A DNA stretch of 64,000 nt, taken from NCBI RefSeq assembly GCF_900774055.1, contig NZ_CAAGSW010000004.1:62001-126000 (forward strand). Direction: 5' to 3'. This document shows, piece by piece, positions 1 to 64,000 of this stretch. A program made the position numbers and the translations under genes. The notes below the pieces were generated by a model that saw nothing but the letters and a program-made list of their open reading frames with translations, ran no database searches and had not been told where the DNA came from. The stretch is from Methanococcoides sp. AM1 (lineage in GTDB: Archaea > Halobacteriota > Methanosarcinia > Methanosarcinales > Methanosarcinaceae). Each line of letters opens with the position of its first letter. The stretch's first letter is position 1.

Positions 1-451
1 GTTGTAATTTTTCTTTGTCATCCGTTATTCCTGAATAGTCCATAGTAGTGGCTAAAAATTTGCCATCCTTTTTACAAATATATGACAATTTGCGTGCTAA
101 AATATAAGTCGCCAATTTTCCTATTCCAAAACGACCAATTTGCAATCGTTTTTTATCTAAATTTGGATTTTCTCTCTTTGCAGATTTCCCAATATTCCAT
201 AGATCTTTTAGACCCTGCTGATCCATGCTTTCTCCGTTGTCACAAACCCATATGTGAGCACCGTCTACGCTTAAATCGGAAGGAACATGGACTGCAACTT
301 TATCTGCAAAGGCATCATATGAATTGCACACGAGTTCTTCAAAAGCTTTATTTGGACTTGAATACAATCCACCTGAAAACAATTCGATGATACGATAGTT
401 TATTTTTACATCTATTGTATCAATGACTTCCCCACATGTTTCGACTGACAT
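1..451 (-). CDS. GHKL (Hsp90/MutL/MORC-like) ATPase, N-terminal part, runs off the left edge
   Basis: Partial gene: only the first 150 codons are in the window and the frame is open to base 1. The ATG (451-449) shares one base with the TAA of the methyltransferase upstream, so the two are translationally coupled. Motifs of the GHKL ATP-binding fold are clear: N box EELVCNSYDA (residues 38-47), G1 box DNGESM (71-76) and G2 box GRFGIGKLA (106-114). The N box resembles Hsp90, MutL and MORC-type ATPases more than histidine kinases, and no dimerisation histidine precedes it. GHKL ATPases beside DNA methyltransferases are known from comparative genomics of restriction-modification loci (MutL/MORC-like families). 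The C-terminal effector lies outside the window, so the function stays open; a role in DNA restriction or defence is an inference. Confidence 0.85.
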   Translation of the reverse strand, partial: MSVETCGEVIDTIDVKINYRIIELFSGGLYSSPNKAFEELVCNSYDAFADKVAVHVPSDLSVDGAHIWVCDNGESMDQQGLKDLWNIGKSAKRENPNLDKKRLQIGRFGIGKLATYILARKLSYICKKDGKFLATTMDYSGITDDKEKLQ

Positions 452-1716
452 TATTTTCTCCCAATTAGAATAAACTCTTCACTGTATATTTTGTGTCCAC
501 TACCATCATTTGTAAATCTACCCTTGCTATCTCGATAAGGAGTCAATATTTTGTTGCTAATCTTACGCTTAGTAACAATCACTTCACTAAATCCACAATT
601 TTTAAGTGATTCGGCAAGATGAAGTGCATTATTGATACGAACACCTTTGTACTCAGTGTTGCCGATTACGAAAAGTGCTGCACCACCACTATTAAGCATT
701 GAATAACATGATGTTGCAACTTGTTGCATATCCAAAAAATACTTTGCTACAGAACGAGCCTTTCCATTATGTTGATCAGCTAATCTAGAAACAATATTAG
801 TACCAGTATTATTCAATTTTTTTAATTCTCGTTCGAAATTGTAAACATGGTGGCGACTTCCGATTGACCCTTCTCTTAGTTCCCTGAAATCATCTGCAAA
901 ATCAAGCCACAAACTTGATAGTTGGTGCAAATCGGCATATTCATAAGAAGTTACATAGGGAGGACTTGTGATAATCATATCAACTTTTGGCTTGTTCAAT
1001 GTAGGATCTAACAAGTTTCCAGTTACTACTTCGGCTAATGACTTTCCGATTAAGTCACTTTCTTCATTTGCTTTTGCCATAAAGCGATATTGTTCAATAA
1101 AGACTTGAAGAACATCAACGGGGATTTTATGTGGATCTACTTGTGGTTTTATTGATTTCGTAAGCCACCTGGATGTTGGCTTTAGGATATTTGAAAATGC
1201 ACACAAAAAAAACATACGATATTTACTTTTGTCAGGCGTTGAATCTTTAATTGCTATTTTTAAGCGCAAAAGATCCTCATAACTTTTTTGATCATACCAG
1301 TATTTCAAGCGTCCATTGGCTGACTCATAGCACTTGTTATCAACAGGTATTTTATTATATGCACAAACGATAGCTTCATAATACGTATCCAATCTGCCAA
1401 TCTGATATTTGTGACTTTTTGCTTTGGCTATCATCGTAGCGACTGGGTTCAGGTCACATCCCCAAAAATCAATATTATTTCTCTTTGCTTCGAAAGCAAC
1501 TGTCCCACAGCCACAAAATATGTCAGCAACTTGATTTGTGTTTAGAGAGTTTTCTTTTGCATATTCAAGAGCTTTTGTAGTTATAAAAGCTGGGAACTTT
1601 GCTGGATAAGAATGAATTCTGTGCATTTTTAGTTCTTTTTCATTTCCAGTATTCCAGAAAGGATCAATGGGTATAGATTCAAAATCTATTTCCTGTAAGT
1701 CATTAATTTGAATCAT
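451..1716 (-). CDS. site-specific DNA methyltransferase (N4-cytosine or N6-adenine type)
   Basis: A 421-residue amino-methyltransferase. The SAM-binding motif I is ADIFCGCGT (about 64-72), followed by the acidic GCDLNP (86-91). The catalytic motif IV is TSPPY (250-254). An N-terminal HSYPAKFPA stretch (35-43) is typical of this family. The order motif I, about 180 residues of variable sequence, then motif IV suggests that target recognition lies in the middle. The enzyme would methylate the exocyclic amino group of adenine or cytosine in a specific sequence, using SAM. It is coupled to the downstream GHKL ATPase gene, so the pair probably belongs to one restriction-modification or defence operon whose rest lies left of the window. 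No recognisable endonuclease is visible here. The target sequence and the choice of A or C cannot be read from the sequence. Confidence 0.9.
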   Translation of the reverse strand: MIQINDLQEIDFESIPIDPFWNTGNEKELKMHRIHSYPAKFPAFITTKALEYAKENSLNTNQVADIFCGCGTVAFEAKRNNIDFWGCDLNPVATMIAKAKSHKYQIGRLDTYYEAIVCAYNKIPVDNKCYESANGRLKYWYDQKSYEDLLRLKIAIKDSTPDKSKYRMFFLCAFSNILKPTSRWLTKSIKPQVDPHKIPVDVLQVFIEQYRFMAKANEESDLIGKSLAEVVTGNLLDPTLNKPKVDMIITSPPYVTSYEYADLHQLSSLWLDFADDFRELREGSIGSRHHVYNFERELKKLNNTGTNIVSRLADQHNGKARSVAKYFLDMQQVATSCYSMLNSGGAALFVIGNTEYKGVRINNALHLAESLKNCGFSEVIVTKRKISNKILTPYRDSKGRFTNDGSGHKIYSEEFILIGRK

Positions 1717-1823
1717 TATGTGTCTTCCTGGCGAACTAATTATGATTATAGTTTAAAATTGCATTGCACAAGTATTTTTTAGTAATACATACTAATTATT
1801 TTTGTACATATACTTTTTGTAAT

Positions 1824-2087
1824 TTATTGCAGTTTTCCCAATACCCCTCTTCCAAAATCAGACTTAACCAAAGATTCAAGCAGTTGAGGTGTAATCTTCT
1901 CATGAACCTGCACATGCTCAAGAGCTTCATGGTCAAGTACCAGGGAACATTGGCTGCAGAACTTATCGTCCTGACGAAGTACATTGTTACAACATGGACA
2001 GTTATTTAGTGTAACATGACGACGATTTTATTTATTCAAACCATCTTTTTCGTTGATCTCCTGCTCGTTGAGAACATAGAGTATCCC
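1824..2087 (-). pseudogene. 3' remnant of an archaeal tyrosine recombinase (zinc-ribbon tail)
   Basis: Reading the minus strand in one frame from about 2087 gives YVLNEQEINEKDGLNK, an in-frame TAA, then a zinc ribbon (CPCC, then CSQC 17 residues later) and LVLDHEALEHVQ, ending at TAA 1826-1824. C-terminal zinc ribbons of the CPxC...CSxC...LD type are usual on XerC-like integrases of Methanosarcinaceae. There is no start codon and the frame upstream is closed, so only the last 80 or so codons survive. It lies directly upstream of the methyltransferase/ATPase pair, which suggests that the pair arrived on, or next to, an integrated element. Recognition rests on the tail pattern only. Confidence 0.55.
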
Positions 2088-2148
2088 AGTTCGTTATAGA
2101 GATTTCTCTCTCCTTCAATAGATCAAAAAAAAGAATAAAGAAACTACT

Positions 2149-3761
<1,613 letters not shown>

Positions 3762-4116
3762 ATAATTCTCCTGGTATTTTTATAAATTAATGAATGTCGT
3801 ATCTAATGTAAACCTAGTATATAACTGGTTTCATGGAGTTGAAGGTTCTTGAACACTTTGCTTGTCCACGTTGGTAATTAGTAATGCATTCTATTAAAAA
3901 ATAGAGATGTTATACGTTGAGCTGGTTATTACCTGATGTAGAATGGTGATATCTCCTCGACTTTTATAGGGTTTGCAGTGGCATCTGTCTGGACTCTACT
4001 ACTGTTCATCTCTTTCATACGTTACTTCGCACCGTCGGTTGATGGGCATTTCGGGATTTTATACCAAAATTCTCATAATTATGATAATGCGCATCTGTTT
4101 TCATTTTTGCAGAGAG

Positions 4117-4207
4117 TTTATATATTAATAATCACATAACTTTTATTTGATATTAGATGATCCTAGTAAGGCATCTAATAAAAGTAGTATAAAAGGGGGC
4201 AGCAGTT
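4117..4207 (+). promoter_or_regulatory. promoter and stem-loop leader of the small secreted-protein gene
   Basis: TATA box TTTATATATTAA at 4117-4128. In the transcribed leader lies a perfect 9-base-pair inverted repeat, TATTAGATG (4151-4159) and CATCTAATA (4172-4180), with a 12-base loop. A strong AAGGGGG ribosome site (4193-4199) precedes ATG 4208. The repeat could be an operator or an RNA hairpin. The rest of the intergenic tract 3762-4116 is AT-rich and shows nothing else that I can name. Confidence 0.55.
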
Positions 4208-4789
4208 ATGAAAATAGTAAAATTGACTGTGATTTTGATTGCGATGATGACTTTACTGGCTGTTATGCCAGCTGCAATGGGTCATAACTACATCGATGTA
4301 AAACCGGGTTCATGTCCAAATTCAATCAACATAAATAGAGGTGGAGTACTACCAGTCGCTATTCTTGGCGGAGAATTTTTGAATGTGACGGATATTAATT
4401 TAAGTGAACCAATCGAGTTGGGTTTCTATAAACAAACTGGACCAGGAGTATTCGAACTAGTATATGTTCCATACCTGAGATACAGCTTTGAAGATGTGGC
4501 AGGTCCAGTTATAGTGCCTGATTCAGAATATCCATGCTGTGGAACACCTGGACCAGATGGGCTTATGGATTTAAGTTTGAAGTTTAATATGACGGAACTT
4601 GTCGCCGCTGGTCTTTCTGCAGATCTACCTGAAGATAAGCAGAAAGTAGAAGTCCGCTTTACGGCACTAAACACCACGAGTGGTCAGGAAGAAATCATAA
4701 GATCGCAGTGGGATTGCATAAGACTGATGGATAAGGGAGGAGGGCCAGATGCAAGCCCAGCACAAGCAAACAATAAGAAAATGAAGTGA
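4208..4789 (+). CDS. small secreted protein with an IDIKPGS-type beta domain
   Basis: A 193-residue exported protein. Residues 1-25 form a signal peptide (basic MKIVK, hydrophobic core, cleavage near AAMG-H). The mature protein begins with YIDVKPGSCPNSIN followed by RGGVLPVAILG, a recurrent motif (IDIKPGxxPNxIN...GVIPVAIL) found in many secreted archaeal and bacterial proteins of unknown role. Two cysteine sites (CPN, then PCCG) and a third (WDC) could form disulfides. It stands alone behind its own promoter, strong ribosome site and leader hairpin, so it is probably well expressed. The function is unknown; a cell-surface or matrix role is a guess. Confidence 0.75.
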   Translation: MKIVKLTVILIAMMTLLAVMPAAMGHNYIDVKPGSCPNSININRGGVLPVAILGGEFLNVTDINLSEPIELGFYKQTGPGVFELVYVPYLRYSFEDVAGPVIVPDSEYPCCGTPGPDGLMDLSLKFNMTELVAAGLSADLPEDKQKVEVRFTALNTTSGQEEIIRSQWDCIRLMDKGGGPDASPAQANNKKMK

Positions 4790-4919
4790 CTGTAATTGCC
4801 AGTGGTGTGGAATCAATCCATACCTCTTTTATGTTTTTGTTTTATCAAAACTTTGCAGTCCAAGTTTTTATTTATTCACTTTCTGTTTTAATATCCAAAT
4901 ATTCGTTCGTTTTTTGGGT

Positions 4920-5477
4920 TTAACCATGCAAAAGCTTGATCACATCGTGCTTTGTGACAAAACCGGTGGTAACTCCTTTTTCGAGTACCAGAACAGCAGG
5001 ATTTCGCTCAAGCATGTGTGAGATCACATCAAGTTCAGTAGTTGGTGAGACGGTCGGGAATGCATCTCCCATCATATCCTTGATCTTCATCTGGGATATG
5101 GTAGAAGCCTTCCTGTCTGCCATGTATTTGATGATAGTGTCCTCGGAGATACTCCCCACAGGGACTCCATTATCGATCACCGGAACCTGCGAAAACCCAT
5201 GTTTTTCCATCAGGTTAACAGCGGATTCTACGGAATCCTCAGAGGAAACAAATATCACAAGACTGTGCATTATGTCCTTTGCAAGTATCTTTTCCTTTTC
5301 AACTTCCTCAAAAGCGGTGAATATTTTCCTGAGTGTGGAAAGCCGGGGGTCAACATCGCCGGATTCTATACGGGCTATCAAAGGCTGACTAACACCCGCA
5401 CGCTTTGCAAGACCGCTCTGTGTAAGGCTCAGTTCGATCCTTTTCTGCCTTAGTCTCTCAGGAGTCGGAAGTTGCAT
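4920..5477 (-). CDS. HTH (Xre-type) transcription regulator with two CBS domains
   Basis: 185 residues. The N-terminal helix-turn-helix (about 5-60) has LTQSGLAKRAGVSQPLIARIE, a lambda-repressor-like fold. Two CBS motifs follow (about 70-120 and 128-183), starting at AKDIMHSLVIF and KDMMGDAFPTV. CBS pairs bind adenosine ligands such as AMP, ATP or SAM, so DNA binding is probably tuned by energy or methyl-group status. This architecture is common in methanogens. The gene has a TATA element only about 25 bases before the ATG, so the transcript is probably leaderless. A palindrome between TATA and start suggests self-regulation. It is divergent from the Cache histidine kinase gene. Confidence 0.9.
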   Translation of the reverse strand: MQLPTPERLRQKRIELSLTQSGLAKRAGVSQPLIARIESGDVDPRLSTLRKIFTAFEEVEKEKILAKDIMHSLVIFVSSEDSVESAVNLMEKHGFSQVPVIDNGVPVGSISEDTIIKYMADRKASTISQMKIKDMMGDAFPTVSPTTELDVISHMLERNPAVLVLEKGVTTGFVTKHDVIKLLHG

Positions 5478-5480
5478 AAT

Positions 5481-5510
5481 ATTACTGATAGTAATGATTC
5501 TATTTAAAAG
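5481..5510 (-). promoter_or_regulatory. leaderless promoter with palindromic operator for the HTH-CBS regulator
   Basis: On the minus strand, a TATA-like CTTTTAAATA (5510-5501) lies about 25 bases upstream of ATG 5477. Between them is the perfect palindrome ATTACT-N3-AGTAAT (5481-5495). A repressor bound there would cover the transcription start. Confidence 0.5.
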
Positions 5511-5729
5511 GTTTGATTATTTAATGCAAAAATATGCTAAATGATTGCAACAGGCAGACATTTATATGTTTATCATTAAAATATAATATTAGGGATTAGG
5601 GGACCGAGGTTAGTATAATTGTTCTATAATGGAACTTCGTTCTTTCCTTTGAGTTTCTTATTTAAGGTAAATTAGATCTCATTCATATAATTTGTATTAT
5701 ATCTATGCGCTTTCGCCAAGGTGTGCGAT

Positions 5730-7649
5730 ATGAAAATGGATGATGTGCCTCTAAAAGTGAAACTGATCCTTTACATCGGATTCAGTGTCCTTATAGTAAT
5801 GGCTGTTACAACGGCCATCATTATCAATACCAGCACATCCCAGTATGAGGAACTTGCATATAAGAAATCCATAGATAAAGCAAGCAATTATGCAAACCAG
5901 TTCAACTCGGACATGCAATCGAACATGGCCATTGCAAGGACCATCGCAAGCACACTGACCGTTTACAATTCCTCTGACAGGAATGAAGTTAACGATTTCC
6001 TAAGGGAGATCCTTGTTGATAATCCCAATCTGATAGGTACCTATACTGGTTTTGAACCTAATGCTTTTGACGGAAGAGATGCTGAATTTGCAGATACTGA
6101 AGGATATGATTCCACAGGCCGCCTTGTACCTTACTGGAACAAGATCGGAGGGACCATGTTCGTGGAACCCCTTATTGACTATGATACCTTAGATTATTAC
6201 CAGTTGCCAAAACAGCTTGAAGAGGAAGTACTTACAGAACCATACCTGTATCAGGGTGAACTTATTGCGAGCTATGTAGCACCAATAATGAGGGAAGGTG
6301 AGTTCGTTGGTATCGGCGGTGTTGATGTCTCACTCAACTACATCGATGAGATCGTTTCCAATGTAACTGCTTTTGAAGCCGGCTATGCTTTTACGACAAG
6401 CAATACTGGTATACTGCTATCTCATCCTGTACACAAGGAATGGATCGGGACAAAGACACTTGATGATTTTAACGATCCAGAGATATCACGCATGGCTGAC
6501 GACATCATCGTCGGAAAGGGAGGTCATATTGAGACCATTGATCCAACAACAGGCGAGTATTCGATAATCTTCTATGAGCCGGTACGTACTGGAAATTATT
6601 CTTTTATTCTGGTGATCCCGGAAGATGATATGCTTGCGGATGTCACAGCCTTGCAGAATGAACTGATCCTCATATCATCGCTTGCACTTATTTTCATGGC
6701 AGGTGCAGCTTATCTTGTCGCGATGTCCATAACACGTCCGATAAATGATATCGTATCCAATTTTGCATATATCTCGAACTCTGCCCTGAAAGGCGATCTG
6801 AGCAGGAGAGCTGAAACGGACGTGGAAGTGGATTTAAGGAAGATACCATCGGGTTTGAATGATATCCTTGACTCGCTCCAGACCTATTCAGATGAGCTTG
6901 AAGAAGCAAATCAGGAACTCAAATCGCTGGATCAGATGAAGGATTCTTTCCTGTCAAATGTCAGCCATGAGCTGAGAACACCTCTTACCAGCATTAAAGG
7001 CTATACCCAGAATGTATATGATGAATCCCTGGGACAGCTCAACGACCAGCAGAAAACATCACTTGGAACCGTGCTACGTAATTCAGAAAGGCTCAGGCGC
7101 CTGATAGATTCCCTGCTTTACGTGAGCAAGGCACAGGCAGAGATCATTGAATATGACTTCAAAGAGTCACTTGTAGAAGATATAATAAACAGCACCTTCC
7201 TGGATACCATCATGCTTGTTGAAGCGAACGATCTGCATATTGAAAAGAAAGTAGCTTCTGATCTTCCAGCGATCAAAGCCGATGAAGATCGAGTGGTCGA
7301 TATGCTGAACAATTTAGTTGATAACGCCATCAAGTTCACTCATCCAGGTGGCATGATAACCCTGGGTGCATATGAGGAAGAAAGATACATGCACCTGACC
7401 GTTAGTGATACTGGAATAGGCATTCCCAAAGAGCTAATTCCAAACCTGTTCAGGAAGTTCTACCAGATCGATTCGTCCATCAGAAGAAAATATGGAGGGA
7501 CCGGTCTGGGTCTGTACATCTGCAAAGAGATAGTTGATGCACATTCCGGTGAGATCTGGATCGAGAGTGAACCACACCATGGAACCACGGTTCATATAAG
7601 GCTTCCAAAATCAAGGGATGAACGGGAAGTTACTGGAAGCAAGCAATAA
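5730..7649 (+). CDS. membrane sensor histidine kinase with extracellular Cache domain
   Basis: 639 residues. The layout is a first membrane helix (about 12-34), an extracellular double-Cache sensor (about 40-300), a second membrane helix (about 308-330), HAMP (about 330-385), a short coiled coil, HisKA with SNVSHELRTPL (phospho-accepting His413) and HATPase_c. ATP-site boxes NLVDNAIKF, DTGIGIP and GGTGLGLYI are intact. It should sense a small extracellular ligand and autophosphorylate, but no response regulator lies nearby, as is common in methanogens. I chose ATG 5730 because AAGGTG sits six bases upstream; an in-frame GTG at 5721 overlaps that ribosome site. The kinase core closely resembles that of the PAS-GAF kinase near 47-49 kb. 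Confidence 0.92.
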   Translation: MKMDDVPLKVKLILYIGFSVLIVMAVTTAIIINTSTSQYEELAYKKSIDKASNYANQFNSDMQSNMAIARTIASTLTVYNSSDRNEVNDFLREILVDNPNLIGTYTGFEPNAFDGRDAEFADTEGYDSTGRLVPYWNKIGGTMFVEPLIDYDTLDYYQLPKQLEEEVLTEPYLYQGELIASYVAPIMREGEFVGIGGVDVSLNYIDEIVSNVTAFEAGYAFTTSNTGILLSHPVHKEWIGTKTLDDFNDPEISRMADDIIVGKGGHIETIDPTTGEYSIIFYEPVRTGNYSFILVIPEDDMLADVTALQNELILISSLALIFMAGAAYLVAMSITRPINDIVSNFAYISNSALKGDLSRRAETDVEVDLRKIPSGLNDILDSLQTYSDELEEANQELKSLDQMKDSFLSNVSHELRTPLTSIKGYTQNVYDESLGQLNDQQKTSLGTVLRNSERLRRLIDSLLYVSKAQAEIIEYDFKESLVEDIINSTFLDTIMLVEANDLHIEKKVASDLPAIKADEDRVVDMLNNLVDNAIKFTHPGGMITLGAYEEERYMHLTVSDTGIGIPKELIPNLFRKFYQIDSSIRRKYGGTGLGLYICKEIVDAHSGEIWIESEPHHGTTVHIRLPKSRDEREVTGSKQ

Positions 7650-7777
7650 TGGCACCTGCCCTTGAATTCTTCTTTGAGAAGGCTTTACCCATATCGTCCA
7701 TGCTATAGTGATCCGGTATTTCCAAATACGGATGTATATGCTTTTTTCGAGATTGGGAATAAAATTTGGGAATAATC

Positions 7778-7830
7778 TTTTATATAAATAATCCAATTCC
7801 ATACCGTTATGTTCACCAAAACATAACGGT
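7778..7830 (+). promoter_or_regulatory. modABC promoter with ModE-like operator
   Basis: TATA box TTTATATAA at 7778-7786. About 20 bases downstream, where transcription should start, is the palindrome ACCGTTATGTT (7803-7813), spacer CACCAA, AACATAACGGT (7820-7830). The arms are perfect over 11 bases. CGTTAT...ATAACG arms with this spacing resemble the E. coli ModE operator as I remember it. A direct repeat TTGGGAATAA (7753-7762 and 7766-7775) precedes the TATA box. Confidence 0.65.
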
Positions 7831-7856
7831 GTATTAAGGTCGACATGAGGGATTTT

Positions 7857-8663
7857 ATGGAAAAGAATCATCTGATAATGGTTATTGCAGCAGTAATCTT
7901 GATTGCAGCCGCTGCTATGTTAGTAATGCCGTCATCCCAGGCGGAAGAGAATACCGAGATCACAGTTTCAGCTGCTGCAAGCCTGACTGAGAGTTTCACA
8001 GAGATCGAACAGGAATTTGAAGCACAGAATCCGGATGTTGATGTGAACCTTAATTTTGCAGGTTCCGGCTCCCTTCGCATGCAGATAGAAGCCGGGGCTC
8101 CTATCGATGTTTTTGCATCTGCTTCCCAGAAGCACATGGATCTTCTTGAATCAGGAGAATTGATCGATACTGGGACCAGGCATGATTTTGCTGAGAACTC
8201 GCTTGTGATGATCGTCCCGGCATCCGGTGAAATTGATGGTGATAACAATATTATGACCCTTGATGATCTTGCTGATGTGTCAGTCACAAAAATAGCCATT
8301 GGGGATCCGGAGGTTGCACCGGTAGGAAGATATGCAAAAAGTGCACTTGAGGGAGCTTCACTGTGGGATGATGTCAGCGAAAAGCTCATTTATGCAGAAA
8401 CTGTGAAGCAGGTACTGGTCTATGTCGAGAACGGAGAAGTGGATGCAGGTTTTGTTTATATGACCGATGCAATGAACTCCGATATGGATGAGATCGAAGT
8501 TGTAGCGGAGATCCCGTTAAGAACCAGCATAAGCTATCCTATTGCGACCGTTTCCTCTTCGACTGAAAAGCAAGCTTCTCAGGAATTTATAGACTTTGTA
8601 GTTTCAGATGAAGGAAAAGATATATTCGAAAAGTATGGTTTTACAGTAACGGATGAGAATTAA
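7857..8663 (+). CDS. modA: molybdate/tungstate ABC transporter, substrate-binding protein
   Basis: Extracellular binding protein of about 268 residues with a signal or anchor helix at the N-terminus (hydrophobic VIAAVILIAAAAML). The mature part starts ITVSAAASLTESFTEIEQEFE, the hallmark of ModA, followed by LNFAGSGSLRMQIEAGAPIDVFASAS, whose serines bind the oxyanion. VAPVGRYAKSAL and FVYMTDA are also typical. I prefer ATG 7857 with GAGGG upstream; ATG 7845 is in frame too. It is first of three genes, and its TAA overlaps the ATG of modB by one base. Molybdate and tungstate cannot be told apart from sequence. Methanogens need the metal for formylmethanofuran dehydrogenase. Confidence 0.93.
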   Translation: MEKNHLIMVIAAVILIAAAAMLVMPSSQAEENTEITVSAAASLTESFTEIEQEFEAQNPDVDVNLNFAGSGSLRMQIEAGAPIDVFASASQKHMDLLESGELIDTGTRHDFAENSLVMIVPASGEIDGDNNIMTLDDLADVSVTKIAIGDPEVAPVGRYAKSALEGASLWDDVSEKLIYAETVKQVLVYVENGEVDAGFVYMTDAMNSDMDEIEVVAEIPLRTSISYPIATVSSSTEKQASQEFIDFVVSDEGKDIFEKYGFTVTDEN

Positions 8664-9331
8664 TGCTTGAAGATGCCTGGATCCCCCTGTTGATAACTCT
8701 TAAAGTGGCAGTACTTTCCACTGCTTTTGTAGCTGTGCTTGGAATTTTCATTTCCTATGCACTTGCAAGGCGGGAGTTTCGGGGGAAATGGCTCGCAGAC
8801 ATCTTTGTGACACTTCCACTGGTACTTCCGCCTACGGTTACCGGTTATCTTCTTGTGATCCTGCTGGGCAAGAACGGAATAATAGGCCAGACCATATTTG
8901 AACTGACGGGATGGTCACTGCTTTTTACATGGCATGCTGCTGTGATAGCAGCGTTTGTTGTCTCGCTTCCACTGATGGTTAAGACAACGGCTTCTGCGAT
9001 CAGTGCGGTGGATCGTGAACTGGAGTATGCAGCCTATACACTTGGCCACAGTGAACTTGAAACAATGCTCTTTGTGACCCTTCCCCTTGCCAAAAAAGGC
9101 ATACTTGCAGGTATTGTGCTGAGTTTTGCAAGGGCTGTCGGGGAGTTCGGTGCTACTCTTATGGTTGCAGGCAATATTCCGGGGAAGACAAATACGATGT
9201 CACTGTCTATTTATACTGCATTCCAGTCAGGCAATGATACACTGGCAAATATTCTTGTAATAACTCTTGTTGTTGTTTCGTTGGTTTCCATGGCACTGAC
9301 TGCAAGATTTGTAAACCGCTGGAGCATGTGA
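8663..9331 (+). CDS. modB: molybdate/tungstate ABC transporter, permease
   Basis: 222 residues with about five or six membrane helices. The EAA-type cytoplasmic loop that docks on the ATPase reads ELEYAAYTLGHSELETMLFVTLPLAKKGILAG. The conserved SFARAVGEFGATLMVAGNIPG of ModB follows directly. The start ATG overlaps the modA stop by one base and modC begins ten bases after its stop, so the operon is tight. It forms the membrane channel for the oxyanion delivered by ModA. Confidence 0.94.
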   Translation: MLEDAWIPLLITLKVAVLSTAFVAVLGIFISYALARREFRGKWLADIFVTLPLVLPPTVTGYLLVILLGKNGIIGQTIFELTGWSLLFTWHAAVIAAFVVSLPLMVKTTASAISAVDRELEYAAYTLGHSELETMLFVTLPLAKKGILAGIVLSFARAVGEFGATLMVAGNIPGKTNTMSLSIYTAFQSGNDTLANILVITLVVVSLVSMALTARFVNRWSM

Positions 9332-9340
9332 GGTATTCAG

Positions 9341-10441
9341 ATGGGTGTAAAGGTAAGTGTGTCAAAGGAATACAGGTCCCGAAATAAAAAGGGAAGTCGT
9401 GAGGATGTCTTCTCACTCGATGCTGCTTTTGAGACAGGGGATGAGCTGGTTGTCCTTTTTGGCCGCTCCGGTTCCGGTAAGACTACGACACTTCGATGCA
9501 TCGCAGGGCTGGAAACTCCTGAGAATGGTAGTATTGTTGTTAACGACAAGACATATTTCGACAGCATATAGGGAATTAACCTCCAGCCACAGTACAGGCG
9601 TCCCGGCTATGTTTTCCAGAACTATGCCCTTTTCCCGCATATGGATGTGAAGAAGAATATCACCTATGGTCTTAAGGGATGGGATATGCAGAAGAAAGAG
9701 GAGCGGATGTTCGAGATGCTACGTCTTCTGCACATCGAGGGGCTTGAGGACAGGTATCCTTCCCAGCTATCAGGCGGTCAGAAGCAGAGGGTCGCCCTTG
9801 CCCGTGCTCTTGCTCCCAATCCCCAGATACTGCTACTGGATGAGCCATTTTCTGCTCTTGATATGGTAGTCAGGATGCGCCTGAGGGAGAGAATAAAAGC
9901 GATCCAGAAGGAGCTAAAGATACCGGTTCTTTTCATCACCCACAGTCCGGAGGAAGCATTTTCACTTGCTGACAGGGTGGTAGTTCTTCATAATGGCAAA
10001 GTTCACCAGACAGGCAGCCCAAGGGATGTTTTCTATTCTCCTGTTGACAGGAACGTGGCCGAGCTTGTGGGAGTCAGCAATATTTTTGACAACGGAAAGG
10101 TTGTAGGTAGATCTCCCGGAGGAACTGTGATTGAAGGCAGAGGTCTGCAGTTCATTACAGGCTCCAGTGTATCCGGGTCTGAAAATGTGTCCTGCGGGAT
10201 CCGACCTGAGAATGTACACCTGAAACCTTATGATGAGAATTTGCTTTCCGGTGATGGCAATATTTTTGCAGGCAATGTCATTGATGTTACCGATAAGGGT
10301 AGCAGTAAAATGGTGGCCGTAGAACTTGATCGAAGCGATTTTGTCCTGCTCTGTGAGGTTCCGACACGTTTTTCAGGTGAGATCGGTTTTTCACGCGTGA
10401 TCGTGGAGATATCGCCGGATGATGTGCTGGTCTTTGAGTGA
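9341..10441 (+). CDS. modC: molybdate/tungstate ABC transporter, ATPase, read through an in-frame UAG (probable pyrrolysine)
   Basis: 366 codons in one frame, broken only by TAG at 9569-9571 (codon 77). Before it lies the Walker A motif [12 protein letters not shown]; after it come the Q-loop ([11 protein letters not shown]), the ABC signature [15 protein letters not shown], Walker B ILLLDEP and the switch histidine [11 protein letters not shown]-terminal regulatory region follows (about 230-366). Every essential motif is intact and the frame is undisturbed on both sides. The TAG falls in the variable loop just before the conserved [16 protein letters not shown] region, where many residues are tolerated. 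Methanosarcinaceae with the pyl genes decode UAG as pyrrolysine, and no gene in this window stops with TAG. A recent nonsense mutation is the alternative. The gene stops with TGA. Confidence 0.85.
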
Positions 10442-10512
10442 ATGAGATCATTGAGGCATCACTTGAAAGCTTCAAGGAGATCATGGTAGTGATCAATGGG
10501 GATGTGGAGTGA
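10438..10512 (+). CDS. possible 24-residue ORF overlapping the modC stop
   Basis: GTG at 10438 overlaps the modC TGA in a GTGA junction and opens a 24-codon frame ([24 protein letters not shown]) ending in TGA. The composition is plausible for a helical peptide and the coupling is typical of real operons, but it has no recognisable homology and could equally be the stump of a lost gene. Confidence 0.2.
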
Positions 10513-11113
10513 AGATGTTGATGCTGTTGTCTGCTTGTGCAGGCATCATCATTTAAACAAGACCCACCTTCAAAAATCAAAAAATAGTTTTGGGCAGATG
10601 ACGTTAAAGCATCAGCCCAATAAGGTATCATTTCAGAAATCTAAAGCAGAAAAGGTATCAATCGTCGTATATCGCACTGGTGTACTTTGGGAATACAACA
10701 TTATATGCTTTTTCGCATTTGTTTGTTTCCGGGTCATAGGAAACTTTAATTTCAACAGATGGTACATTTTGTGTTTTATATTTTTTTAACATTTACATTC
10801 AACTCCTTACTAACAAATATCTCCTTTTGTTCTTTGAGATCAGATCAATATTTGCAACCTGCTGAAAACCAGTATCCTCTATTTTTTGGTGATCGGATGG
10901 AAAGCAAATAGTCATTTTCTCGCCCTACCAAAAAACTTAATAGTATATATTCTTTCTCAAATAGATTAAATGCGTTATTATCTAAGCTAATATAAAATGT
11001 AAATTTTAAGTTGATTATAGATAGGACAATTTCAAATTAAAATTAAAATTAAAACAACTAAAATAGCTATAATCAAAAATAAAATAAAATAAATTGAAAG
11101 TATGTCCCCTGCG
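10513..11113. other. intergenic tract without a supported gene
   Basis: About 600 bases between two convergent units. The first 200 have mixed composition with short broken frames; the rest is AT-rich, ending in an (AAATT)n-like low-complexity run (about 11030-11095) just past the end of the leftward gene, which gives T-rich transcript there and may serve as terminator. I see no RNA gene. Confidence 0.5.
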
Positions 11114-12229
11114 TTAATACTTCAATGCAAAGTACATACTTCCCATAGCTACCAGTGTAGCCAGAAGGCTGATGATCCCTCCTACAAATGGCAGTTCTGT
11201 CAGGATCAGAAGCAGGAAAAGACCAACTGCCAGTACAGACCACTGGTTATAGTTGAAACCTGCTTTTTTGAAGGTTATCTCTCCAAGCCACATTGCAGTG
11301 TATACCTTTGCAATTAGAAGGACGATGAACAGCAGCAATAGCAGTAAGAGTGCAATTGGGATGCCGATGATCGTTATCATCAGGACGAATGATCCGATTA
11401 TAGCACCTATCAGTAAGAGAAGTCCCACCGCGATGTTCTTGAAGGGTTCTTGCTGTATGTCCTTTACGATCTCTTCGGTCTTTTCCGGGAAGACCAGGAT
11501 GAGTATTACACCGAGAGCGAACAGGAAGAGGTAATAGGCGATCTTGCCGATGAAGGATATCACTTTTAGCACGCCATCGCCATCGAATACGTCTTCACGT
11601 TGTTCTGTCCTTTCGGACTTTATCTCTTCCCCAACAGTCCCGGCAGGGATCGATATTTCTTTGGAACTACTGTATTCGAGGTTACCTTTTATGCTTGAAT
11701 CCGGTTCGATCGTCAGGTCAGTTGCATCAAGTATTGCATCTCCTTCCACATTACCGGAGAACATGAGCTCACCTGCTGAGACATCCAAAAGGCCTCCGAA
11801 GTTTCCTGCAATATCTGCATCTCCACTTCTTATGGTCGTGTCACCGCCAACAGTTGTGGTCTCAGTTGTTGACACTGATCCGGCAGTAACCAGAAGATCG
11901 TCACCCACATGGCCGCTGAGTTCGAGATTACCACATGCAACTCTGATATCATCTCCAATGCTGCCTGTAATGGTCACATCGCCTGCAGCAACAATGAGAT
12001 CGCCGGTAATATTCCCGTCGATCTGGACCGTGCCACCGGTGGCCACTACATCGCCCAGCACAGTGCCACTTACTATTAGTGTATCACCTGCAAGGTAGAC
12101 ATCGTCTTCAACGATATCGTCTATGATTACCGTATCCCCGGCGTCAAACATTGACGCTGCACTTGCATTGCCTGCGAATAAGAGCAGTAGCATTATAGGT
12201 AAAAACCATAAAATTCTATCAATTTTCAT
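11114..12229 (-). CDS. exported polymer-forming (bactofilin-like) protein with C-terminal membrane helices
   Basis: 371 residues. A signal peptide (1-24, ending NASA-AS) is followed by a repetitive beta region (about 30-195) with the periodic pattern GD-hydrophobic-V-x-G-x-hydrophobic-x-GD, as in the right-handed beta-helix of bactofilin-type polymer-forming domains. A charged linker (about 195-220) leads to four or five membrane helices (225-371), one of them very leucine-rich. The beta-helix would lie outside the membrane. Similar proteins are widespread in archaea and bacteria but have no assigned function; a surface scaffold is the simplest idea. It is a single gene with its own promoter (upstream TATATATAG near 12250). 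Confidence 0.8.
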   Translation of the reverse strand: MKIDRILWFLPIMLLLLFAGNASAASMFDAGDTVIIDDIVEDDVYLAGDTLIVSGTVLGDVVATGGTVQIDGNITGDLIVAAGDVTITGSIGDDIRVACGNLELSGHVGDDLLVTAGSVSTTETTTVGGDTTIRSGDADIAGNFGGLLDVSAGELMFSGNVEGDAILDATDLTIEPDSSIKGNLEYSSSKEISIPAGTVGEEIKSERTEQREDVFDGDGVLKVISFIGKIAYYLFLFALGVILILVFPEKTEEIVKDIQQEPFKNIAVGLLLLIGAIIGSFVLMITIIGIPIALLLLLLLFIVLLIAKVYTAMWLGEITFKKAGFNYNQWSVLAVGLFLLLILTELPFVGGIISLLATLVAMGSMYFALKY

Positions 12230-12890
12230 AGTAACCCCACCTAATATTGTATATATAGTACTGGGGTTTTCTTGCTATTAAGGTTTACTTAAAAATCTTC
12301 AATTGTAATGGTCCAATTCAGAGAATCCTAAGAGGCTCTGAATAATAATGAAAGAATTAGAATTCAAAAAAAGTTATATCATTCTGTCAATTACGATGCA
12401 ATTATGATGCATTTACATATCAAGGCCAGGCGGGATATATGGCCGAGATATGCAAGTTCAGATGTACTCCCACATCGAAAACCTGAAAAGTCCCCAGACC
12501 CTTCAGATCAGTTCCAAGGTCAAGAGAAACGGCAAACTCCTGACCTCGTATAATATATATTAAATTCCGTCCTATAAAAGTGTATCCAAAATGTGTGTAC
12601 TTTGCCGCTATAATATGGGTGCTAATGTACATATAAACACATTGCCACAATCCTTTACTTTATATATAATTAAATCACACCATAGTATGGCGTGGGTTTA
12701 CTTCTGCAACTTATAAGTGCTACAGTCAGCTACTTTTATATAGCAGTTTTGTAGATCTATACGCAGTTAACACCGTTAACAAATTGAAGGAACCAGCAAG
12801 AGAGTGGTTCAGGTATAGCAGACCGATCGATTGGGGTTCAAAATTGTTTTTACAGTTTTGCTTATCCCGAACCGAGCAGGTGGTAACAGA
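12230..12890. other. long intergenic region with an unexplained GC-rich patch
   Basis: 660 bases upstream of the sulfur operon. Most is AT-rich, but about 12420-12560 is clearly richer in G+C and reads like protein-coding sequence without an intact gene: a plus-strand frame from ATG 12450 gives a basic peptide of 37 residues, and the minus strand is also open. It could be a gene remnant or a structured RNA. An AGGTGG ribosome site sits before the start of pscS. Confidence 0.4.
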
Positions 12891-14270
12891 ATGGATGAAC
12901 AAATCAACAAAAAATATCTCGCCAACAAAATATTCGAAACCCAGTTCGCACTGGAGGATCTCAGGCAGATAGTCAGGCAGGCTTTACCTACGGGTATGAG
13001 CAATGAACAGTCTGAACGCTTTTCTGAGATCGTGTCGGGTCTTGGCGGCCTTATCGAGGAGATAGGCGCAAAAGACGGCCAAACACAACCTGTCAGTATT
13101 GTGGGCGACCTTATGTGCCGAACAAGGGAAGAGGAGTTCATAAATATACAGCCCATTCAGGCCGGTGGAAGACTAACACCGGAAGCCCGCAAAGCTGTTA
13201 TAGCTTATGGGGACGGGTACTCAACCTGTGACAACTGCCGAAAGCCGTTCAGGCTCGATAAGATCGAAAAACCTTCGATCGCAGAGTTCCACACAGAGCT
13301 CGCAGAGTTCGTTGGAATGGATCAAGCACGAGTAGTTCCCGGTGCTAGGAGAGGTTTCCAGGCCGTTGCTTCAACTCTTGTTGAAAAGGGTGATACGGTG
13401 GTCGTATCTGCATTTGCACATTATACGGAATTCCTCGCTGTGGAAGGTGCCGGTGGAATTGTAAAAGAAGCTCCTGTGAACGAGGAAAATGTACTCATAG
13501 CCGAATCAGTGTCACACAAGATCGATGAAGTAAAGAAAGAGACCGGTAAATTGCCGTCCCTTATCATGATCGACCATTTCGACTATCTGTTCTGTAATGA
13601 ACACGATATCTATGGTATCGGTAAAGTGGCACAGGAATACGGAATTCCGTTCCTTTACAACGGAGCATATACAGTTGGTATCATGCCTGTTGATGGAAAG
13701 AAGCTCGGTGCGGACTTCGTAGTAGGTTCCGGACACAAGAGCATGGCATCTGTAGCTCCTTCAGGAGTACTGGCAACCACTGATGAATGGTCTGACAAGA
13801 TTTTCAGGACCACCCAGATGGTCGGTGATGTGACCGGAAGAAAGTTCGGCATCAAGGAGGTCGAGTTCCTTGGGTGCACACTGATGGGAGCACCGTTGCT
13901 GTCAATGATGGCATCGTTCCCATATGTGAAAGAAAGGACAAAGCACTGGGATGAGGAAGTCAAGAAATCCAACTATTTCCTCAACGAGTTCCTGAGGATC
14001 GAAGGAAATGAAGTGCTGAGCGAGTTCCCGAGAAAGCATGCCCTTTCCAAAGTAGATACCACCAACAGCTTCGACAAAATAGCAAAGACGCACAAGCGCA
14101 GGGGATACTTCTTCAGTGACGAACTGAAGAAACGAGGTATAGCAGGTGAGTTCCCCGGTGCTACAAGAAGCTGGAAGCTGAGCACATACGGACTTTCATG
14201 GGACCAGATACACTATCTCTCGGATGCATTCCTTGAGATCGCTGAAAAATACGAACTTAACATCAACTGA
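12891..14270 (+). CDS. pscS: O-phosphoseryl-tRNA:cysteinyl-tRNA synthase (SepCysS)
   Basis: 459 residues. It converts phosphoserine on tRNA-Cys to cysteine with a sulfur donor, the second step of tRNA-dependent cysteine synthesis after SepRS. PLP binds K283 in GSGHKSMA. Conserved cysteines C113 and C116 (CDNC) and C329 (LGCT) match the catalytic/persulfide set of the family. Residues 1 to about 85 form an extra helical N-terminal extension compared with the short Methanocaldococcus form; in class II methanogens such an extension may correspond to the scaffold protein SepCysE. ATG 12891 has AGGTGG upstream. It is first in an operon with metY (nine bases apart) and metX, which joins cysteine and homocysteine synthesis. 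Confidence 0.93.
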   Translation: MDEQINKKYLANKIFETQFALEDLRQIVRQALPTGMSNEQSERFSEIVSGLGGLIEEIGAKDGQTQPVSIVGDLMCRTREEEFINIQPIQAGGRLTPEARKAVIAYGDGYSTCDNCRKPFRLDKIEKPSIAEFHTELAEFVGMDQARVVPGARRGFQAVASTLVEKGDTVVVSAFAHYTEFLAVEGAGGIVKEAPVNEENVLIAESVSHKIDEVKKETGKLPSLIMIDHFDYLFCNEHDIYGIGKVAQEYGIPFLYNGAYTVGIMPVDGKKLGADFVVGSGHKSMASVAPSGVLATTDEWSDKIFRTTQMVGDVTGRKFGIKEVEFLGCTLMGAPLLSMMASFPYVKERTKHWDEEVKKSNYFLNEFLRIEGNEVLSEFPRKHALSKVDTTNSFDKIAKTHKRRGYFFSDELKKRGIAGEFPGATRSWKLSTYGLSWDQIHYLSDAFLEIAEKYELNIN

Positions 14271-14279
14271 GGTACAATT

Positions 14280-15578
14280 ATGATTGACAAAAATTATGGA
14301 TTAGACACATTAGCATTGCATGCAGGACATGTGCCTGACCCGACGGGGTCACGTGCAGTCCCTATTTACCAGACTGCTGCTTATCTCTTCAAGGATGCAG
14401 ACCACGCAACGAACCTTTTCGCGCTGAAGGAATTCGGCAACATTTACACACGCCTGATGAACCCAACGACCGGTGTTCTGGAAGAAAGAGTAGCTGCCAT
14501 CGAAGGTGGCACAGGAGCACTTGGTGTAGCTTCAGGCATGGCTGCTATTTCCTTAACAGTACTGGCCGTCACACAGCTTGGTGATGAGATAGTCTCTGCC
14601 AACAACCTTTATGGTGGTACATACCAGCTCTTCAATCACACCCTTCCAAAATTCGGCAGGAAAGTGCACTTTGTGGATTCCACAAAACCGGAAGAGTTCG
14701 AAAAGGCCATCACCGACAAAACACGTGCCATCTACGTAGAGATAATCGGAAATCCAAAGCTTGATGTTCCTGATCTTGAAAAGATAGCGAAGATCGCTCA
14801 TGATGCAGGTGTTCCTCTAATTGTGGACAACACCGTGGGTGTAGGAATCGCAAAGCCGATAGAGTATGGTGCAGACATAGTAGTGTTATCCGCAACCAAG
14901 TTCCTTGGAGGTCACGGTACTTCCATAGGTGGTATTATCGTAGATTCCGGAAACTTCAAATGGGACAATGGAAAGTTCCCTGAGTTCACAGAACCCGACC
15001 CAAGTTATCATGGCCTGAAGTTCTGGGAATCCTTCGGTGATATTCCCGGAATGGGAAATCTTGCTTTCATACTCAGGGTTCGAACACAACATCTGCGTGA
15101 CCTTGGACCTGCAATGAGCCCATTCAATGCATTCCAGTTCATACAAGGTGTTGAAACACTTCCTTTAAGGGTACAAAGACACGGTGAGAATGCATTAAAG
15201 GTAGCAAAACACCTTGCATCCCATCCGCTGGTCGAATGGGTGAACTACCCTGGTCTTGAAGACCACCCTTCCCATGAACTTGCAGGCAAATACCTGAAAG
15301 GAAGCTATGGCGCTATCCTCGGATTCGGTGTCAAGGGCGGACTGGAAGCCGGCAGGAAGTTCATCGAGAACGTAGAACTGCTCTCCCACCTTGCTAACAT
15401 CGGTGATGCAAAGACACTTGTTGTCCACCCGGCATCAACGACACATCAACAACTCACAAAGGAAGAGCGTGAGCAGACCGGTGTAACTGATGATTTCATC
15501 AGGATGTCCGTAGGTCTTGAGAATGCAGAAGATATTATTGCCGACATTGATCAGGCTTTAGAGAGGTCTCAGCAGTGA
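14280..15578 (+). CDS. metY: O-acetylhomoserine sulfhydrylase (aminocarboxypropyltransferase)
   Basis: 432 residues of the Cys/Met-metabolism PLP family. It makes homocysteine from O-acetylhomoserine and sulfide. PLP lysine is K207 in [10 protein letters not shown]; the family's N-terminal [22 protein letters not shown] and the long insert [21 protein letters not shown] are typical of MetY rather than cystathionine synthase. The next gene, metX, supplies its substrate and overlaps its stop by four bases (GTGA), so the two are translated together. Context and motif set make the assignment secure. Confidence 0.95.
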
Positions 15579-17041
15579 GCGAGAGATCCGTAGGTATTGT
15601 TGGAACTAACTATCATACAATTGAAGGTGAGTTCCTCTTAGAAGGTGGGCAGACCCTAAAGGATATTAGGGTCGCCTATGAGACCTATGGTAACCTCAAC
15701 AAGGACAAAAGTAATGCTATCCTTGTCTGCCATGCCCTTACAGGCGATGCACATGCTGCTGGCAGGCATAGTCCCGATGACCGTAAGCCCGGATGGTGGG
15801 AAGATGTCATAGGACCGGGAAAAGCCCTCGATACTGACAGGTATTTCGTGATCTGTTCAAACGTACTGGGTGGCTGTATGGGAACTACAGGTCCTGCATC
15901 ACTGGATCCCGATACAGGCAAACCGTATGGCATCACTTTTCCAGTGATAACTATCGGCGATATGGTGAACGTCCAGAAAAGAGTGATAGATCATATTGGG
16001 ATCAAAGTTCTACTTGCAGTGGTAGGTGGTTCCATGGGTGGTATGCAGACCCTCCAGTGGACAGTTGCTTACCCTGACCTTGTGAGGAAAGCGGTCGTTA
16101 TCGCTTCCACAGCAGTTTCATCGCCGCAGCAGATAGCGTTCAATGAGGTTGGCAGGAATGCCATAGTCTCCGATCCTGACTGGGATGAAGGCGACTATTA
16201 TTCTGGAAAACCTCCTGTGCATGGGTTAGCCACAGCCAGAATGATAGCCCATATCACTTATCTTAGCGATGATTCCATGCACGAGAAGTTCGGAAGGGAG
16301 TTGCAGCAAGGTGAGGGATACAAATTCGATATGTCACATGATTTCCAGGTCGAAAGCTACCTGAAATACCAGGGAGAATCATTTACCGAAAGGTTTGATG
16401 CCAATTCCTATCTATATGTGACAAAGGCAGTGGATTATTTCGACCTTTCAAAGAACGGCTCCCTTGCAGAAGGTTTGAAGGAGATTCAGGCAAAGATATT
16501 GTTGATCTCCATAACATCGGACTGGCTGTATCCCCCATACCAATCAAAGAAGGTAGTGGAAGCTCTTCTCTTCAATGACCACGATGTAAGCTACCGGGAG
16601 ATCGAGTCCAGCTACGGCCATGATGCTTTCCTTCTCGAGAGCGGTCACATCAATTATGTGGTTCACAATTTCCTGACACACACATCCGTTGGTGATGTCA
16701 TGACCGAAGCGGTTGCGACCATCAGGGAAGGTGTGAGCATAGAGACCGCTGCAAAGGTAATGTTTGAGGAAGGACTGACACATCTGCCGGTTGTCAATGA
16801 GAAAGGATGCCTTGCAGGTATCGTTACGTCGTGGGATATCTCAAAGGCGGTTGCATTAAAATCCGTCGATCTGGATGATATCATGACAAAAGAAGTGCTT
16901 GTGGCAATGCCGGATGAGCCTATCATTGCCGGTGCAAAGCGCATGGAAAGACATAGCATTTCCGCTTTGCCTGTGGTCGATGAAAAGAAAAGGCTCGTTG
17001 GAATTATCGATAGTGAGGATATCAACCGGCTGATCGGTTGA
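15575..17041 (+). CDS. metX: homoserine O-acetyltransferase with C-terminal CBS pair
   Basis: 488 residues. The alpha/beta-hydrolase part (1 to about 370) has the nucleophile S153 in GGSMGGMQ, the acid in SDWLYP and the histidine in YGHDAFLLE, the full catalytic triad of MetX. It transfers acetyl from acetyl-CoA to homoserine. Two CBS motifs follow (about 370-485; [12 protein letters not shown] and [12 protein letters not shown]). This fusion is longer than bacterial MetX (about 350-380 residues). Because CBS pairs bind adenosine compounds, feedback by SAM is an attractive but untested idea. Start GTG overlaps the metY stop. Some related enzymes use succinyl-CoA; I did not try to separate them. 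Confidence 0.93.
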
Positions 17042-17202
17042 TCTTTTTATTTTCTATTTTTAGCTGTATTATTTATTTTTTAGACTTTTGATATCTTACA
17101 TATCTTTCATTTCAGGAATTTCAGATTCTACAAATTGAAATGACTAAAAAAGAAGAATCTACCAAAAACAAGAATGAATGAAAGAGAGATAGCTCTCCCA
17201 TT

Positions 17203-19608
17203 TCATTCCATCTCTTTTTCCGTTTCCAGAACCTTTAGTGAGATCTTCATAACCGAATCCGGATTCAAAGAGATCGAGTCGACACCTTCCCTCACAAGGA
17301 ACTCAGCAAATTCAGGGAAGTCACTGGGTGCCTGACCACAGATCCCGCTGTGTTTGCCATTCCTCTTTGCTCCCTGAACTGCCATGGAAACGATCTTCTT
17401 CACAGCTTCATCCCTTTCATCAAAGGACGATGCCAGTATCTCCGAATCCCTGTCCACACCAAGGGTCAGTTGGGTAAGGTCATTGGAGCCTATGGAAAAA
17501 CCATCGAAGTATTTGCTGAACTCATCAATCAACAGCACATTGCTTGGAATCTCACACATGACATATACCTGCAAGCCATTCTGTCCCCTTTCCAGTCCAT
17601 TCCTTTTCATTTCAGCGATCACTTTTTCCGCTTCCTCGATACGCCTGCAGAAAGGTATCATGAGGATGAGGTTCGTAAGTCCCATCTCATCCCTGACCTT
17701 CTTCATAGCCCTGCACTCAAGTGCGAAACCTTCCCTGTAGCGCTCGTCATAATAGCGTGATGCTCCCCTGAAACCTATCATCGGGTTGCTCTCTTCGAAC
17801 TCGAAGTATTCCCCGCCGATAAGGCTGGCATACTCGTTTGACTTGAAGTCGCTCATGCGTACCACCACGGGCTTCGGATAAAATGAAGCTACAATGGTGG
17901 CTACTCCCTGGGAAAGCTTCTCCACGAAATAGACTTCCTTACTCTTGTATCCGGAGGTGAGTTTTTCAATTTCCTCAAGCACACTTTCGTCTTCGATCTT
18001 TTCAGGATGGATCAGTGCCATGGGATGGACCTTGATGTAACTCGTGATTATGAACTCAAGTCTTGCAAGTCCGATACCATCGTTCGGTATCATGGAAAGA
18101 GCAAATGCCTCTTCCGGATTTCCGAGGTTCATCATCATCTCGGTCTTTGTTTTTCCTAAGCCCTTGAGGTCAACCGTCTCGATGTGGAAAGGTAATATTC
18201 CTTCGTAGACCCTGCCGATATCACCTTCAGCACAGCTCACCGTGACATCCATTCCGTTCCACAGTTTTTCAGTAGCATCCTGTGCACCCACAACGGCGGG
18301 GACTCCCAGCTCACGGCTGACGATGGCTGCATGGCAGGTCCTTCCACCTTTGTTTGTGATAATAGCAGCTGCCCGTTTCATAATAGGTTCCCAGTCAGGA
18401 GTTGTTGTGTCAGCTACGAGTATCTCTCCCTGTTTGAAAGAAGATAGCTTTGAAACATCATCGACCACGCGGACCTTTCCGACTGCGATCTTGTCACCTA
18501 CACTTCTGCCAGTGACGAGAACAGTTGACCTCTCATCAAGGAAATAGGTCTCAAGAATATCTTTTCTCTTCCTTGACTGGACGGTTTCAGGTCTGGCCTG
18601 TACAATGAAAAGCTCACCGGTGTTACCGTCCTTTGCCCATTCGATATCCATGGGCACAGCCTTGCCTTTCTTTTTAGAATAGTGGTCCTCAATGGTGGCA
18701 GCATATTTTGCAAGCTGGAGGATCTCTTCATCGTTGATACAGAATTTCCTCTGGTCTGCAAGGGGAACTTCCACATTACGGGTAAGTATGCGTGAATCCC
18801 CGCGTCCGTATATCATTTTTATCTCTTTACTACCCGGCTTTTTCTGGATGATCGACCTGTAACCTTCTTTAAGGGTGGGTTTAAAGACGTAGAATTCGTC
18901 CGGATTGACAAGTCCCTGCACGATGTTCTCTCCAAGACCGTAAGCTCCTGTTATGAAGACAACATCTTCGAAGCCGGACTCAGTGTCAATGGTGAAAGTA
19001 ACTCCGCTGGATGCAAGGTCTGAGCGTACCATCTTCATGACGCCTATTGACAGGCCGACCTTGAAGTGATCAAATTTGTGGTGCACACGGTATGAGATCG
19101 CCCTGTCCGTGAAAAGGGAGGCAAAGCAACGATTGCATGCATCCTTCAGGGAGTGGTAACCGTGTACGTTGAGGTATGTTTCCTGCTGTCCTGCAAATGA
19201 AGCATCAGGAAGATCCTCTGCTGTTGCAGAACTGCGAACCGCGACATCGGTCTCAGTTCCATACTCTTCACTCAGTTTATCGTAGGCTTCCTTGATCTCT
19301 TCCCAGAGGTCATCCGGTATGCCTGCATCGAGTACTATGCTTCTTGCTTTTTTCCCTCTTTCAGCAAGGTCGTTGACATCTCTTGTGTCCAGTCCTTCCA
19401 GGGAATCCTTGAGTTTGTCAAGCACACCCGCAGATTCCAGGACATGCCAGTAAGCATCCGCAGTAACCGCAAACCCGTTTGGAATCTTGATATCCTTTTC
19501 GGTGAGTTCGCGGTACATCTCACCAAGCGAGGCATTCTTACCGCCAACTGAAGGAATATCATCTATACGTATCTCTTCGAACCATCGAATGTATTTGCTA
19601 TCTCCCAT
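17203..19608 (-). CDS. ppsA: phosphoenolpyruvate synthase
   Basis: 801 residues, usual length for the family. It converts pyruvate, ATP and water to PEP, AMP and phosphate, the entry to gluconeogenesis in a methanogen. Layout: ATP-grasp domain (1 to about 330; SVGGKNASLGEM, AVRSSATAEDLPDASFAGQ), swivelling phosphohistidine domain with GGRTCHAAIVSRELG (H426), and a C-terminal TIM barrel with the PEP site, including SIGSNDLTQLTLGVDRD and the catalytic cysteine in GICGQAPS near the end. All motifs are intact. It converges on metX; an imperfect GAGAG/CTCTC stem at the shared end may terminate both. Confidence 0.95.
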   Translation of the reverse strand: MGDSKYIRWFEEIRIDDIPSVGGKNASLGEMYRELTEKDIKIPNGFAVTADAYWHVLESAGVLDKLKDSLEGLDTRDVNDLAERGKKARSIVLDAGIPDDLWEEIKEAYDKLSEEYGTETDVAVRSSATAEDLPDASFAGQQETYLNVHGYHSLKDACNRCFASLFTDRAISYRVHHKFDHFKVGLSIGVMKMVRSDLASSGVTFTIDTESGFEDVVFITGAYGLGENIVQGLVNPDEFYVFKPTLKEGYRSIIQKKPGSKEIKMIYGRGDSRILTRNVEVPLADQRKFCINDEEILQLAKYAATIEDHYSKKKGKAVPMDIEWAKDGNTGELFIVQARPETVQSRKRKDILETYFLDERSTVLVTGRSVGDKIAVGKVRVVDDVSKLSSFKQGEILVADTTTPDWEPIMKRAAAIITNKGGRTCHAAIVSRELGVPAVVGAQDATEKLWNGMDVTVSCAEGDIGRVYEGILPFHIETVDLKGLGKTKTEMMMNLGNPEEAFALSMIPNDGIGLARLEFIITSYIKVHPMALIHPEKIEDESVLEEIEKLTSGYKSKEVYFVEKLSQGVATIVASFYPKPVVVRMSDFKSNEYASLIGGEYFEFEESNPMIGFRGASRYYDERYREGFALECRAMKKVRDEMGLTNLILMIPFCRRIEEAEKVIAEMKRNGLERGQNGLQVYVMCEIPSNVLLIDEFSKYFDGFSIGSNDLTQLTLGVDRDSEILASSFDERDEAVKKIVSMAVQGAKRNGKHSGICGQAPSDFPEFAEFLVREGVDSISLNPDSVMKISLKVLETEKEME

Positions 19609-19743
19609 GATTAAACCCCGGTTATGAGAATAAATTATTCTTTTAACTGTAAATAGGATTATTTTTTAAGGGTATTAGACTTTTGGGAGAAAAGGAGATA
19701 GTTGGTAGAAAATGAGAATGATCAAAACGATCTAAAAAAGAAG

Positions 19744-19780
19744 GCATGGTCAAAAAGCTGATCACTTTTTGTATCCATGC
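19744..19780 (-). terminator. stem-loop terminator of the duplicated secreted-protein gene
   Basis: GCATGG (19744-19749) pairs with CCATGC (19775-19780), and inner CAAAAAG pairs with CTTTTTG. In the leftward direction of transcription it is followed by CTTCTTTTTTAG. It lies 17 bases past the stop codon of the gene at 19797-20552. Confidence 0.6.
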
Positions 19781-19796
19781 AGTTACTGTTTAAATT

Positions 19797-20552
19797 TTAC
19801 TCTGTTAAGACCACGATCTTCAAAGTACTGCTTTGTGGTGGCAAACTTGCTGTTACCATTGGTCCATAGTAAGCTTCTATTCTTGTTCCCTCTGTAAGAT
19901 CTTCAATGGTAAGTTCATTTCCATTGCTATCTGTGATGGTCGTTTCCTGAGCTGTTACCAGAAAGATATCGCATGGATAACCTTCCCCGATATCACTGTC
20001 ATCCTGATCAAGAAGCAGGACTGTGTTCTCACTCCAGATTTCAGTTCCAAGGATCGTTCCGATCGTCTTAACAGGCTGTGGTTCGGTTTGGACATCCTCA
20101 TCAAGTATAACAATGCTAACAGCTCCACTTTGTGGCGGCAGGCTTCTTGTTACCATTGGTCCATAGTGTGCTTCAATTCTTGTTCCTTCAGTAAGATCAT
20201 CAATTGAAAGCTCGTTTCCATCACTGTCTGTGATGATTGTTTCCTCTCCGATCATAAGGTACAGGTCGCATGGATAGCCTTCCCCGATATCGCTATCATC
20301 CTGGTCAAGAAGCAGGACTTTCGTTCCGTCCCATGAGTCGATGCCAATGACAGTAGCAATTGTCTTTATAGGCTGTAGTGAATCACTTTCGGAGATATCT
20401 CCATCAACAGTTGGAGCATCTGCTTCAAGTCCTTCGTCGTCGACCATTATCTTATCGCTGCTATCAGTATCGTTCATTATCATAGCACCGGCAGTGATCG
20501 TCGAAAGTATGATCAGTATAATTAGTGGGATGTAAGCGTTTTTTGTTCTCAT
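19797..20552 (-). CDS. secreted or anchored protein made of two near-identical repeats
   Basis: 251 residues. Residues 5-24 are a hydrophobic signal or anchor helix. An acidic linker (25-58) leads to two copies of one domain of about 90 residues (about 60-150 and 160-250). Each contains KTI-(A/G)-T, TVLLLDQDDSDIGEGYPCD, TITDS(D/N)GNEL, DLTEGTRIEA-(H/Y)-YGPMVT and SLPPQS. The DNA of the repeats is also very similar (compare 19978-20021 and 20276-20319), so the duplication is fairly recent. The pattern (short beta strands, one conserved cysteine per repeat) recalls small secreted OB-like domains such as those in DUF3221-type proteins, but I cannot name the family firmly. It has its own terminator. 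Confidence 0.75.
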   Translation of the reverse strand: MRTKNAYIPLIILIILSTITAGAMIMNDTDSSDKIMVDDEGLEADAPTVDGDISESDSLQPIKTIATVIGIDSWDGTKVLLLDQDDSDIGEGYPCDLYLMIGEETIITDSDGNELSIDDLTEGTRIEAHYGPMVTRSLPPQSGAVSIVILDEDVQTEPQPVKTIGTILGTEIWSENTVLLLDQDDSDIGEGYPCDIFLVTAQETTITDSNGNELTIEDLTEGTRIEAYYGPMVTASLPPQSSTLKIVVLTE

Positions 20553-20675
20553 AATATCACCTGATGTGTATCATCAAGTTATAGAACGAACGAATGTTAT
20601 ATATTCATTACTTTAACTACGAACAAATCCGTAGTCTTCTGCATGCGTTTTTTAAAAAATGAAGGTAGAATTAGT

Positions 20676-23120
20676 TCACTCTGCCCTTTCCCTGTTCGCT
20701 GCCCTGATCTCCCTGATTCTTCTTACTGCTATCTCTGTGAGGAAAAGCAGTAATGCTGCAATAAGGAAGAGCAGCTTCTGGCTGACCGGCTGCTCAACGC
20801 TCTTCAGGGAGTTAGCCTTTGCATCTGTAAGCAGCAGTGCCAGTGCTTCGTTCTCACTATAGGTTTTACCACCATTAGCCTTGATGAGCACAGGCAGGTC
20901 CTCGTTCAGACCGACATCACGATACTCGATGGCATAGTTCACAGCTATCGGATAACCTGAAACATCATGCATTCCGATGTTCTTTGGCTCGATCGTGGTC
21001 TCATATGTATTCTGTCCTGTAACCGCAAGCTCAAGTGTCTCTCCCTTGTACTTGAGTTTTGGAATACCTTCATCGTAGCGTGTTATGTAAAGTGTTGCAG
21101 GACTTCCAAACCATGTGTCATCTCCTTCGACCACGGTTCCTTCCTCTACCTGCGGATTGCCTATCGCCCAGTTCATGGTCGAGGAGATCAGCTTTGAATT
21201 ATTACCGGAGTACATCTGTGAGCTCCATGTTGCCTGGCCGCCTTTACCGTTATCAGTAGTAATGGATGCAACTCTCCCAAGCCCATATCTCCATGTGGTG
21301 ATGACCGGCTTGCCTGTGGCAGTCACAACGATCCTGTCAGCACCTGCTTTTGGTGTAACGTCATTGTAGCCGGTGATGTTACCTTCAACTTCCAGGTTAC
21401 GGGTTATGAAGTGGTTCGGGTTGTATTCGATAAGCGGGAATGATGTCATCACCGGTTCATCGTCCCCGGTCTCGTCAGGGATGTCCAGATCTTCGAACTC
21501 CAGGTTTGCACGTTCGCCTTTCTGGACCGGGAAGTATATTCCGTCCACGCTTTCCATGAGAGTTTCTGCATAGATATTGCCGAACTGGTCCCTCTGTGAT
21601 GGTGCAACTGATTTGACATGAACATAATAGAATTGGATATCACCATTGTGGATCTCATCTGCTACCACAAGACTGTCTTCATAGGACTGCTCTATACCAC
21701 CATCAGAAATGATAATGATATCCAGTTCCCCTACCTCGTTCTCAAGCCAGTCCTGTGCAATGAGAAGTCCCTGGTCAAGGGATGTTTCACTGGTCGATCC
21801 CGGTGTCAATGCTGAGATGTCCTCTTCAAGCTTCAAGACATTTGCCTGACTTCCAAGGTAGACCAGTCCTCCTGAAACATCGATACCTTCACTTCCAAAG
21901 GCGATGACGCCTGCATAGGCATCCCTCAGGTTCTCATCTTCAAGTATGAAGATAGCATTTCCGAGGATGTCGGAAAGTGTCTCATGGTGGAATGTGCTTT
22001 GAGAGACATCAAGAACAAGAACAATGCTTCTCCCGCCTTTCCAGTCTGTTGGCTTTGACAGGACAGGCAGAAGATCTTCAAATGATGAGTTCAAATAATT
22101 TCCCTGGTCAAATGAGGTTTCTCCTCCCACAACAACAAGACCATTCCCGTCAGTTACAAACTCCTTGAGCATCTCAATATCACTTTCTGAAAGTGTCCTT
22201 ATGTTACGGTTATCAAGGACTATTGTCTTCTTATCATCAATATTTGTGAACTCGTTCGTGTTGGACACATCATACAGGTTGTACAGTACATTTCCAAGAG
22301 GTGCGGAAGTATCACTGGTCATTAGTTTGATCTTCGGTTTGGGTACAACGTAGATAGCCTTGTAGAACTTGTTATTGATACTGTCCTTATCGGATGTAAG
22401 CGGTGTAAGGGTAACGCTCAATTCCTGTGCACCAAGTTTCTTGAAAGTATAAGGTACACGTATTGTTCTTGTGCGTGTGTTCTGCGTGAAGGTACCACTC
22501 CTGACAAGTGTGTCTCCGGCGTAAACCTCAAAACTATACCTTATCTCTTCATCCCCTGCCTGTGAGACAAGCACATCGAACTGGTTCTCGTTTCCGATGA
22601 CTACAGTCTTATCGCCCAGGATCTGCACGCTTATATCGTTCTTCTCAAGTTCCGGTTCCACTGAATAAACGGTGGTGCCAACTTCCCCGGCAAACTGGAG
22701 AGCTTCTTCGAGATCCTTTCCAAAATTGCTATTACCGTCCGTTACCAGTACGATCTGGTTATCTCCGCTGGAATATTGCTCGACGGCATCCCCCAGAGAA
22801 GTGCTGTCACCGGAGAGCCTGACAAGGGTGGTCGGGGTGTTTGCAGTCAGGGATTCATATACCTTGTCGCCGACCCCTTCTTCGAACAATTCCATACTTC
22901 CGGTCTCATCCGAGATTATGATCATCTGGGGTGTATCGTCACTGGTGACCTCGCTGACAATTGAAAAGGGGGATGCCAGCGCCACCACAAGCAGTGAAAG
23001 CACGATGATGCGTGAAAGTATCAATGTCCTTCTTGCACCTTTTTTTATGAGGTATAGTCCGCCGGCAATTATCGGCAGGATAAGTAATAGTACCAGTGGT
23101 TCTTCAAAAGCATACATCAT
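20676..23120 (-). CDS. large membrane-anchored protein with von Willebrand factor A-like domains (MoxR operon)
   Basis: 814 residues. Two helices at the N-terminus (about 8-55) and one near the C-terminus (about 780-800) anchor it. Between them lie a first VWA-like segment (IIISDETGSMEL), a beta domain, a glutamine-amidotransferase-like segment (VVVGGETSFDQGNY) and a second VWA with the metal site LDVSQST. This layout matches large BatB/glutamine-amidotransferase-like proteins found in MoxR-DUF58 operons. Its ATG overlaps the stop of the BatA-like gene by four bases. It is the last of five cotranscribed genes. These operons are thought to assist assembly or quality control at the cell surface; substrates here are unknown. 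Confidence 0.85.
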   Translation of the reverse strand: MMYAFEEPLVLLLILPIIAGGLYLIKKGARRTLILSRIIVLSLLVVALASPFSIVSEVTSDDTPQMIIISDETGSMELFEEGVGDKVYESLTANTPTTLVRLSGDSTSLGDAVEQYSSGDNQIVLVTDGNSNFGKDLEEALQFAGEVGTTVYSVEPELEKNDISVQILGDKTVVIGNENQFDVLVSQAGDEEIRYSFEVYAGDTLVRSGTFTQNTRTRTIRVPYTFKKLGAQELSVTLTPLTSDKDSINNKFYKAIYVVPKPKIKLMTSDTSAPLGNVLYNLYDVSNTNEFTNIDDKKTIVLDNRNIRTLSESDIEMLKEFVTDGNGLVVVGGETSFDQGNYLNSSFEDLLPVLSKPTDWKGGRSIVLVLDVSQSTFHHETLSDILGNAIFILEDENLRDAYAGVIAFGSEGIDVSGGLVYLGSQANVLKLEEDISALTPGSTSETSLDQGLLIAQDWLENEVGELDIIIISDGGIEQSYEDSLVVADEIHNGDIQFYYVHVKSVAPSQRDQFGNIYAETLMESVDGIYFPVQKGERANLEFEDLDIPDETGDDEPVMTSFPLIEYNPNHFITRNLEVEGNITGYNDVTPKAGADRIVVTATGKPVITTWRYGLGRVASITTDNGKGGQATWSSQMYSGNNSKLISSTMNWAIGNPQVEEGTVVEGDDTWFGSPATLYITRYDEGIPKLKYKGETLELAVTGQNTYETTIEPKNIGMHDVSGYPIAVNYAIEYRDVGLNEDLPVLIKANGGKTYSENEALALLLTDAKANSLKSVEQPVSQKLLFLIAALLLFLTEIAVRRIREIRAANRERAE

Positions 23121-24988
23121 AGCTCACCCCGGCTTCTGATAATAAGTATCTCAACGATCACCAGAAGCATGGCAATAATGATGAGATAGATATCAATGTA
23201 ATTCTTGGATGTGTAGGTATTTTCCCTCACGATCTGGGAACCTTCCTGGGATGTGGCACGGTCCATGACACCGGATGAATCGATGGTGGTATCAGATTCC
23301 ATGTCATCATAAAGATTGACAGCAATGTTCTTTCCTGCAACCTCGTATATTCCAACCTCATCATAGAGCAGTCTGCTGGTGGTCACGGTTGCGGAAGGTG
23401 TGGAAACGTCCATCTCATTTGGAAGTGCGGAAATCGCACCTGTCTGGACGTTGTAGTCACCGATATCTCCCGCTCCTCCAAGCCATGCGATAAGCTTTGC
23501 CCATAGGACAGGATACTCAGGCAGGTTATGGAAATTGTTCCATGCATCCTCGCCAAGCTCATCGCTCAGGCCAAGGTACATCACGGTTCCGTCACCGACA
23601 CTCCAGTAGGCAAGCATCGGGATGCCTGAATCAGTATCTACAAGTGAGACCGCATCTGCCCTGATGGTAGCGTTAAGATAAGTGTAAACTGCAATATCCT
23701 CGAACCTGACATCTTCCGTCAGCCTTGTCTCCTGAACAACTTTGAGGGCTTCCCCATTGTTGCTTTCCATCATGGCAATTGGTTTTACCGGAAGGAACTT
23801 GAGCAGGTCAAAGCTTGCAACTACCGGATCAAGTGTTGAGGATGCAATGAACAGTACTTCTCCGCCGTTGTTTATGAAAGTATCAAGTAGTGTAACCTCT
23901 TCGGTAGTCAGTGCTCTTTGTTGTGTGTCTATCACGACAACTTTGTAGTCACTGAGATCCGACGGGACGTTGTTCGATTGGGTTGCCCTTATGTTCGGTA
24001 GTAACGAAAGTGCAACTGAAGCCGGCGAATTCTTGACATCGGTCACAAGGAGCAATTCGTTGTGAACGTCCGAAGGAATTGATATGTAAGCTGTATTGTC
24101 AGTTATGAGGCTGTCATCTTTTGTTATCCTGAGTGTTGAGACGCCGGGTCCAACATTTGTCAGTTTGAACTGATTGGTCGAGAATGGCTTAACCTCAAGT
24201 GTAACGCTCTTCTTTGTTTCACTTCCGGATGTATCGATCTCCAGGTTGACGTTCTGTGTGGTTTCCATGTAGTTCTTGACAACACAGTTGTAAGTGTAGC
24301 TATTCTCCTCAGCTTCAAGCCAGCCCTGAATTATACCTACGTTGTCAGCAGGCGCTCCAACCCTTACGAAGCTTACCTTCATCCCATAGGATTCCGCAAG
24401 TCTCTTTGCAGAAACGGGATCCTCACCTTCCCAGTTGGTAAAATCTGATATGACAATTATTCTTCCACCTTCGTTAGAAAGCATTCGCATTGCATTCGTG
24501 ATGGAAGTTGACAGGTCTGCCACCGTGCCCTTTCCCGACAATCCGTCCAGCGTGTCCTTTGTAGCCGAGGATCCTCCGGCTTCAAGAACCGTGACCGGAA
24601 TGTTCTGTGCAAGGATGATGCTGTTCTTCTTGCTGACATAGGTCTTTGCGATCTCAGTAGCACTGTCAAATCTTCCGTCAGTGTTCATACTTGCAGAAGC
24701 ATCAATGACAAAGACAGTATGCTCTCCACTCAGGCTTTCCTCGGATGTATAGAATGGAGCTGCCACTGCGATGGATATCAGTATTAGAACCAGTAATTGT
24801 GCAAGGAATATAGGATCCCTGATAAGTCTTCTTAAGTTAGCGAACCGCTTTTTCTTCTGTTCTGCCCGCATCAGGAACATCAGGGAAGGGATCTTCAGCT
24901 GAAGTGGCTTTGGTCGTAACAGGTATAGTATAATGAGTGGGATCACACTTGCAAGGGCTGCAAGTCCGAGTATATTGTCAAAAGGCAT
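23117..24988 (-). CDS. BatA-like membrane protein with VWA domain
   Basis: 623 residues. The N-terminal pair of helices (PFDNILGLAALASVIPLIILYLLRPKP, then a second near 60-80) is the BatA_N signature. A VWA domain follows with the metal-binding motif IDASASM near residue 95. A CARDB-like beta region and a ThuA/amidotransferase-like segment (VVVIDTQQRALTTEEV) come next, and a final helix (about 598-615) ends in IIRSRGEL. The start overlaps the DUF58 gene stop in a TGATG junction, so translation is coupled on both sides. It probably works with the neighbouring MoxR ATPase and DUF58 protein at the membrane. Confidence 0.87.
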   Translation of the reverse strand: MPFDNILGLAALASVIPLIILYLLRPKPLQLKIPSLMFLMRAEQKKKRFANLRRLIRDPIFLAQLLVLILISIAVAAPFYTSEESLSGEHTVFVIDASASMNTDGRFDSATEIAKTYVSKKNSIILAQNIPVTVLEAGGSSATKDTLDGLSGKGTVADLSTSITNAMRMLSNEGGRIIVISDFTNWEGEDPVSAKRLAESYGMKVSFVRVGAPADNVGIIQGWLEAEENSYTYNCVVKNYMETTQNVNLEIDTSGSETKKSVTLEVKPFSTNQFKLTNVGPGVSTLRITKDDSLITDNTAYISIPSDVHNELLLVTDVKNSPASVALSLLPNIRATQSNNVPSDLSDYKVVVIDTQQRALTTEEVTLLDTFINNGGEVLFIASSTLDPVVASFDLLKFLPVKPIAMMESNNGEALKVVQETRLTEDVRFEDIAVYTYLNATIRADAVSLVDTDSGIPMLAYWSVGDGTVMYLGLSDELGEDAWNNFHNLPEYPVLWAKLIAWLGGAGDIGDYNVQTGAISALPNEMDVSTPSATVTTSRLLYDEVGIYEVAGKNIAVNLYDDMESDTTIDSSGVMDRATSQEGSQIVRENTYTSKNYIDIYLIIIAMLLVIVEILIIRSRGEL

Positions 24989-25869
24989 CAGACCCGCCTC
25001 CCGTTAATTGTGTGGAAGAACGCATCAAATACGGGGGTATCAGTTGTGAATGTAAAGAAATCGGCACCGACATGGTCGCAGATCTTTTTAATTCCCTCAA
25101 TGTGTGCCTGTAGTTCTTCCTGATATTTATCCTTAAAATTATTACTGAGGTATGTCTTCAGTTCATCATCTGTTTCAAGGTCCAGGAGCTTTACATGTCC
25201 GTGTATGGATAGATCGCTTTCGGAAGTATCCAGCACCTGTATAAGCATGAGGTCGTGATGTGATAAACGGTAGATCGCTGATTCAATGGAACTTAAGTCC
25301 TCCATGAAATCTGAAATAATGACAACAAGTGACCGTGATCGTATAACCCGCTCATATTGTTCAACACAGCTGTTCAATGCGGTCTTTCCTTCAAGTTCCA
25401 CGTCTGCCAGCCGGTCGATATCCCTGAGAAGGTAGCGTCTGCCCCTGTGTGTCTGTGAGATAGTAATGTCCTCGGCATATGTGGATATGGCGAACTTGTC
25501 GTTGTCCTTGGTGACAAGATATGCAAAACCGGCTGCAAGCATGGCTCCATACTCGTATTTTGTAACATCGCCAGTGGAATAGTCCATGCTGTTGCTGGCA
25601 TCCAAAAGTATGTGGGTGGTTACTGATTTGTCCTCTTCGAACTCCCTTACATAGAGTTTTTCGGACCTTGCATATACGTTCCAGTCGATGGATTTGATAT
25701 CATCTCCGGGGTGATATTCAACATATCCAAGGGTATCAAGACCGCGACCGCTATGTGTTGAACGCCTGCTTCCTGCATAGACACTGGAAACCCGCTTTCT
25801 TACCATGAAAGTAAAGCGGTCCAGCTGGCGGAAGAAATCCACATCGATCCTGTGTTTCCTGTCACTCAT
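24988..25869 (-). CDS. DUF58 domain protein of the MoxR operon
   Basis: 293 residues. The DUF58 hallmark, GRGLDTLGYVEYHPGDDIKSIDWNVYAR (about 42-69), is intact, and a VWA-like segment follows with LLDASNSMDY and, later, VVIISDFMED. No membrane helix is present, so the protein is cytoplasmic. In this class of operons the DUF58 protein partners the MoxR ATPase. It is third of five genes, 57 bases after moxR and overlapping the next gene. Confidence 0.92.
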   Translation of the reverse strand: MSDRKHRIDVDFFRQLDRFTFMVRKRVSSVYAGSRRSTHSGRGLDTLGYVEYHPGDDIKSIDWNVYARSEKLYVREFEEDKSVTTHILLDASNSMDYSTGDVTKYEYGAMLAAGFAYLVTKDNDKFAISTYAEDITISQTHRGRRYLLRDIDRLADVELEGKTALNSCVEQYERVIRSRSLVVIISDFMEDLSSIESAIYRLSHHDLMLIQVLDTSESDLSIHGHVKLLDLETDDELKTYLSNNFKDKYQEELQAHIEGIKKICDHVGADFFTFTTDTPVFDAFFHTINGRRV

Positions 25870-25926
25870 GGTTTAATATCAGTTTTCGTTATTCATTGGC
25901 TTACACTTACTACATTTATCGGGATG

Positions 25927-26901
25927 TCATTTGACCTTTGACAGTATTTCCTTAATGACCTGATCCGGTGTGATCCCACGCCTTTCAGACTCGAAGGTCA
26001 GGAGGATCCTGTGCCTTAAGATCGGATATGTCATGGCCTCGATATCCTCGTTGCTGACAAAGTTCCTGCTGTTTACCAATGCACGTGCCTTTGCTGCAAG
26101 TATCAGACCGATGGATGCCCTTGGTGATGCACCATATTCGATAAAGTCGGTCCATTTGCGGGTTGCCATCACGATCTTTATCGCCCTTTCTTTCAGATCA
26201 TCAGCAATTGGCATATCCCTTGTTAGGCGCTGTAACTGTAGTACCATTTTCTTGTCAAGTACCTTCCTGACATGTGGTTCATCATACTGCGTGTAGCGTC
26301 TTACGATCTCTTTTTCTTCCTCGAAGGACGGATAGTCCAGCAGGACCTTCAAAAGGAACCTGTCAAGCTGTGCCTCCGGAAGAGGGAAAGTACCTTCCAT
26401 CTCAATAGGGTTCTGAGTTGCAAGTAAGAAGAACGGTTTGTCAAGCAGGAACGTATCATTTCCAACGGTAACCTGCTTTTCCTGCATAGCTTCAAGCAAT
26501 GCTGACTGGGTCTTTGGAGAAGCACGGTTAATCTCATCTGCAAGGACGATATTTGAAAAGATGGGACCTGGCTCGAATTTGAATTCCTTGCTTCCGCCTC
26601 TTTCCTCTATGATATGTGTACCTGTTATATCTGCAGGCATAAGGTCCGGAGTACACTGAATCCTGCTGAAATCAAGGTCCATTGTCCTGGATATAGTAGA
26701 TACTGTCAGTGTTTTTCCAAGTCCGGGATTGCTCTCCATCAGTGCGTGGCCGTTGCACAGGATCGCAATGATGATCTGTTCAACTGTCTCTTTCTGTCCG
26801 ACTATGACCTTTGATATCTCATTGAAAAGTGCTGCAAAGGCATCTCCAGCACCTCTGTAGACCTGTTCAAGTTCACCGGATCCGGCGTCATTGGAATTCA
26901 T
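25927..26901 (-). CDS. MoxR-family AAA+ ATPase
   Basis: 324 residues. Walker A is in ESNPGLGKTLTVS, Walker B in NIVLADEINRASPKTQSALLEAMQE, sensor 1 in LATQNPIEMEGTFPLPEAQLDRF, and the arginine finger and sensor 2 follow in the C-terminal lid (SPRASIGLI). This is a textbook MoxR protein, a chaperone-like ATPase that acts with VWA proteins in assembling metal enzymes or surface complexes. AAGGAG lies eight bases before ATG. It is second in the five-gene operon. Confidence 0.95.
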   Translation of the reverse strand: MNSNDAGSGELEQVYRGAGDAFAALFNEISKVIVGQKETVEQIIIAILCNGHALMESNPGLGKTLTVSTISRTMDLDFSRIQCTPDLMPADITGTHIIEERGGSKEFKFEPGPIFSNIVLADEINRASPKTQSALLEAMQEKQVTVGNDTFLLDKPFFLLATQNPIEMEGTFPLPEAQLDRFLLKVLLDYPSFEEEKEIVRRYTQYDEPHVRKVLDKKMVLQLQRLTRDMPIADDLKERAIKIVMATRKWTDFIEYGASPRASIGLILAAKARALVNSRNFVSNEDIEAMTYPILRHRILLTFESERRGITPDQVIKEILSKVK

Positions 26902-26951
26902 TTAATGTTCTCCTTGGTATGCAATCGATCGAATATGTTAATGTGATATAT

Positions 26952-27845
26952 TTAGTTCTTAGCCATCTCTTCAAAGTATTCCTTTATAATACTCTCATAC
27001 CCTTCAGGGAGTTGCTCATAATAGGCAGGGGATGAGATAAGTCCAACCTCATAGGCGGACGAGCTCACAAAATCAGGTGGCAGCTCCTCACCTTCTTCAC
27101 CTGCTGTAAAACCTGTTCCTGCTCCCGGAGGAAGTGAGAGATCTACCTCTTCTCCTTCAACCACTATTACAGCCGGCTCACCCATAAGATCTTCATCACC
27201 GCCGTTCCCGTCTCCGTCATCCTCCAGTACAAATATCTCGTCAGGAGATGTTGCATTCTCTTTGCCGACTACGGATGCTATGTCTTCGATCAGACCTGCA
27301 AGTTCACCGGGGTCAACGTCTGACTGGTAGTCGGTAAAGATAACGAAACTGAAGATTGCAAGAGAGACAACAAGAAGTGCCATGCTTGCCTTGAACCTCT
27401 TCTTTTCGAGAAGCTCGGAAGAGTTTACCTTTGAAGCGATCTTGAGGACATTGTCCATGAGCTCGTCAACAATGATGTTATGGAGATTCTTGTTATCGTT
27501 TGCAGTTCGTAACCTCTCGTTCAGTGAAGGGAACTTTTCTTCGATAAGTGGTACTATCTGTATCTTCCTGTCCCTGAAGTGTATAGCAAACGTGAGCAGG
27601 ACTGCAATGAAGATGGATATTAATGCAAGGAACAAGATCCCGGCCGAGATGGCATCAGAAGGACCGTATGTTGAATCTGCGTATAACTCGAAGGTCCTGA
27701 ATTTAAAAAGCACCTGGTCGATCTTCAGTATCTTCAGCAGAGTGAACAATATTAATGTGATAATGGAAAAATCAAGTATCTTATAGATACGCTTGTATTT
27801 ATTAGCAGCAGACTCCTGTTTTTTAATAAATGCATCAATATCCAT
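26952..27845 (-). CDS. membrane protein leading the MoxR operon, function unknown
   Basis: 297 residues. Helices at about 25-43, 66-88 and 153-172 flank a cytoplasmic segment (about 90-150) with EEKFPSLNERLRTANDN, a pattern seen in uncharacterised proteins that accompany archaeal MoxR operons. The C-terminal part is long, acidic and glycine-rich (about 195-260), probably disordered or metal-binding. AAGGGATC precedes the ATG. It is first in the operon and 50 bases upstream of moxR. I recognise the context but not the fold. Confidence 0.78.
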   Translation of the reverse strand: MDIDAFIKKQESAANKYKRIYKILDFSIITLILFTLLKILKIDQVLFKFRTFELYADSTYGPSDAISAGILFLALISIFIAVLLTFAIHFRDRKIQIVPLIEEKFPSLNERLRTANDNKNLHNIIVDELMDNVLKIASKVNSSELLEKKRFKASMALLVVSLAIFSFVIFTDYQSDVDPGELAGLIEDIASVVGKENATSPDEIFVLEDDGDGNGGDEDLMGEPAVIVVEGEEVDLSLPPGAGTGFTAGEEGEELPPDFVSSSAYEVGLISSPAYYEQLPEGYESIIKEYFEEMAKN

Positions 27846-27920
27846 AAGTACAGATCCCTTAATGATGGTTTTCTAAGATTACTATGACCACTATTTATCC
27901 CTTTATATAAAAATATGTGT

Positions 27921-28775
27921 TTATTTGTCCAGAAGATAGCCCTTATATGAGCCAAGAACCTTTAGCATGGACACTTTGGAATCAATATGATAGAGAGCAT
28001 CTTTTATAACTGCATCGGATGCGCTTCCTTCCAGATCTATGTAGAAAAGGTAGTCACCGAGCGAGCGTTTGGATGGTCTTGACTCGATCCTTGTAAGATT
28101 TATGTCCCTCTTTGCGAATTCACCGAGGATCTCATAAAGGGAACCAGCCCTGTCATTCCCGATATCGGCTATTACGGATGTCTTATAGACATCAGTTTCA
28201 TTGATATTGCTTTCATCCATTTCCCCGTCAATTTTCCGGATGGCAATAAAACGAGTGTGGTTCTGTTCCCGGTCCTGAATATTTGGCATCAGTATGTTAA
28301 GACCGTAGGCTTCTGCTGATTCCTTTGATGCAATGGCTGCCATTTCTTCAAACTCGTTGGCAAGTTTGGCAGCATGTGATGTGCTTCCTGTTGTGCGTAT
28401 CTCCACATCCTTGAAATGTGTCCTTATGAACTGCCTGCACTGTGCAAGTGCCTGTGGATGTGAAAGTATGATCCTGATGTCGGAGATATTCCCTTTGGAT
28501 AGCAGGCAGTGTTCGATCGGTACAACGACCTCTCCTATTATAGTAACATCACTTTCAAGCAAAAGATCAAGCGTTATGCCCACTGAACCTTCGATAGAAT
28601 TCTCAATAGGAACGATCCCGATATCGGTCCTACCTTCGATAACCGCGGAAAATGTATCGGTAATATCATCATAGTATAACAGGGATGCTTTTCCGTCGAT
28701 GCCCTGTTTTTTCATCCAGCCTTTTGCAGCTTTATCTGAGTAGGACCCTGCAGGTCCAAGTACGCCAACGATCAT
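27921..28775 (-). CDS. pheA: prephenate dehydratase with ACT domain
   Basis: 284 residues. It turns prephenate into phenylpyruvate, the phenylalanine branch. The catalytic domain (1 to about 185) has GPAGSYSDKAA at the start, the PIENSIEGSV motif, and the essential HTRFIAI threonine motif near 180-186. A regulatory ACT domain follows (about 205-280) with the phenylalanine-binding signatures GSLYEIL and ESRPSK. There is no fused chorismate mutase. It is a separate unit from the MoxR operon, whose promoter lies in the 75-base gap. Confidence 0.95.
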   Translation of the reverse strand: MIVGVLGPAGSYSDKAAKGWMKKQGIDGKASLLYYDDITDTFSAVIEGRTDIGIVPIENSIEGSVGITLDLLLESDVTIIGEVVVPIEHCLLSKGNISDIRIILSHPQALAQCRQFIRTHFKDVEIRTTGSTSHAAKLANEFEEMAAIASKESAEAYGLNILMPNIQDREQNHTRFIAIRKIDGEMDESNINETDVYKTSVIADIGNDRAGSLYEILGEFAKRDINLTRIESRPSKRSLGDYLFYIDLEGSASDAVIKDALYHIDSKVSMLKVLGSYKGYLLDK

Positions 28776-28822
28776 CGGTTAGAATGGGACTGCTTTATAA
28801 AAATAGTTTGTGTTACCAACTG

Positions 28823-30286
28823 TCATCTTTTAAGGAGCCTGAAGATAATTCCCAATCCGGTCAGGTTTATCAGTACTATCAGGACCGAACCGATCGTACG
28901 ACGTATATCTTTCTGCCCAGAGTCTTCGGTTCCTTTCGAAATATCCGGTGTTGGATCGAAACGGATGACCCGATCGGTGTCTGAAAATACTGTTCTTTCC
29001 ATTATAGTCTCCGGATCTCCTGTAGTTTTCACTTTGATATCATATTGCCTGTCCTTTTCAAGTCCATAGAAGACATATGAATCATCTCCGGTTGCATCTG
29101 CGATTGTTTCATTGCCCCTGCATATCGTAACATTGCCTTTTTCAGGCAGTAACACTTTAAAATTGACATGATCTTTTGAAGCAAGGGATCTGCCGTTCGT
29201 AAAACGCATTTCATCAGGCAGGTCAAGCACGCTAAGTATAGTAGGTGCAATATCCTGCTGTCCGAACTCCCCCTCAAGAACTTCATTGTTCAGGTTCTTT
29301 GATGTTATAATGAAAGGTATCCTGAGAACTTCAGGTTGGCTGGCATACTGATCCGATTTGCTTCCCCCTCTTCCATCTGCAGACTGGAATGCCATGCCGT
29401 GGTCTGATGTAAGTATAAGTGCAAGATCATTTTCTTTTGTTAGTTCATACAATTCACCTATCATAATATCAAGATCTTTGATGGTATCAGTATAACCTTC
29501 ACTCCTGCGATAGAGTCCTGCTGTATCTACTGCACCTACGTTGACAGTAAGGATGAACTTCTGTTCAGGATACTTTTCATTCATCAGGTCGATGATCTCT
29601 ATCGTGCTGTCCATGGCCCAGCGATTGTAGGCATAATAACGCTCAATGCTACCTTCGGGATACTTTTCAATATAATCCGGTGCTAATTTTGCATTTATTT
29701 CCAGTATTTCTATTAGGGACGCTTGCATATCGTCATGTTCGCTCCGACCTGGGGAATTTGCAATAATTTCCATCTGCGGATCATTGATGGATGTCGTAAC
29801 ATCGCGTATGCATATATCCTGTTCTGCAATTATTTCCGGTATATCTCCTTTTTCAAGAATAGCAAAATTCTGGTATCCATTTTTGTGTGCAATGTCATAG
29901 ATCGTTGCATCGGAATAGGCAACCATTGCAGGAGTTGCTCCGGAATTACCTGTTACGATCACTGAATGTCCATTCTCACCTTCCGTTGAAGGCGTTATCA
30001 CATTAAGCACTCGCAATCCTTTATCTGATATAACGGAAAGATTCCTGGCAACTGGTTTCCCAATGATCGTCCCATCGAGTGCATAAGAGGTGATTTCAGG
30101 ATAGATGTAGGATGAACCAAGTCCATCGATAATTAAAATGACTGCTCCGTTTGGTGTACTGATCGAATTAACGTCTATTTTGGTGAGGGCGCCGGCAGGG
30201 AGCGCACTGGAAGAAACTATAAAGCAAATTATTAGAATGATCTTCACAACTCTATAAATATTGTTTGATATTTGCCCGTTTTTCAT
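28823..30286 (-). CDS. exported alkaline-phosphatase-fold phosphodiesterase or phosphatase, C-terminally anchored
   Basis: 487 residues. A signal helix (about 13-32, ending PAGALT) and a C-terminal helix (about 468-484, followed by LLKR) put the enzyme outside, tethered to the membrane. The core has the alkaline phosphatase/sulfatase superfamily pattern: first metal aspartate in AVILIIDGLGSSY, a candidate nucleophile in GENGHSVIVTGNSG, the middle metal site GAVDTAG, and SDHGMAF with the Asp-His pair. Between core and anchor is a small beta domain. The substrate is not predictable. It lies upstream of pheA in the same direction, 47 bases away; co-transcription is possible but functionally unexplained. 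Confidence 0.75.
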   Translation of the reverse strand: MKNGQISNNIYRVVKIILIICFIVSSSALPAGALTKIDVNSISTPNGAVILIIDGLGSSYIYPEITSYALDGTIIGKPVARNLSVISDKGLRVLNVITPSTEGENGHSVIVTGNSGATPAMVAYSDATIYDIAHKNGYQNFAILEKGDIPEIIAEQDICIRDVTTSINDPQMEIIANSPGRSEHDDMQASLIEILEINAKLAPDYIEKYPEGSIERYYAYNRWAMDSTIEIIDLMNEKYPEQKFILTVNVGAVDTAGLYRRSEGYTDTIKDLDIMIGELYELTKENDLALILTSDHGMAFQSADGRGGSKSDQYASQPEVLRIPFIITSKNLNNEVLEGEFGQQDIAPTILSVLDLPDEMRFTNGRSLASKDHVNFKVLLPEKGNVTICRGNETIADATGDDSYVFYGLEKDRQYDIKVKTTGDPETIMERTVFSDTDRVIRFDPTPDISKGTEDSGQKDIRRTIGSVLIVLINLTGLGIIFRLLKR

Positions 30287-30859
30287 CCTGTGGACAATAT
30301 TTGTTCAGAATAAAATAAGTACTGTTTTTTAATTTCTGATTTTATTTTTTTATTTTTTCTTGTTATTTGCAACTTATACCTGCTAATTATGTTTGTTTTC
30401 TAATACATAGTATATAGCTTAATCTATAAGATATTATATATTATCAAATACTGAAATTAAATTATTTACTTATAGTGTCTATTGAAGTGCTTTTTTCCCC
30501 ACTAGTATTTGAGAAAGCAAAAAATATACTCAATTGAATCGATTTGATTTTATAGTATATTGCTACCACAGATTTCCAATTATAATATATAAGAGATGTG
30601 GCTAACAATATAGTCATTTTTTTATCATCCTATGTTTATTTGAAAAAATCAATATCAATAGACTTTATATTTTTAGATAATAATTAATATTAAATATACC
30701 TCCTATAGAAAATATTATATATTAAATTTCACAAAAACAAATGTTTATATAATACAAAATCTGATTTTATTTTGGATAAATCTACCCAATTTGCGAGTTT
30801 GAAATAATATTTGCCATATCTGGTCTGACCAGATCATAAACTATATTGGAGTGTTATAT
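30287..30859 (+). promoter_or_regulatory. mtaA upstream region: promoter and palindromic leader element
   Basis: The tract is over 75 percent A+T between divergent genes and holds no gene. The likely TATA box is TTTATATAATA at 30744-30754, which would give a leader of about 80 bases. In the leader is a palindrome ATCTGGT-CTG-ACCAGAT (30818-30834), 13 bases before the GGAGTG ribosome site (30848-30853) of mtaA. It may be an operator or an RNA hairpin. Confidence 0.55.
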
Positions 30860-31879
30860 ATGACCGATCTAAACCCTAAAGAAAGACTATTAAAAGCATT
30901 AGCTAAAGAACCAGTTGACAGAACTCCGGTAGTATCTGTAACACAAACTGCTATTGTAGAACTCATGGACCAGACTGGTGCTGCGTGGCCGGAAGCCCAC
31001 TCAGATCCTGAAAAGATGGCAACTCTTGCGATCGCATCACATGAGATCGGTGGTTTGGAAGCTGTAAGGTACCCATACTGCCTTACCGTCCTTGCAGAGG
31101 CAATGGGCTGTGAAGTCAACATGGGAACAAAGAACCGGCAGCCATCTGTTACTGATCACCCATATCCAAAAGGTGTAGACAACCTTGAGATGCCTGCAGA
31201 CCTGCTGGCTAATGGAAGGATCCCTGCTGTCCTTGAAGCAACAAAGATCATAAGAGAAAAGGTCGGAGATGATATCCCCCTGGTTGCGGGCATGGAAGGT
31301 CCTGTAACCCTTGCATCTGATCTTGCAAGTGTTAAGAAGTTCATGAAATGGTCGATTAAGAAACCAGATGACTTTGAGACCATCCTTGACTTTGCAACCG
31401 ATGCATGCATCGAATACGCAAACGCATTAGCAGATGCAGGTGCAGATGTTATCTGTGTACCTGATCCTGTAGCATCCCCTGACCTGATGAACCCGTCCAC
31501 ATTCGACACAGTTCTCAAGCCAAGACTTGCAAGATTTGCAGAAGCTGTAAAATGCCCGATGGTATTACACGTCTGTGGTAATGTCACCCCTATCCTTGAC
31601 ATGATGGCAGACTGCAAGTTCGAAGGACTTAGTATCGAAGAGAAGGTCGAAGATCTTAAAGGTGCTATTGCAACAGCAGGTGACAGGGCAGTTATTGTAG
31701 GCAATGTATCCAGTCCTTTCACATTGCTTTCAGGTGATGTGGCAAAGGTCAAGGAAGACTCAAAAAGAGCACTGGAAGATGGTGTTGCTGTATTATCCCC
31801 CGGATGTGGTATTGCACCAAATACACCTGTGGAGAATGTCAAAGCCCTTGTTGAAGCAAGGGATGAGTTCTTTGCTTGA
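30860..31879 (+). CDS. mtaA: methylcobamide:coenzyme M methyltransferase, methanol-type
   Basis: 339 residues of the uroporphyrinogen-decarboxylase-like family. It moves the methyl group from methyl-Co(III) of MtaC to coenzyme M, giving methyl-CoM. The zinc ligands are all present: H237 and C239 in LHVCGN and C316 in SPGCGIAP. I start at ATG 30860, which has GGAGTG six bases upstream; with this start the zinc ligands fall at the positions I remember for Methanosarcina MtaA. It heads the methanol island, followed by its own strong terminator and the ramA-like gene. MtbA-type paralogues are close, but the surrounding mtaCB genes favour the methanol form. Confidence 0.93.
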   Translation: MTDLNPKERLLKALAKEPVDRTPVVSVTQTAIVELMDQTGAAWPEAHSDPEKMATLAIASHEIGGLEAVRYPYCLTVLAEAMGCEVNMGTKNRQPSVTDHPYPKGVDNLEMPADLLANGRIPAVLEATKIIREKVGDDIPLVAGMEGPVTLASDLASVKKFMKWSIKKPDDFETILDFATDACIEYANALADAGADVICVPDPVASPDLMNPSTFDTVLKPRLARFAEAVKCPMVLHVCGNVTPILDMMADCKFEGLSIEEKVEDLKGAIATAGDRAVIVGNVSSPFTLLSGDVAKVKEDSKRALEDGVAVLSPGCGIAPNTPVENVKALVEARDEFFA

Positions 31880-31891
31880 ACAATGTTCCTT

Positions 31892-31931
31892 AAGTTAAAG
31901 GCCCTGAAGATCAGGACCTTAACTTATTTTT
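31892..31931 (+). terminator. terminator after mtaA
   Basis: Long stem-loop: AAGTTAAAGG-CCCTGA (31892-31907) pairs, with one bulge and one wobble, with TCAGGACCTTAACTT (31911-31925), followed by ATTTTTG. It begins 13 bases after the mtaA stop. Confidence 0.7.
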
Positions 31932-32006
31932 GAACTTTATAAGTCTCAATTTCAATTTTAATTTCAAATCATACGATCGAGGTCGATCGGACAGGGAGTC
32001 ATGATT

Positions 32007-33617
32007 ATGCGAACGGGAATTGCAATAGACCTTGGAACAAGTGGTTTCAGGGCACAGAAAGTGGATCTGGACAATGGTGAAATAAAGAGGACTGTAATTA
32101 CTATGAGGAATCCTCTCCCAGGTGCAAATGTAATGGATCACCTGGATTTTGCTATGACCTATGGACAGGACAAGGCACATGGGCTGGTTATCAGTGCTTT
32201 CAGGCATATTGTCAATGAGCTTGAGCCTGAGAATGGCACCGTGGACAGGATAGCCATTTGTGGTAACCCCATACAACTATCACTTTTCCAGGGAATTCCT
32301 ATTGATGATCTTGCATATGCAGGTGAAAGAAAAAAACAATTGATGAACATTCAGGAGCAAGAGCGCGATGCTTCAATTGTTGACAGCATACAGATCAAAG
32401 GACTTGAGGATCTTGATTGCAAGGTCGTTATCCCACCTGCCATCAAACACGAAGTCGGTGCTGATGCCCTTGCATTGATCGTTAAATCAGGAATGTTGAA
32501 CTCGGATGAAATCTCGATTGCCACAGATTATGGGACCAATGCTGAAATGGCCCTTAAAGTAGGGAATATTATCTATACAGGTTCTGCAGCAGCGGGGCCT
32601 GCACTTGAAGGACAGGAGATCGAAGACGGAAGTATTGCACGTCCTTTTGTGATCTCAGATATTGAGTTCAATAATGGTAACCTGAGAAACTTTGTCCTTG
32701 ACGAGGAAATGAACACTATCCGGGGTTCTCTTGTAAATTATAAGACCGGAGATGTTGTTGAAGACGGTTCCATAAAAGCATCCGGAATCACCGGAACCGG
32801 AGTGATAGCACTTATTGATGAAGCTATGGACAACGGGCTCATCCAGTTGCCAAATATCAACACAAGTGATAAAATAATCCACCTTCAGGATAATGTGAAA
32901 TTCACAGAAAAAGACCTTGCAGAAGCAGGAAGAGCTATTGGTGCCATACGTGCAGGCCATGTAACGCTGTGTAATGCTGCAGGCATATCTATGGAAGATG
33001 TGCAGATAGCCTACATGTCCGGTGCTGCAGGCACATATATGGATGCATTGAAGGCGCATCGTATCGGTATGATCCCTTACAATGTTTCAAATGTCTGCCA
33101 GATAGGCAACACATCCCTGATAGTTGCAAAGGAGATCCTGCTCTCGGAAGATCGGCTATGGGAACTCCAGAAGATTGCCAGGGAGATCGTTGGTACTCAC
33201 GTAATGTTCGCAACTGATGAAGCTTTTAAAGAAGCTTATATCCTGGAACTTTCCTACTGGAACGAAGGAATGCCATTCAAGGGCCTGAAAAAGTTTCTCA
33301 GGAAAAAAGGGCTGCCCACAATTGATGTAGTAAAGACGACCCCGAATGTTGAAAAACGTGTGTTGAAGGATATTCCTGACCTTGGGGATGAGGGGTTGCA
33401 CGTTCTCGAACAGGTTGGAACTTCTCTTAAGATGGAGGTTGAAGGTTGCATCGATTGCCACCAATGTATGGATATATGTCCAAATGATGCCCTAAAAGAG
33501 GAGAATCGCAATGTCAGTATACGGACGGATCTCTGCGATGGGGCGCATTGCCAGAAGTGCATTCATGTATGTCCAGAGGATGTGCTTGACTGGAACAAGC
33601 TCAAAGTGATGGGATAA
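32007..33617 (+). CDS. ramA: RamA-type reductive activator of corrinoid methyltransferases
   Basis: 536 residues. The large N-terminal part carries an ASKHA-like fold (GIAIDLGTSGFRAQKVDL at the start, DYGTNAEMAL, TGSAAAGPALEGQ), and the C-terminus holds two four-cysteine ferredoxin sites: CIDCHQCMDICP and CDGAHCQKCIHVCP. RamA proteins use ATP and an electron donor to reduce inactive Co(II) corrinoid back to Co(I) on methyltransferase corrinoid proteins. Position between mtaA and mtaCB points to MtaC as target; RamA of methylamine systems is closely similar, so the exact partner is inferred. ATG 32007 has AGGGAG eight bases upstream; ATG 32001 would be only two bases from it. Confidence 0.88.
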   Translation: MRTGIAIDLGTSGFRAQKVDLDNGEIKRTVITMRNPLPGANVMDHLDFAMTYGQDKAHGLVISAFRHIVNELEPENGTVDRIAICGNPIQLSLFQGIPIDDLAYAGERKKQLMNIQEQERDASIVDSIQIKGLEDLDCKVVIPPAIKHEVGADALALIVKSGMLNSDEISIATDYGTNAEMALKVGNIIYTGSAAAGPALEGQEIEDGSIARPFVISDIEFNNGNLRNFVLDEEMNTIRGSLVNYKTGDVVEDGSIKASGITGTGVIALIDEAMDNGLIQLPNINTSDKIIHLQDNVKFTEKDLAEAGRAIGAIRAGHVTLCNAAGISMEDVQIAYMSGAAGTYMDALKAHRIGMIPYNVSNVCQIGNTSLIVAKEILLSEDRLWELQKIAREIVGTHVMFATDEAFKEAYILELSYWNEGMPFKGLKKFLRKKGLPTIDVVKTTPNVEKRVLKDIPDLGDEGLHVLEQVGTSLKMEVEGCIDCHQCMDICPNDALKEENRNVSIRTDLCDGAHCQKCIHVCPEDVLDWNKLKVMG

Positions 33618-33955
33618 GCCCTGGTAAAACTAATGGATCAAGATGTAAGCTCACACCTAAAAGGCACTCAGTACTGGATATTGATCTAAAAGTAAAGGAT
33701 TGGATCGAAGGAAGCTACTATAGATCATTAGATGTGAGCAATTTCAATTATTCCTTAATTTAAGATAATCCTTTCGTTTAAGAGGAATGTCTTTAATAAA
33801 ACTGTGGAAGTTATAACTTATTGGAGGAATATTGCTATTGTTATATCAAATATCTGACAAAATCAAAAGCAATAAATATGTCATCTTCAGATTAATAGCT
33901 AAAAAATGTGTAAAGTAAGATAACTGACAACTTAAAAAAACGTGCAAAACGGGAG
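33618..33955. other. gap between ramA and the PAS protein, with an inverted repeat
   Basis: An imperfect inverted repeat GCTCACACCTAA (33649-33660) and TTAGATGTGAGC (33728-33739), one mismatch in 12, brackets about 67 bases. A stretch from about 33622 to 33765 is open in one plus frame and ends in TAA, but has no good start. The rest is AT-rich. A GGGAG site touches the next ATG. Confidence 0.4.
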
Positions 33956-36900
33956 ATGTATAATATATACAGTTCCAGAGTACACAGAAGTTTAAAACCT
34001 GCTGAAAAGGAGTCTATTATATCAATACTGGGCAGCATGCCCGAATTCGATAGCGAAGCATCTGTCTTTTTTTCCTGGGACATTGGAAATAACTGGAAGA
34101 TCCTGGATGTTTCTGATAACATATCACTTTTCGGATATGCTGTTGAAGAATGTAGGGATGAAAAATTCTCATATTCCGATCTTGTCCACCCCCATGACCT
34201 GAGACGTGTGGTCTCCGAGATAGAAGATCATCGTAAAACTGAGGGAGTCACATCTTTTTTCCAGGATTACAGGATACTGGCAAAGGATGGCTCTGTAGCA
34301 AATGTAAAGGTACTCAATGATCTCACAGTTGCTTCTGATGGGGCAATTGGATCTGCTTATGGTTTTATGATGGAAATGGTCAGTTTCCCTAATTCCGGTC
34401 ATGCAAATTGTTATTTCGAATCTATCCTTGGTTCACTAAAAGAATCGATATTAATACTTGGTAACGATCTAAAGGTGATCTATGCGAACGATTCTTTCTA
34501 TGATCTGTTTAAGGTCAGGCCTGAGGATATAATTGGTAAAAATGCAGGAAAGTTTGACCAGTTCAGACAAGATTCTCCTGAGCTTTTTAGTAATTTAAGC
34601 AATATTTGTGCGGAAGGGGAACCCATCAGGGATCTGGAATTCACATATGATTTTAGCAACATTGGTACACGTTCTATTTCGTTGAATGCAAGTCAAATAT
34701 CTTTGTCCCCGGATGACGGATGTCTGCTACTTGCATCGCTTGAAGATATAACTGAACTGAAAAAAGCAGAAGAGCTGATATCATCTGAAGAGAAATATTC
34801 TTCTCTCGTTGAAAAGGGAACAGAGGGGATCATTGTTGTTCAGAATGATGTTGTTAAGTATGCTAACACGAAATTCTGTGAACTGAGAGGACTGGCAAAA
34901 GAAGATATCATAGGTTCAGATCTCTTTTCCCATCTTCCTACTGAATATCATCGTATGATCTCGATAAAGATCAAAAAATGGACATCCAGCAAGAAGAATG
35001 ATCCTAAAAAATATGAAATAAACATATTTTCAAAAGATAAAGAAAACATACCTGTGGAAATAACTGCTTCCCGTAGTGACTATGCCGGAGAAAACGGAGT
35101 GATCATAACTATTAGTGACATCCGCGAAAAAAGAAAGGCAAAAGAAGCCCTCCTTGATACTGAGAAGAATTTTCGCCTCATCTTTGAGAAATCCCCAATG
35201 GGAATTGTACGCTTTGATCAGGAAGGCATCATCACTAACTCCAATGAAATATTTGATGAATTTTTCGAGCGTCTCCATGAAAGTATGATAGGGCAGAGTT
35301 TATTTGATCTCCTGCAGAATGATAACGTAAGGGAAGGTCTTAGCGATATTCTTAAAGGAAGGTCCAATAACTTTGCAGCTGAGACCCAGCTTACAAGGCA
35401 CAACGAATCTGTGATACTGCGTTTGAACCTAAGTTCATTGATAGTAGATGGTTTTCCTCAGGGCGGCATGGCCATCTTTGATGATATAACCCTACATAAA
35501 ATGGGAGAAGAGTCCCTTCAGCAGAATGAGACCCGTTTGACAAAGCTTCTTGAACTCAGTCAGATGTCAGATGCTGATGTCTCCAGCATTATCAGATTTG
35601 CCCTTCGATCAGCTCTTGATCTTACACAAAGCAGTAACGGTTATCTTATCAGGTTAGGGGACGATGGAATGCCTGATATGTTTTTATACCTTTTCAAAGA
35701 TGAAAAGGGTCAGTATGCATTTACTGAAGATATTAATGATTTTTCTTCGAATCTGAAAAAGAATATTAAAGAACGTATTTCAACAGGGGAACCCCTGTTT
35801 TCTAACATTCTGGAAGATCGTGACAATAAGCCTGATGGATCAAAGAGATCGAACAGTCTTCTGGAGATCCCGCTTCATGATAATGGTTCCATCAAATTTG
35901 TGCTGGGTGTCGGTAGCAAGGATACGGCATACAATTACCTTGACACGCATAATTTGAAACTACTTATACAGTCCATGTGGAAACTGATAATTCAAAAGGA
36001 AGCGAATGAAGCACTTCGGACTTCTGAGGAAAAGTATTCAACCCTTGTTGAAAAAGGAAATGATGGTATCATCATAATTCTGGATGACATGCTTCTTTTC
36101 ACAAATCCAATGTTCTGCAATATTGTGGGAATATCTGCTGATAAAGTAAAGGGGACAAAATTTTCCAGGTATCTTGCACCTGAATACAGAAGAATGATGG
36201 AGAAGATATTTTTAAAGATACTTGAAAAGAAAAAGAGTGTCAATCGTAAATCTGAAGTTTTTCTCCTGGGTAAGAATGGAAGGTACGTTCCGGTTGAAAT
36301 AACAGCTTCTCGCATTGAGCACGATGGAAAACTTTCTGTAATGGCTATCATCCATGATATTACAGAACAGAAAGAAAAAGAGCAGGAATTACTTGGATCC
36401 CTTGAGGTCCAGAAGGTTCTGCAGGCTGTAATAAAGACCAGCCCTGCCGTTGTTTTCTTCTGGGGATCCCAATCTGATTGGCCTGTAGAGTTCGTTTCTG
36501 AGAACATCGAAAAGTTTGGTTATTCAACGGAAGAATTCATTTCCGGAAAGCTGAATTATAGTGACATTATCCACCCATCTGATTTGGAGAGGGTACAGGC
36601 ATATTTTACCAGGAAGAATTCGGAAGGTGCATCAGAATATAACATCGAGTATCGTATTATAACAAAATCCGGTGATGTACGCTGGGTGGTGGAAAGGTCA
36701 ACTCCGCAATATGACGAGGAGGGTAACCTTGCCCATATTCAGGGTATCATCCTGGACATCACAGAGCGTAAAAGGATCAACCAGTTCCTTAATATTGAAT
36801 CGGAGGTAGGCAACCTGTTCACCCCTTCAGGGGACATTCAGGAAACCTTTGACCAGCTTCTGGAGTTCTCTTTACACATCGAGGGTCTTGATTGTGGAGC

Positions 36901-37621
36901 CCTTTATATCCTTGATAAGAATAATGGCGACCTGAACCTTGTATCGCATAATGGATTCTCTGAAGATTTTGTGAAGAACAATTCTCACTATAGTCCTGAT
37001 ACTATACAAAGCAGGTTATTCCTTATGGGTTATCCGCTCTATAAACTTTATTCAGAGATATTCCCACAGACACGCCATGATAATCGTGTGGATGAAGGAA
37101 TTCTTGCTACTGCAGTTGTTCCTGTAAAATACAGAGAGGAGATCGTAGCAGTTCTTTTCCTTGCATCCCATGTCGAGTACGATATACCTTATGATGTTCA
37201 TGCATCAGTGGAGACCATTGCTGCACAGATAGGGTCTATAATAGGCCGTATCGAAACCGAGGTTGATCTCCAGAAGAACCAGAACGATCTGAAATTACTT
37301 CTGGACAGCATTGAAGACCTCATATTTGTTCTTGATCAGGAAGGTTGCGTTCTCTATACAAATGAAAGCGTGACGAAAAAGCTTGGTTATTCAAAAGAGG
37401 AAATAACCGGCATGAACTTCATAAAAATGCATCCGCACAATAAAGTGCTTGATGTAGCAACTTACTTTAATAATGCAGCTTCAGGTAAAGGTGTTGTATT
37501 CACACTTCCTTTGCTGACCAGCACTGGAATGGTAATTTCTGTTGAGACGAGATTGACAAAAGGCAGATGGAAAAAACAGGGAGCATTAATAGCTGCCTGT
37601 CGTGAGGTGAACAGGACCTGA
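33956..37621 (+). CDS. giant cytoplasmic sensor: seven PAS and two GAF domains, no output domain
   Basis: 1221 residues without membrane helices. The order I read is PAS (about 35-135), PAS (145-275), PAS (280-395), PAS (400-520), GAF (525-680), PAS (683-810), PAS (815-940), GAF (945-1100), PAS (1105-1220). PAS ends carry the usual DITE-(R/Q)-K linkers. In the methanogen kinases elsewhere in this window a HisKA/HATPase pair follows such domains; here the protein stops with TGA straight after the last PAS and no kinase frame continues downstream. It must act through a partner or by direct contact. It sits between ramA and mtaC1, so control of methanol enzymes is the obvious hypothesis. The start is uncertain because GGGAG touches the ATG; residue 28 is another methionine. 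Confidence 0.85.
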   Translation: MYNIYSSRVHRSLKPAEKESIISILGSMPEFDSEASVFFSWDIGNNWKILDVSDNISLFGYAVEECRDEKFSYSDLVHPHDLRRVVSEIEDHRKTEGVTSFFQDYRILAKDGSVANVKVLNDLTVASDGAIGSAYGFMMEMVSFPNSGHANCYFESILGSLKESILILGNDLKVIYANDSFYDLFKVRPEDIIGKNAGKFDQFRQDSPELFSNLSNICAEGEPIRDLEFTYDFSNIGTRSISLNASQISLSPDDGCLLLASLEDITELKKAEELISSEEKYSSLVEKGTEGIIVVQNDVVKYANTKFCELRGLAKEDIIGSDLFSHLPTEYHRMISIKIKKWTSSKKNDPKKYEINIFSKDKENIPVEITASRSDYAGENGVIITISDIREKRKAKEALLDTEKNFRLIFEKSPMGIVRFDQEGIITNSNEIFDEFFERLHESMIGQSLFDLLQNDNVREGLSDILKGRSNNFAAETQLTRHNESVILRLNLSSLIVDGFPQGGMAIFDDITLHKMGEESLQQNETRLTKLLELSQMSDADVSSIIRFALRSALDLTQSSNGYLIRLGDDGMPDMFLYLFKDEKGQYAFTEDINDFSSNLKKNIKERISTGEPLFSNILEDRDNKPDGSKRSNSLLEIPLHDNGSIKFVLGVGSKDTAYNYLDTHNLKLLIQSMWKLIIQKEANEALRTSEEKYSTLVEKGNDGIIIILDDMLLFTNPMFCNIVGISADKVKGTKFSRYLAPEYRRMMEKIFLKILEKKKSVNRKSEVFLLGKNGRYVPVEITASRIEHDGKLSVMAIIHDITEQKEKEQELLGSLEVQKVLQAVIKTSPAVVFFWGSQSDWPVEFVSENIEKFGYSTEEFISGKLNYSDIIHPSDLERVQAYFTRKNSEGASEYNIEYRIITKSGDVRWVVERSTPQYDEEGNLAHIQGIILDITERKRINQFLNIESEVGNLFTPSGDIQETFDQLLEFSLHIEGLDCGALYILDKNNGDLNLVSHNGFSEDFVKNNSHYSPDTIQSRLFLMGYPLYKLYSEIFPQTRHDNRVDEGILATAVVPVKYREEIVAVLFLASHVEYDIPYDVHASVETIAAQIGSIIGRIETEVDLQKNQNDLKLLLDSIEDLIFVLDQEGCVLYTNESVTKKLGYSKEEITGMNFIKMHPHNKVLDVATYFNNAASGKGVVFTLPLLTSTGMVISVETRLTKGRWKKQGALIAACREVNRT

Positions 37622-37666
37622 TATCTAGTGGGTTAAGGAGTTGCAAATTTAAGATATAATCCATTA

Positions 37667-37764
37667 AATATATTATATGATTTAACATTATGATTTATTA
37701 ACTTATATTTGTTAATTATTATGAGATGGAACATAGACCATTGATATTTATGAAGGAATAATTT
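37667..37764 (+). promoter_or_regulatory. promoter and leader of mtaC1B1
   Basis: TATA-like AAATATATTATA at 37667-37678, then an AT-rich leader of about 60 bases and the ribosome site AAGGAAT (37752-37758) before ATG 37765. No strong hairpin, in contrast to the mtaC2 leader. Confidence 0.45.
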
Positions 37765-38529
37765 ATGATCGACATAAATCCTCAACATACATTAGTGCGA
37801 TATAATCTGAAAGTAGAAAAGGAAATGACTCCTGAAGAAGTTGCAGAGGAGCTATTCCCGACAGATGAAGTTATACGTGAAGTTGCAAGAGCTGTTTTTG
37901 AAGGTGACGAAGATGAAGTTGTGGAAAGTCTTCAGAATGCGATAGATAAGGGCAAGGATCCTTTGCACCTGATAAATGATGGACTTATGATGGGAATGGA
38001 TATCGTTTCAACACTTTATGATGGTAATATGCTCTATCTTCCTGACGTTATCATATCAGCCCAGGCAATGATCGAAGGAATTGAGTTCTGTAAGGAACGC
38101 TCCGGTGAAGAACACGAATACAGGGGCAAGATCGTTTCCTATGTTGTGGAAGGTGACATACATGATATCGGCAAGAAGATCGTAACAGTGCTTCTCAGGG
38201 CAAAAGGCTATGAGGTCATTGATCTTGGAAAAGATGTTCCCGTTGAGGAGGTCATTGCTGCTGTGAAAAGGGAAAATCCGATCATGCTTACCGGGACTGC
38301 CCTTATGACAACTACAATGTCTGCATTTAAGGATGTAAACTCCCGTCTTCTTGATAGTGATATTAACGTTCCGGTGGTATGTGGAGGGGGAGCAGTTACA
38401 CAGGATTTTATTTCCCAGTACGATCTTGGCCTCTACTGTGAGGAAGCAGCAGACGTTCCGAAGATCGCAGATGCTATACTGAAAGGATTTGATGTTGAAC
38501 GCCTCAGGAAGGAGTTCCACAAACATTGA
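37765..38529 (+). CDS. mtaC: methanol corrinoid protein, copy 1
   Basis: 254 residues. It carries the cobamide that accepts the methyl group of methanol from MtaB and hands it to MtaA. The helical cap domain is at about 25-118. The Rossmann-like B12 domain follows, with the lower-ligand histidine H133 in GDIHDIGKK and the later TGTALMTTTM and GGGAV motifs, which cradle the nucleotide tail. All are intact. mtaB1 follows 13 bases after the stop. Compared with copy 2 it has less biased codons, suggesting weaker or conditional expression. Confidence 0.94.
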   Translation: MIDINPQHTLVRYNLKVEKEMTPEEVAEELFPTDEVIREVARAVFEGDEDEVVESLQNAIDKGKDPLHLINDGLMMGMDIVSTLYDGNMLYLPDVIISAQAMIEGIEFCKERSGEEHEYRGKIVSYVVEGDIHDIGKKIVTVLLRAKGYEVIDLGKDVPVEEVIAAVKRENPIMLTGTALMTTTMSAFKDVNSRLLDSDINVPVVCGGGAVTQDFISQYDLGLYCEEAADVPKIADAILKGFDVERLRKEFHKH

Positions 38530-38542
38530 TGGTGGTTACGTT

Positions 38543-39928
38543 ATGGATATTAAACGTTATACAAAAATGGCATACGATGATTTTGAGGATATGGTCTTCG
38601 GACATTCCCTCTATCCTGTAAAAACGGGTTTTGATCTCGAGATCGGAGCCGGTTATACTTCTGCAGAGGTGAATTATGCACCCCGGCCTTCATCAGGAGA
38701 GTCAAAAGAGAAACTGGTCGCAGAATATGAGAAGATCACAACTGATATCCTTCAAAGGATGGTTCAGGTAGGTTTTCCTTCCGTAGTGCTTGAGACCGAA
38801 CATGTGCTTCAGATGACCACTAATCCGGGATGGGGGGCAGAGATTGCACATGCCCAGAAGACCATCATGGAAGAATATTACGACGAATATGGTATCAAAT
38901 GCGCATTGCGCAATACTCTTGCCGATATCCGCGGAGGTCGTGAGAGTCTTGACCTGCGGGGAGACCCTTATAATGTCCTTATGGAATCCTTCGAGCAGGT
39001 AGCATCCAACGGTGCGGATATGCTTTCGATCGAGTCACTTGGAGGAAAGAGCGTTTTTGACACTGCTATCCTGCATAACGATATACCGGGAATTTTATTT
39101 TCGATCGGAATTCTTGGAACTCTTGATGTTGAATTTATCTGGTCCGAGATCAGCAGCATCGCAAAGAAACACAATGTAATTGCTGCAGGAGATACTGATT
39201 GTTCCCAGGCTAATACTGCTATGTTCATTGCAGGAGGTCTCCTTGACAGGAAACTTGCCCATACAATGGCTATAGTGGCAAGGGCTATCTCTGCACCGAG
39301 ATCACTTGCAGCATACGAGGCAGGAGCTGTTGGCCCGGGAAAGGATTGTGGTTATGAGAACACAATAATCAAGGCTATAACCGGAGTTCCCATTTCACAG
39401 GAAGGAAAAGCTTCCACCTGTGCTCATTCGGATCTTATGGGTAATCTTGTTATGCAGTGCTGTGATCTCTGGTCCAATGAGTCCGTAGAATATCACGGTG
39501 AATTTGGCGGTACAAGTGTCCAGTGTTGGGGCGAAACATTATCCTATGATTGCTCAATGCTGAATACAGCTATTGAAGCTGGTTATGAAAAAGTATTCCG
39601 GGATGTGCTAATGGCTTCGGACCGATATCGTGATCCTCAGTCCTTCATGCTCGCATTTGATAATGCGTACAGGCTCGGGGAAGTTATCGTAAAAGATGGT
39701 AATGATATCTATTTACGTGCCAGGAACGCTGCAATTGAAGCCTGTGATATTATTGAGAAAGGGTCAAAAGGACAGTTAGAACTTTCCAAATTTGAGAAAG
39801 TATCTCTGGCAAAGGTAAGCAAGGTACTTAATTCCCTTACCGATGAAAAGGATGTTTTCATTGAAGCGCAGATGGATAAATTTAAGTCTGAAATGCCTGA
39901 ATTCAGGCCTGAAAACTATGGTTATTGA
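38543..39928 (+). CDS. mtaB: methanol:corrinoid methyltransferase, copy 1
   Basis: 461 residues. It is a zinc enzyme that activates methanol and methylates Co(I) on MtaC. The zinc ligands fall exactly at E164 (LSIESLGG), C220 (GDTDC) and C269 (GKDCGYEN) when translation starts at ATG 38543, the same numbering as the Methanosarcina barkeri enzyme, which fixes the start. GGTGG lies upstream. A perfect seven-base-pair terminator stem begins right at the stop codon. Copy 2 has the same length and the same ligands but differs throughout the variable surface. Confidence 0.95.
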   Translation: MDIKRYTKMAYDDFEDMVFGHSLYPVKTGFDLEIGAGYTSAEVNYAPRPSSGESKEKLVAEYEKITTDILQRMVQVGFPSVVLETEHVLQMTTNPGWGAEIAHAQKTIMEEYYDEYGIKCALRNTLADIRGGRESLDLRGDPYNVLMESFEQVASNGADMLSIESLGGKSVFDTAILHNDIPGILFSIGILGTLDVEFIWSEISSIAKKHNVIAAGDTDCSQANTAMFIAGGLLDRKLAHTMAIVARAISAPRSLAAYEAGAVGPGKDCGYENTIIKAITGVPISQEGKASTCAHSDLMGNLVMQCCDLWSNESVEYHGEFGGTSVQCWGETLSYDCSMLNTAIEAGYEKVFRDVLMASDRYRDPQSFMLAFDNAYRLGEVIVKDGNDIYLRARNAAIEACDIIEKGSKGQLELSKFEKVSLAKVSKVLNSLTDEKDVFIEAQMDKFKSEMPEFRPENYGY

Positions 39929-39949
39929 GAAGATAACTTCTCATTTTTC
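39926..39949 (+). terminator. terminator after mtaB1
   Basis: TGAGAAG (39926-39932), loop ATAA, CTTCTCA (39937-39943), then TTTTTC. The stem includes the stop codon itself. Confidence 0.7.
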
Positions 39950-40720
39950 ACTTTTCTATTTTTAATTTGAGTACTATTATTCTTATTTTAATTGCGGTAC
40001 AAGGTTAGTTTCATGCTATTCAGGATCATCTGTTCGTCAATGCATGTGCTGCCCAGAATAGTATTATTTAAGCGTTTTGATTGCCATAATTATTTTTGAA
40101 AAATCTACATTATTATATGCTTGATACAATATTTAGAGGTTACACCATTCTTTAGAAATTTTTCCAAAATGAATGGACCTATATTTTTTTGTCTTTTCGT
40201 TTATTCTATCTTTTGATAGTGTTTTTCATTTCTGTTGATAAAAAATGAATATGTATTTTATTATATATAGATTTCTACAACATTAAATATAGATTTCCCG
40301 GATTTCCTTTAATTAAATTATATTATCGGAATCAATTGACTTTTTTTATTACATGTAACGTTTTCAATTCGATCTTACTTTGTGAGATATGTTTTTATAT
40401 TAGTTTACTCAAAGTGCCTGGCATTTATTTTATATAAGAATATCTCTACTAAATTAGACTATTGTTTTCACTAATGTTTATATTTCACCAGATTTTCACT
40501 ATCAATAAGCACTTTTATTTTTAAGAATATAGTCTTGAAGATAATTGGTCAAATTAGATATCTTTATATATTAAAACCATAAAATAGAAACGTTTATATA
40601 TTGAAATACCAGACGTTTTATTAGGATTTCAGGATGGAATCTTATGGATTGGATCGAAAACGATCTTCTAACTATAGAATGATCGTTTCAATATATAAAA
40701 AAGAACAAAGGAAGTAAAAC
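39950..40720 (+). promoter_or_regulatory. long AT-rich upstream region of mtaC2B2 with double TATA box and leader hairpin
   Basis: About 770 bases without a gene. Two identical TATA elements, TTTATATATT, lie 30 bases apart (40563-40572 and 40593-40602). In the leader, AAACGATC-TTCTA (40658-40670) and TAGAATGATCGTTT (40675-40688) form a 13-base-pair stem with one bulged T and a short loop. An alternative small hairpin GATCG-AAAA-CGATC (about 40653-40665) shares its bases, so two structures compete. AAGGAAG precedes ATG 40721. Long leaders with post-transcriptional control have been reported for mtaCB genes of Methanosarcina. Confidence 0.6.
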
Positions 40721-41491
40721 ATGACCAGTTTCGATGTAGACCCCAGTGAAATTCTGGTAAGGTACAATGTAAAAATGGAAAAGGCAATGACGCCTGAAGA
40801 CGCTGCAGCTGAACTCTATCCAAAGGATGAGTTATTCAGATCAATTGCAGAAGCGATCTTTGAAGGCGAGGAAGACGACGTTGTCGAAGGTCTCGAGAAG
40901 GCAATCGATGCAGGCAAGAACCCAATTGCATTGATCGACGATGCTCTCATGGTAGGTATGAAGGTTGTCACAGATCTGTACGACCAGGGCATAATTTTCC
41001 TTCCAAACGTCATGATGTCCGCAGATGCAATGCTCGATGGTATTGAGTTCTGTAAGGGACAGTCTGACGAAGCACCTGTTTCAAAGGGCAAAGTAGTATG
41101 CCATGTAGCAGAAGGAGATGTACACGACATTGGAAAGACCATCGTTGCTGCTCTTCTCAGAGCAAACGGATACGAAGTAGTTGACCTTGGACGTGACGTT
41201 CCTGTGGATGAAGTTATCGAGGCTGTCAAAGCTGAGAAACCGATCATGCTTACAGGTACTGCACTGATGACAACAACAATGTACGCTTTCAAGGCTGTCA
41301 ACGACAGGCTTCTTGAAGCAGGTCTTAAGGTCCCATTCGCCTGTGGCGGCGGAGCAGTCAACCAGGACTTTGTAACTACCTATGACCTAGGTGTCTACGG
41401 TGAAGAAGCTGCTGACGCACCAAAGATGGCAGATAAGATCGTGGCCGGTGCAAGTATTAGCGCACTGAAAGAGGAATTCCATAAACACTAA
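40721..41491 (+). CDS. mtaC: methanol corrinoid protein, copy 2
   Basis: 256 residues, parallel to copy 1 in every domain; the cobalt ligand is H135 in GDVHDIGKT and the TGTALMTTTM and CGGGAV motifs are intact. Codons are strongly biased (AAG, GAC, GGT/GGC, AAC, TAC), a mark of very high expression. Together with the double TATA promoter, this makes copy 2 the likely main methanol system. mtaB2 follows 13 bases after the stop. Confidence 0.95.
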   Translation: MTSFDVDPSEILVRYNVKMEKAMTPEDAAAELYPKDELFRSIAEAIFEGEEDDVVEGLEKAIDAGKNPIALIDDALMVGMKVVTDLYDQGIIFLPNVMMSADAMLDGIEFCKGQSDEAPVSKGKVVCHVAEGDVHDIGKTIVAALLRANGYEVVDLGRDVPVDEVIEAVKAEKPIMLTGTALMTTTMYAFKAVNDRLLEAGLKVPFACGGGAVNQDFVTTYDLGVYGEEAADAPKMADKIVAGASISALKEEFHKH

Positions 41492-41504
41492 AGGGGTGAG
41501 AAAA

Positions 41505-42890
41505 ATGGCAATAAACAGATACACAAAGATGGCATATGGCAATGCAGATGAAATGATCTTCGGTAAATCAAAGTTCCCTGTAAAGGCAGGACTTGGCCTT
41601 GAGATCGGTGGCGGATATACATCCCCTGAAGTGAACTATGCTCCAAGACCTGAAGCAGGTGCATCAAAGGAGAAACTCGTCAAGGAATACCAGAGGATCA
41701 CCACAGATATCATGAACCGTATGGTCCAGGTAGGTTTCCCATCTGTAGTACTTGAGACAGAACACGTTGAACAGATGACCAACAACCCAACATGGGGAGG
41801 AGAGGTCGCACACGCACAGAAGGAGATCATGGAAGAGTTCCACGACGAATACGGCATCAAATGTGCATTAAGGCACACACCTGGTGACATCCGTGAAGAC
41901 CGTGACTTCCTTGAGCTCAGAGGTGACAAATTCAACACTCTTATGGAATCCTTCGAAGAAGTAGCATCAAATGGTGCTGACCTGCTCTCCATTGAGACAA
42001 TGGGTGGTAAGGAAGTATTCGACTATGCTATCCTGAGGAACGATGTTCCTGGTATGCTCTACGCAATTGGCTGCCTTGGTACCATGGATATGGACTTCAT
42101 CTGGCAGGAGATCGCCAGTGTCGCAAAGAAGAACAACGTCGTTGCAGCTGGTGATACTGATTGTTCCGAAGCAAACACTGCAATGTTCATTGGTGGCGGT
42201 CTGCTCGACAAGAACCTTGCTCACACACTTGCTATCATCGCAAGGGCAATCTCAGCACCAAGGTCACTCGCAGCATACGAGGCAGGAGCTGTAGGTCCGG
42301 GCAAGGACTGTGGATATGAGAACACGATCATAAAATCAATTGCCGGTGTTCCAATTGCACAGGAAGGTAAGAGCTCAACCTGTGCACACTCTGATGTCAT
42401 GGGTAATCTTGTCATGCAATGCTGTGACCTCTGGTCAAACGAGTCTGTCGAATACCACGCTGAGTTTGGTGGTACATCCGTACAGTGCTGGTCAGAATCC
42501 CTCGCATATGACTGTGCTTTGATGAACACAGCAACTGCAACAGGAAAAGCAAAGGATCTCAGAGACCTGTTCACACTTTCCGACAAATACAGGGATCCAC
42601 AGGGCTATGTGCTTGCATATGACAATGCATACCGCGTTGGTGAGGCAATTGTCAAGGACGGAAACGATATCTACCTCCGTGCAAAGAATGCTGCACTCAA
42701 ATCTGTAGAGATCATGGAAGAAGGAATGGCTGGTAAACTTGAACTCACAAGGTTCGAGAAGGGTGCACTTGCAGATGCAAAGGATGCACTGTCTGCACTT
42801 ACAGATGACCAGGACACCTTCATGAGTGACTGTATGGCCAAGTACAAGGAAGAAGTTAAGGTATTCCTGCCTGAGAACTACGGTCTCTAA
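41505..42890 (+). CDS. mtaB: methanol:corrinoid methyltransferase, copy 2
   Basis: 461 residues. Zinc ligands correspond to copy 1: Glu in LLSIETMGG, Cys in AGDTDCSEA and Cys in GKDCGYENT. ATG 41505 has AAGGGGTG upstream; a GTG at 41496 is inside the ribosome site and is unlikely. Codon use is as biased as in mtaC2. A perfect ten-base-pair stem-loop ends the operon shortly after the stop. MtaB and MtaC form a tight complex that converts methanol and the Co(I) corrinoid to methyl-Co(III). Confidence 0.96.
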   Translation: MAINRYTKMAYGNADEMIFGKSKFPVKAGLGLEIGGGYTSPEVNYAPRPEAGASKEKLVKEYQRITTDIMNRMVQVGFPSVVLETEHVEQMTNNPTWGGEVAHAQKEIMEEFHDEYGIKCALRHTPGDIREDRDFLELRGDKFNTLMESFEEVASNGADLLSIETMGGKEVFDYAILRNDVPGMLYAIGCLGTMDMDFIWQEIASVAKKNNVVAAGDTDCSEANTAMFIGGGLLDKNLAHTLAIIARAISAPRSLAAYEAGAVGPGKDCGYENTIIKSIAGVPIAQEGKSSTCAHSDVMGNLVMQCCDLWSNESVEYHAEFGGTSVQCWSESLAYDCALMNTATATGKAKDLRDLFTLSDKYRDPQGYVLAYDNAYRVGEAIVKDGNDIYLRAKNAALKSVEIMEEGMAGKLELTRFEKGALADAKDALSALTDDQDTFMSDCMAKYKEEVKVFLPENYGL

Positions 42891-42923
42891 GCAGATTTCC
42901 AAAACGGTTTTCCAGACGTGGAC

Positions 42924-42953
42924 AGTAGCCCCGGATTATTCGGGGCTACTTTC
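42924..42953 (+). terminator. terminator after mtaB2
   Basis: AGTAGCCCCG (42924-42933), loop GATTATT, CGGGGCTACT (42941-42950), followed by TTC. It is the strongest GC stem in the intergenic DNA of this window. Confidence 0.7.
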
Positions 42954-43221
42954 ATCACCTTGAAAAATCACTTTTGTATTACAGACATTTTAAAACCCCT
43001 TAACTAACTACGGTAATATTCTTTCCCTAAAGTAAATGAATAGATAGGAGGCGATACCCAGGAATTTACAAACTCCTTTATCTCCTTAAATCGTTATTTT
43101 TATTTTTCAATGAGCAATAGTGTGCTCGATTATATATTACAATTTAGAACTGTTTGAATATATATTACTAATTAGTAGTTTACAACACCCATTATTACAA
43201 TAAAACCGGAAGTGATCATAT

Positions 43222-43839
43222 TTGACAAATAATGAAGAGACACCAGAGAACTGTATTTTATGTAAGCCTGAGAATGAATTTCACATAATCGATAAAACAT
43301 CAGATCATGCACCACTCGGATTCATGGGACTTGGTCTTGCTGCTACAATGCTTGGCCTGATGGGATCAGGATTCTTTGCAGATGCTACTATGGTAGTATC
43401 AATGTCCATTTTCCTTGGTGGATTTGCACAGGTATTTGCAGGTATTGAAGGTTGGAAGAAAGGCGATGTTTTCGGAGCAACAGCATTCTCAGCCTTTGGC
43501 CTGTTCTGGTTCTCCTTTGCGTTCATACTAATGGCTACTGGAATTGCAGAAGGAGTTCTCGGTTCAGCCAGTGCAGCATCCGTTGGTTTCTACCTTCTGA
43601 TATGGGGTATAGTTTCCCTTGTGTTATTGCTTGTTACATTTAAGATCGGAATCAAGGCAATAATTGTGGTATTCATCACACTCACCCTGACATTCTTCCT
43701 GAATGCAGCAGCAAACTTTGGGATGGGAGTTGGCGTAATTGCAGGTTACATGACCTTATTACTTGGTCTTTGTGCAATGTACACTTCACTTGCACTTGTA
43801 GCGAATTCCGTGTTTGGTAAGACAGTTGCACCTCTCTGA
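43222..43839 (+). CDS. GPR1/FUN34/YaaH (SatP)-family membrane protein
   Basis: 205 residues with six membrane helices (starting near 33, 58, 88, 123, 146 and 170). The first helix begins DHAPLGFMGLGLAA, a variant of the family signature NPAPLGL; the usual Asn-Pro is replaced by Asp-His. Members carry acetate, succinate or ammonia, and the Methanosarcina member AceP is an acetate carrier. Here the gene directly follows mtaC2B2, so uptake of methanol or another small neutral solute is a reasonable guess, not a demonstrated role. Start is TTG 43222 after AAGTGAT; two TATA-like elements (about 43129-43138 and 43158-43168) precede it. A short CxxC near the N-terminus (NCILCKP) is unusual. Confidence 0.82.
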   Translation: MTNNEETPENCILCKPENEFHIIDKTSDHAPLGFMGLGLAATMLGLMGSGFFADATMVVSMSIFLGGFAQVFAGIEGWKKGDVFGATAFSAFGLFWFSFAFILMATGIAEGVLGSASAASVGFYLLIWGIVSLVLLLVTFKIGIKAIIVVFITLTLTFFLNAAANFGMGVGVIAGYMTLLLGLCAMYTSLALVANSVFGKTVAPL

Positions 43840-43845
43840 ATCACG

Positions 43846-44772
43846 GTGCAAAATAGATACTATCAAGTTTCCAGCCGATCATCTGATCGGTTGTTACTTG
43901 ATCTCAAAAATGAAGGGGTCGAAATGTGGGCAATAGCTACATTAAAAGGAATATCATTTGTAGTTTTTATATTTTACCTGGCAATGGCAATACTAAAGAT
44001 AGCTATGGGAATGTATGCCGACCTCTCTGCAATTGGATCAATAGGATATTATTCACTTTTCGTCTGTATAATAGGATCTGCAAGAATATTCGGTCCACAA
44101 GTAGTTTCACATTTTGCTGAGTCTGATCATCCATATGGCTATAAAAAATATGGTTCATTGATCACTTTTTTTGTTGCTTTAATGTTCGTTCTGTTTGGTC
44201 TTGAAATTCTTAAAACATTAATTACGACCGCGTCTTCAGATGGTTATTCCGGATATTACCCGTTTGTATTTGGAACAGTACTTTTTACAATTATACTGGA
44301 TATTTTGATACTGAAGATCAAAAAAGAAGATATATCTCCGGCAAAAAATGATATGTTCAACACATCTCTTATAGAAACAGACCTTCTGCTATCGATCATT
44401 GTTGCCGGTATACTAATATCAGGGACGATCTATCCACTGGCAGAACTCCTGGTCGTATTTCTGATCGTGGCATTTCTCTTCAAAGAGTGTGCATCCATCA
44501 TTGTAGAATCAAGTAATACATTATGTGATGCATGCATGCTCGATGAAAATGCTGTATGCAGGATCGTGAATTCAATCGATGGCGTGGAAGATTGCTACAG
44601 GGTGCGTGCACATGGTGTTTCGCAGAGCCTTTTTGTTGATCTGCATGTGAAGGTTATGTCTGATATGCATATCAGGGATTCACAAAGATTGGTGGCACGC
44701 ATTGAAAACGATCTTAAGAGGAGTTTTAGAGGGGTATCAGACGTATTTGTCTATATCGAGCCCTATAACTAA
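43846..44772 (+). CDS. cation-diffusion-facilitator-like protein with degenerate metal site
   Basis: 308 residues from GTG 43846, or 282 from ATG 43924, which has GGGG upstream; the start is uncertain. There are five or six membrane helices and a C-terminal cytoplasmic ferredoxin-like domain (about 230-305, GVEDCYRVRAHGVSQSLFVDLHV) typical of CDF metal exporters. HPYGYKKYG after the second helix matches the CDF HPYGHxR loop. The transport-site residues look mostly lost: the second helix reads SAIGSIGYYSLF instead of the usual aspartates, and the fifth reads LIETDLLLS, keeping one aspartate but no histidine. It is six bases after the YaaH-like gene, so they share an operon. Confidence 0.75.
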   Translation: MQNRYYQVSSRSSDRLLLDLKNEGVEMWAIATLKGISFVVFIFYLAMAILKIAMGMYADLSAIGSIGYYSLFVCIIGSARIFGPQVVSHFAESDHPYGYKKYGSLITFFVALMFVLFGLEILKTLITTASSDGYSGYYPFVFGTVLFTIILDILILKIKKEDISPAKNDMFNTSLIETDLLLSIIVAGILISGTIYPLAELLVVFLIVAFLFKECASIIVESSNTLCDACMLDENAVCRIVNSIDGVEDCYRVRAHGVSQSLFVDLHVKVMSDMHIRDSQRLVARIENDLKRSFRGVSDVFVYIEPYN

Positions 44773-44789
44773 TTAGAATTTACGATTTC

Positions 44790-44813
44790 AATTGGGCCGG
44801 TAGCTGCCCAATT
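44790..44813 (+). terminator. stem-loop between the CDF-like and hyuA-like genes
   Basis: AATTGGGC (44790-44797) and GCCCAATT (44806-44813) form a perfect eight-base-pair stem with an eight-base loop, followed by ATAAC. It may end the YaaH/CDF transcript or sit in the leader of the next gene, whose ATG is at 44843. Confidence 0.5.
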
Positions 44814-44842
44814 ATAACGTCAGGAAAGAACGGTGATAACCA

Positions 44843-46759
44843 ATGCAATATAGTTTGGGTATTGATGCAGGCGGAACATATACGGATGCGATCCTTGTGA
44901 GGGATTCTGACAGGTCAGTTGTAACTTCCAACAAGGCACTGACAACATATCCGGATCTTATCGAAGGAATAAAGAATGCAATTGATGGTATCGATCAGGA
45001 ATACCTGAAAAAAGTAAAACTTGTATCGCTTTCCACAACACTTGCAACAAATACCGTTCTTGAAGATACCGGTTATCCTGTCGGCCTTATTCTTGCAGGT
45101 GACCACAATATCGAAAAGGATTTCCCGACAAATAACATCATTTTTGTGTCAGGCGGTCATGATCATATGGGGGAAGAGATGGCACCTCTGGATATCGATG
45201 CAGTGACAAACTTCGTCCAGAGGGTCCAGGACAATGTGTCAGCTTTTGCTGTATCTTCACATTTCAGCATACGTAATCCCGAGCATGAGCTCCGGGTAAA
45301 GGAACTGATCAAAAAACTGACAGGTAAACCAGTGGTATGTGGTCATGAACTTTCGCAGGATATTGGTGCCTATGAAAGGTCGGTTACAGCTTATCTGAAC
45401 GCACAGTTGCTTCCTGTTGGAAAACATTTCATAAACGCCATAATCACAGAGATGAAAAGAAGACAGATGGATGCAAGGCTTATCATGCTCAAATGTGATG
45501 GTTCCGTGGTTGGCATCCGGGATGCACTGGAAAAACCCATTGAAACAATATTCTCAGGTCCGGCTGCAAGTCTGATAGGTGCGTCCTATCTATCCGGTAT
45601 TGGCACCTGTGCTGTCATAGATGTTGGTGGAACAAGTACTGATGTTTCAATGATTTGCGAAAATGTTCCGGATCTTAGTGAAGCAGGTGCAGTTGTTGGT
45701 GGCTGGCAGACAAAGGTCAAGGCAATCCATATGGAAACATCTGCAATGGGCGGTGACAGCCATATCTGGACTAAGGACAAGAACGTTTACATAGGTCCCA
45801 GAAGAGTAGAACCGTTATGTCTTGCTGCGGTTAAGTATAAGGGCTTTCTCGAAAAACTAAAGAGAATAGTGGTTCCTTCACGCCGGCTTTTTGACGAAAA
45901 TATCCAGCCGACCAAATTCTTTGTGAGGAACGGCCATGAGATCGTTGATCTGACAGAGAACGAGGAGATGGTCCTGTCGGTGATCGGTGATGATCCCGTT
46001 TCATTTGATGAAATGTCCGGCAGCTTGAAAAAACCACCATCGTCCTTTGTATTGAGTTCTCTTATAAAGAAAAGACTTGTTCAGGCGATCGGTTTTACAC
46101 CAACCGATGTGCTGCATGTATTGGGCGAGTATAATGAGTGGAACTCAGAGGCATCGAAACTGGGTGCAGATGTCATTGCAAAGTTGAACAATACCGGCAA
46201 ATATGAACTTTCAGCTTTCCTTAAAAAAAGATTTGCTCGGAATATGGCACTTGAGCTGATGTCTTACATCTTGCCGGGGGTTGAACGCTCAGGTATTGAA
46301 AAAATCGTTGATGGGAAGTTCAAGGCAAAGTTCGACGTAGAAGTTCCGGTGGTACTGCTTGGAGGTCCTGTAATTGCCTATAAAGACGAGATCAGGTCCT
46401 TTATTAATGCTGACATACTCGTTCCCGACCATGCTGAAGTTGGTAATGCAGCTGGGGCACTTTTCGGGAAAGGTATCAAAAGGTTCGAGATCATGATAAA
46501 ACCGGTATCATTGAACAACCCTGAAAGGGATTTTTTTGTATTCTCTCCCGATGGAAGACTGAAGTTCGACACATATGTGCAGGCATTATCTTTTGCTAAT
46601 GACCGTGGCAGGTCGCTTACCTTCAGCTATATGAGTGAATGTGGCATCAGGGAAAGCAACGTCAATGTGACGGTAACAGAAAAGCATGTTTCACCGGAAG
46701 GATGGCATCATCCTCCGATGGAATCAAAACTGACCTTTGTTGGTGTCGGGATAATTTAA
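44843..46759 (+). CDS. hydantoinase/oxoprolinase (HyuA)-family protein
   Basis: 638 residues. The N-terminal ASKHA phosphate loop is LGIDAGGTYTDAIL; the second is AVIDVGGTSTDVSMI. The segment SLSTTLATNTVLEDTGYPVGLI is a hydantoinase_A N-domain hallmark. The C-terminal 70 residues are an extra beta domain ending in WHHPPMESKLTFVGVGII. Family members hydrolyse cyclic amides at the cost of ATP, usually with a HyuB partner, or form part of acetone carboxylase; here there is no HyuB next door. Methanogens keep several of these without known substrate. Its place behind the methanol genes is suggestive only. GGAAAGAACGGTGATAACC precedes the ATG. Confidence 0.82.
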   Translation: MQYSLGIDAGGTYTDAILVRDSDRSVVTSNKALTTYPDLIEGIKNAIDGIDQEYLKKVKLVSLSTTLATNTVLEDTGYPVGLILAGDHNIEKDFPTNNIIFVSGGHDHMGEEMAPLDIDAVTNFVQRVQDNVSAFAVSSHFSIRNPEHELRVKELIKKLTGKPVVCGHELSQDIGAYERSVTAYLNAQLLPVGKHFINAIITEMKRRQMDARLIMLKCDGSVVGIRDALEKPIETIFSGPAASLIGASYLSGIGTCAVIDVGGTSTDVSMICENVPDLSEAGAVVGGWQTKVKAIHMETSAMGGDSHIWTKDKNVYIGPRRVEPLCLAAVKYKGFLEKLKRIVVPSRRLFDENIQPTKFFVRNGHEIVDLTENEEMVLSVIGDDPVSFDEMSGSLKKPPSSFVLSSLIKKRLVQAIGFTPTDVLHVLGEYNEWNSEASKLGADVIAKLNNTGKYELSAFLKKRFARNMALELMSYILPGVERSGIEKIVDGKFKAKFDVEVPVVLLGGPVIAYKDEIRSFINADILVPDHAEVGNAAGALFGKGIKRFEIMIKPVSLNNPERDFFVFSPDGRLKFDTYVQALSFANDRGRSLTFSYMSECGIRESNVNVTVTEKHVSPEGWHHPPMESKLTFVGVGII

Positions 46760-47065
46760 ATTTAAAATTAGATTTAAAATTAAATTTAAAGGAAGATTAT
46801 TCTGATAAACCTCTCCAACAGAAGCAATATTTGTAACCTATTGTAATTATTTTGTATTATATCCTTAACAACTTAGCTTTTAAAGAAGGGGCAAGCATCT
46901 TGAAAATCCTGGTAACAAGCTCTCTGATGTAGAATCTCTGATAGACTAGAAACAATTTCATCCAATTATTGCATGGATGTCTGACACAAAACAGAGTTAG
47001 GTGGAAGACTAAAAAATGATGAACATGATTTGTTCTAGAGAGATGAAAAAATGTGAAACTTATTT
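46760..47065. other. gap between convergent genes, AT-repeat at the start
   Basis: It begins with an interrupted run of TTTAAATT units (46753-46791) that can fold back on itself at the hyuA stop. The rest is ordinary AT-rich DNA with no gene or RNA that I can support. Confidence 0.5.
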
Positions 47066-49075
47066 TTACCGGCGTAATCTGATGTGAACTGTGGTACCTT
47101 TCCCTTCTTCACTTTCGATCCATATATCTCCTTTATGGGCTTCAACGATGCTCTTGCAAATATAAAGCCCCACACCTGTTCCGCCATATTTGCGTTTGAT
47201 CGAGGCATCGATCTGGTAAAATCTCTGGAATAGGTTTGGTATTAGTTCTTGAGGTATTCCAATTCCGGTATCTTCTACCTCGATATGCAGGTACTTTTCC
47301 TCTTCATATGCCTTCAGGACAATCATGCCTCCTGAAGGGGTAAACTTTATTGCATTATCAATAAGGTTGGTCAACATATCGGAAAGTCTGGTTTTATCTC
47401 CATCTATCAAAGCTAAATTATCAGGTACACATTTTTCAATTTTCAAATATTTCTCTTTAATTTGCAAATTTACGTCATTTACTACATTATCTATGATCTC
47501 TGCAATCCAGACCTTCTCGATATTATATTGGATAGCCCTGGATTCCAGTCCGCTGATGAACAATAACGATTCTATCAGGCGTCTGAGCCGTTCAGAATTT
47601 CTCAAAACTGTATTGACTGCCTTTTTTTGCTGTTCATTGAGTGATCCCAGGGTTCCATCAAAAACGAGTTCTCCATAACCCTTGATGGAAACAAGCGGTG
47701 TTTTAAGTTCGTGGCTTATGTTGGATAAGAACTCATTCTTCATCACATCAAGGGATTTGAGATCCTCGTTTGCCTTTTCCAGTTCTTTATTCACCTTTGA
47801 AAGTTCATTTGCATATTTTTGAAGTGCCTCTTTGGATTGGTTTCTCTGGATAATTCTCCACATACCTTCCATAAGTAACGTCAGTTGGCGAACGTCGGAT
47901 TCATTATATTCTTCATCTTTGTTCCCTACGCCTGCTAATGCAACTATCTTTTCACCATCAAACACGGGGATGTTCATGTGGCGTGTTAGTTTCACATGGT
48001 CTTTTGGAAATCCTTTCTTTAAGGGGCTTGGAGCATTGTAATCATTTGTAATAATGGGTTTTCGCTGCCTCAGCGCTTCTCCCCAAAGTCCGGTGCTTTT
48101 CAGGGTATAAACTATAGGCCTATCCCTTATTTTGCATTCCTGCATAGCAGTTTTGGACCATGAATGCATTGTGAGAACGGCCTCATCTTCATTTACGAAT
48201 GCGATATAACCAACTTTGCTTTGAGTAAGCCTGACAGCTTCTTCACGGGCAAAGTCTACGATCTCCTGAATTGACCTATCGGTCATCTGATTAAGTTGCA
48301 AAAGTGTTTCGAGACGATACTCATCAAGCTTCCAGGCATCTTCAGCCTCTTTGCGTCTTGTGATATCTTCAAAGATGCCGATGCCACCCAGAAGATCACC
48401 ATCTTCTGATATGTTAGGGCTGTATTCAGCTTTAATTGGCGTTATTTTGCCACTGATTACAGAATGATACATGTTTTCATAATGACCCGGCTTTCCAGAG
48501 AGTACTGTTTTAACAGCATTCTTCATTTTTTCATCCTGGATCGAAGTTGCCATATTAAAGCCAATAATATCTTTTCTGGATACAGCAATGATCTCAAGGA
48601 ACTTTTCATTACAATGTGTGATCATCCCATTTTGATCAAAGTGGAATATTCCCATTGGTGAATTCTCAAAGATCATTCGGTACTTCTTTTCGGATCCCTT
48701 TAGCGCTTCTTCTGCCATCTTACGTTCACTGATATCTTCAAAGATACCGATACCACCCAGAAGAGTGCCTTCTTCTGATATGTTTGGGTTGTAATCAGCT
48801 TTTACAAAAATAAGTTCGCCACTGATCACAGTGCAATATTTTCCTTCAAAATGACCCGGTTTTCTTGAAAGAACCGCTTTGATGGCATCCTTCATCCTTT
48901 CATTTCGAATAGAAGTCACCATATTAAAGCCAATAACATCTTTTCTTGAAGCAGATATAATTTCAAGGAATTTGTCATTGCAATGAGTTATCATCCCATT
49001 TTGGTCAAAATGAAAAATTCCCAGAGGTGAATTCTCAAAGATAAGACGGTAGTTCTTTTCCGAATCCTGAGACAT
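47066..49075 (-). CDS. cytoplasmic sensor histidine kinase PAS-PAS-GAF-HisKA-HATPase
   Basis: 669 residues, no membrane helix. Two PAS domains (about 5-118 and 127-242) are almost identical to one another, for example IFENSP-(L/M)-GIFHFDQNGMITHCN in both. A GAF domain (about 255-410) follows, ending in EEYNESDVRQLTLLMEGMW, then a coiled coil, HisKA with SNISHELKTPL (H455) and HATPase_c with NLIDNAIKF, DTGIGIP and GGTGVGLYI. The GAF type recalls the haem-binding redox kinases (MsmS-like) of Methanosarcina, and one cysteine (MQECKIRD) is a candidate ligand, but that is speculative. GAGGT lies before the ATG. No response regulator is near. Confidence 0.92.
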   Translation of the reverse strand: MSQDSEKNYRLIFENSPLGIFHFDQNGMITHCNDKFLEIISASRKDVIGFNMVTSIRNERMKDAIKAVLSRKPGHFEGKYCTVISGELIFVKADYNPNISEEGTLLGGIGIFEDISERKMAEEALKGSEKKYRMIFENSPMGIFHFDQNGMITHCNEKFLEIIAVSRKDIIGFNMATSIQDEKMKNAVKTVLSGKPGHYENMYHSVISGKITPIKAEYSPNISEDGDLLGGIGIFEDITRRKEAEDAWKLDEYRLETLLQLNQMTDRSIQEIVDFAREEAVRLTQSKVGYIAFVNEDEAVLTMHSWSKTAMQECKIRDRPIVYTLKSTGLWGEALRQRKPIITNDYNAPSPLKKGFPKDHVKLTRHMNIPVFDGEKIVALAGVGNKDEEYNESDVRQLTLLMEGMWRIIQRNQSKEALQKYANELSKVNKELEKANEDLKSLDVMKNEFLSNISHELKTPLVSIKGYGELVFDGTLGSLNEQQKKAVNTVLRNSERLRRLIESLLFISGLESRAIQYNIEKVWIAEIIDNVVNDVNLQIKEKYLKIEKCVPDNLALIDGDKTRLSDMLTNLIDNAIKFTPSGGMIVLKAYEEEKYLHIEVEDTGIGIPQELIPNLFQRFYQIDASIKRKYGGTGVGLYICKSIVEAHKGDIWIESEEGKGTTVHIRLRR

Positions 49076-49340
49076 ATTTTCTACCTCTTTATTTTTGATA
49101 ATATCTTTGGAAATTCTTATTCCCCCGGTACTGTAACTATCATTAAGTATCCTTGAAAAAGAAAAACGATATTAAAAGCCAATTCTATGTTGGGCTTTAA
49201 TATTATTGTAGTTATTATCATTACATTTGTCTGCCTTTCGAATTACATACGTTTGTTAAATTATTTGCGTATTATACAACAAGAGGTTGCCCCTTAACTA
49301 AAAATTTGTCAGGAACATGCTAAAATTGTAAGCAACCGTC

Positions 49341-50498
49341 TTAATGCTGATGTGAATGTCCGTGTTCATGATGCGGATCAATTTTTTCTATCTCAACCCC
49401 ATAACGAGTGAACACGTCTGTTGCAAAGTTATCTACGATCTTCACAAGCTCTTCTTTATCCATATTCGATATTGCTGAAAGTATCTTTAATTTAGGAGTT
49501 TCATTCTTTCCTGTTTCGATCAGCTCTAATTGCGGATCTTCGAAGTATGCTGTGACGTTCATTTTCACTGTATCCGCATCAGAATCAAGGAACATTTTGA
49601 TATGACCAATGAACTCAGGACTATGCTCCATTACTTCTGCTTTTATGCTTGCCATGATATCCCTGGCTATCATCTTTGCTCTATCAAGATCCATTCTGTC
49701 CCGGATCTTATATTCTACAGCGTAGGTTGCAACCCCTGATGCGTCTATAGAGTTTTCAATTTCCTGCTCGTCCCTGATAAGTCCCATATCTTTTTTGCTG
49801 ACAAGGGATATGCTATTTTCAGGAGGAAGGGATGTCCTACCCATCTCTTTCGGTTTCATTTCCTGAACTTTTGCATCCGGAGATCCATTAAGTATTGACT
49901 CAGGAAGTATCATGTCCATGAAACTATAGAATTTTTCATCGCTATTCTTTGCAGAGATACGTATCACTTTTGCTTTTTTGTTGAGCTGCTGTACAGATTC
50001 TTCTATAATAGGTATCTGGATGTTGTCCATAAGGTCGATCTTATTAATGGCAAGGATCTCTGCATCCTCTATCTGGCGGGTGGAGAAATGTTTCATCTCT
50101 TTTAGCAGGTGTTTGAACCTGCTGCCATCTATAAGGGTTACAAGAGGTGCTATTTCTGCACCTTCTCCCAGGTCCATCAGTTCTACCTCTCTTTTGATCA
50201 CATTTGGAAATGCAATTCCGGTAGGTTCGATTATAAGGACATCCGGATTGTAAGAATTAAAAAGTGTTATCACAGTCGAGCGTAGGCCCATCTTGAGTGA
50301 ACAACAGATACAACCGTTCGTGATCTCTTTTGTATCAAAACCGAACTTGTTGATGATGTCACCATCGATCCCGATCTCACCGATCTCGTTGACGATAATA
50401 GCAACTTTGAGTCCCTTATCCACGAGATACTTACCAGTATTGATTATTGTGGTGGTCTTTCCGCTTCCAAGAAAACCGCCAACTACAAGTGTTAGCAT
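49341..50498 (-). CDS. CobW/COG0523-family G3E GTPase (putative metal chaperone)
   Basis: 385 residues. Walker A is in GGFLGSGKTTT, the metal-binding GCICC is in ITNGCICCSLK (about 62-72), and the base-specificity motif is AINKIDLMD. The C-terminal domain (about 250-360) is followed by a histidine-rich tail HHEHGHSHQH that would bind Zn, Co or Ni. These proteins hand metals to target enzymes at the cost of GTP. In a methanogen whose methyltransferases need zinc and cobamide, both are possible clients. A GAGGAG ribosome site and CATATAAAG TATA box (about 50570) show a separate promoter. Confidence 0.9.
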   Translation of the reverse strand: MLTLVVGGFLGSGKTTTIINTGKYLVDKGLKVAIIVNEIGEIGIDGDIINKFGFDTKEITNGCICCSLKMGLRSTVITLFNSYNPDVLIIEPTGIAFPNVIKREVELMDLGEGAEIAPLVTLIDGSRFKHLLKEMKHFSTRQIEDAEILAINKIDLMDNIQIPIIEESVQQLNKKAKVIRISAKNSDEKFYSFMDMILPESILNGSPDAKVQEMKPKEMGRTSLPPENSISLVSKKDMGLIRDEQEIENSIDASGVATYAVEYKIRDRMDLDRAKMIARDIMASIKAEVMEHSPEFIGHIKMFLDSDADTVKMNVTAYFEDPQLELIETGKNETPKLKILSAISNMDKEELVKIVDNFATDVFTRYGVEIEKIDPHHEHGHSHQH

Positions 50499-50739
50499 TT
50501 TAGTAGCTCCTCTTTTGTTTTTAGGAACGTGTCATCCGATCCAAAAATGAGACGTCCTTTTCTCTTTATATGTTCGATATTACTGGTTATTATATCTTTT
50601 GATATTGATTCCAGTTATCCGGCCTGCTCCCCTAAACTCTTGTTTACACCGGCAATTGATGCTAAAGAGTTACTCATTATCAATAAAAATAATTATAACA
50701 TCGTATTAGAGATGAAAAAGTATGATCCTGTCATTACTT

Positions 50740-51864
50740 TCATGATGAAGATCGCATCGAAAAATGATTCAGGAGCACAGTTGCACCGAATAGCAATGCA
50801 GTCGCTGCAAATATCGTCCCAATATCAAATGCTCCTGTAAATACTCCTGCTATAAGTGGCATCAATGCCAGTCCTGCATAAATGCAGGTATTGTAAATAC
50901 CCATTGCCATTCCATGATCGATCTTCATGGTTGTGATCGCCAGTGGAAGTCCAAGTAACATGATCCCTGATCCAAGACCTATAACAGTAAATCCTGCCAT
51001 TGGGTAATATATGGTTGCAATTATCCCGAACGTTGTGATAAGGATGCCTTTTTTTATGAGATCATCGTAGCTAAAATTAAAACGTGCTATTGTGATCGAT
51101 GAGATCATGGTTGACAGGTATAATAATGAGATGGCGACCCCCAGCTCGGTCTTTGTCAGAAAGGAGCTGCCATACTCAGGATAAAGAGATACGAGCACAC
51201 CACTTGATCCTGCAAGCAGGAATGAAATTATCCATATACTGAGTGAGCTCTTGCTTGTAACAAATGAGATATAAGTTCTAGCCGACATTGTGCTTGTTCC
51301 TGACACATTTCCGTTGTCCTGTTTTCCGGCAAGGCAGGTCATATGATAGAATGCGAAAACCAGGGTAAAGGCAGTTAGCGTAACAAAAAGGTATATTCCA
51401 TATTTAATGCTGATATCCGCAAGATAACCGGTAATAGCGACACCTGCAGCAAGTCCTCCATTGATCAGAAAATTAAATTCGCCAATGTATCGCATCTTTT
51501 TTGTGAACAGTGCTAACCTTGAAAATGCAGCGGGGAAGAACGCACCACATGACGCACCCTCAATAAAGCGTGCCAGCACGAGGATCATGAAATCATTTGT
51601 GACGGCTATAGCGATTCCTGATATGAATGAAAGTATCAATCCGAGTACTACAAATTTCATGCTGCAGAATCTGTCACTAAGAATTCCGAATGGGAGCATA
51701 GTGAAAAGTGCACCCAGGAAAAAAGATGAGTATAAGAGGCTTGTTGAGGTAACAGCTGTCGTCTGCCCGGTAGCAGCAAGCTCAGGAAGTATGGGTATGA
51801 CTGCATTGGAAAGACCCATTATTACAAAAGCGGAAGAATAGAGTAAGAACCTTTCATGATCCAT
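50740..51864 (-). CDS. major facilitator superfamily transporter
   Basis: 374 residues with about 11-12 membrane helices. The MFS motif between helices 2 and 3 reads GILSDRFCSMKFVV, near G-x3-D-R-x-G-R-K; the helix 4 region LVLARFIEGASCGAFFPAA is the drug-efflux type motif. The substrate cannot be predicted. The gene is alone; the region 50499-50739 upstream of the next gene holds only that gene's promoter. No clear ribosome site is visible before ATG 51864. Confidence 0.85.
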   Translation of the reverse strand: MDHERFLLYSSAFVIMGLSNAVIPILPELAATGQTTAVTSTSLLYSSFFLGALFTMLPFGILSDRFCSMKFVVLGLILSFISGIAIAVTNDFMILVLARFIEGASCGAFFPAAFSRLALFTKKMRYIGEFNFLINGGLAAGVAITGYLADISIKYGIYLFVTLTAFTLVFAFYHMTCLAGKQDNGNVSGTSTMSARTYISFVTSKSSLSIWIISFLLAGSSGVLVSLYPEYGSSFLTKTELGVAISLLYLSTMISSITIARFNFSYDDLIKKGILITTFGIIATIYYPMAGFTVIGLGSGIMLLGLPLAITTMKIDHGMAMGIYNTCIYAGLALMPLIAGVFTGAFDIGTIFAATALLFGATVLLNHFSMRSSS

Positions 51865-52025
51865 GATAGTGTCTGTTATTCCTCTGGAAGTTAGATAAGC
51901 TTTTACATCCTGACAAGGGTTCTAAAAGAGCTATTCTTTTCAGGATACAGACCGAATAAATACATAGCGTCAACTAAAAACGTATAGCAATTCATTTTTT
52001 CATTAGAATGCTAGTTGAATTCTTT

Positions 52026-52265
52026 TTAGCGTAAGAAGTCATATTTTTTGTTGAAAACATATGATTTAATTATGGATACCATGCCACTTTCGTGCTTAAT
52101 GATATAATCCCCGGCTTTTCCATTCAGTGTTCCTTTAGGAGTTCTTACGCTAAAATCAGTGTCCATTCTTAATGCATGACCTACTGGCGTCTGTATTTTC
52201 TGCCCATTTGTAGATAGGTCTCCACCCAGACTTTCCTTTAACTGATCCACTTTGGATTCTCCCAT
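52026..52265 (-). CDS. small protein with GKAGDYIIK motif
   Basis: 79 residues, no membrane helix. The end reads GKAGDYIIKHESGMVSIIKSYVFNKKYDFL, a pattern (GDY-(I/L)-(I/V) then ...F-x3-Y) that I know from small beta-barrel proteins common in phages and prokaryotic genomes, with unknown role. It is probably real: it fills the space between two promoters and has a proper stop and composition. Function unknown. Confidence 0.6.
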   Translation of the reverse strand: MGESKVDQLKESLGGDLSTNGQKIQTPVGHALRMDTDFSVRTPKGTLNGKAGDYIIKHESGMVSIIKSYVFNKKYDFLR

Positions 52266-52397
52266 ATATAAAGGAAGTTCATTACGATATAAACTTAACT
52301 ATGAATTAGTTTATATATCTAGATATATATTTACACTGGCATTTATTTTTGATGAAAATTATTTATTCGATCCTGATAATCTTTGAGCAAATCACAA

Positions 52398-52919
52398 ATG
52401 AGTCAAAACATGAACATCACGCTTATTGGAATGTCAGGTGTGGGCAAGACCACAATTGGGAAGTTACTTTCAAAGAAACTGGGTTATGGTTTTGTTGATA
52501 TCGACTCCCTCATTAAGAAAAAGATAGGTATGAGCCTGCAATCATTCATTGACAAATCCGGAGATAATGCCTTTCTTGAACTGGAGGAACAGGTTGTTCT
52601 TGATCTTGAACCCTCGGGAAATTGTATCATTGCAACAGGAGGCAGTATGATCTATTCTGAAGTTGCTATGGAGCACCTGAGGACACTCTCAACTATTGTT
52701 TATCTGGATGCCCCGTTTGGACGGATAGCTCGCAGGATCGATCCTTCTAAAAGAGGAGTTGTGGGTTTGAAGGAAAAAAGCCTGAAAGAGCTATATCATG
52801 AGCGTAAGGTGCTATATGAAAAATACCTGGATATTCACATTAAAATAGAGAAAGGCGAAAGGAAAAGTGCCATTGCGGACAGAATTATTGCTATCTGCTC
52901 CGAGAGAAATGGCAGCTGA
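52398..52919 (+). CDS. shikimate-kinase-like P-loop kinase
   Basis: About 173 residues. The P-loop GMSGVGKTTIGKLLSKKLG and DIDSLI match bacterial AroK. In shikimate kinases GE-x2-FR-x2-E supplies an arginine for shikimate; here it reads GDNAFLELE, with leucine in that place. The lid-side HERKVLYEK is kept and TGGS replaces TGGG. Archaea normally phosphorylate shikimate with an unrelated GHMP kinase, so this protein may use another substrate. Start is uncertain: ATG 52398, ATG 52410 or TTG 52383 are all in frame and none has a strong ribosome site. Confidence 0.72.
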   Translation: MSQNMNITLIGMSGVGKTTIGKLLSKKLGYGFVDIDSLIKKKIGMSLQSFIDKSGDNAFLELEEQVVLDLEPSGNCIIATGGSMIYSEVAMEHLRTLSTIVYLDAPFGRIARRIDPSKRGVVGLKEKSLKELYHERKVLYEKYLDIHIKIEKGERKSAIADRIIAICSERNGS

Positions 52920-52947
52920 TCCGCGTTCCCATTATTTACGTTAAACA

Positions 52948-54309
52948 TTAGTTCGTAAGTGCCTGTATAGGTGCTGGTATCCTTCCACCGCGCCCTATAA
53001 ATTCCTCTGAGCTGAATTTAGATACGGCCATGACAGGTGCACGTCCCAGAAGTCCACCATACTCCACGCTGTCACCAACTTTTTTTCCCGGGGCAGGTAT
53101 CAGGCGCACAGCAGTTGTCTTCTTGTTGATCATGCCAATGGCCATCTCATCTGCAATGATAGCAGAGATCGTGGAGGCACTTGTATCACCCGGAATAGCT
53201 ATCATATCCAACCCCACAGAGCAGACACTTGTCATAGCTTCGAGCTTTTCAAGACTCAACGCACCGATCTCAACTGCATGTATCATACCAGCATCTTCAC
53301 TTACCGGAATAAATGCACCGCTTAAGCCTCCGACATACGAGGATGCCATTGATCCACCTTTCTTCACGGCGTCATTAAGAAGTGCAAGGGCTGCTGTGGT
53401 CCCATGGGTCCCGCAGTTCTGAAGTCCCATTGCTTCAAGAATAGCAGCTACACTGTCACCGATCTCAGGTGTTGGGGCCAGGGACAGGTCAACAACACCG
53501 AACTCAACATTGAGACGACGGGAAACTTCCCTTCCGACCATCTCACCCATCCTTGTAATCTTAAAAGCTGTTTTCTTGATCGCTTCAGAGATCTCACCAA
53601 GGTTAGGGTCCTTAAGTTCCCTGATGGTAGAGTTCACGACTCCCGGACCGCTTACACCTACATTTATAACACAATCAGGTTCGCCTATACCGTGGAATGC
53701 ACCAGCCATGAACGGATTGTCTTCCGGTGCATTGGCAAAGACAACAAGTTTTGCACAGCCGATCCCATCATCATCTTTTGTTGCTTCCGCGGTCTTTTTG
53801 ATGATATCCCCCATCATTGCCACAGCATCCATATTGATACCTGCTTTTGTGGTAGCTACGTTTATGGATGCACAGACCTTCTTTGTAGTTGCAAGTGCCT
53901 GCGGAAGGGAATTGATAAGTTTTATGTCTCCAGGTGTTGCTCCTTTATGCACGAGGGCACTGAAACCGCCAATAAAATCGATTCCCACATCTTCTGCTGC
54001 ACGGTCAAGTGTCTTTGCAATGGAAACATAATCATCTGAATCACAGCTTTCGGCAACGATGGCTATTGGAGTTACAGCTATGCGTTTGTTTATGATCGGG
54101 ATGCCATAGAGATTCTGTATATCTTCTGTGGTCCTTACAAGTTCCTTTGCATAACCGGTGATCTTCTCATAGATCCTTTCATTAAAAACTTCAATATCAT
54201 TGTGACAGCAACCACGAAGGTTGATACCCATTGTAACTGTGCGGATATCGAGGTTCTCCGCTTTGATCATATGGATGGTTTCCAGTATCTCTTCAGGATG
54301 TACAAGCAT
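52948..54309 (-). CDS. UPF0210 / DUF711 (PFL family) protein
   Basis: 453 residues of a highly conserved but uncharacterised family related in fold to glycyl-radical-like and ribonucleotide-reductase-like barrels. Conserved blocks include [63 protein letters not shown] and [13 protein letters not shown]. The length is normal. It is 14 bases from the upstream ACT protein gene, a pairing that recurs in bacteria and archaea. The ACT partner suggests amino-acid sensing. Function unknown. Confidence 0.9.
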
Positions 54310-54323
54310 ACGATATCCTCCTT

Positions 54324-54602
54324 TTAGATCCTGTGCATGAAGCGGAATGCATCCTCATGCTGGACACGCACTTCCACCCCAAGCTTTTCCCCTTCTTCAG
54401 ACATTGCTTTCTGGAATGATGTCAGATCGAAGTTCTCATATTTTACACCTGCCAGCATTATCATGGTGAACAGGTCTTCCATAAGGGTCTGGCTAATGTC
54501 AACAATGTTTACATTGAAATCTGCCATCACCTTTGTGATATTAGCAACAATACCTATCTTGTCGATACCGATTACAGTGATTATGAAGCGGGTTGAGCTC
54601 AT
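54324..54602 (-). CDS. ACT domain protein UPF0237
   Basis: 92 residues: one ACT domain, [33 protein letters not shown], plus a short C-terminal extension. Such single ACT proteins resemble the N-terminal half of GcvR regulators and bind amino acids as dimers. It is the upstream partner of the UPF0210 gene in one operon. Confidence 0.92.
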
Positions 54603-54812
54603 TTCTCTATCCTTCTATAAAGTGATTAGTTGAATGTGATGCTGAGCTATACTATGTGATGGATTATAGCTCTTTACCTTTTCTAAGGGAAATCGTCCAG
54701 GAGAACAAAAATATCAATTTAGTCCGGAGATCCATGAAGAAAGGAAAGATAATATGAAAAAACGTAAAAAAGGTGAATATTGCGGAAAATACCACATATT
54801 CACAAAGGCATA

Positions 54813-55259
54813 TTATTGTTCATTCATGTCGAAGGTCATGACCTGTCCGTTCTCATCTGTGATGGTCATAACCCCATCGATGATTTTCATTTCTGATATG
54901 ACATTGTCGGATGTATCGTAACTGGTCCAGATAACCATCTCAGCTTCTTCTGACCACAGGTATTCAATTTTAGCAATATCTTCTGTAACAGGTTCGATCT
55001 CGACGACTGCTTTGCATAGAGTCACTCCATTAATGACCTCGGTTCCGACGATCTCCATTTCCATGCTCTCACCGGTTTGTGGATTTGATGCTTGCCATGT
55101 AGTTCCCACAGGACACCATTCATTTTCAGCATCATCCGGTGATGTGACTGTGATCTCCACATCATCGTCTGTGTAGGTCGTTGTCTCAGTATCGTCACCA
55201 GAACATCCTGCAGCTACCATAGTGATAGCAATCAATAATATCAGCCATATTTTGCTCAT
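54813..55259 (-). CDS. small lipoprotein
   Basis: 148 residues from ATG 55259 with GGGGA upstream. The signal peptide MSKIWLILLIAITMVAAGCSG ends in a lipobox (AAGC), so the cysteine is probably lipid-linked. A short acidic Thr-rich linker follows, then a beta-rich domain with two cysteines (WCPVGTTW and TLCKAV) and a repeat-like ending. I do not recognise the domain. It has no partner gene. Confidence 0.72.
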   Translation of the reverse strand: MSKIWLILLIAITMVAAGCSGDDTETTTYTDDDVEITVTSPDDAENEWCPVGTTWQASNPQTGESMEMEIVGTEVINGVTLCKAVVEIEPVTEDIAKIEYLWSEEAEMVIWTSYDTSDNVISEMKIIDGVMTITDENGQVMTFDMNEQ

Positions 55260-55402
55260 TGTAATTCCCCATAATAAATTCAGTTTGTTAGGATTTAAGC
55301 ATATCGAGAGGTACATTACTTTTTTGCCAGGATGTAGGAGAAAAGGTATAATGGATCTTAGACGAACAATATCCATTATAATGATCCGGTTTAGTACAAT
55401 TC

Positions 55403-56350
55403 TCAATTATAGAATATGAAAAGACCTGCAATGTAGGCAAAATATGTGATAAGGATCACTCCACCTTCCCACCTGTCAAGCCGTTTTCTTGTTATTCCAA
55501 AGATGACCAGCATCAGCATAATGAGGATCATGACCGGGAAGTCATAGCTGATAGATTGATCGAGGATAGGAAGTGTGCGGATCTGTGATGAGAATCCCAG
55601 TATCATTGCAATGTCCATTGTGTTTGCACCAAGGATGTTGCCTATGGAGAGGTCCTGATGTCCTTTCAATGTTGCGGAAATAGCAGTTATGAGCTCTGGT
55701 AACGATGTCCCAAGGGCTACAAGTGTCAGTCCTATGATCATTTCAGGGATCCCCAGCCAGTATGCGATCTCAGTTCCTGTGTCTACAAGTACACGACTGC
55801 CAATAACCACACATGCTGAGCCAATTATGAAATAGAAAATGTCTGATCTCATTTCTTTCAGGGACAACTTTTCCCTCTTATTTTCCGGTCCGTCGAATAT
55901 TGCAGACTGAAGTCGGTAGTTGTAGTAAAGGAAACCTACGAAAATAGCAAGCAGTATCAGACCATCAATTGATGTTAGATTGCCATCCAGTGTTAAAGCT
56001 ATAAGCGTGAGTCCTGAAAAAAGCATGATGGCGCCTTTATGGAGGAAACCTTCATCTTCCAGGGGTATTGCTTTGATCGTTATGACCAATCCCAGTGCCA
56101 GGCCGATGTTACAGATAGCTGAGCCCACTGCATTCCCTATGGTGAGATCGGTGTGACCAATATATGCAGCTATTGCAGAAACGGTGAACTCGGGAGCAGT
56201 TGTGGCAAAACTTACAATTGTAGCCCCTATAAGGATCTTTGGGAGACCACTTTTTGTGGAAATGGATACTGCGGATTCGATGAACCAATCCGCTCCTTTA
56301 GTGATCAGAATAAGGCCTAACAGGAAAAGCAATAAAGTCGACATCACCAT
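55403..56350 (-). CDS. calcium/sodium antiporter of the CaCA family (YrbG type)
   Basis: 315 residues with ten membrane helices. The two alpha repeats are clear: ATTAPEFTVSAIAAYIGH plus GNAVGSAICNIG, and LGTSLPELITAISAT plus GNILGANTMDI. The acidic residues that bind the cations (the Glu in each PE motif) are present. It exports Ca2+ against Na+ in a marine-type methanogen whose energy metabolism runs on sodium gradients. AGGGT precedes the ATG. Confidence 0.92.
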   Translation of the reverse strand: MVMSTLLLFLLGLILITKGADWFIESAVSISTKSGLPKILIGATIVSFATTAPEFTVSAIAAYIGHTDLTIGNAVGSAICNIGLALGLVITIKAIPLEDEGFLHKGAIMLFSGLTLIALTLDGNLTSIDGLILLAIFVGFLYYNYRLQSAIFDGPENKREKLSLKEMRSDIFYFIIGSACVVIGSRVLVDTGTEIAYWLGIPEMIIGLTLVALGTSLPELITAISATLKGHQDLSIGNILGANTMDIAMILGFSSQIRTLPILDQSISYDFPVMILIMLMLVIFGITRKRLDRWEGGVILITYFAYIAGLFIFYN

Positions 56351-56391
56351 GGTCTACCCTATAGCTTTCCATTACATTTAAACTGAATGTG

Positions 56392-56832
56392 TCAGTCCTC
56401 GCTGGTGATAACAAGTACTGGCCCTACATCCGCTGCAATTATCCAGCGTGTGAGACTGCCAAGCGGATCTTTCCTCAGGGACTCGGATCCCATGACCGTA
56501 AGGTCTACTGATCTTTCTTCTGCGATCCTTATCAGGTCACCACCTATATCTTCGCTGCTGAGAACGATCCTTTCGGCTGAGATACCTGCTTTTGCAGCTT
56601 CGCTTAGTGCATATTCCATGTTAGCTTCGATGTTCTCTTTAACAACTGCCAGCATTTTCTCAGAAAGCTCTTTTGGAAAGATGGATTCAAGTTCCTTCTT
56701 TTTTTCCAGATAGACGATTATGAGATTGCCGCCTTCTTTTTCTGCAACATGAAGGGCGTGGTCGACACCTCTTTTTGACATTTGTGTCTCGTCTATTGGA
56801 ACAAGGATGTTCCTGTATGCTATATCCCCCAT
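56392..56832 (-). CDS. universal stress protein, UspA family
   Basis: 146 residues. Starts ILVPIDETQMSKRGVDHAL; the end has VMGSESLRKDPLGSLTRWII, a degenerate form of the ATP-binding G-x2-G-x9-G-(S/T) motif. It may not bind ATP as well as the second UspA at 62 kb. It is in the same direction as the antiporter 41 bases downstream and the VIT-type gene upstream. Confidence 0.88.
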   Translation of the reverse strand: MGDIAYRNILVPIDETQMSKRGVDHALHVAEKEGGNLIIVYLEKKKELESIFPKELSEKMLAVVKENIEANMEYALSEAAKAGISAERIVLSSEDIGGDLIRIAEERSVDLTVMGSESLRKDPLGSLTRWIIAADVGPVLVITSED

Positions 56833-56884
56833 AATGACAACTCCATTAATCTATTTGTATTCCATCTATTTACCGGATTCCCTT

Positions 56885-57409
56885 TTATTCAAGTCCGAGT
56901 AATGTAACAGCAGCAACGATCAGAATACCAAGCCCGACCATTCTCACAGAATGTTTTATGATACTTTGCTTTGCTATCTTCCCGGAATAGATCCCCAGTA
57001 TGGCAAGAACAGAGATGCTTAATACGACAGCTATCTCAAGAGCCATCTCGTCAAAGAAATAGAATGGCGAGATCGGGACAAGGGATCCTAGAAAGCTTGA
57101 CCCGCCATGAGCTATTGAATCGTTCCATATCTTCTTTTTTGTCCTGGCTTCGAGATCAGTTGATTCCAGACTCCTTAGTAATGGTTTTTCGAGTTCGGCC
57201 AGATTCCCGTATTCGACGGCACTCTCTGCAAGATATGATCCAATACCATTGGTCATGGCCAGTGCGACCGCACCACCAAGTGCTGCATTTATGATAATTG
57301 AAGGATCATCAACAACATGCGAGGTTCCAATTACCACACCAAGCACAGCCAGAAGACCATCGATACTACCCAGAATAATATATCGACCCTGTTCCTTATT
57401 AAGCTTCAT
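56885..57409 (-). CDS. VIT1/CCC1-family membrane protein (Fe2+/Mn2+ type)
   Basis: 174 residues with five helices. GSIDGLLAVLGVVIGTS is the family's first-helix signature, and the cytoplasmic loop (about 62-100) is short and carries several acidic residues that could bind metal. Relatives move iron or manganese out of the cytoplasm. The order VIT, UspA, antiporter hints at an ion-stress cluster but each has its own spacing of 40-50 bases. Confidence 0.85.
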   Translation of the reverse strand: MKLNKEQGRYIILGSIDGLLAVLGVVIGTSHVVDDPSIIINAALGGAVALAMTNGIGSYLAESAVEYGNLAELEKPLLRSLESTDLEARTKKKIWNDSIAHGGSSFLGSLVPISPFYFFDEMALEIAVVLSISVLAILGIYSGKIAKQSIIKHSVRMVGLGILIVAAVTLLGLE

Positions 57410-57511
57410 ATCAAATTTCTCTGCCGGATCTTTTAAACTTTTCTTTGTGATCAGAAGAGAACGGCCTGAGTAAACATTAGACCGAACACTTGATCATCAA
57501 TACATTCGTCA

Positions 57512-58030
57512 ATGCCCAAGGTGGACGAAATTGCTGACGAGTATATGATAGAGGACTGGTTTGATGACCAGGAATATTCTGATAGTACCCGTACCCGATA
57601 TTTACATTGTATCTGTAAGTACATAGACTTTACGAAAAGTCACCAGAGGAACTTATTCGCGAAGCTGAGGACGATAACCGCAATGGTCTGATTCCCCGGG
57701 AGAGAAAGATCAAACAGTATATGATCAATTTCCACCAGTCCCTTGTCAAGGCTGACTATGCTCCCAAGACAATCGGCATATAGATGTCAGCTGTCAAGTC
57801 CTTCTACAGGAACTTCGATATCGACATTCCAAATCTTGGGAAATCAAAGCATGCAGTTCCACTTGAAAATCATAAGAACGCCCCGAGCAAGGAAGAGATC
57901 CGTTCAATCCTACCATTTGCATCACTCCGGAACAAAGCAATTGTACTGTGTGGATGCTCCGGAGGCCTCGGTACGAGTGAGATCATTAATCTGACTGTGG
58001 TCACTGAATACGGTCTTGTGTACCAGCGTG
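57512..58030 (+). pseudogene. archaeal tyrosine recombinase fragment with frameshift and in-frame TAG
   Basis: ATG 57512 opens MPKVDEIADEYMIEDWFDDQE, which breaks at about 57635; a second frame carries on with SPEELIREAEDDNR, RERKIKQYMINFHQSL and YAPKTIGI, then TAG (57781-57783), then MSAVKSFYRNFDIDIP, PSKEEIRSIL and LCGCSGGLGTSEIINLTV. This is the N-terminal SAM-like domain and the first part of the catalytic domain of the integrases common in Methanosarcinaceae. The TAG replaces a tyrosine that is usual at this place. Homology ends near 58030, before the catalytic Arg-His-Tyr residues. The gene is dead. Confidence 0.8.
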
Positions 58031-58107
58031 TTTATTGCAATGTCGTGGTAATCGACTTGCTTACAGTGAGAGCAGCGTGTGCGGACATACATGATTTCGC
58101 CTTTAAA

Positions 58108-58521
58108 TTACACATCCTCAATGTATGGTATATACAGACATCTACAGAACCCCTCTCCATTTTCATTCGGATTGTGATTGCAGTTTTTATGTGGGATAGG
58201 CATCTTTTCAAATGCTTCTTCAATTGTAACTACCATACCCTCAAATACACGACATACTTTACATGATTGGGATCCTGCAGCAAGTATTTCCACTCTGTAG
58301 ATACCATTTTTTTGATGATTTAGCAATTGAAATCGTGCCGATTCTTGGAGTGTCGGGAAAAACTCTTCGTTGTTTTCATAGAGTTCCCTCGCTTTTTGAA
58401 AGTACATCATCGATTCGGTATGCAAAGCTTTTATGTTTGAATATTGATCAATTGTATTCGAACGTTTTTGCTTTGGTTTTTCTTCCAAAGTTTTTCCTTT
58501 CAAAAAATCAAAGAGCCCCAT
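58108..58521 (-). CDS. small cysteine-rich protein, MGLFDFLKGK type
   Basis: 137 residues. After a charged N-terminal tail, residues 85-137 contain SCKVCR, IPHKNCNH and GFCRCLYIPY, together a likely zinc site. The run CKVC...EEAFEKMPIPHKNC...CRC recalls the C-terminal end of phage Mu F / SPP1 gp7-like head proteins, but the rest does not. ATG 58521 has AAGGGT upstream. It lies 58 bases after the next gene on the same strand. Function unknown. Confidence 0.6.
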   Translation of the reverse strand: MGLFDFLKGKTLEEKPKQKRSNTIDQYSNIKALHTESMMYFQKARELYENNEEFFPTLQESARFQLLNHQKNGIYRVEILAAGSQSCKVCRVFEGMVVTIEEAFEKMPIPHKNCNHNPNENGEGFCRCLYIPYIEDV

Positions 58522-58579
58522 GCTACCCTTCCGCTTATATCGATTGTTAGTACCCTATCCTTCAATTTTCGAGAGAACT

Positions 58580-58900
58580 TTATTTTTGTTCTAATTGTTT
58601 TTCTGCCCATAACATGGTTGCCTTACCAATCATTTCAGACCAGTTGTCAAACGAAGTATTATCCCTGATGTACTCATTGAATTTTTCATCGTTTTTATCG
58701 ATATCTGAATAAGCAAGACCGATAAGTCCTTCACAGGCATCTATAAGTTCTTGGACAGTAACAAATCCAAAAAACGTGTATATTCTCATGAACGATTCAT
58801 CTAATAATTCATCAAGTGGTACTTTAGCTGCAATTTTTTTCTGAAGCTCTTCTAATTCGTTGTGTAGCTTAACAACCTCAACAACGTCAGATTCGACCAT
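58580..58900 (-). CDS. small alpha-helical protein of unknown function
   Basis: 106 residues from ATG 58900, which has GGGGAG seven bases upstream. It begins with a predicted coiled coil (VVKLHNELEELQKKIAAKV) and ends in further helices, LIGLAYSDIDKN and MLWAEKQLEQK. There is no signal or membrane helix. It precedes the cysteine-rich gene in one operon. I do not recognise it. Confidence 0.6.
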   Translation of the reverse strand: MVESDVVEVVKLHNELEELQKKIAAKVPLDELLDESFMRIYTFFGFVTVQELIDACEGLIGLAYSDIDKNDEKFNEYIRDNTSFDNWSEMIGKATMLWAEKQLEQK

Positions 58901-58904
58901 AAAA

Positions 58905-58980
58905 TCACTCCCCTGTTTTATCATTTGTTTTGATTTCGGTAAAGGCGAATTCACTCTTCAATAAATCAAATAACCCCCAT
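58905..58980 (-). pseudogene. 24-codon leader ORF, frameshifted in a run of five G
   Basis: GGAG, then ATG 58980 followed by GGGGG. With one G fewer the frame would read MGLFDLLKSEFAFTEIK and end TGA at 58907-58905, inside the ribosome site of the next gene. The beginning closely matches MGLFDFLKGK of the gene at 58108-58521, so it seems to be the head of a duplicate. As written, the frame ends after four codons. Confidence 0.4.
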
Positions 58981-59430
58981 ACAATCTCCTCTTTTATGAT
59001 TTATTGTTTATGAAGTTGTTTGTTGTTCTATTAAATACAAATGCTGTCTATCAGGACAGTACACGAAGCAGAATACCCAAGAGTGATAAGCCGTTTACTC
59101 TCAATACTCATGTGAGGGGATGGCTGGGAACAGAAAGTTTCTGTTGATGATAGAGTTTGCAAAGTTATGGAGAAACAGAATGTAGAGGTGAGTTCCAAAA
59201 GGCCAAGAATTCAAATGTGGGAATCGAATTGAAGATATCCTTAAAGAACTCCCCAATGCGACATATGTTTTTTTGCTTATATATCCATCCATAACGAGCA
59301 ACGAAAATGTTAGGCAAATGATTTCTACAGAGTCCATTTAATATTTTGCAATTCAGGATGTGAAAATTATATACGTTTCTGACTTGTCTTTTATACAAAT
59401 CAAAGCACCTGCAATCCACTTAGCCACAGT
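58981..59430. other. intergenic region with no supported gene
   Basis: 450 bases with short broken frames on both strands. A small hairpin CTGTC-TATCAG-GACAG lies near 59043-59058. Mixed composition hints at decayed mobile DNA like that on either side, but I cannot identify a source. Confidence 0.4.
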
Positions 59431-60204
59431 TTACTTCGAAACGTTTGCTTTTCTCCATAGTATATTCCCTTTATCATCAATCCACTCTATACGTCCCCTT
59501 TCCTTCAAGTCTTCAAGTATTTCTGTCAGATCCGATCGTTTTATAGTTATACTGTAGCAGGCATCAAATTCATTACAAATTTGCTTGGGGGTTAAAGTCC
59601 TGTCAGCAATTATATTTTCGGTAAATCCTGTGAGAACTTCATAAGCAGCCCATGGGTAAACGATCCAGCGCCATTTAACTATTTTTTTGGCATAATAATC
59701 CGGAACGAAATCCGAACATATTTTGTGCTGGAGAACCCCCGTTTTGATCTCTGCCGGTTTAAGGGGTTTCAGGTATTCTACGGCAAGACTTAGTGTTTTA
59801 CCCGTATCGGTAACATCATCCACAACAAGGATCTTTTTACCATGAATATCGATAGACAGTGGGAACTTGAGCTTTACAGTCTCTTGAATATCTGCAGCTC
59901 TTTTGTAGTGCTCGATCTTTATTGACGTTAAGTCATCAAAAAGTAGAAAATCGCACACTAACCTGGCAGGCACATAGCCACCTCTGCCTATCGCAATTAT
60001 GATGTCAGGAAAATATCCAGAACCTTTTATTTTGTTAGCAAGTGTCTTAGCAAGGCTGTGTACTTCTCTAAAACCTATCAAATCACATTTAAATGCGTTA
60101 CGATTAGCAGGTGGATATTTATTCGCAGCTGCCATTGATATAGAATCATTTCTCATTCTGTAAAAACGTTTCGAGTATTGATTTTTATATTTAGTTTCAG
60201 CCAT
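59431..60204 (-). CDS. phosphoribosyltransferase with C-terminal winged-helix-like extension
   Basis: 257 residues. The PRPP loop is KILVVDDVTDTGKTLSLA (about 125-142). The N-terminal AIGRGGYVPARL and a hood segment are as in hypoxanthine/xanthine-type PRTases. After about residue 195 an extra segment (TPKQICNEFDACYSITIKRSDLTEILEDLKERGRIEW) looks like a small winged helix, which ordinary PRTases (150-190 residues) lack. This may make it a regulator or bind RNA/DNA. A purine-salvage role is the default. It is the last intact gene before the cysteine-rich cluster. Confidence 0.82.
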   Translation of the reverse strand: MAETKYKNQYSKRFYRMRNDSISMAAANKYPPANRNAFKCDLIGFREVHSLAKTLANKIKGSGYFPDIIIAIGRGGYVPARLVCDFLLFDDLTSIKIEHYKRAADIQETVKLKFPLSIDIHGKKILVVDDVTDTGKTLSLAVEYLKPLKPAEIKTGVLQHKICSDFVPDYYAKKIVKWRWIVYPWAAYEVLTGFTENIIADRTLTPKQICNEFDACYSITIKRSDLTEILEDLKERGRIEWIDDKGNILWRKANVSK

Positions 60205-60308
60205 GCATGATGGTCAAAACCATCTTTTTTCATCCAGAATATCTTCAAGGATTTGAAGAAAATAAAGGGTATTGAGCCGGTACTCATGTTCATGGAAAGG
60301 GGATTGTG

Positions 60309-60333
60309 ACGGTTCCTGAACTTTCCTTTTTAT
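60309..60333. repeat. 25-base direct repeat, left copy
   Basis: Identical over 25 bases, beginning ACGGTTCCTGAACTTTCC and ending TTTTTAT, to 61142-61166. The two copies bracket the MIP18-type gene and the PRC-barrel gene, 833 bases apart. Either a target-site/attachment duplication or a shared sequence from a lost element. Confidence 0.6.
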
Positions 60334-60361
60334 GTGGCTTCCAATGACCATTATTTAATTC

Positions 60362-60655
60362 TCAGTCGTTTTTTACTTCTTTTGATATGCGATCAGGTGT
60401 CCATGGGGGATCCCATACCAACTCGATTTCAGCCTTCTTTATCCCGTCAATCGATTCAACCTTCTGCTTGACATTATCCAGAATCACTGCATACATCGGG
60501 CAGCTTGGCGTTGTCAGGGTCATTTTTATATTGGCTTGGTCGCCTTCAACATCTACATTGTACACTAACCCAAGGTCCACGATATTGATCGGAATCTCGG
60601 GATCGTAGCATTTCTTAAGAACTTTCATCACGTCTTCTTTAGTGATCATAGTCAT
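60362..60655 (-). CDS. MIP18/DUF59 (SufT/PaaD-like) iron-sulfur assembly factor
   Basis: 97 residues from ATG 60655 with GAGGAG four bases upstream. The family core is complete: KCYDPEIPINIVDLGLVY, then KMTLTTPSCPMYAVILD with the reactive cysteine, and VELVWDPPWTPDRIS near the end. Such proteins help to mature iron-sulfur proteins. It is divergent from the PRC-barrel gene with about 110 bases between starts. Confidence 0.92.
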   Translation of the reverse strand: MTMITKEDVMKVLKKCYDPEIPINIVDLGLVYNVDVEGDQANIKMTLTTPSCPMYAVILDNVKQKVESIDGIKKAEIELVWDPPWTPDRISKEVKND

Positions 60656-60764
60656 ACACTCCTCATCCTGCACTTTATGATAATAACTAAATAGTTTCAT
60701 CTTGAATAATATAACGGGCATAACAAATGCTCATCGAATTCGTTTAACGGGGGTTAATTCGAAT

Positions 60765-61106
60765 ATGACAAAACCGAAAATGCTATCAGTAGAAACTATA
60801 GAAAGGGATCCTATAAAGGATGCAGAAGGAAAAGAAATTGGGAATTTCGTAGACTTTATGATAGACTTGGAGCAAAATTGTATTCCATACGTCATTGTGT
60901 CGCTTAAAAGTAGAGATGGATATGTTGGCATTCCGTGGGGAGTTTTCAAATTGGGGGAAAAACACAGTTTTATTCTGGATGTTGCTAGCTCCACGCTGGA
61001 TAGTGCACCGGGTTTTTCAGAAGAGAAATGGCCTGATATATCTACTCGCGAATACGAAGAAAAGATTTACAAGCACTTTGGCTGTCCGTTGTGTGTGAGT
61101 TGCTAA
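60765..61106 (+). CDS. PRC-barrel domain protein
   Basis: 113 residues from ATG 60765. One PRC-barrel: MLSVETIERDPIKDAEGKEIG, DFMIDLEQNCIPYVIVS, YVGIPWGVFKL. A short tail ends in GCPLCVSC, with a CxxC that may bind metal or form a disulfide. Similar proteins are frequent in methanogens and halophiles; role unknown. GGGGGTTA lies upstream at an unusually long distance of about 10 bases. Confidence 0.85.
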   Translation: MTKPKMLSVETIERDPIKDAEGKEIGNFVDFMIDLEQNCIPYVIVSLKSRDGYVGIPWGVFKLGEKHSFILDVASSTLDSAPGFSEEKWPDISTREYEEKIYKHFGCPLCVSC

Positions 61107-61141
61107 ATAACATCAATTTTGTATTACAGGGACATCATGTA

Positions 61142-61166
61142 ACGGTTCCTGAACTTTCCTTTTTAT
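61142..61166. repeat. 25-base direct repeat, right copy
   Basis: Second copy of the repeat at 60309-60333. It ends about 20 bases before the phage head-protein fragment, so it marks the border between the intact two-gene cassette and decayed phage DNA. Confidence 0.6.
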
Positions 61167-61188
61167 ACTCAAGACTTAACTTCCTCAT

Positions 61189-62003
61189 GTGTCTATCCTC
61201 CGATCATCCACAGAACTTGATCTTGAAACAATCGATCAGAATATCGACATCATTATTTCCAAACTCGATACTCAGCAGACTGAATCTATGTCTAAGTGGA
61301 TAGCAGTTGCCTTCGTAGCAGGCTCAAATCCAATCACTGTGCCGTTATACCCCGATGACAAGGAACTATCAGACCAGCAGGAACGTGCTATCAAGAAACT
61401 GTCAGCTGAACACTTCGGATACATCATGGAATTCAATTACAGATGGGTGAACAGCTCAAAGACAAAGCTCGGGATATCCTACGAGACAATGGTGGATACA
61501 AAGAAATCGCGAACTATACCAAGCAGGTCCTGGACGGTCAAGAGAAGGTTGTGATCAACAATGTTGACAAGACTCGGAAGATTGTCCAAGTTGGTAAGGA
61601 TGACACTCTACGCGAAGTCGAGAAGGTCATAACAAAACAATACGTCACCACCGTAGGCAACTACGCAGATATGCTTGGACGAACTGCAACACACTCTGCC
61701 TAGGCTGAAGGTCGAGCTATAGGTCATCAGAAGATGGGATTTCATTTTTGGAGATATGTGGGAGCATTGGACTCTAGGACCCGTCCCAGCCACGCAAGCT
61801 TAGTTGGAAAAATGTTTGAGTATGGGACTGAACAATCAGATCTAGCTCTTCAGACCCTTCACGAACCCCATTGTCGTCACCGAAGTGTAGTCTTCTTCAA
61901 TGATCCTGAGCTTGACACTCCTTACGAGTTTTTCGAAGAACAGAAGCGGAAAGCTGGACTGTACTGGGACGATGAGAAAGAGAAATGGATATTTGAAAAT
62001 TAA
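61189..62003 (+). pseudogene. phage head-morphogenesis (SPP1 gp7 / Mu F-like) protein fragment, frameshifted, with in-frame TAG
   Basis: First frame (61189 to about 61440): LETIDQNIDIIISKL, ALQ-type helices and LSDQQERAIKKLSAEHFG. A frameshift near 61440 leads to a second frame: MGEQLKDKARDILRDNGG, VVINNVDKTRKI, GRTATHSA, TAG (61701-61703), AEGRAIGHQKMG, FWRYVGALDSRTRPSHASL and ending EKWIFEN at TAA. GRTxTHxAxxEGRxxG followed by D-x-RTRPSH is the hallmark of the minor head protein that joins portal and scaffold in tailed viruses. It shows that a head-tail provirus was once here. Portal and terminase genes are not recognisable nearby. Confidence 0.75.
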
Positions 62004-62025
62004 CAGATTTTCAGACTCCCACATG

Positions 62026-62466
62026 TCATCGCACAACCAGCACCGATACCTTGGAATGTCTAACAACATTTTCTGCTACACTACCGATTAAGAACCTCTT
62101 AATTCCCGTCAAACCAAGTGTGCCCATCACTATCAGGTCAATATCATTTTTCTCTGCATAATCGATGATCTCTTCAGCTGGTCTGCCTTTGAGCAATACA
62201 GATCCCACCTGAACTTCAACTTTCTTTCCAGCTTCTTCTACATATGCAGTTGCACGTTCTCCCCTATCAACTAATTTTTCTTCAATTTCCTTCGCCCAAC
62301 TTATGCCCCTTCGTGCAACTAGGCCATACTCGTCAGAAACAACATATACTGCATAAACTTCAGCCCCAGTCCCTTTTGCAATTTCAATACCATAAGAAAC
62401 TGCGTTTTTTGCATTATCTGAACCGTCGGTTGCAATCATAATTTTCTTACAGACATTCCCTTTCAT
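62026..62466 (-). CDS. universal stress protein, UspA family
   Basis: 146 residues. Starts KIMIATDGSDNAKNAVSYGIEIA; the ATP-binding motif is intact, GTLGLTGIKRFLIGSVAENVV. It is therefore probably the ATP-binding kind. It stands alone downstream of the decayed phage gene on the opposite strand. Confidence 0.93.
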   Translation of the reverse strand: MKGNVCKKIMIATDGSDNAKNAVSYGIEIAKGTGAEVYAVYVVSDEYGLVARRGISWAKEIEEKLVDRGERATAYVEEAGKKVEVQVGSVLLKGRPAEEIIDYAEKNDIDLIVMGTLGLTGIKRFLIGSVAENVVRHSKVSVLVVR

Positions 62467-63046
62467 CTTACCCCCTCCCCCTTTGTCCCATAATCTAATA
62501 GAAGTCGTTTATAGACTCATTTTGTAGCATTTTAATTCATGAGTCTTGATAAATACAATTTACACAACTAAAACTTATCCCAAATATTACTTTGGACACA
62601 TCCTATAAAAGCGAGTTGTCAATTGAGATATAATATATAACCGTAACAATATTAAAATTTCATTTAAAATTGAGTAGAGGAGGCTTTCTTTTGTGACTGG
62701 ATATACATGGGGAGGGGATTTCACCTCATATAAATATATCGTATGATTCGTTTATATGATTTTAAATTGAAATTAGCGAACTACTGTAATTGTTTTGAGT
62801 TTATTGTGCAGTTTCACTCCTCTACAATTCGATGATGGTTGTTTGTTGTGGTGGCTCTTCTATCGTTTGAGTACATTTCTGCTCTGAGATGCTTGTGTGT
62901 CAATCATATCTGGCTTGACATTAGGTGCGAGTGGGAGAGATTTATCTGGGTTTCAGATGCAACATAGAAAGAGTGATCTAGAGGCACATGTGTGAATCGA
63001 ATCCATGATAGGCTAACATTGAGTACATCAAGAGCAGACTCTGGTT
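62467..63046. other. 580-base region with promoter-like signals and a tiny ORF
   Basis: Plus strand: TATA-like ATATAATATATAA (about 62628-62640), a strong AGAGGAGG ribosome site (62675-62683) and GTG 62693 open a 17-codon frame ending TGA 62746. From about 62790 to 63040 composition is more balanced, without a long frame on either strand. Candidates are a gene stump or an untranslated RNA; no known RNA family is recognisable. Confidence 0.35.
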
Positions 63047-64000
63047 TTAATTAAGCACCTGCCGGTATACCTCCCCAGTCTTCTTTGCTATATCTTGCCA
63101 GTCAAAGTATGTTATCGCCCTCTCACGGCCCATTTTTCCCATCAGGCACCTCTTTTCTGGATCATGATATAATCTATCAATCGCTTCTGCGATATTTGCA
63201 CCGCTTTCCGGCTCCACCAGAACCCCGGTCCGGTTGTGGTCAATGATGTCTGGTATCCCTCCAACCCGTGTCCCAATGCACGCGGTTTCACATGCCATGG
63301 CTTCCATGAGCACAATACCGAAAGGCTCGTAGATGCTTGGCAGCACGAACACGTCGGAGAGAGAGTATAATTTAATGAGTTCATGCTTCCCCACATGCGG
63401 AAGGCAGAGGATATGCTTGTCATGATATATATCCGGCTGGCCGACCATTACCAGCATTATCTCTGGGATGTCTTTCTGGAGCCTTCGCACGGCATCAACC
63501 AGATACATCACGCCCTTTTGTGGGTCATTCCTTCCAACAAACAGCACAACGAATCGGTTATCAAGTTTGTATTTTCTTTGGATGTCATCCGCATTTTGGT
63601 GTTTGAATGTCTCAGTATCCACACCGTTTGGAATAATCGTAATCTTATCATGTTCGATTCCAAATGTTTGCTCCAGTTCTTCTTGTATGGACTTTGATAC
63701 TGCAATGAACCTGTCCACCATGGCCATCACATTTTTCTCCATCATAACACTAAGCCCGTCTGGCTTCGTTCTGTTGATATCTATACTGTGAACTGTCATC
63801 ACCAGTGGCAGCCGGGTGCTCTGCTTTGATAATGCAGCAGCTAACTGGATCAACCCACCATGCGAGTGTAACAGATCCAGACTACCACCTGAAAACTGTT
63901 TCTTCACCATCGCAGCCACATTGATGTTGGTCAGTATCTTTTTATATACCGCACTGAAATTATTAGATGCCTGATAATGAAGTTCTGGTAGTCCGTGTAC
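63047..64000 (-). CDS. glycosyltransferase family 4 (GT-B), C-terminal part, runs off the right edge
   Basis: At least 317 residues; the frame stays open to base 64000, so the N-terminus is missing. The N-domain part has DLLHSHGGLIQLAAAL and MTVHSIDINRT. After the hinge, VLFVGRNDPQKGVMYLVDAV and the nucleotide-sugar site EPFGIVLMEAMACE (the EX7E motif), then GGIPDIIDHNRTG, are intact. It transfers a sugar from a nucleotide donor with retention of configuration. The acceptor is unknown; surface polysaccharide or protein glycosylation are the usual roles. A start inside the frame (GTG 63919) is unlikely because the family's sequence continues upstream. Confidence 0.93.
   Translation of the reverse strand, partial: VHGLPELHYQASNNFSAVYKKILTNINVAAMVKKQFSGGSLDLLHSHGGLIQLAAALSKQSTRLPLVMTVHSIDINRTKPDGLSVMMEKNVMAMVDRFIAVSKSIQEELEQTFGIEHDKITIIPNGVDTETFKHQNADDIQRKYKLDNRFVVLFVGRNDPQKGVMYLVDAVRRLQKDIPEIMLVMVGQPDIYHDKHILCLPHVGKHELIKLYSLSDVFVLPSIYEPFGIVLMEAMACETACIGTRVGGIPDIIDHNRTGVLVEPESGANIAEAIDRLYHDPEKRCLMGKMGRERAITYFDWQDIAKKTGEVYRQVLN

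Follow-up and report, generated by a model that had tools for sequence, protein, structure and literature searches.

In Methanosarcina, mtaCB is activated by pairs of Msr proteins, which carry the FilR1 domain (PMC3960522), and two redox sensors of Methanosarcina acetivorans, the haem-based MsmS and the thiol-based RdmS (PMC6944256), carry a C-terminal ATPase/kinase domain that lacks the H-box (PMC11784639). Sensors without an obvious output, thought to work by protein contacts, have been described among the archaea as REC-PAS-GAF response regulators and 'nonenzymatic HK-like proteins' (PMC5847659). The literature that was searched contains little on how methanogens outside Methanosarcina control the choice of methyltransferase, which is a step of methylotrophic methanogenesis in marine and saline sediments. 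The bacterial protein NifL, a PAS protein with a kinase-like C-terminus, binds the transcription factor NifA without phosphotransfer.

The window analyzed here, a 64,000-nucleotide stretch of DNA from Methanococcoides sp. AM1, contains an mta cluster in which the gene for a large PAS/GAF protein, designated P0001, lies between ramA and mtaC1:

30851..31879, plus strand: mtaA (methylcobamide:CoM methyltransferase)
32001..33617, plus strand: ramA-type corrinoid reductive activase
33956..37621, plus strand: PAS/GAF protein P0001, 1221 aa, without an output domain (from the translation, Pfam and the orthologues)
37765..38529, plus strand: mtaC1, directly 3′ of the PAS gene
38489..39928, plus strand: mtaB1, from the first possible start codon
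40721..41491, plus strand: mtaC2
41496..42890, plus strand: mtaB2

Genes for a YaaH-type transporter, a cation-efflux protein and a hydantoinase-like protein follow mtaB2 in that order. Since P0001 sits at the place of a known gene switch in other methanogens, it probably regulates methanol use in an unusual way, and its adjacency to mtaCB is, taken by itself, an association and not regulation.

Pfam and alignment divided P0001 into seven PAS and two GAF domains:

residues ~33-145, 150-272, 280-397 and 400-515: PAS1 to PAS4
residues 525-685: GAF1
residues 690-806 and 820-938: PAS5 and PAS6
residues 945-1102: GAF2
residues 1108-1218: PAS7
36398..37267, plus strand: PAS6-GAF2 cassette, the part conserved across genera and defining the family described below
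37277..37609, plus strand: the C-terminal PAS7, complete, at the site that the transmitter takes in kinases

The same domain count, again with no output model, had been given in an earlier note made from the sequence alone, which also held that the protein stops right behind a PAS and that no kinase frame follows. Both points were borne out. The solved PAS domain 3mjq aligned over its full length with the last PAS of P0001 (1113-1219), indicating that PAS7 is complete, and past the stop codon every frame is interrupted until the MtaC frame, 144 intergenic bases on. No HisKA, HATPase, REC, HTH, GGDEF or methyltransferase domain was found in P0001 by Pfam. The sensor is not followed by the HisKA or HisKA_2 plus HATPase that mark a histidine kinase, and Pfam detected neither the PF08350 and winged helix that mark Msr/FilR1 proteins nor the N-terminal receiver of REC-PAS-GAF response regulators; the C-terminal HATPase/CA domain of H-box-less kinases of the MsmS/RdmS type is likewise absent from P0001. 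An AlphaFold model of the C-terminal 401 residues, built on a shallow four-sequence alignment, had a pLDDT of 36, too low for interpretation.

MsmS and RdmS resemble P0001 in being cytosolic PAS-GAF arrays with genes near corrinoid methyltransferase and Msr genes and are 24-27% identical to it over PAS-GAF-PAS modules, but they have a C-terminal ATPase/kinase domain whereas P0001 has none and also lacks the GAF cysteine. Cys656, presumably the haem-binding residue of MsmS, is present in the MsmS candidate at locus L140 and is replaced by tyrosine in P0001, no orthologue has a cysteine at that position, and GAF1 of P0001 contains no cysteine at all, so that covalent haem as in MsmS appears unlikely. 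The REC-PAS-GAF regulators and nonenzymatic HK-like proteins are similar in their missing output, but P0001 has neither REC nor HisKA and its family is tied to methyltransferase loci. The NifL/NifA pair may serve as a working analogy, with homology to NifL limited to single PAS domains (weak NCBIfam match, 28.6 bits against a cut-off of 242).

Orthologues of P0001, all without output, were present in 11/11 Methanococcoides genomes and in further genera, with identities of 72-83% in one Methanococcoides group, 57-60% in the other and 36-41% in the further genera. The earlier note had asked whether homologues also lack kinases and had named HisKA/HATPase in sister species as the sign of a truncation; no such homologue turned up, every orthologue found ending at the same place with the same PAS. 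When one sequence per genus was compared, conservation was highest in PAS5, PAS6 and GAF2 (48, 56 and 45%), PAS7 was present in 21/21 and 37% conserved, and the N-terminal domains were variable (25-38%) and sometimes missing. Because the C-terminal half is the best conserved, these alignments suggest that it is the working or docking end.

A family was proposed for proteins that match the PAS6-GAF2 cassette above 300 bits and whose chain ends within ~150 aa of it; P0001 scored 477 bits and has a tail of 117 aa. The cassette profile gave two groups, kinases below 200 bits and, above 300 bits, 52 distinct proteins of which none has a kinase transmitter; the transmitter test did flag kinases elsewhere in the same set. 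A search with the cassette alignment located it in 94/112 Methanosarcinaceae genomes. When 50 newly drawn members from different genera were read at full length, all were closed at the 3′ end, none had a transmitter, and the chain ended 2-13 or 113-125 residues past the cassette. All checked members, old and new, had a C-terminal tail of 2-149 aa and no transmitter, and with about a dozen overlaps between the two sets they represent roughly 90 different proteins. Sixteen paralogues (six plus ten) contained only PAS and GAF by Pfam, and in an order-wide sample the cassette was found in 14/14 genomes of Methanosarcinaceae and 1/46 of other families, this last being a fragmented assembly. P0001 probably belongs, as the representative at the methanol locus, to a family of cytosolic PAS/GAF proteins in Methanosarcinaceae that are output-less by design, a family-wide case of sensors that need a partner protein as their output, which is a recurring and little-studied theme in archaeal signalling.

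Nearly all orthologous loci have mtaC directly downstream of the PAS gene on the same strand, usually with mtaA-ramA before it; in several other genera the gene lies between ramA-cobW and mtaC, and genus g4 has a further mtaC also upstream of it. Two g4 orthologue loci (L051 and L053) have neither ramA nor mtaA nearby. Paralogues were found, either in this genome or in related ones, at loci for other methylated substrates: one of 305 aa at a dimethylamine locus (MtbB/MtbC), one of 299 aa at a mixed dimethyl/trimethylamine locus, others of 730-870 aa at trimethylamine loci (MttBC), and one of 792 aa at a glycine-betaine-like locus that encodes an MttB homologue and BCCT transporters. The amine-locus paralogues have no ramA adjacent to them, and the L054-type paralogues and the short forms of 300-350 aa in g7/g11 have no methyltransferase genes nearby.

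The Msr proteins, whose genes in Methanosarcina also lie beside mtaCB, differ from P0001 in being DNA-binding proteins (FilR1/PF08350 with a wHTH), since P0001 has neither PF08350 nor an HTH, but the distribution of the two suggests the same genomic role. Among 56 mtaB matches in 37 genomes, a PAS protein lay within 12 kb of 37 and a FilR1 protein of 7, with no mtaB having both; the remaining 12 had neither in range, some of them being on short contigs. In 55 further genomes, a PAS protein was found within 8 kb of 30/60 mtaB genes in g4, g6, g8 and g14, and near 0/62 in g7 and g11, which are Methanosarcina-like as judged from their MsmS/RdmS-like genes, one with a cysteine at position 656. In one g4 genome, a second mtaB without the PAS protein has an Msr pair. 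This exclusion fits functional replacement of Msr by the PAS protein, with lineage and function partly confounded, as the pattern partly tracks phylogeny (g7/g11 versus the rest) and so represents few independent events. No transcription factor gene adjoins the PAS locus, and an orphan FilR1 gene was rejected as a conserved partner, the neighbourhoods in G000, G004, G014, G015, G017 and G022 revealing no distinguishing pattern. A tandem FilR1 (Msr-type) pair was observed beside a dCache histidine kinase at L068:13796-15384 (G000 C4:139796-141384), with counterparts at L069, L071 and L073; in several Methanococcoides genomes this pair sits at a monomethylamine-type locus ~21-38 kb from mtaCB.

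Alignment of the ramA-PAS spacers across the genus revealed a block that is much more conserved than its flanks:

33649..33739, plus strand: conserved upstream element; arms 33649-33658 and 33730-33739, core GATTGGATCGAAGGAAG at 33698-33714
33755..33767, plus strand: putative TATA-like AT-rich stretch, ~16-20 nt past the element

Twenty-nine nucleotides of the element were identical in 11/11 Methanococcoides genomes, in which the neighbouring protein is down to ~59% identity. A first model gave weak matches just 5′ of the PAS gene in other genera, and inspection of these revealed the same design, a unit of 62-97 nt with inverted-repeat arms like GCTCACAYCT/AGRTGTGAGC around the core GATTGGATYGAAGGAAG, the distance from arm to arm differing between genera. 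A second model (E <1e-5) gave 53 matches in 51/112 genomes, of which 49 have the cassette of an orthologous PAS gene starting 1.7-2.7 kb downstream on the same strand and two have the expected mtaB downstream instead (G089 and G123); of the last two, one lies where a contig ends and the other is an additional copy in G004 (contig C14:57759-57855, L223), which apparently accompanies a fragment of the ramA end and has no PAS gene. The element was present at every listed orthologous PAS gene and was not found 5′ of 12 inspected paralogues, and within the family it is restricted to the clade of P0001. All 66 paired half-sites in 2.29 Mb of DNA (overlapping loci counted) belong to it. An operator common to the PAS gene and mtaC1/mtaC2 was rejected, the element occurring once in the window and the PAS-mtaC spacer being poorly conserved. 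Against the Rfam 15 covariance models only a chance-level match was obtained, and a literature search excluding most subscription journals gave no description of either the element or the protein family, so that the regulatory element is apparently undescribed. With this element, the family-wide rule and the strong genomic context, we regard the finding as real.

The element is more probably a DNA operator just 5′ of the PAS promoter than a leader RNA, a reading favoured by the TATA-like stretch, which, as judged by eye, follows the element by ~16-24 nt in most genera and would let transcription of the PAS gene begin downstream of it. A structured RNA, either a leader or a small RNA, is the less probable alternative. 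In an alignment of 20 sequences, the 11-bp stem was 88.6% paired, with four pairs changed on both sides and 19 compensatory cells, and its covariation score of 0.200 exceeded all 500 shuffles (0.080) and the slid controls (<=0.091). Arms at a variable distance are also easier to reconcile with a loop than with two half-sites lying on the same face of the DNA, but the palindromic half-sites of one DNA-binding protein may covary as well.

Given its missing output domain, the effect of P0001 must be exerted in trans, in line with the earlier note, whose possible partners were MtaC/RamA, a kinase in trans and a transcription factor; the action in trans and the tie to methyl-transfer genes were supported. 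Our main reading, to which we assign a probability of about 0.6, is that P0001 is an output-less sensor that regulates mtaCB by contacting a second protein, either a transcription factor or a kinase. Its N-terminal PAS/GAF array varies from genus to genus; it would read a metabolic or redox signal and hand the change to the conserved PAS5-PAS6-GAF2-PAS7 end, which would bind and control a separate regulator, most likely FilR1/Msr or another wHTH transcription factor or else a kinase, and this regulator would in turn set mtaCB expression. The PAS gene would itself be controlled via the element at 33649-33739.

That P0001 specifically serves a histidine kinase in trans as its detached sensor is an unlikely variant, for which the window offers one candidate:

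47066..49075, minus strand: PAS-PAS-GAF histidine kinase, candidate trans partner, with a canonical H-box (NEFLSNISHELKTPL) and a GAF cysteine of the MsmS/RdmS type

This kinase is related to MsmS/RdmS and, with H-box and GAF cysteine intact, is perhaps a true redox histidine kinase; its gene is found close to the mta cluster in G000, G004 and G005. It is co-linear with residues 277-702 of P0001 at 29% identity over 441 aa, past which the kinase goes on with HisKA and P0001 with PAS domains. The earlier description of very similar PAS/GAF parts in the kinases of the window therefore held for relatedness in this one case and overstated the similarity, and the kinase at 5721-7649 gave no significant similarity to P0001. 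Detached modules do occur, as solo PAS-GAF proteins of 337 aa were found at L117:8921-9934 and L146:6053-7066, a few kb from an RdmS-type kinase, and the one at L117 is 70% identical to the kinase's own PAS-GAF, making it a recent output-less copy of the sensor. In G010, however, the kinase is absent at the equivalent position and its homologue lies elsewhere in the genome, so that this kinase is not an obligatory neighbour, and in other genera no kinase gene consistently adjoins the orthologues.

Slightly less likely still is action on the enzymes themselves, in which case P0001 would be a redox-sensing scaffold for RamA, MtaC or MtaA and would adjust the reductive activation of the corrinoid. 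The position of the gene, exactly between ramA and mtaC in Methanococcoides and between ramA-cobW and mtaC in several other genera, speaks for such a role, but the role is at odds with the g4 orthologues that have no ramA or mtaA nearby and with the mta loci of g7/g11, which have no such protein and yet require activation for the same corrinoid chemistry. The exclusion with Msr, together with the amine-locus paralogues that lack an adjacent ramA, favours expression control over direct corrinoid activation. A truncated or decaying kinase, or an assembly error, has practically no chance of being correct, since, although related kinases with similar sensor modules exist, orthologues from many independent assemblies share an identical end point, the ~90 family members lack a transmitter, the terminal PAS is complete, conservation is strong and no readable frame lies past the stop.

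Beyond the single protein, we tentatively propose, at somewhat less than even odds, a control of methanol methyltransferases distinct from both two-component systems and Msr, in which a large PAS/GAF protein without a catalytic or DNA-binding part, its gene under its own conserved element (an operator or a new structured RNA), replaces the Msr switch in most Methanosarcinaceae genera except the Methanosarcina-like ones, with paralogues serving other methylated substrates. The gene and the DNA element are both defined and the contrast with the Msr switch is clear, which makes this question testable.

An in-frame TAG was also observed at one conserved PAS position (..YT[TAG]EYR..) in methyltransferase-associated kinases of the RdmS type from several genera (L141:4643-7570, residue 216, and L108, L142, L143, L113, L118, L115, L116, L117 and L146), where sister genera have Q, H, S or I. 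This TAG is likely a pyrrolysine codon, and such a pyrrolysine candidate has been listed for M. acetivorans, M. mahii and M. barkeri (PMC3639795); what is new is that it extends to Methanococcoides and is linked to RdmS.
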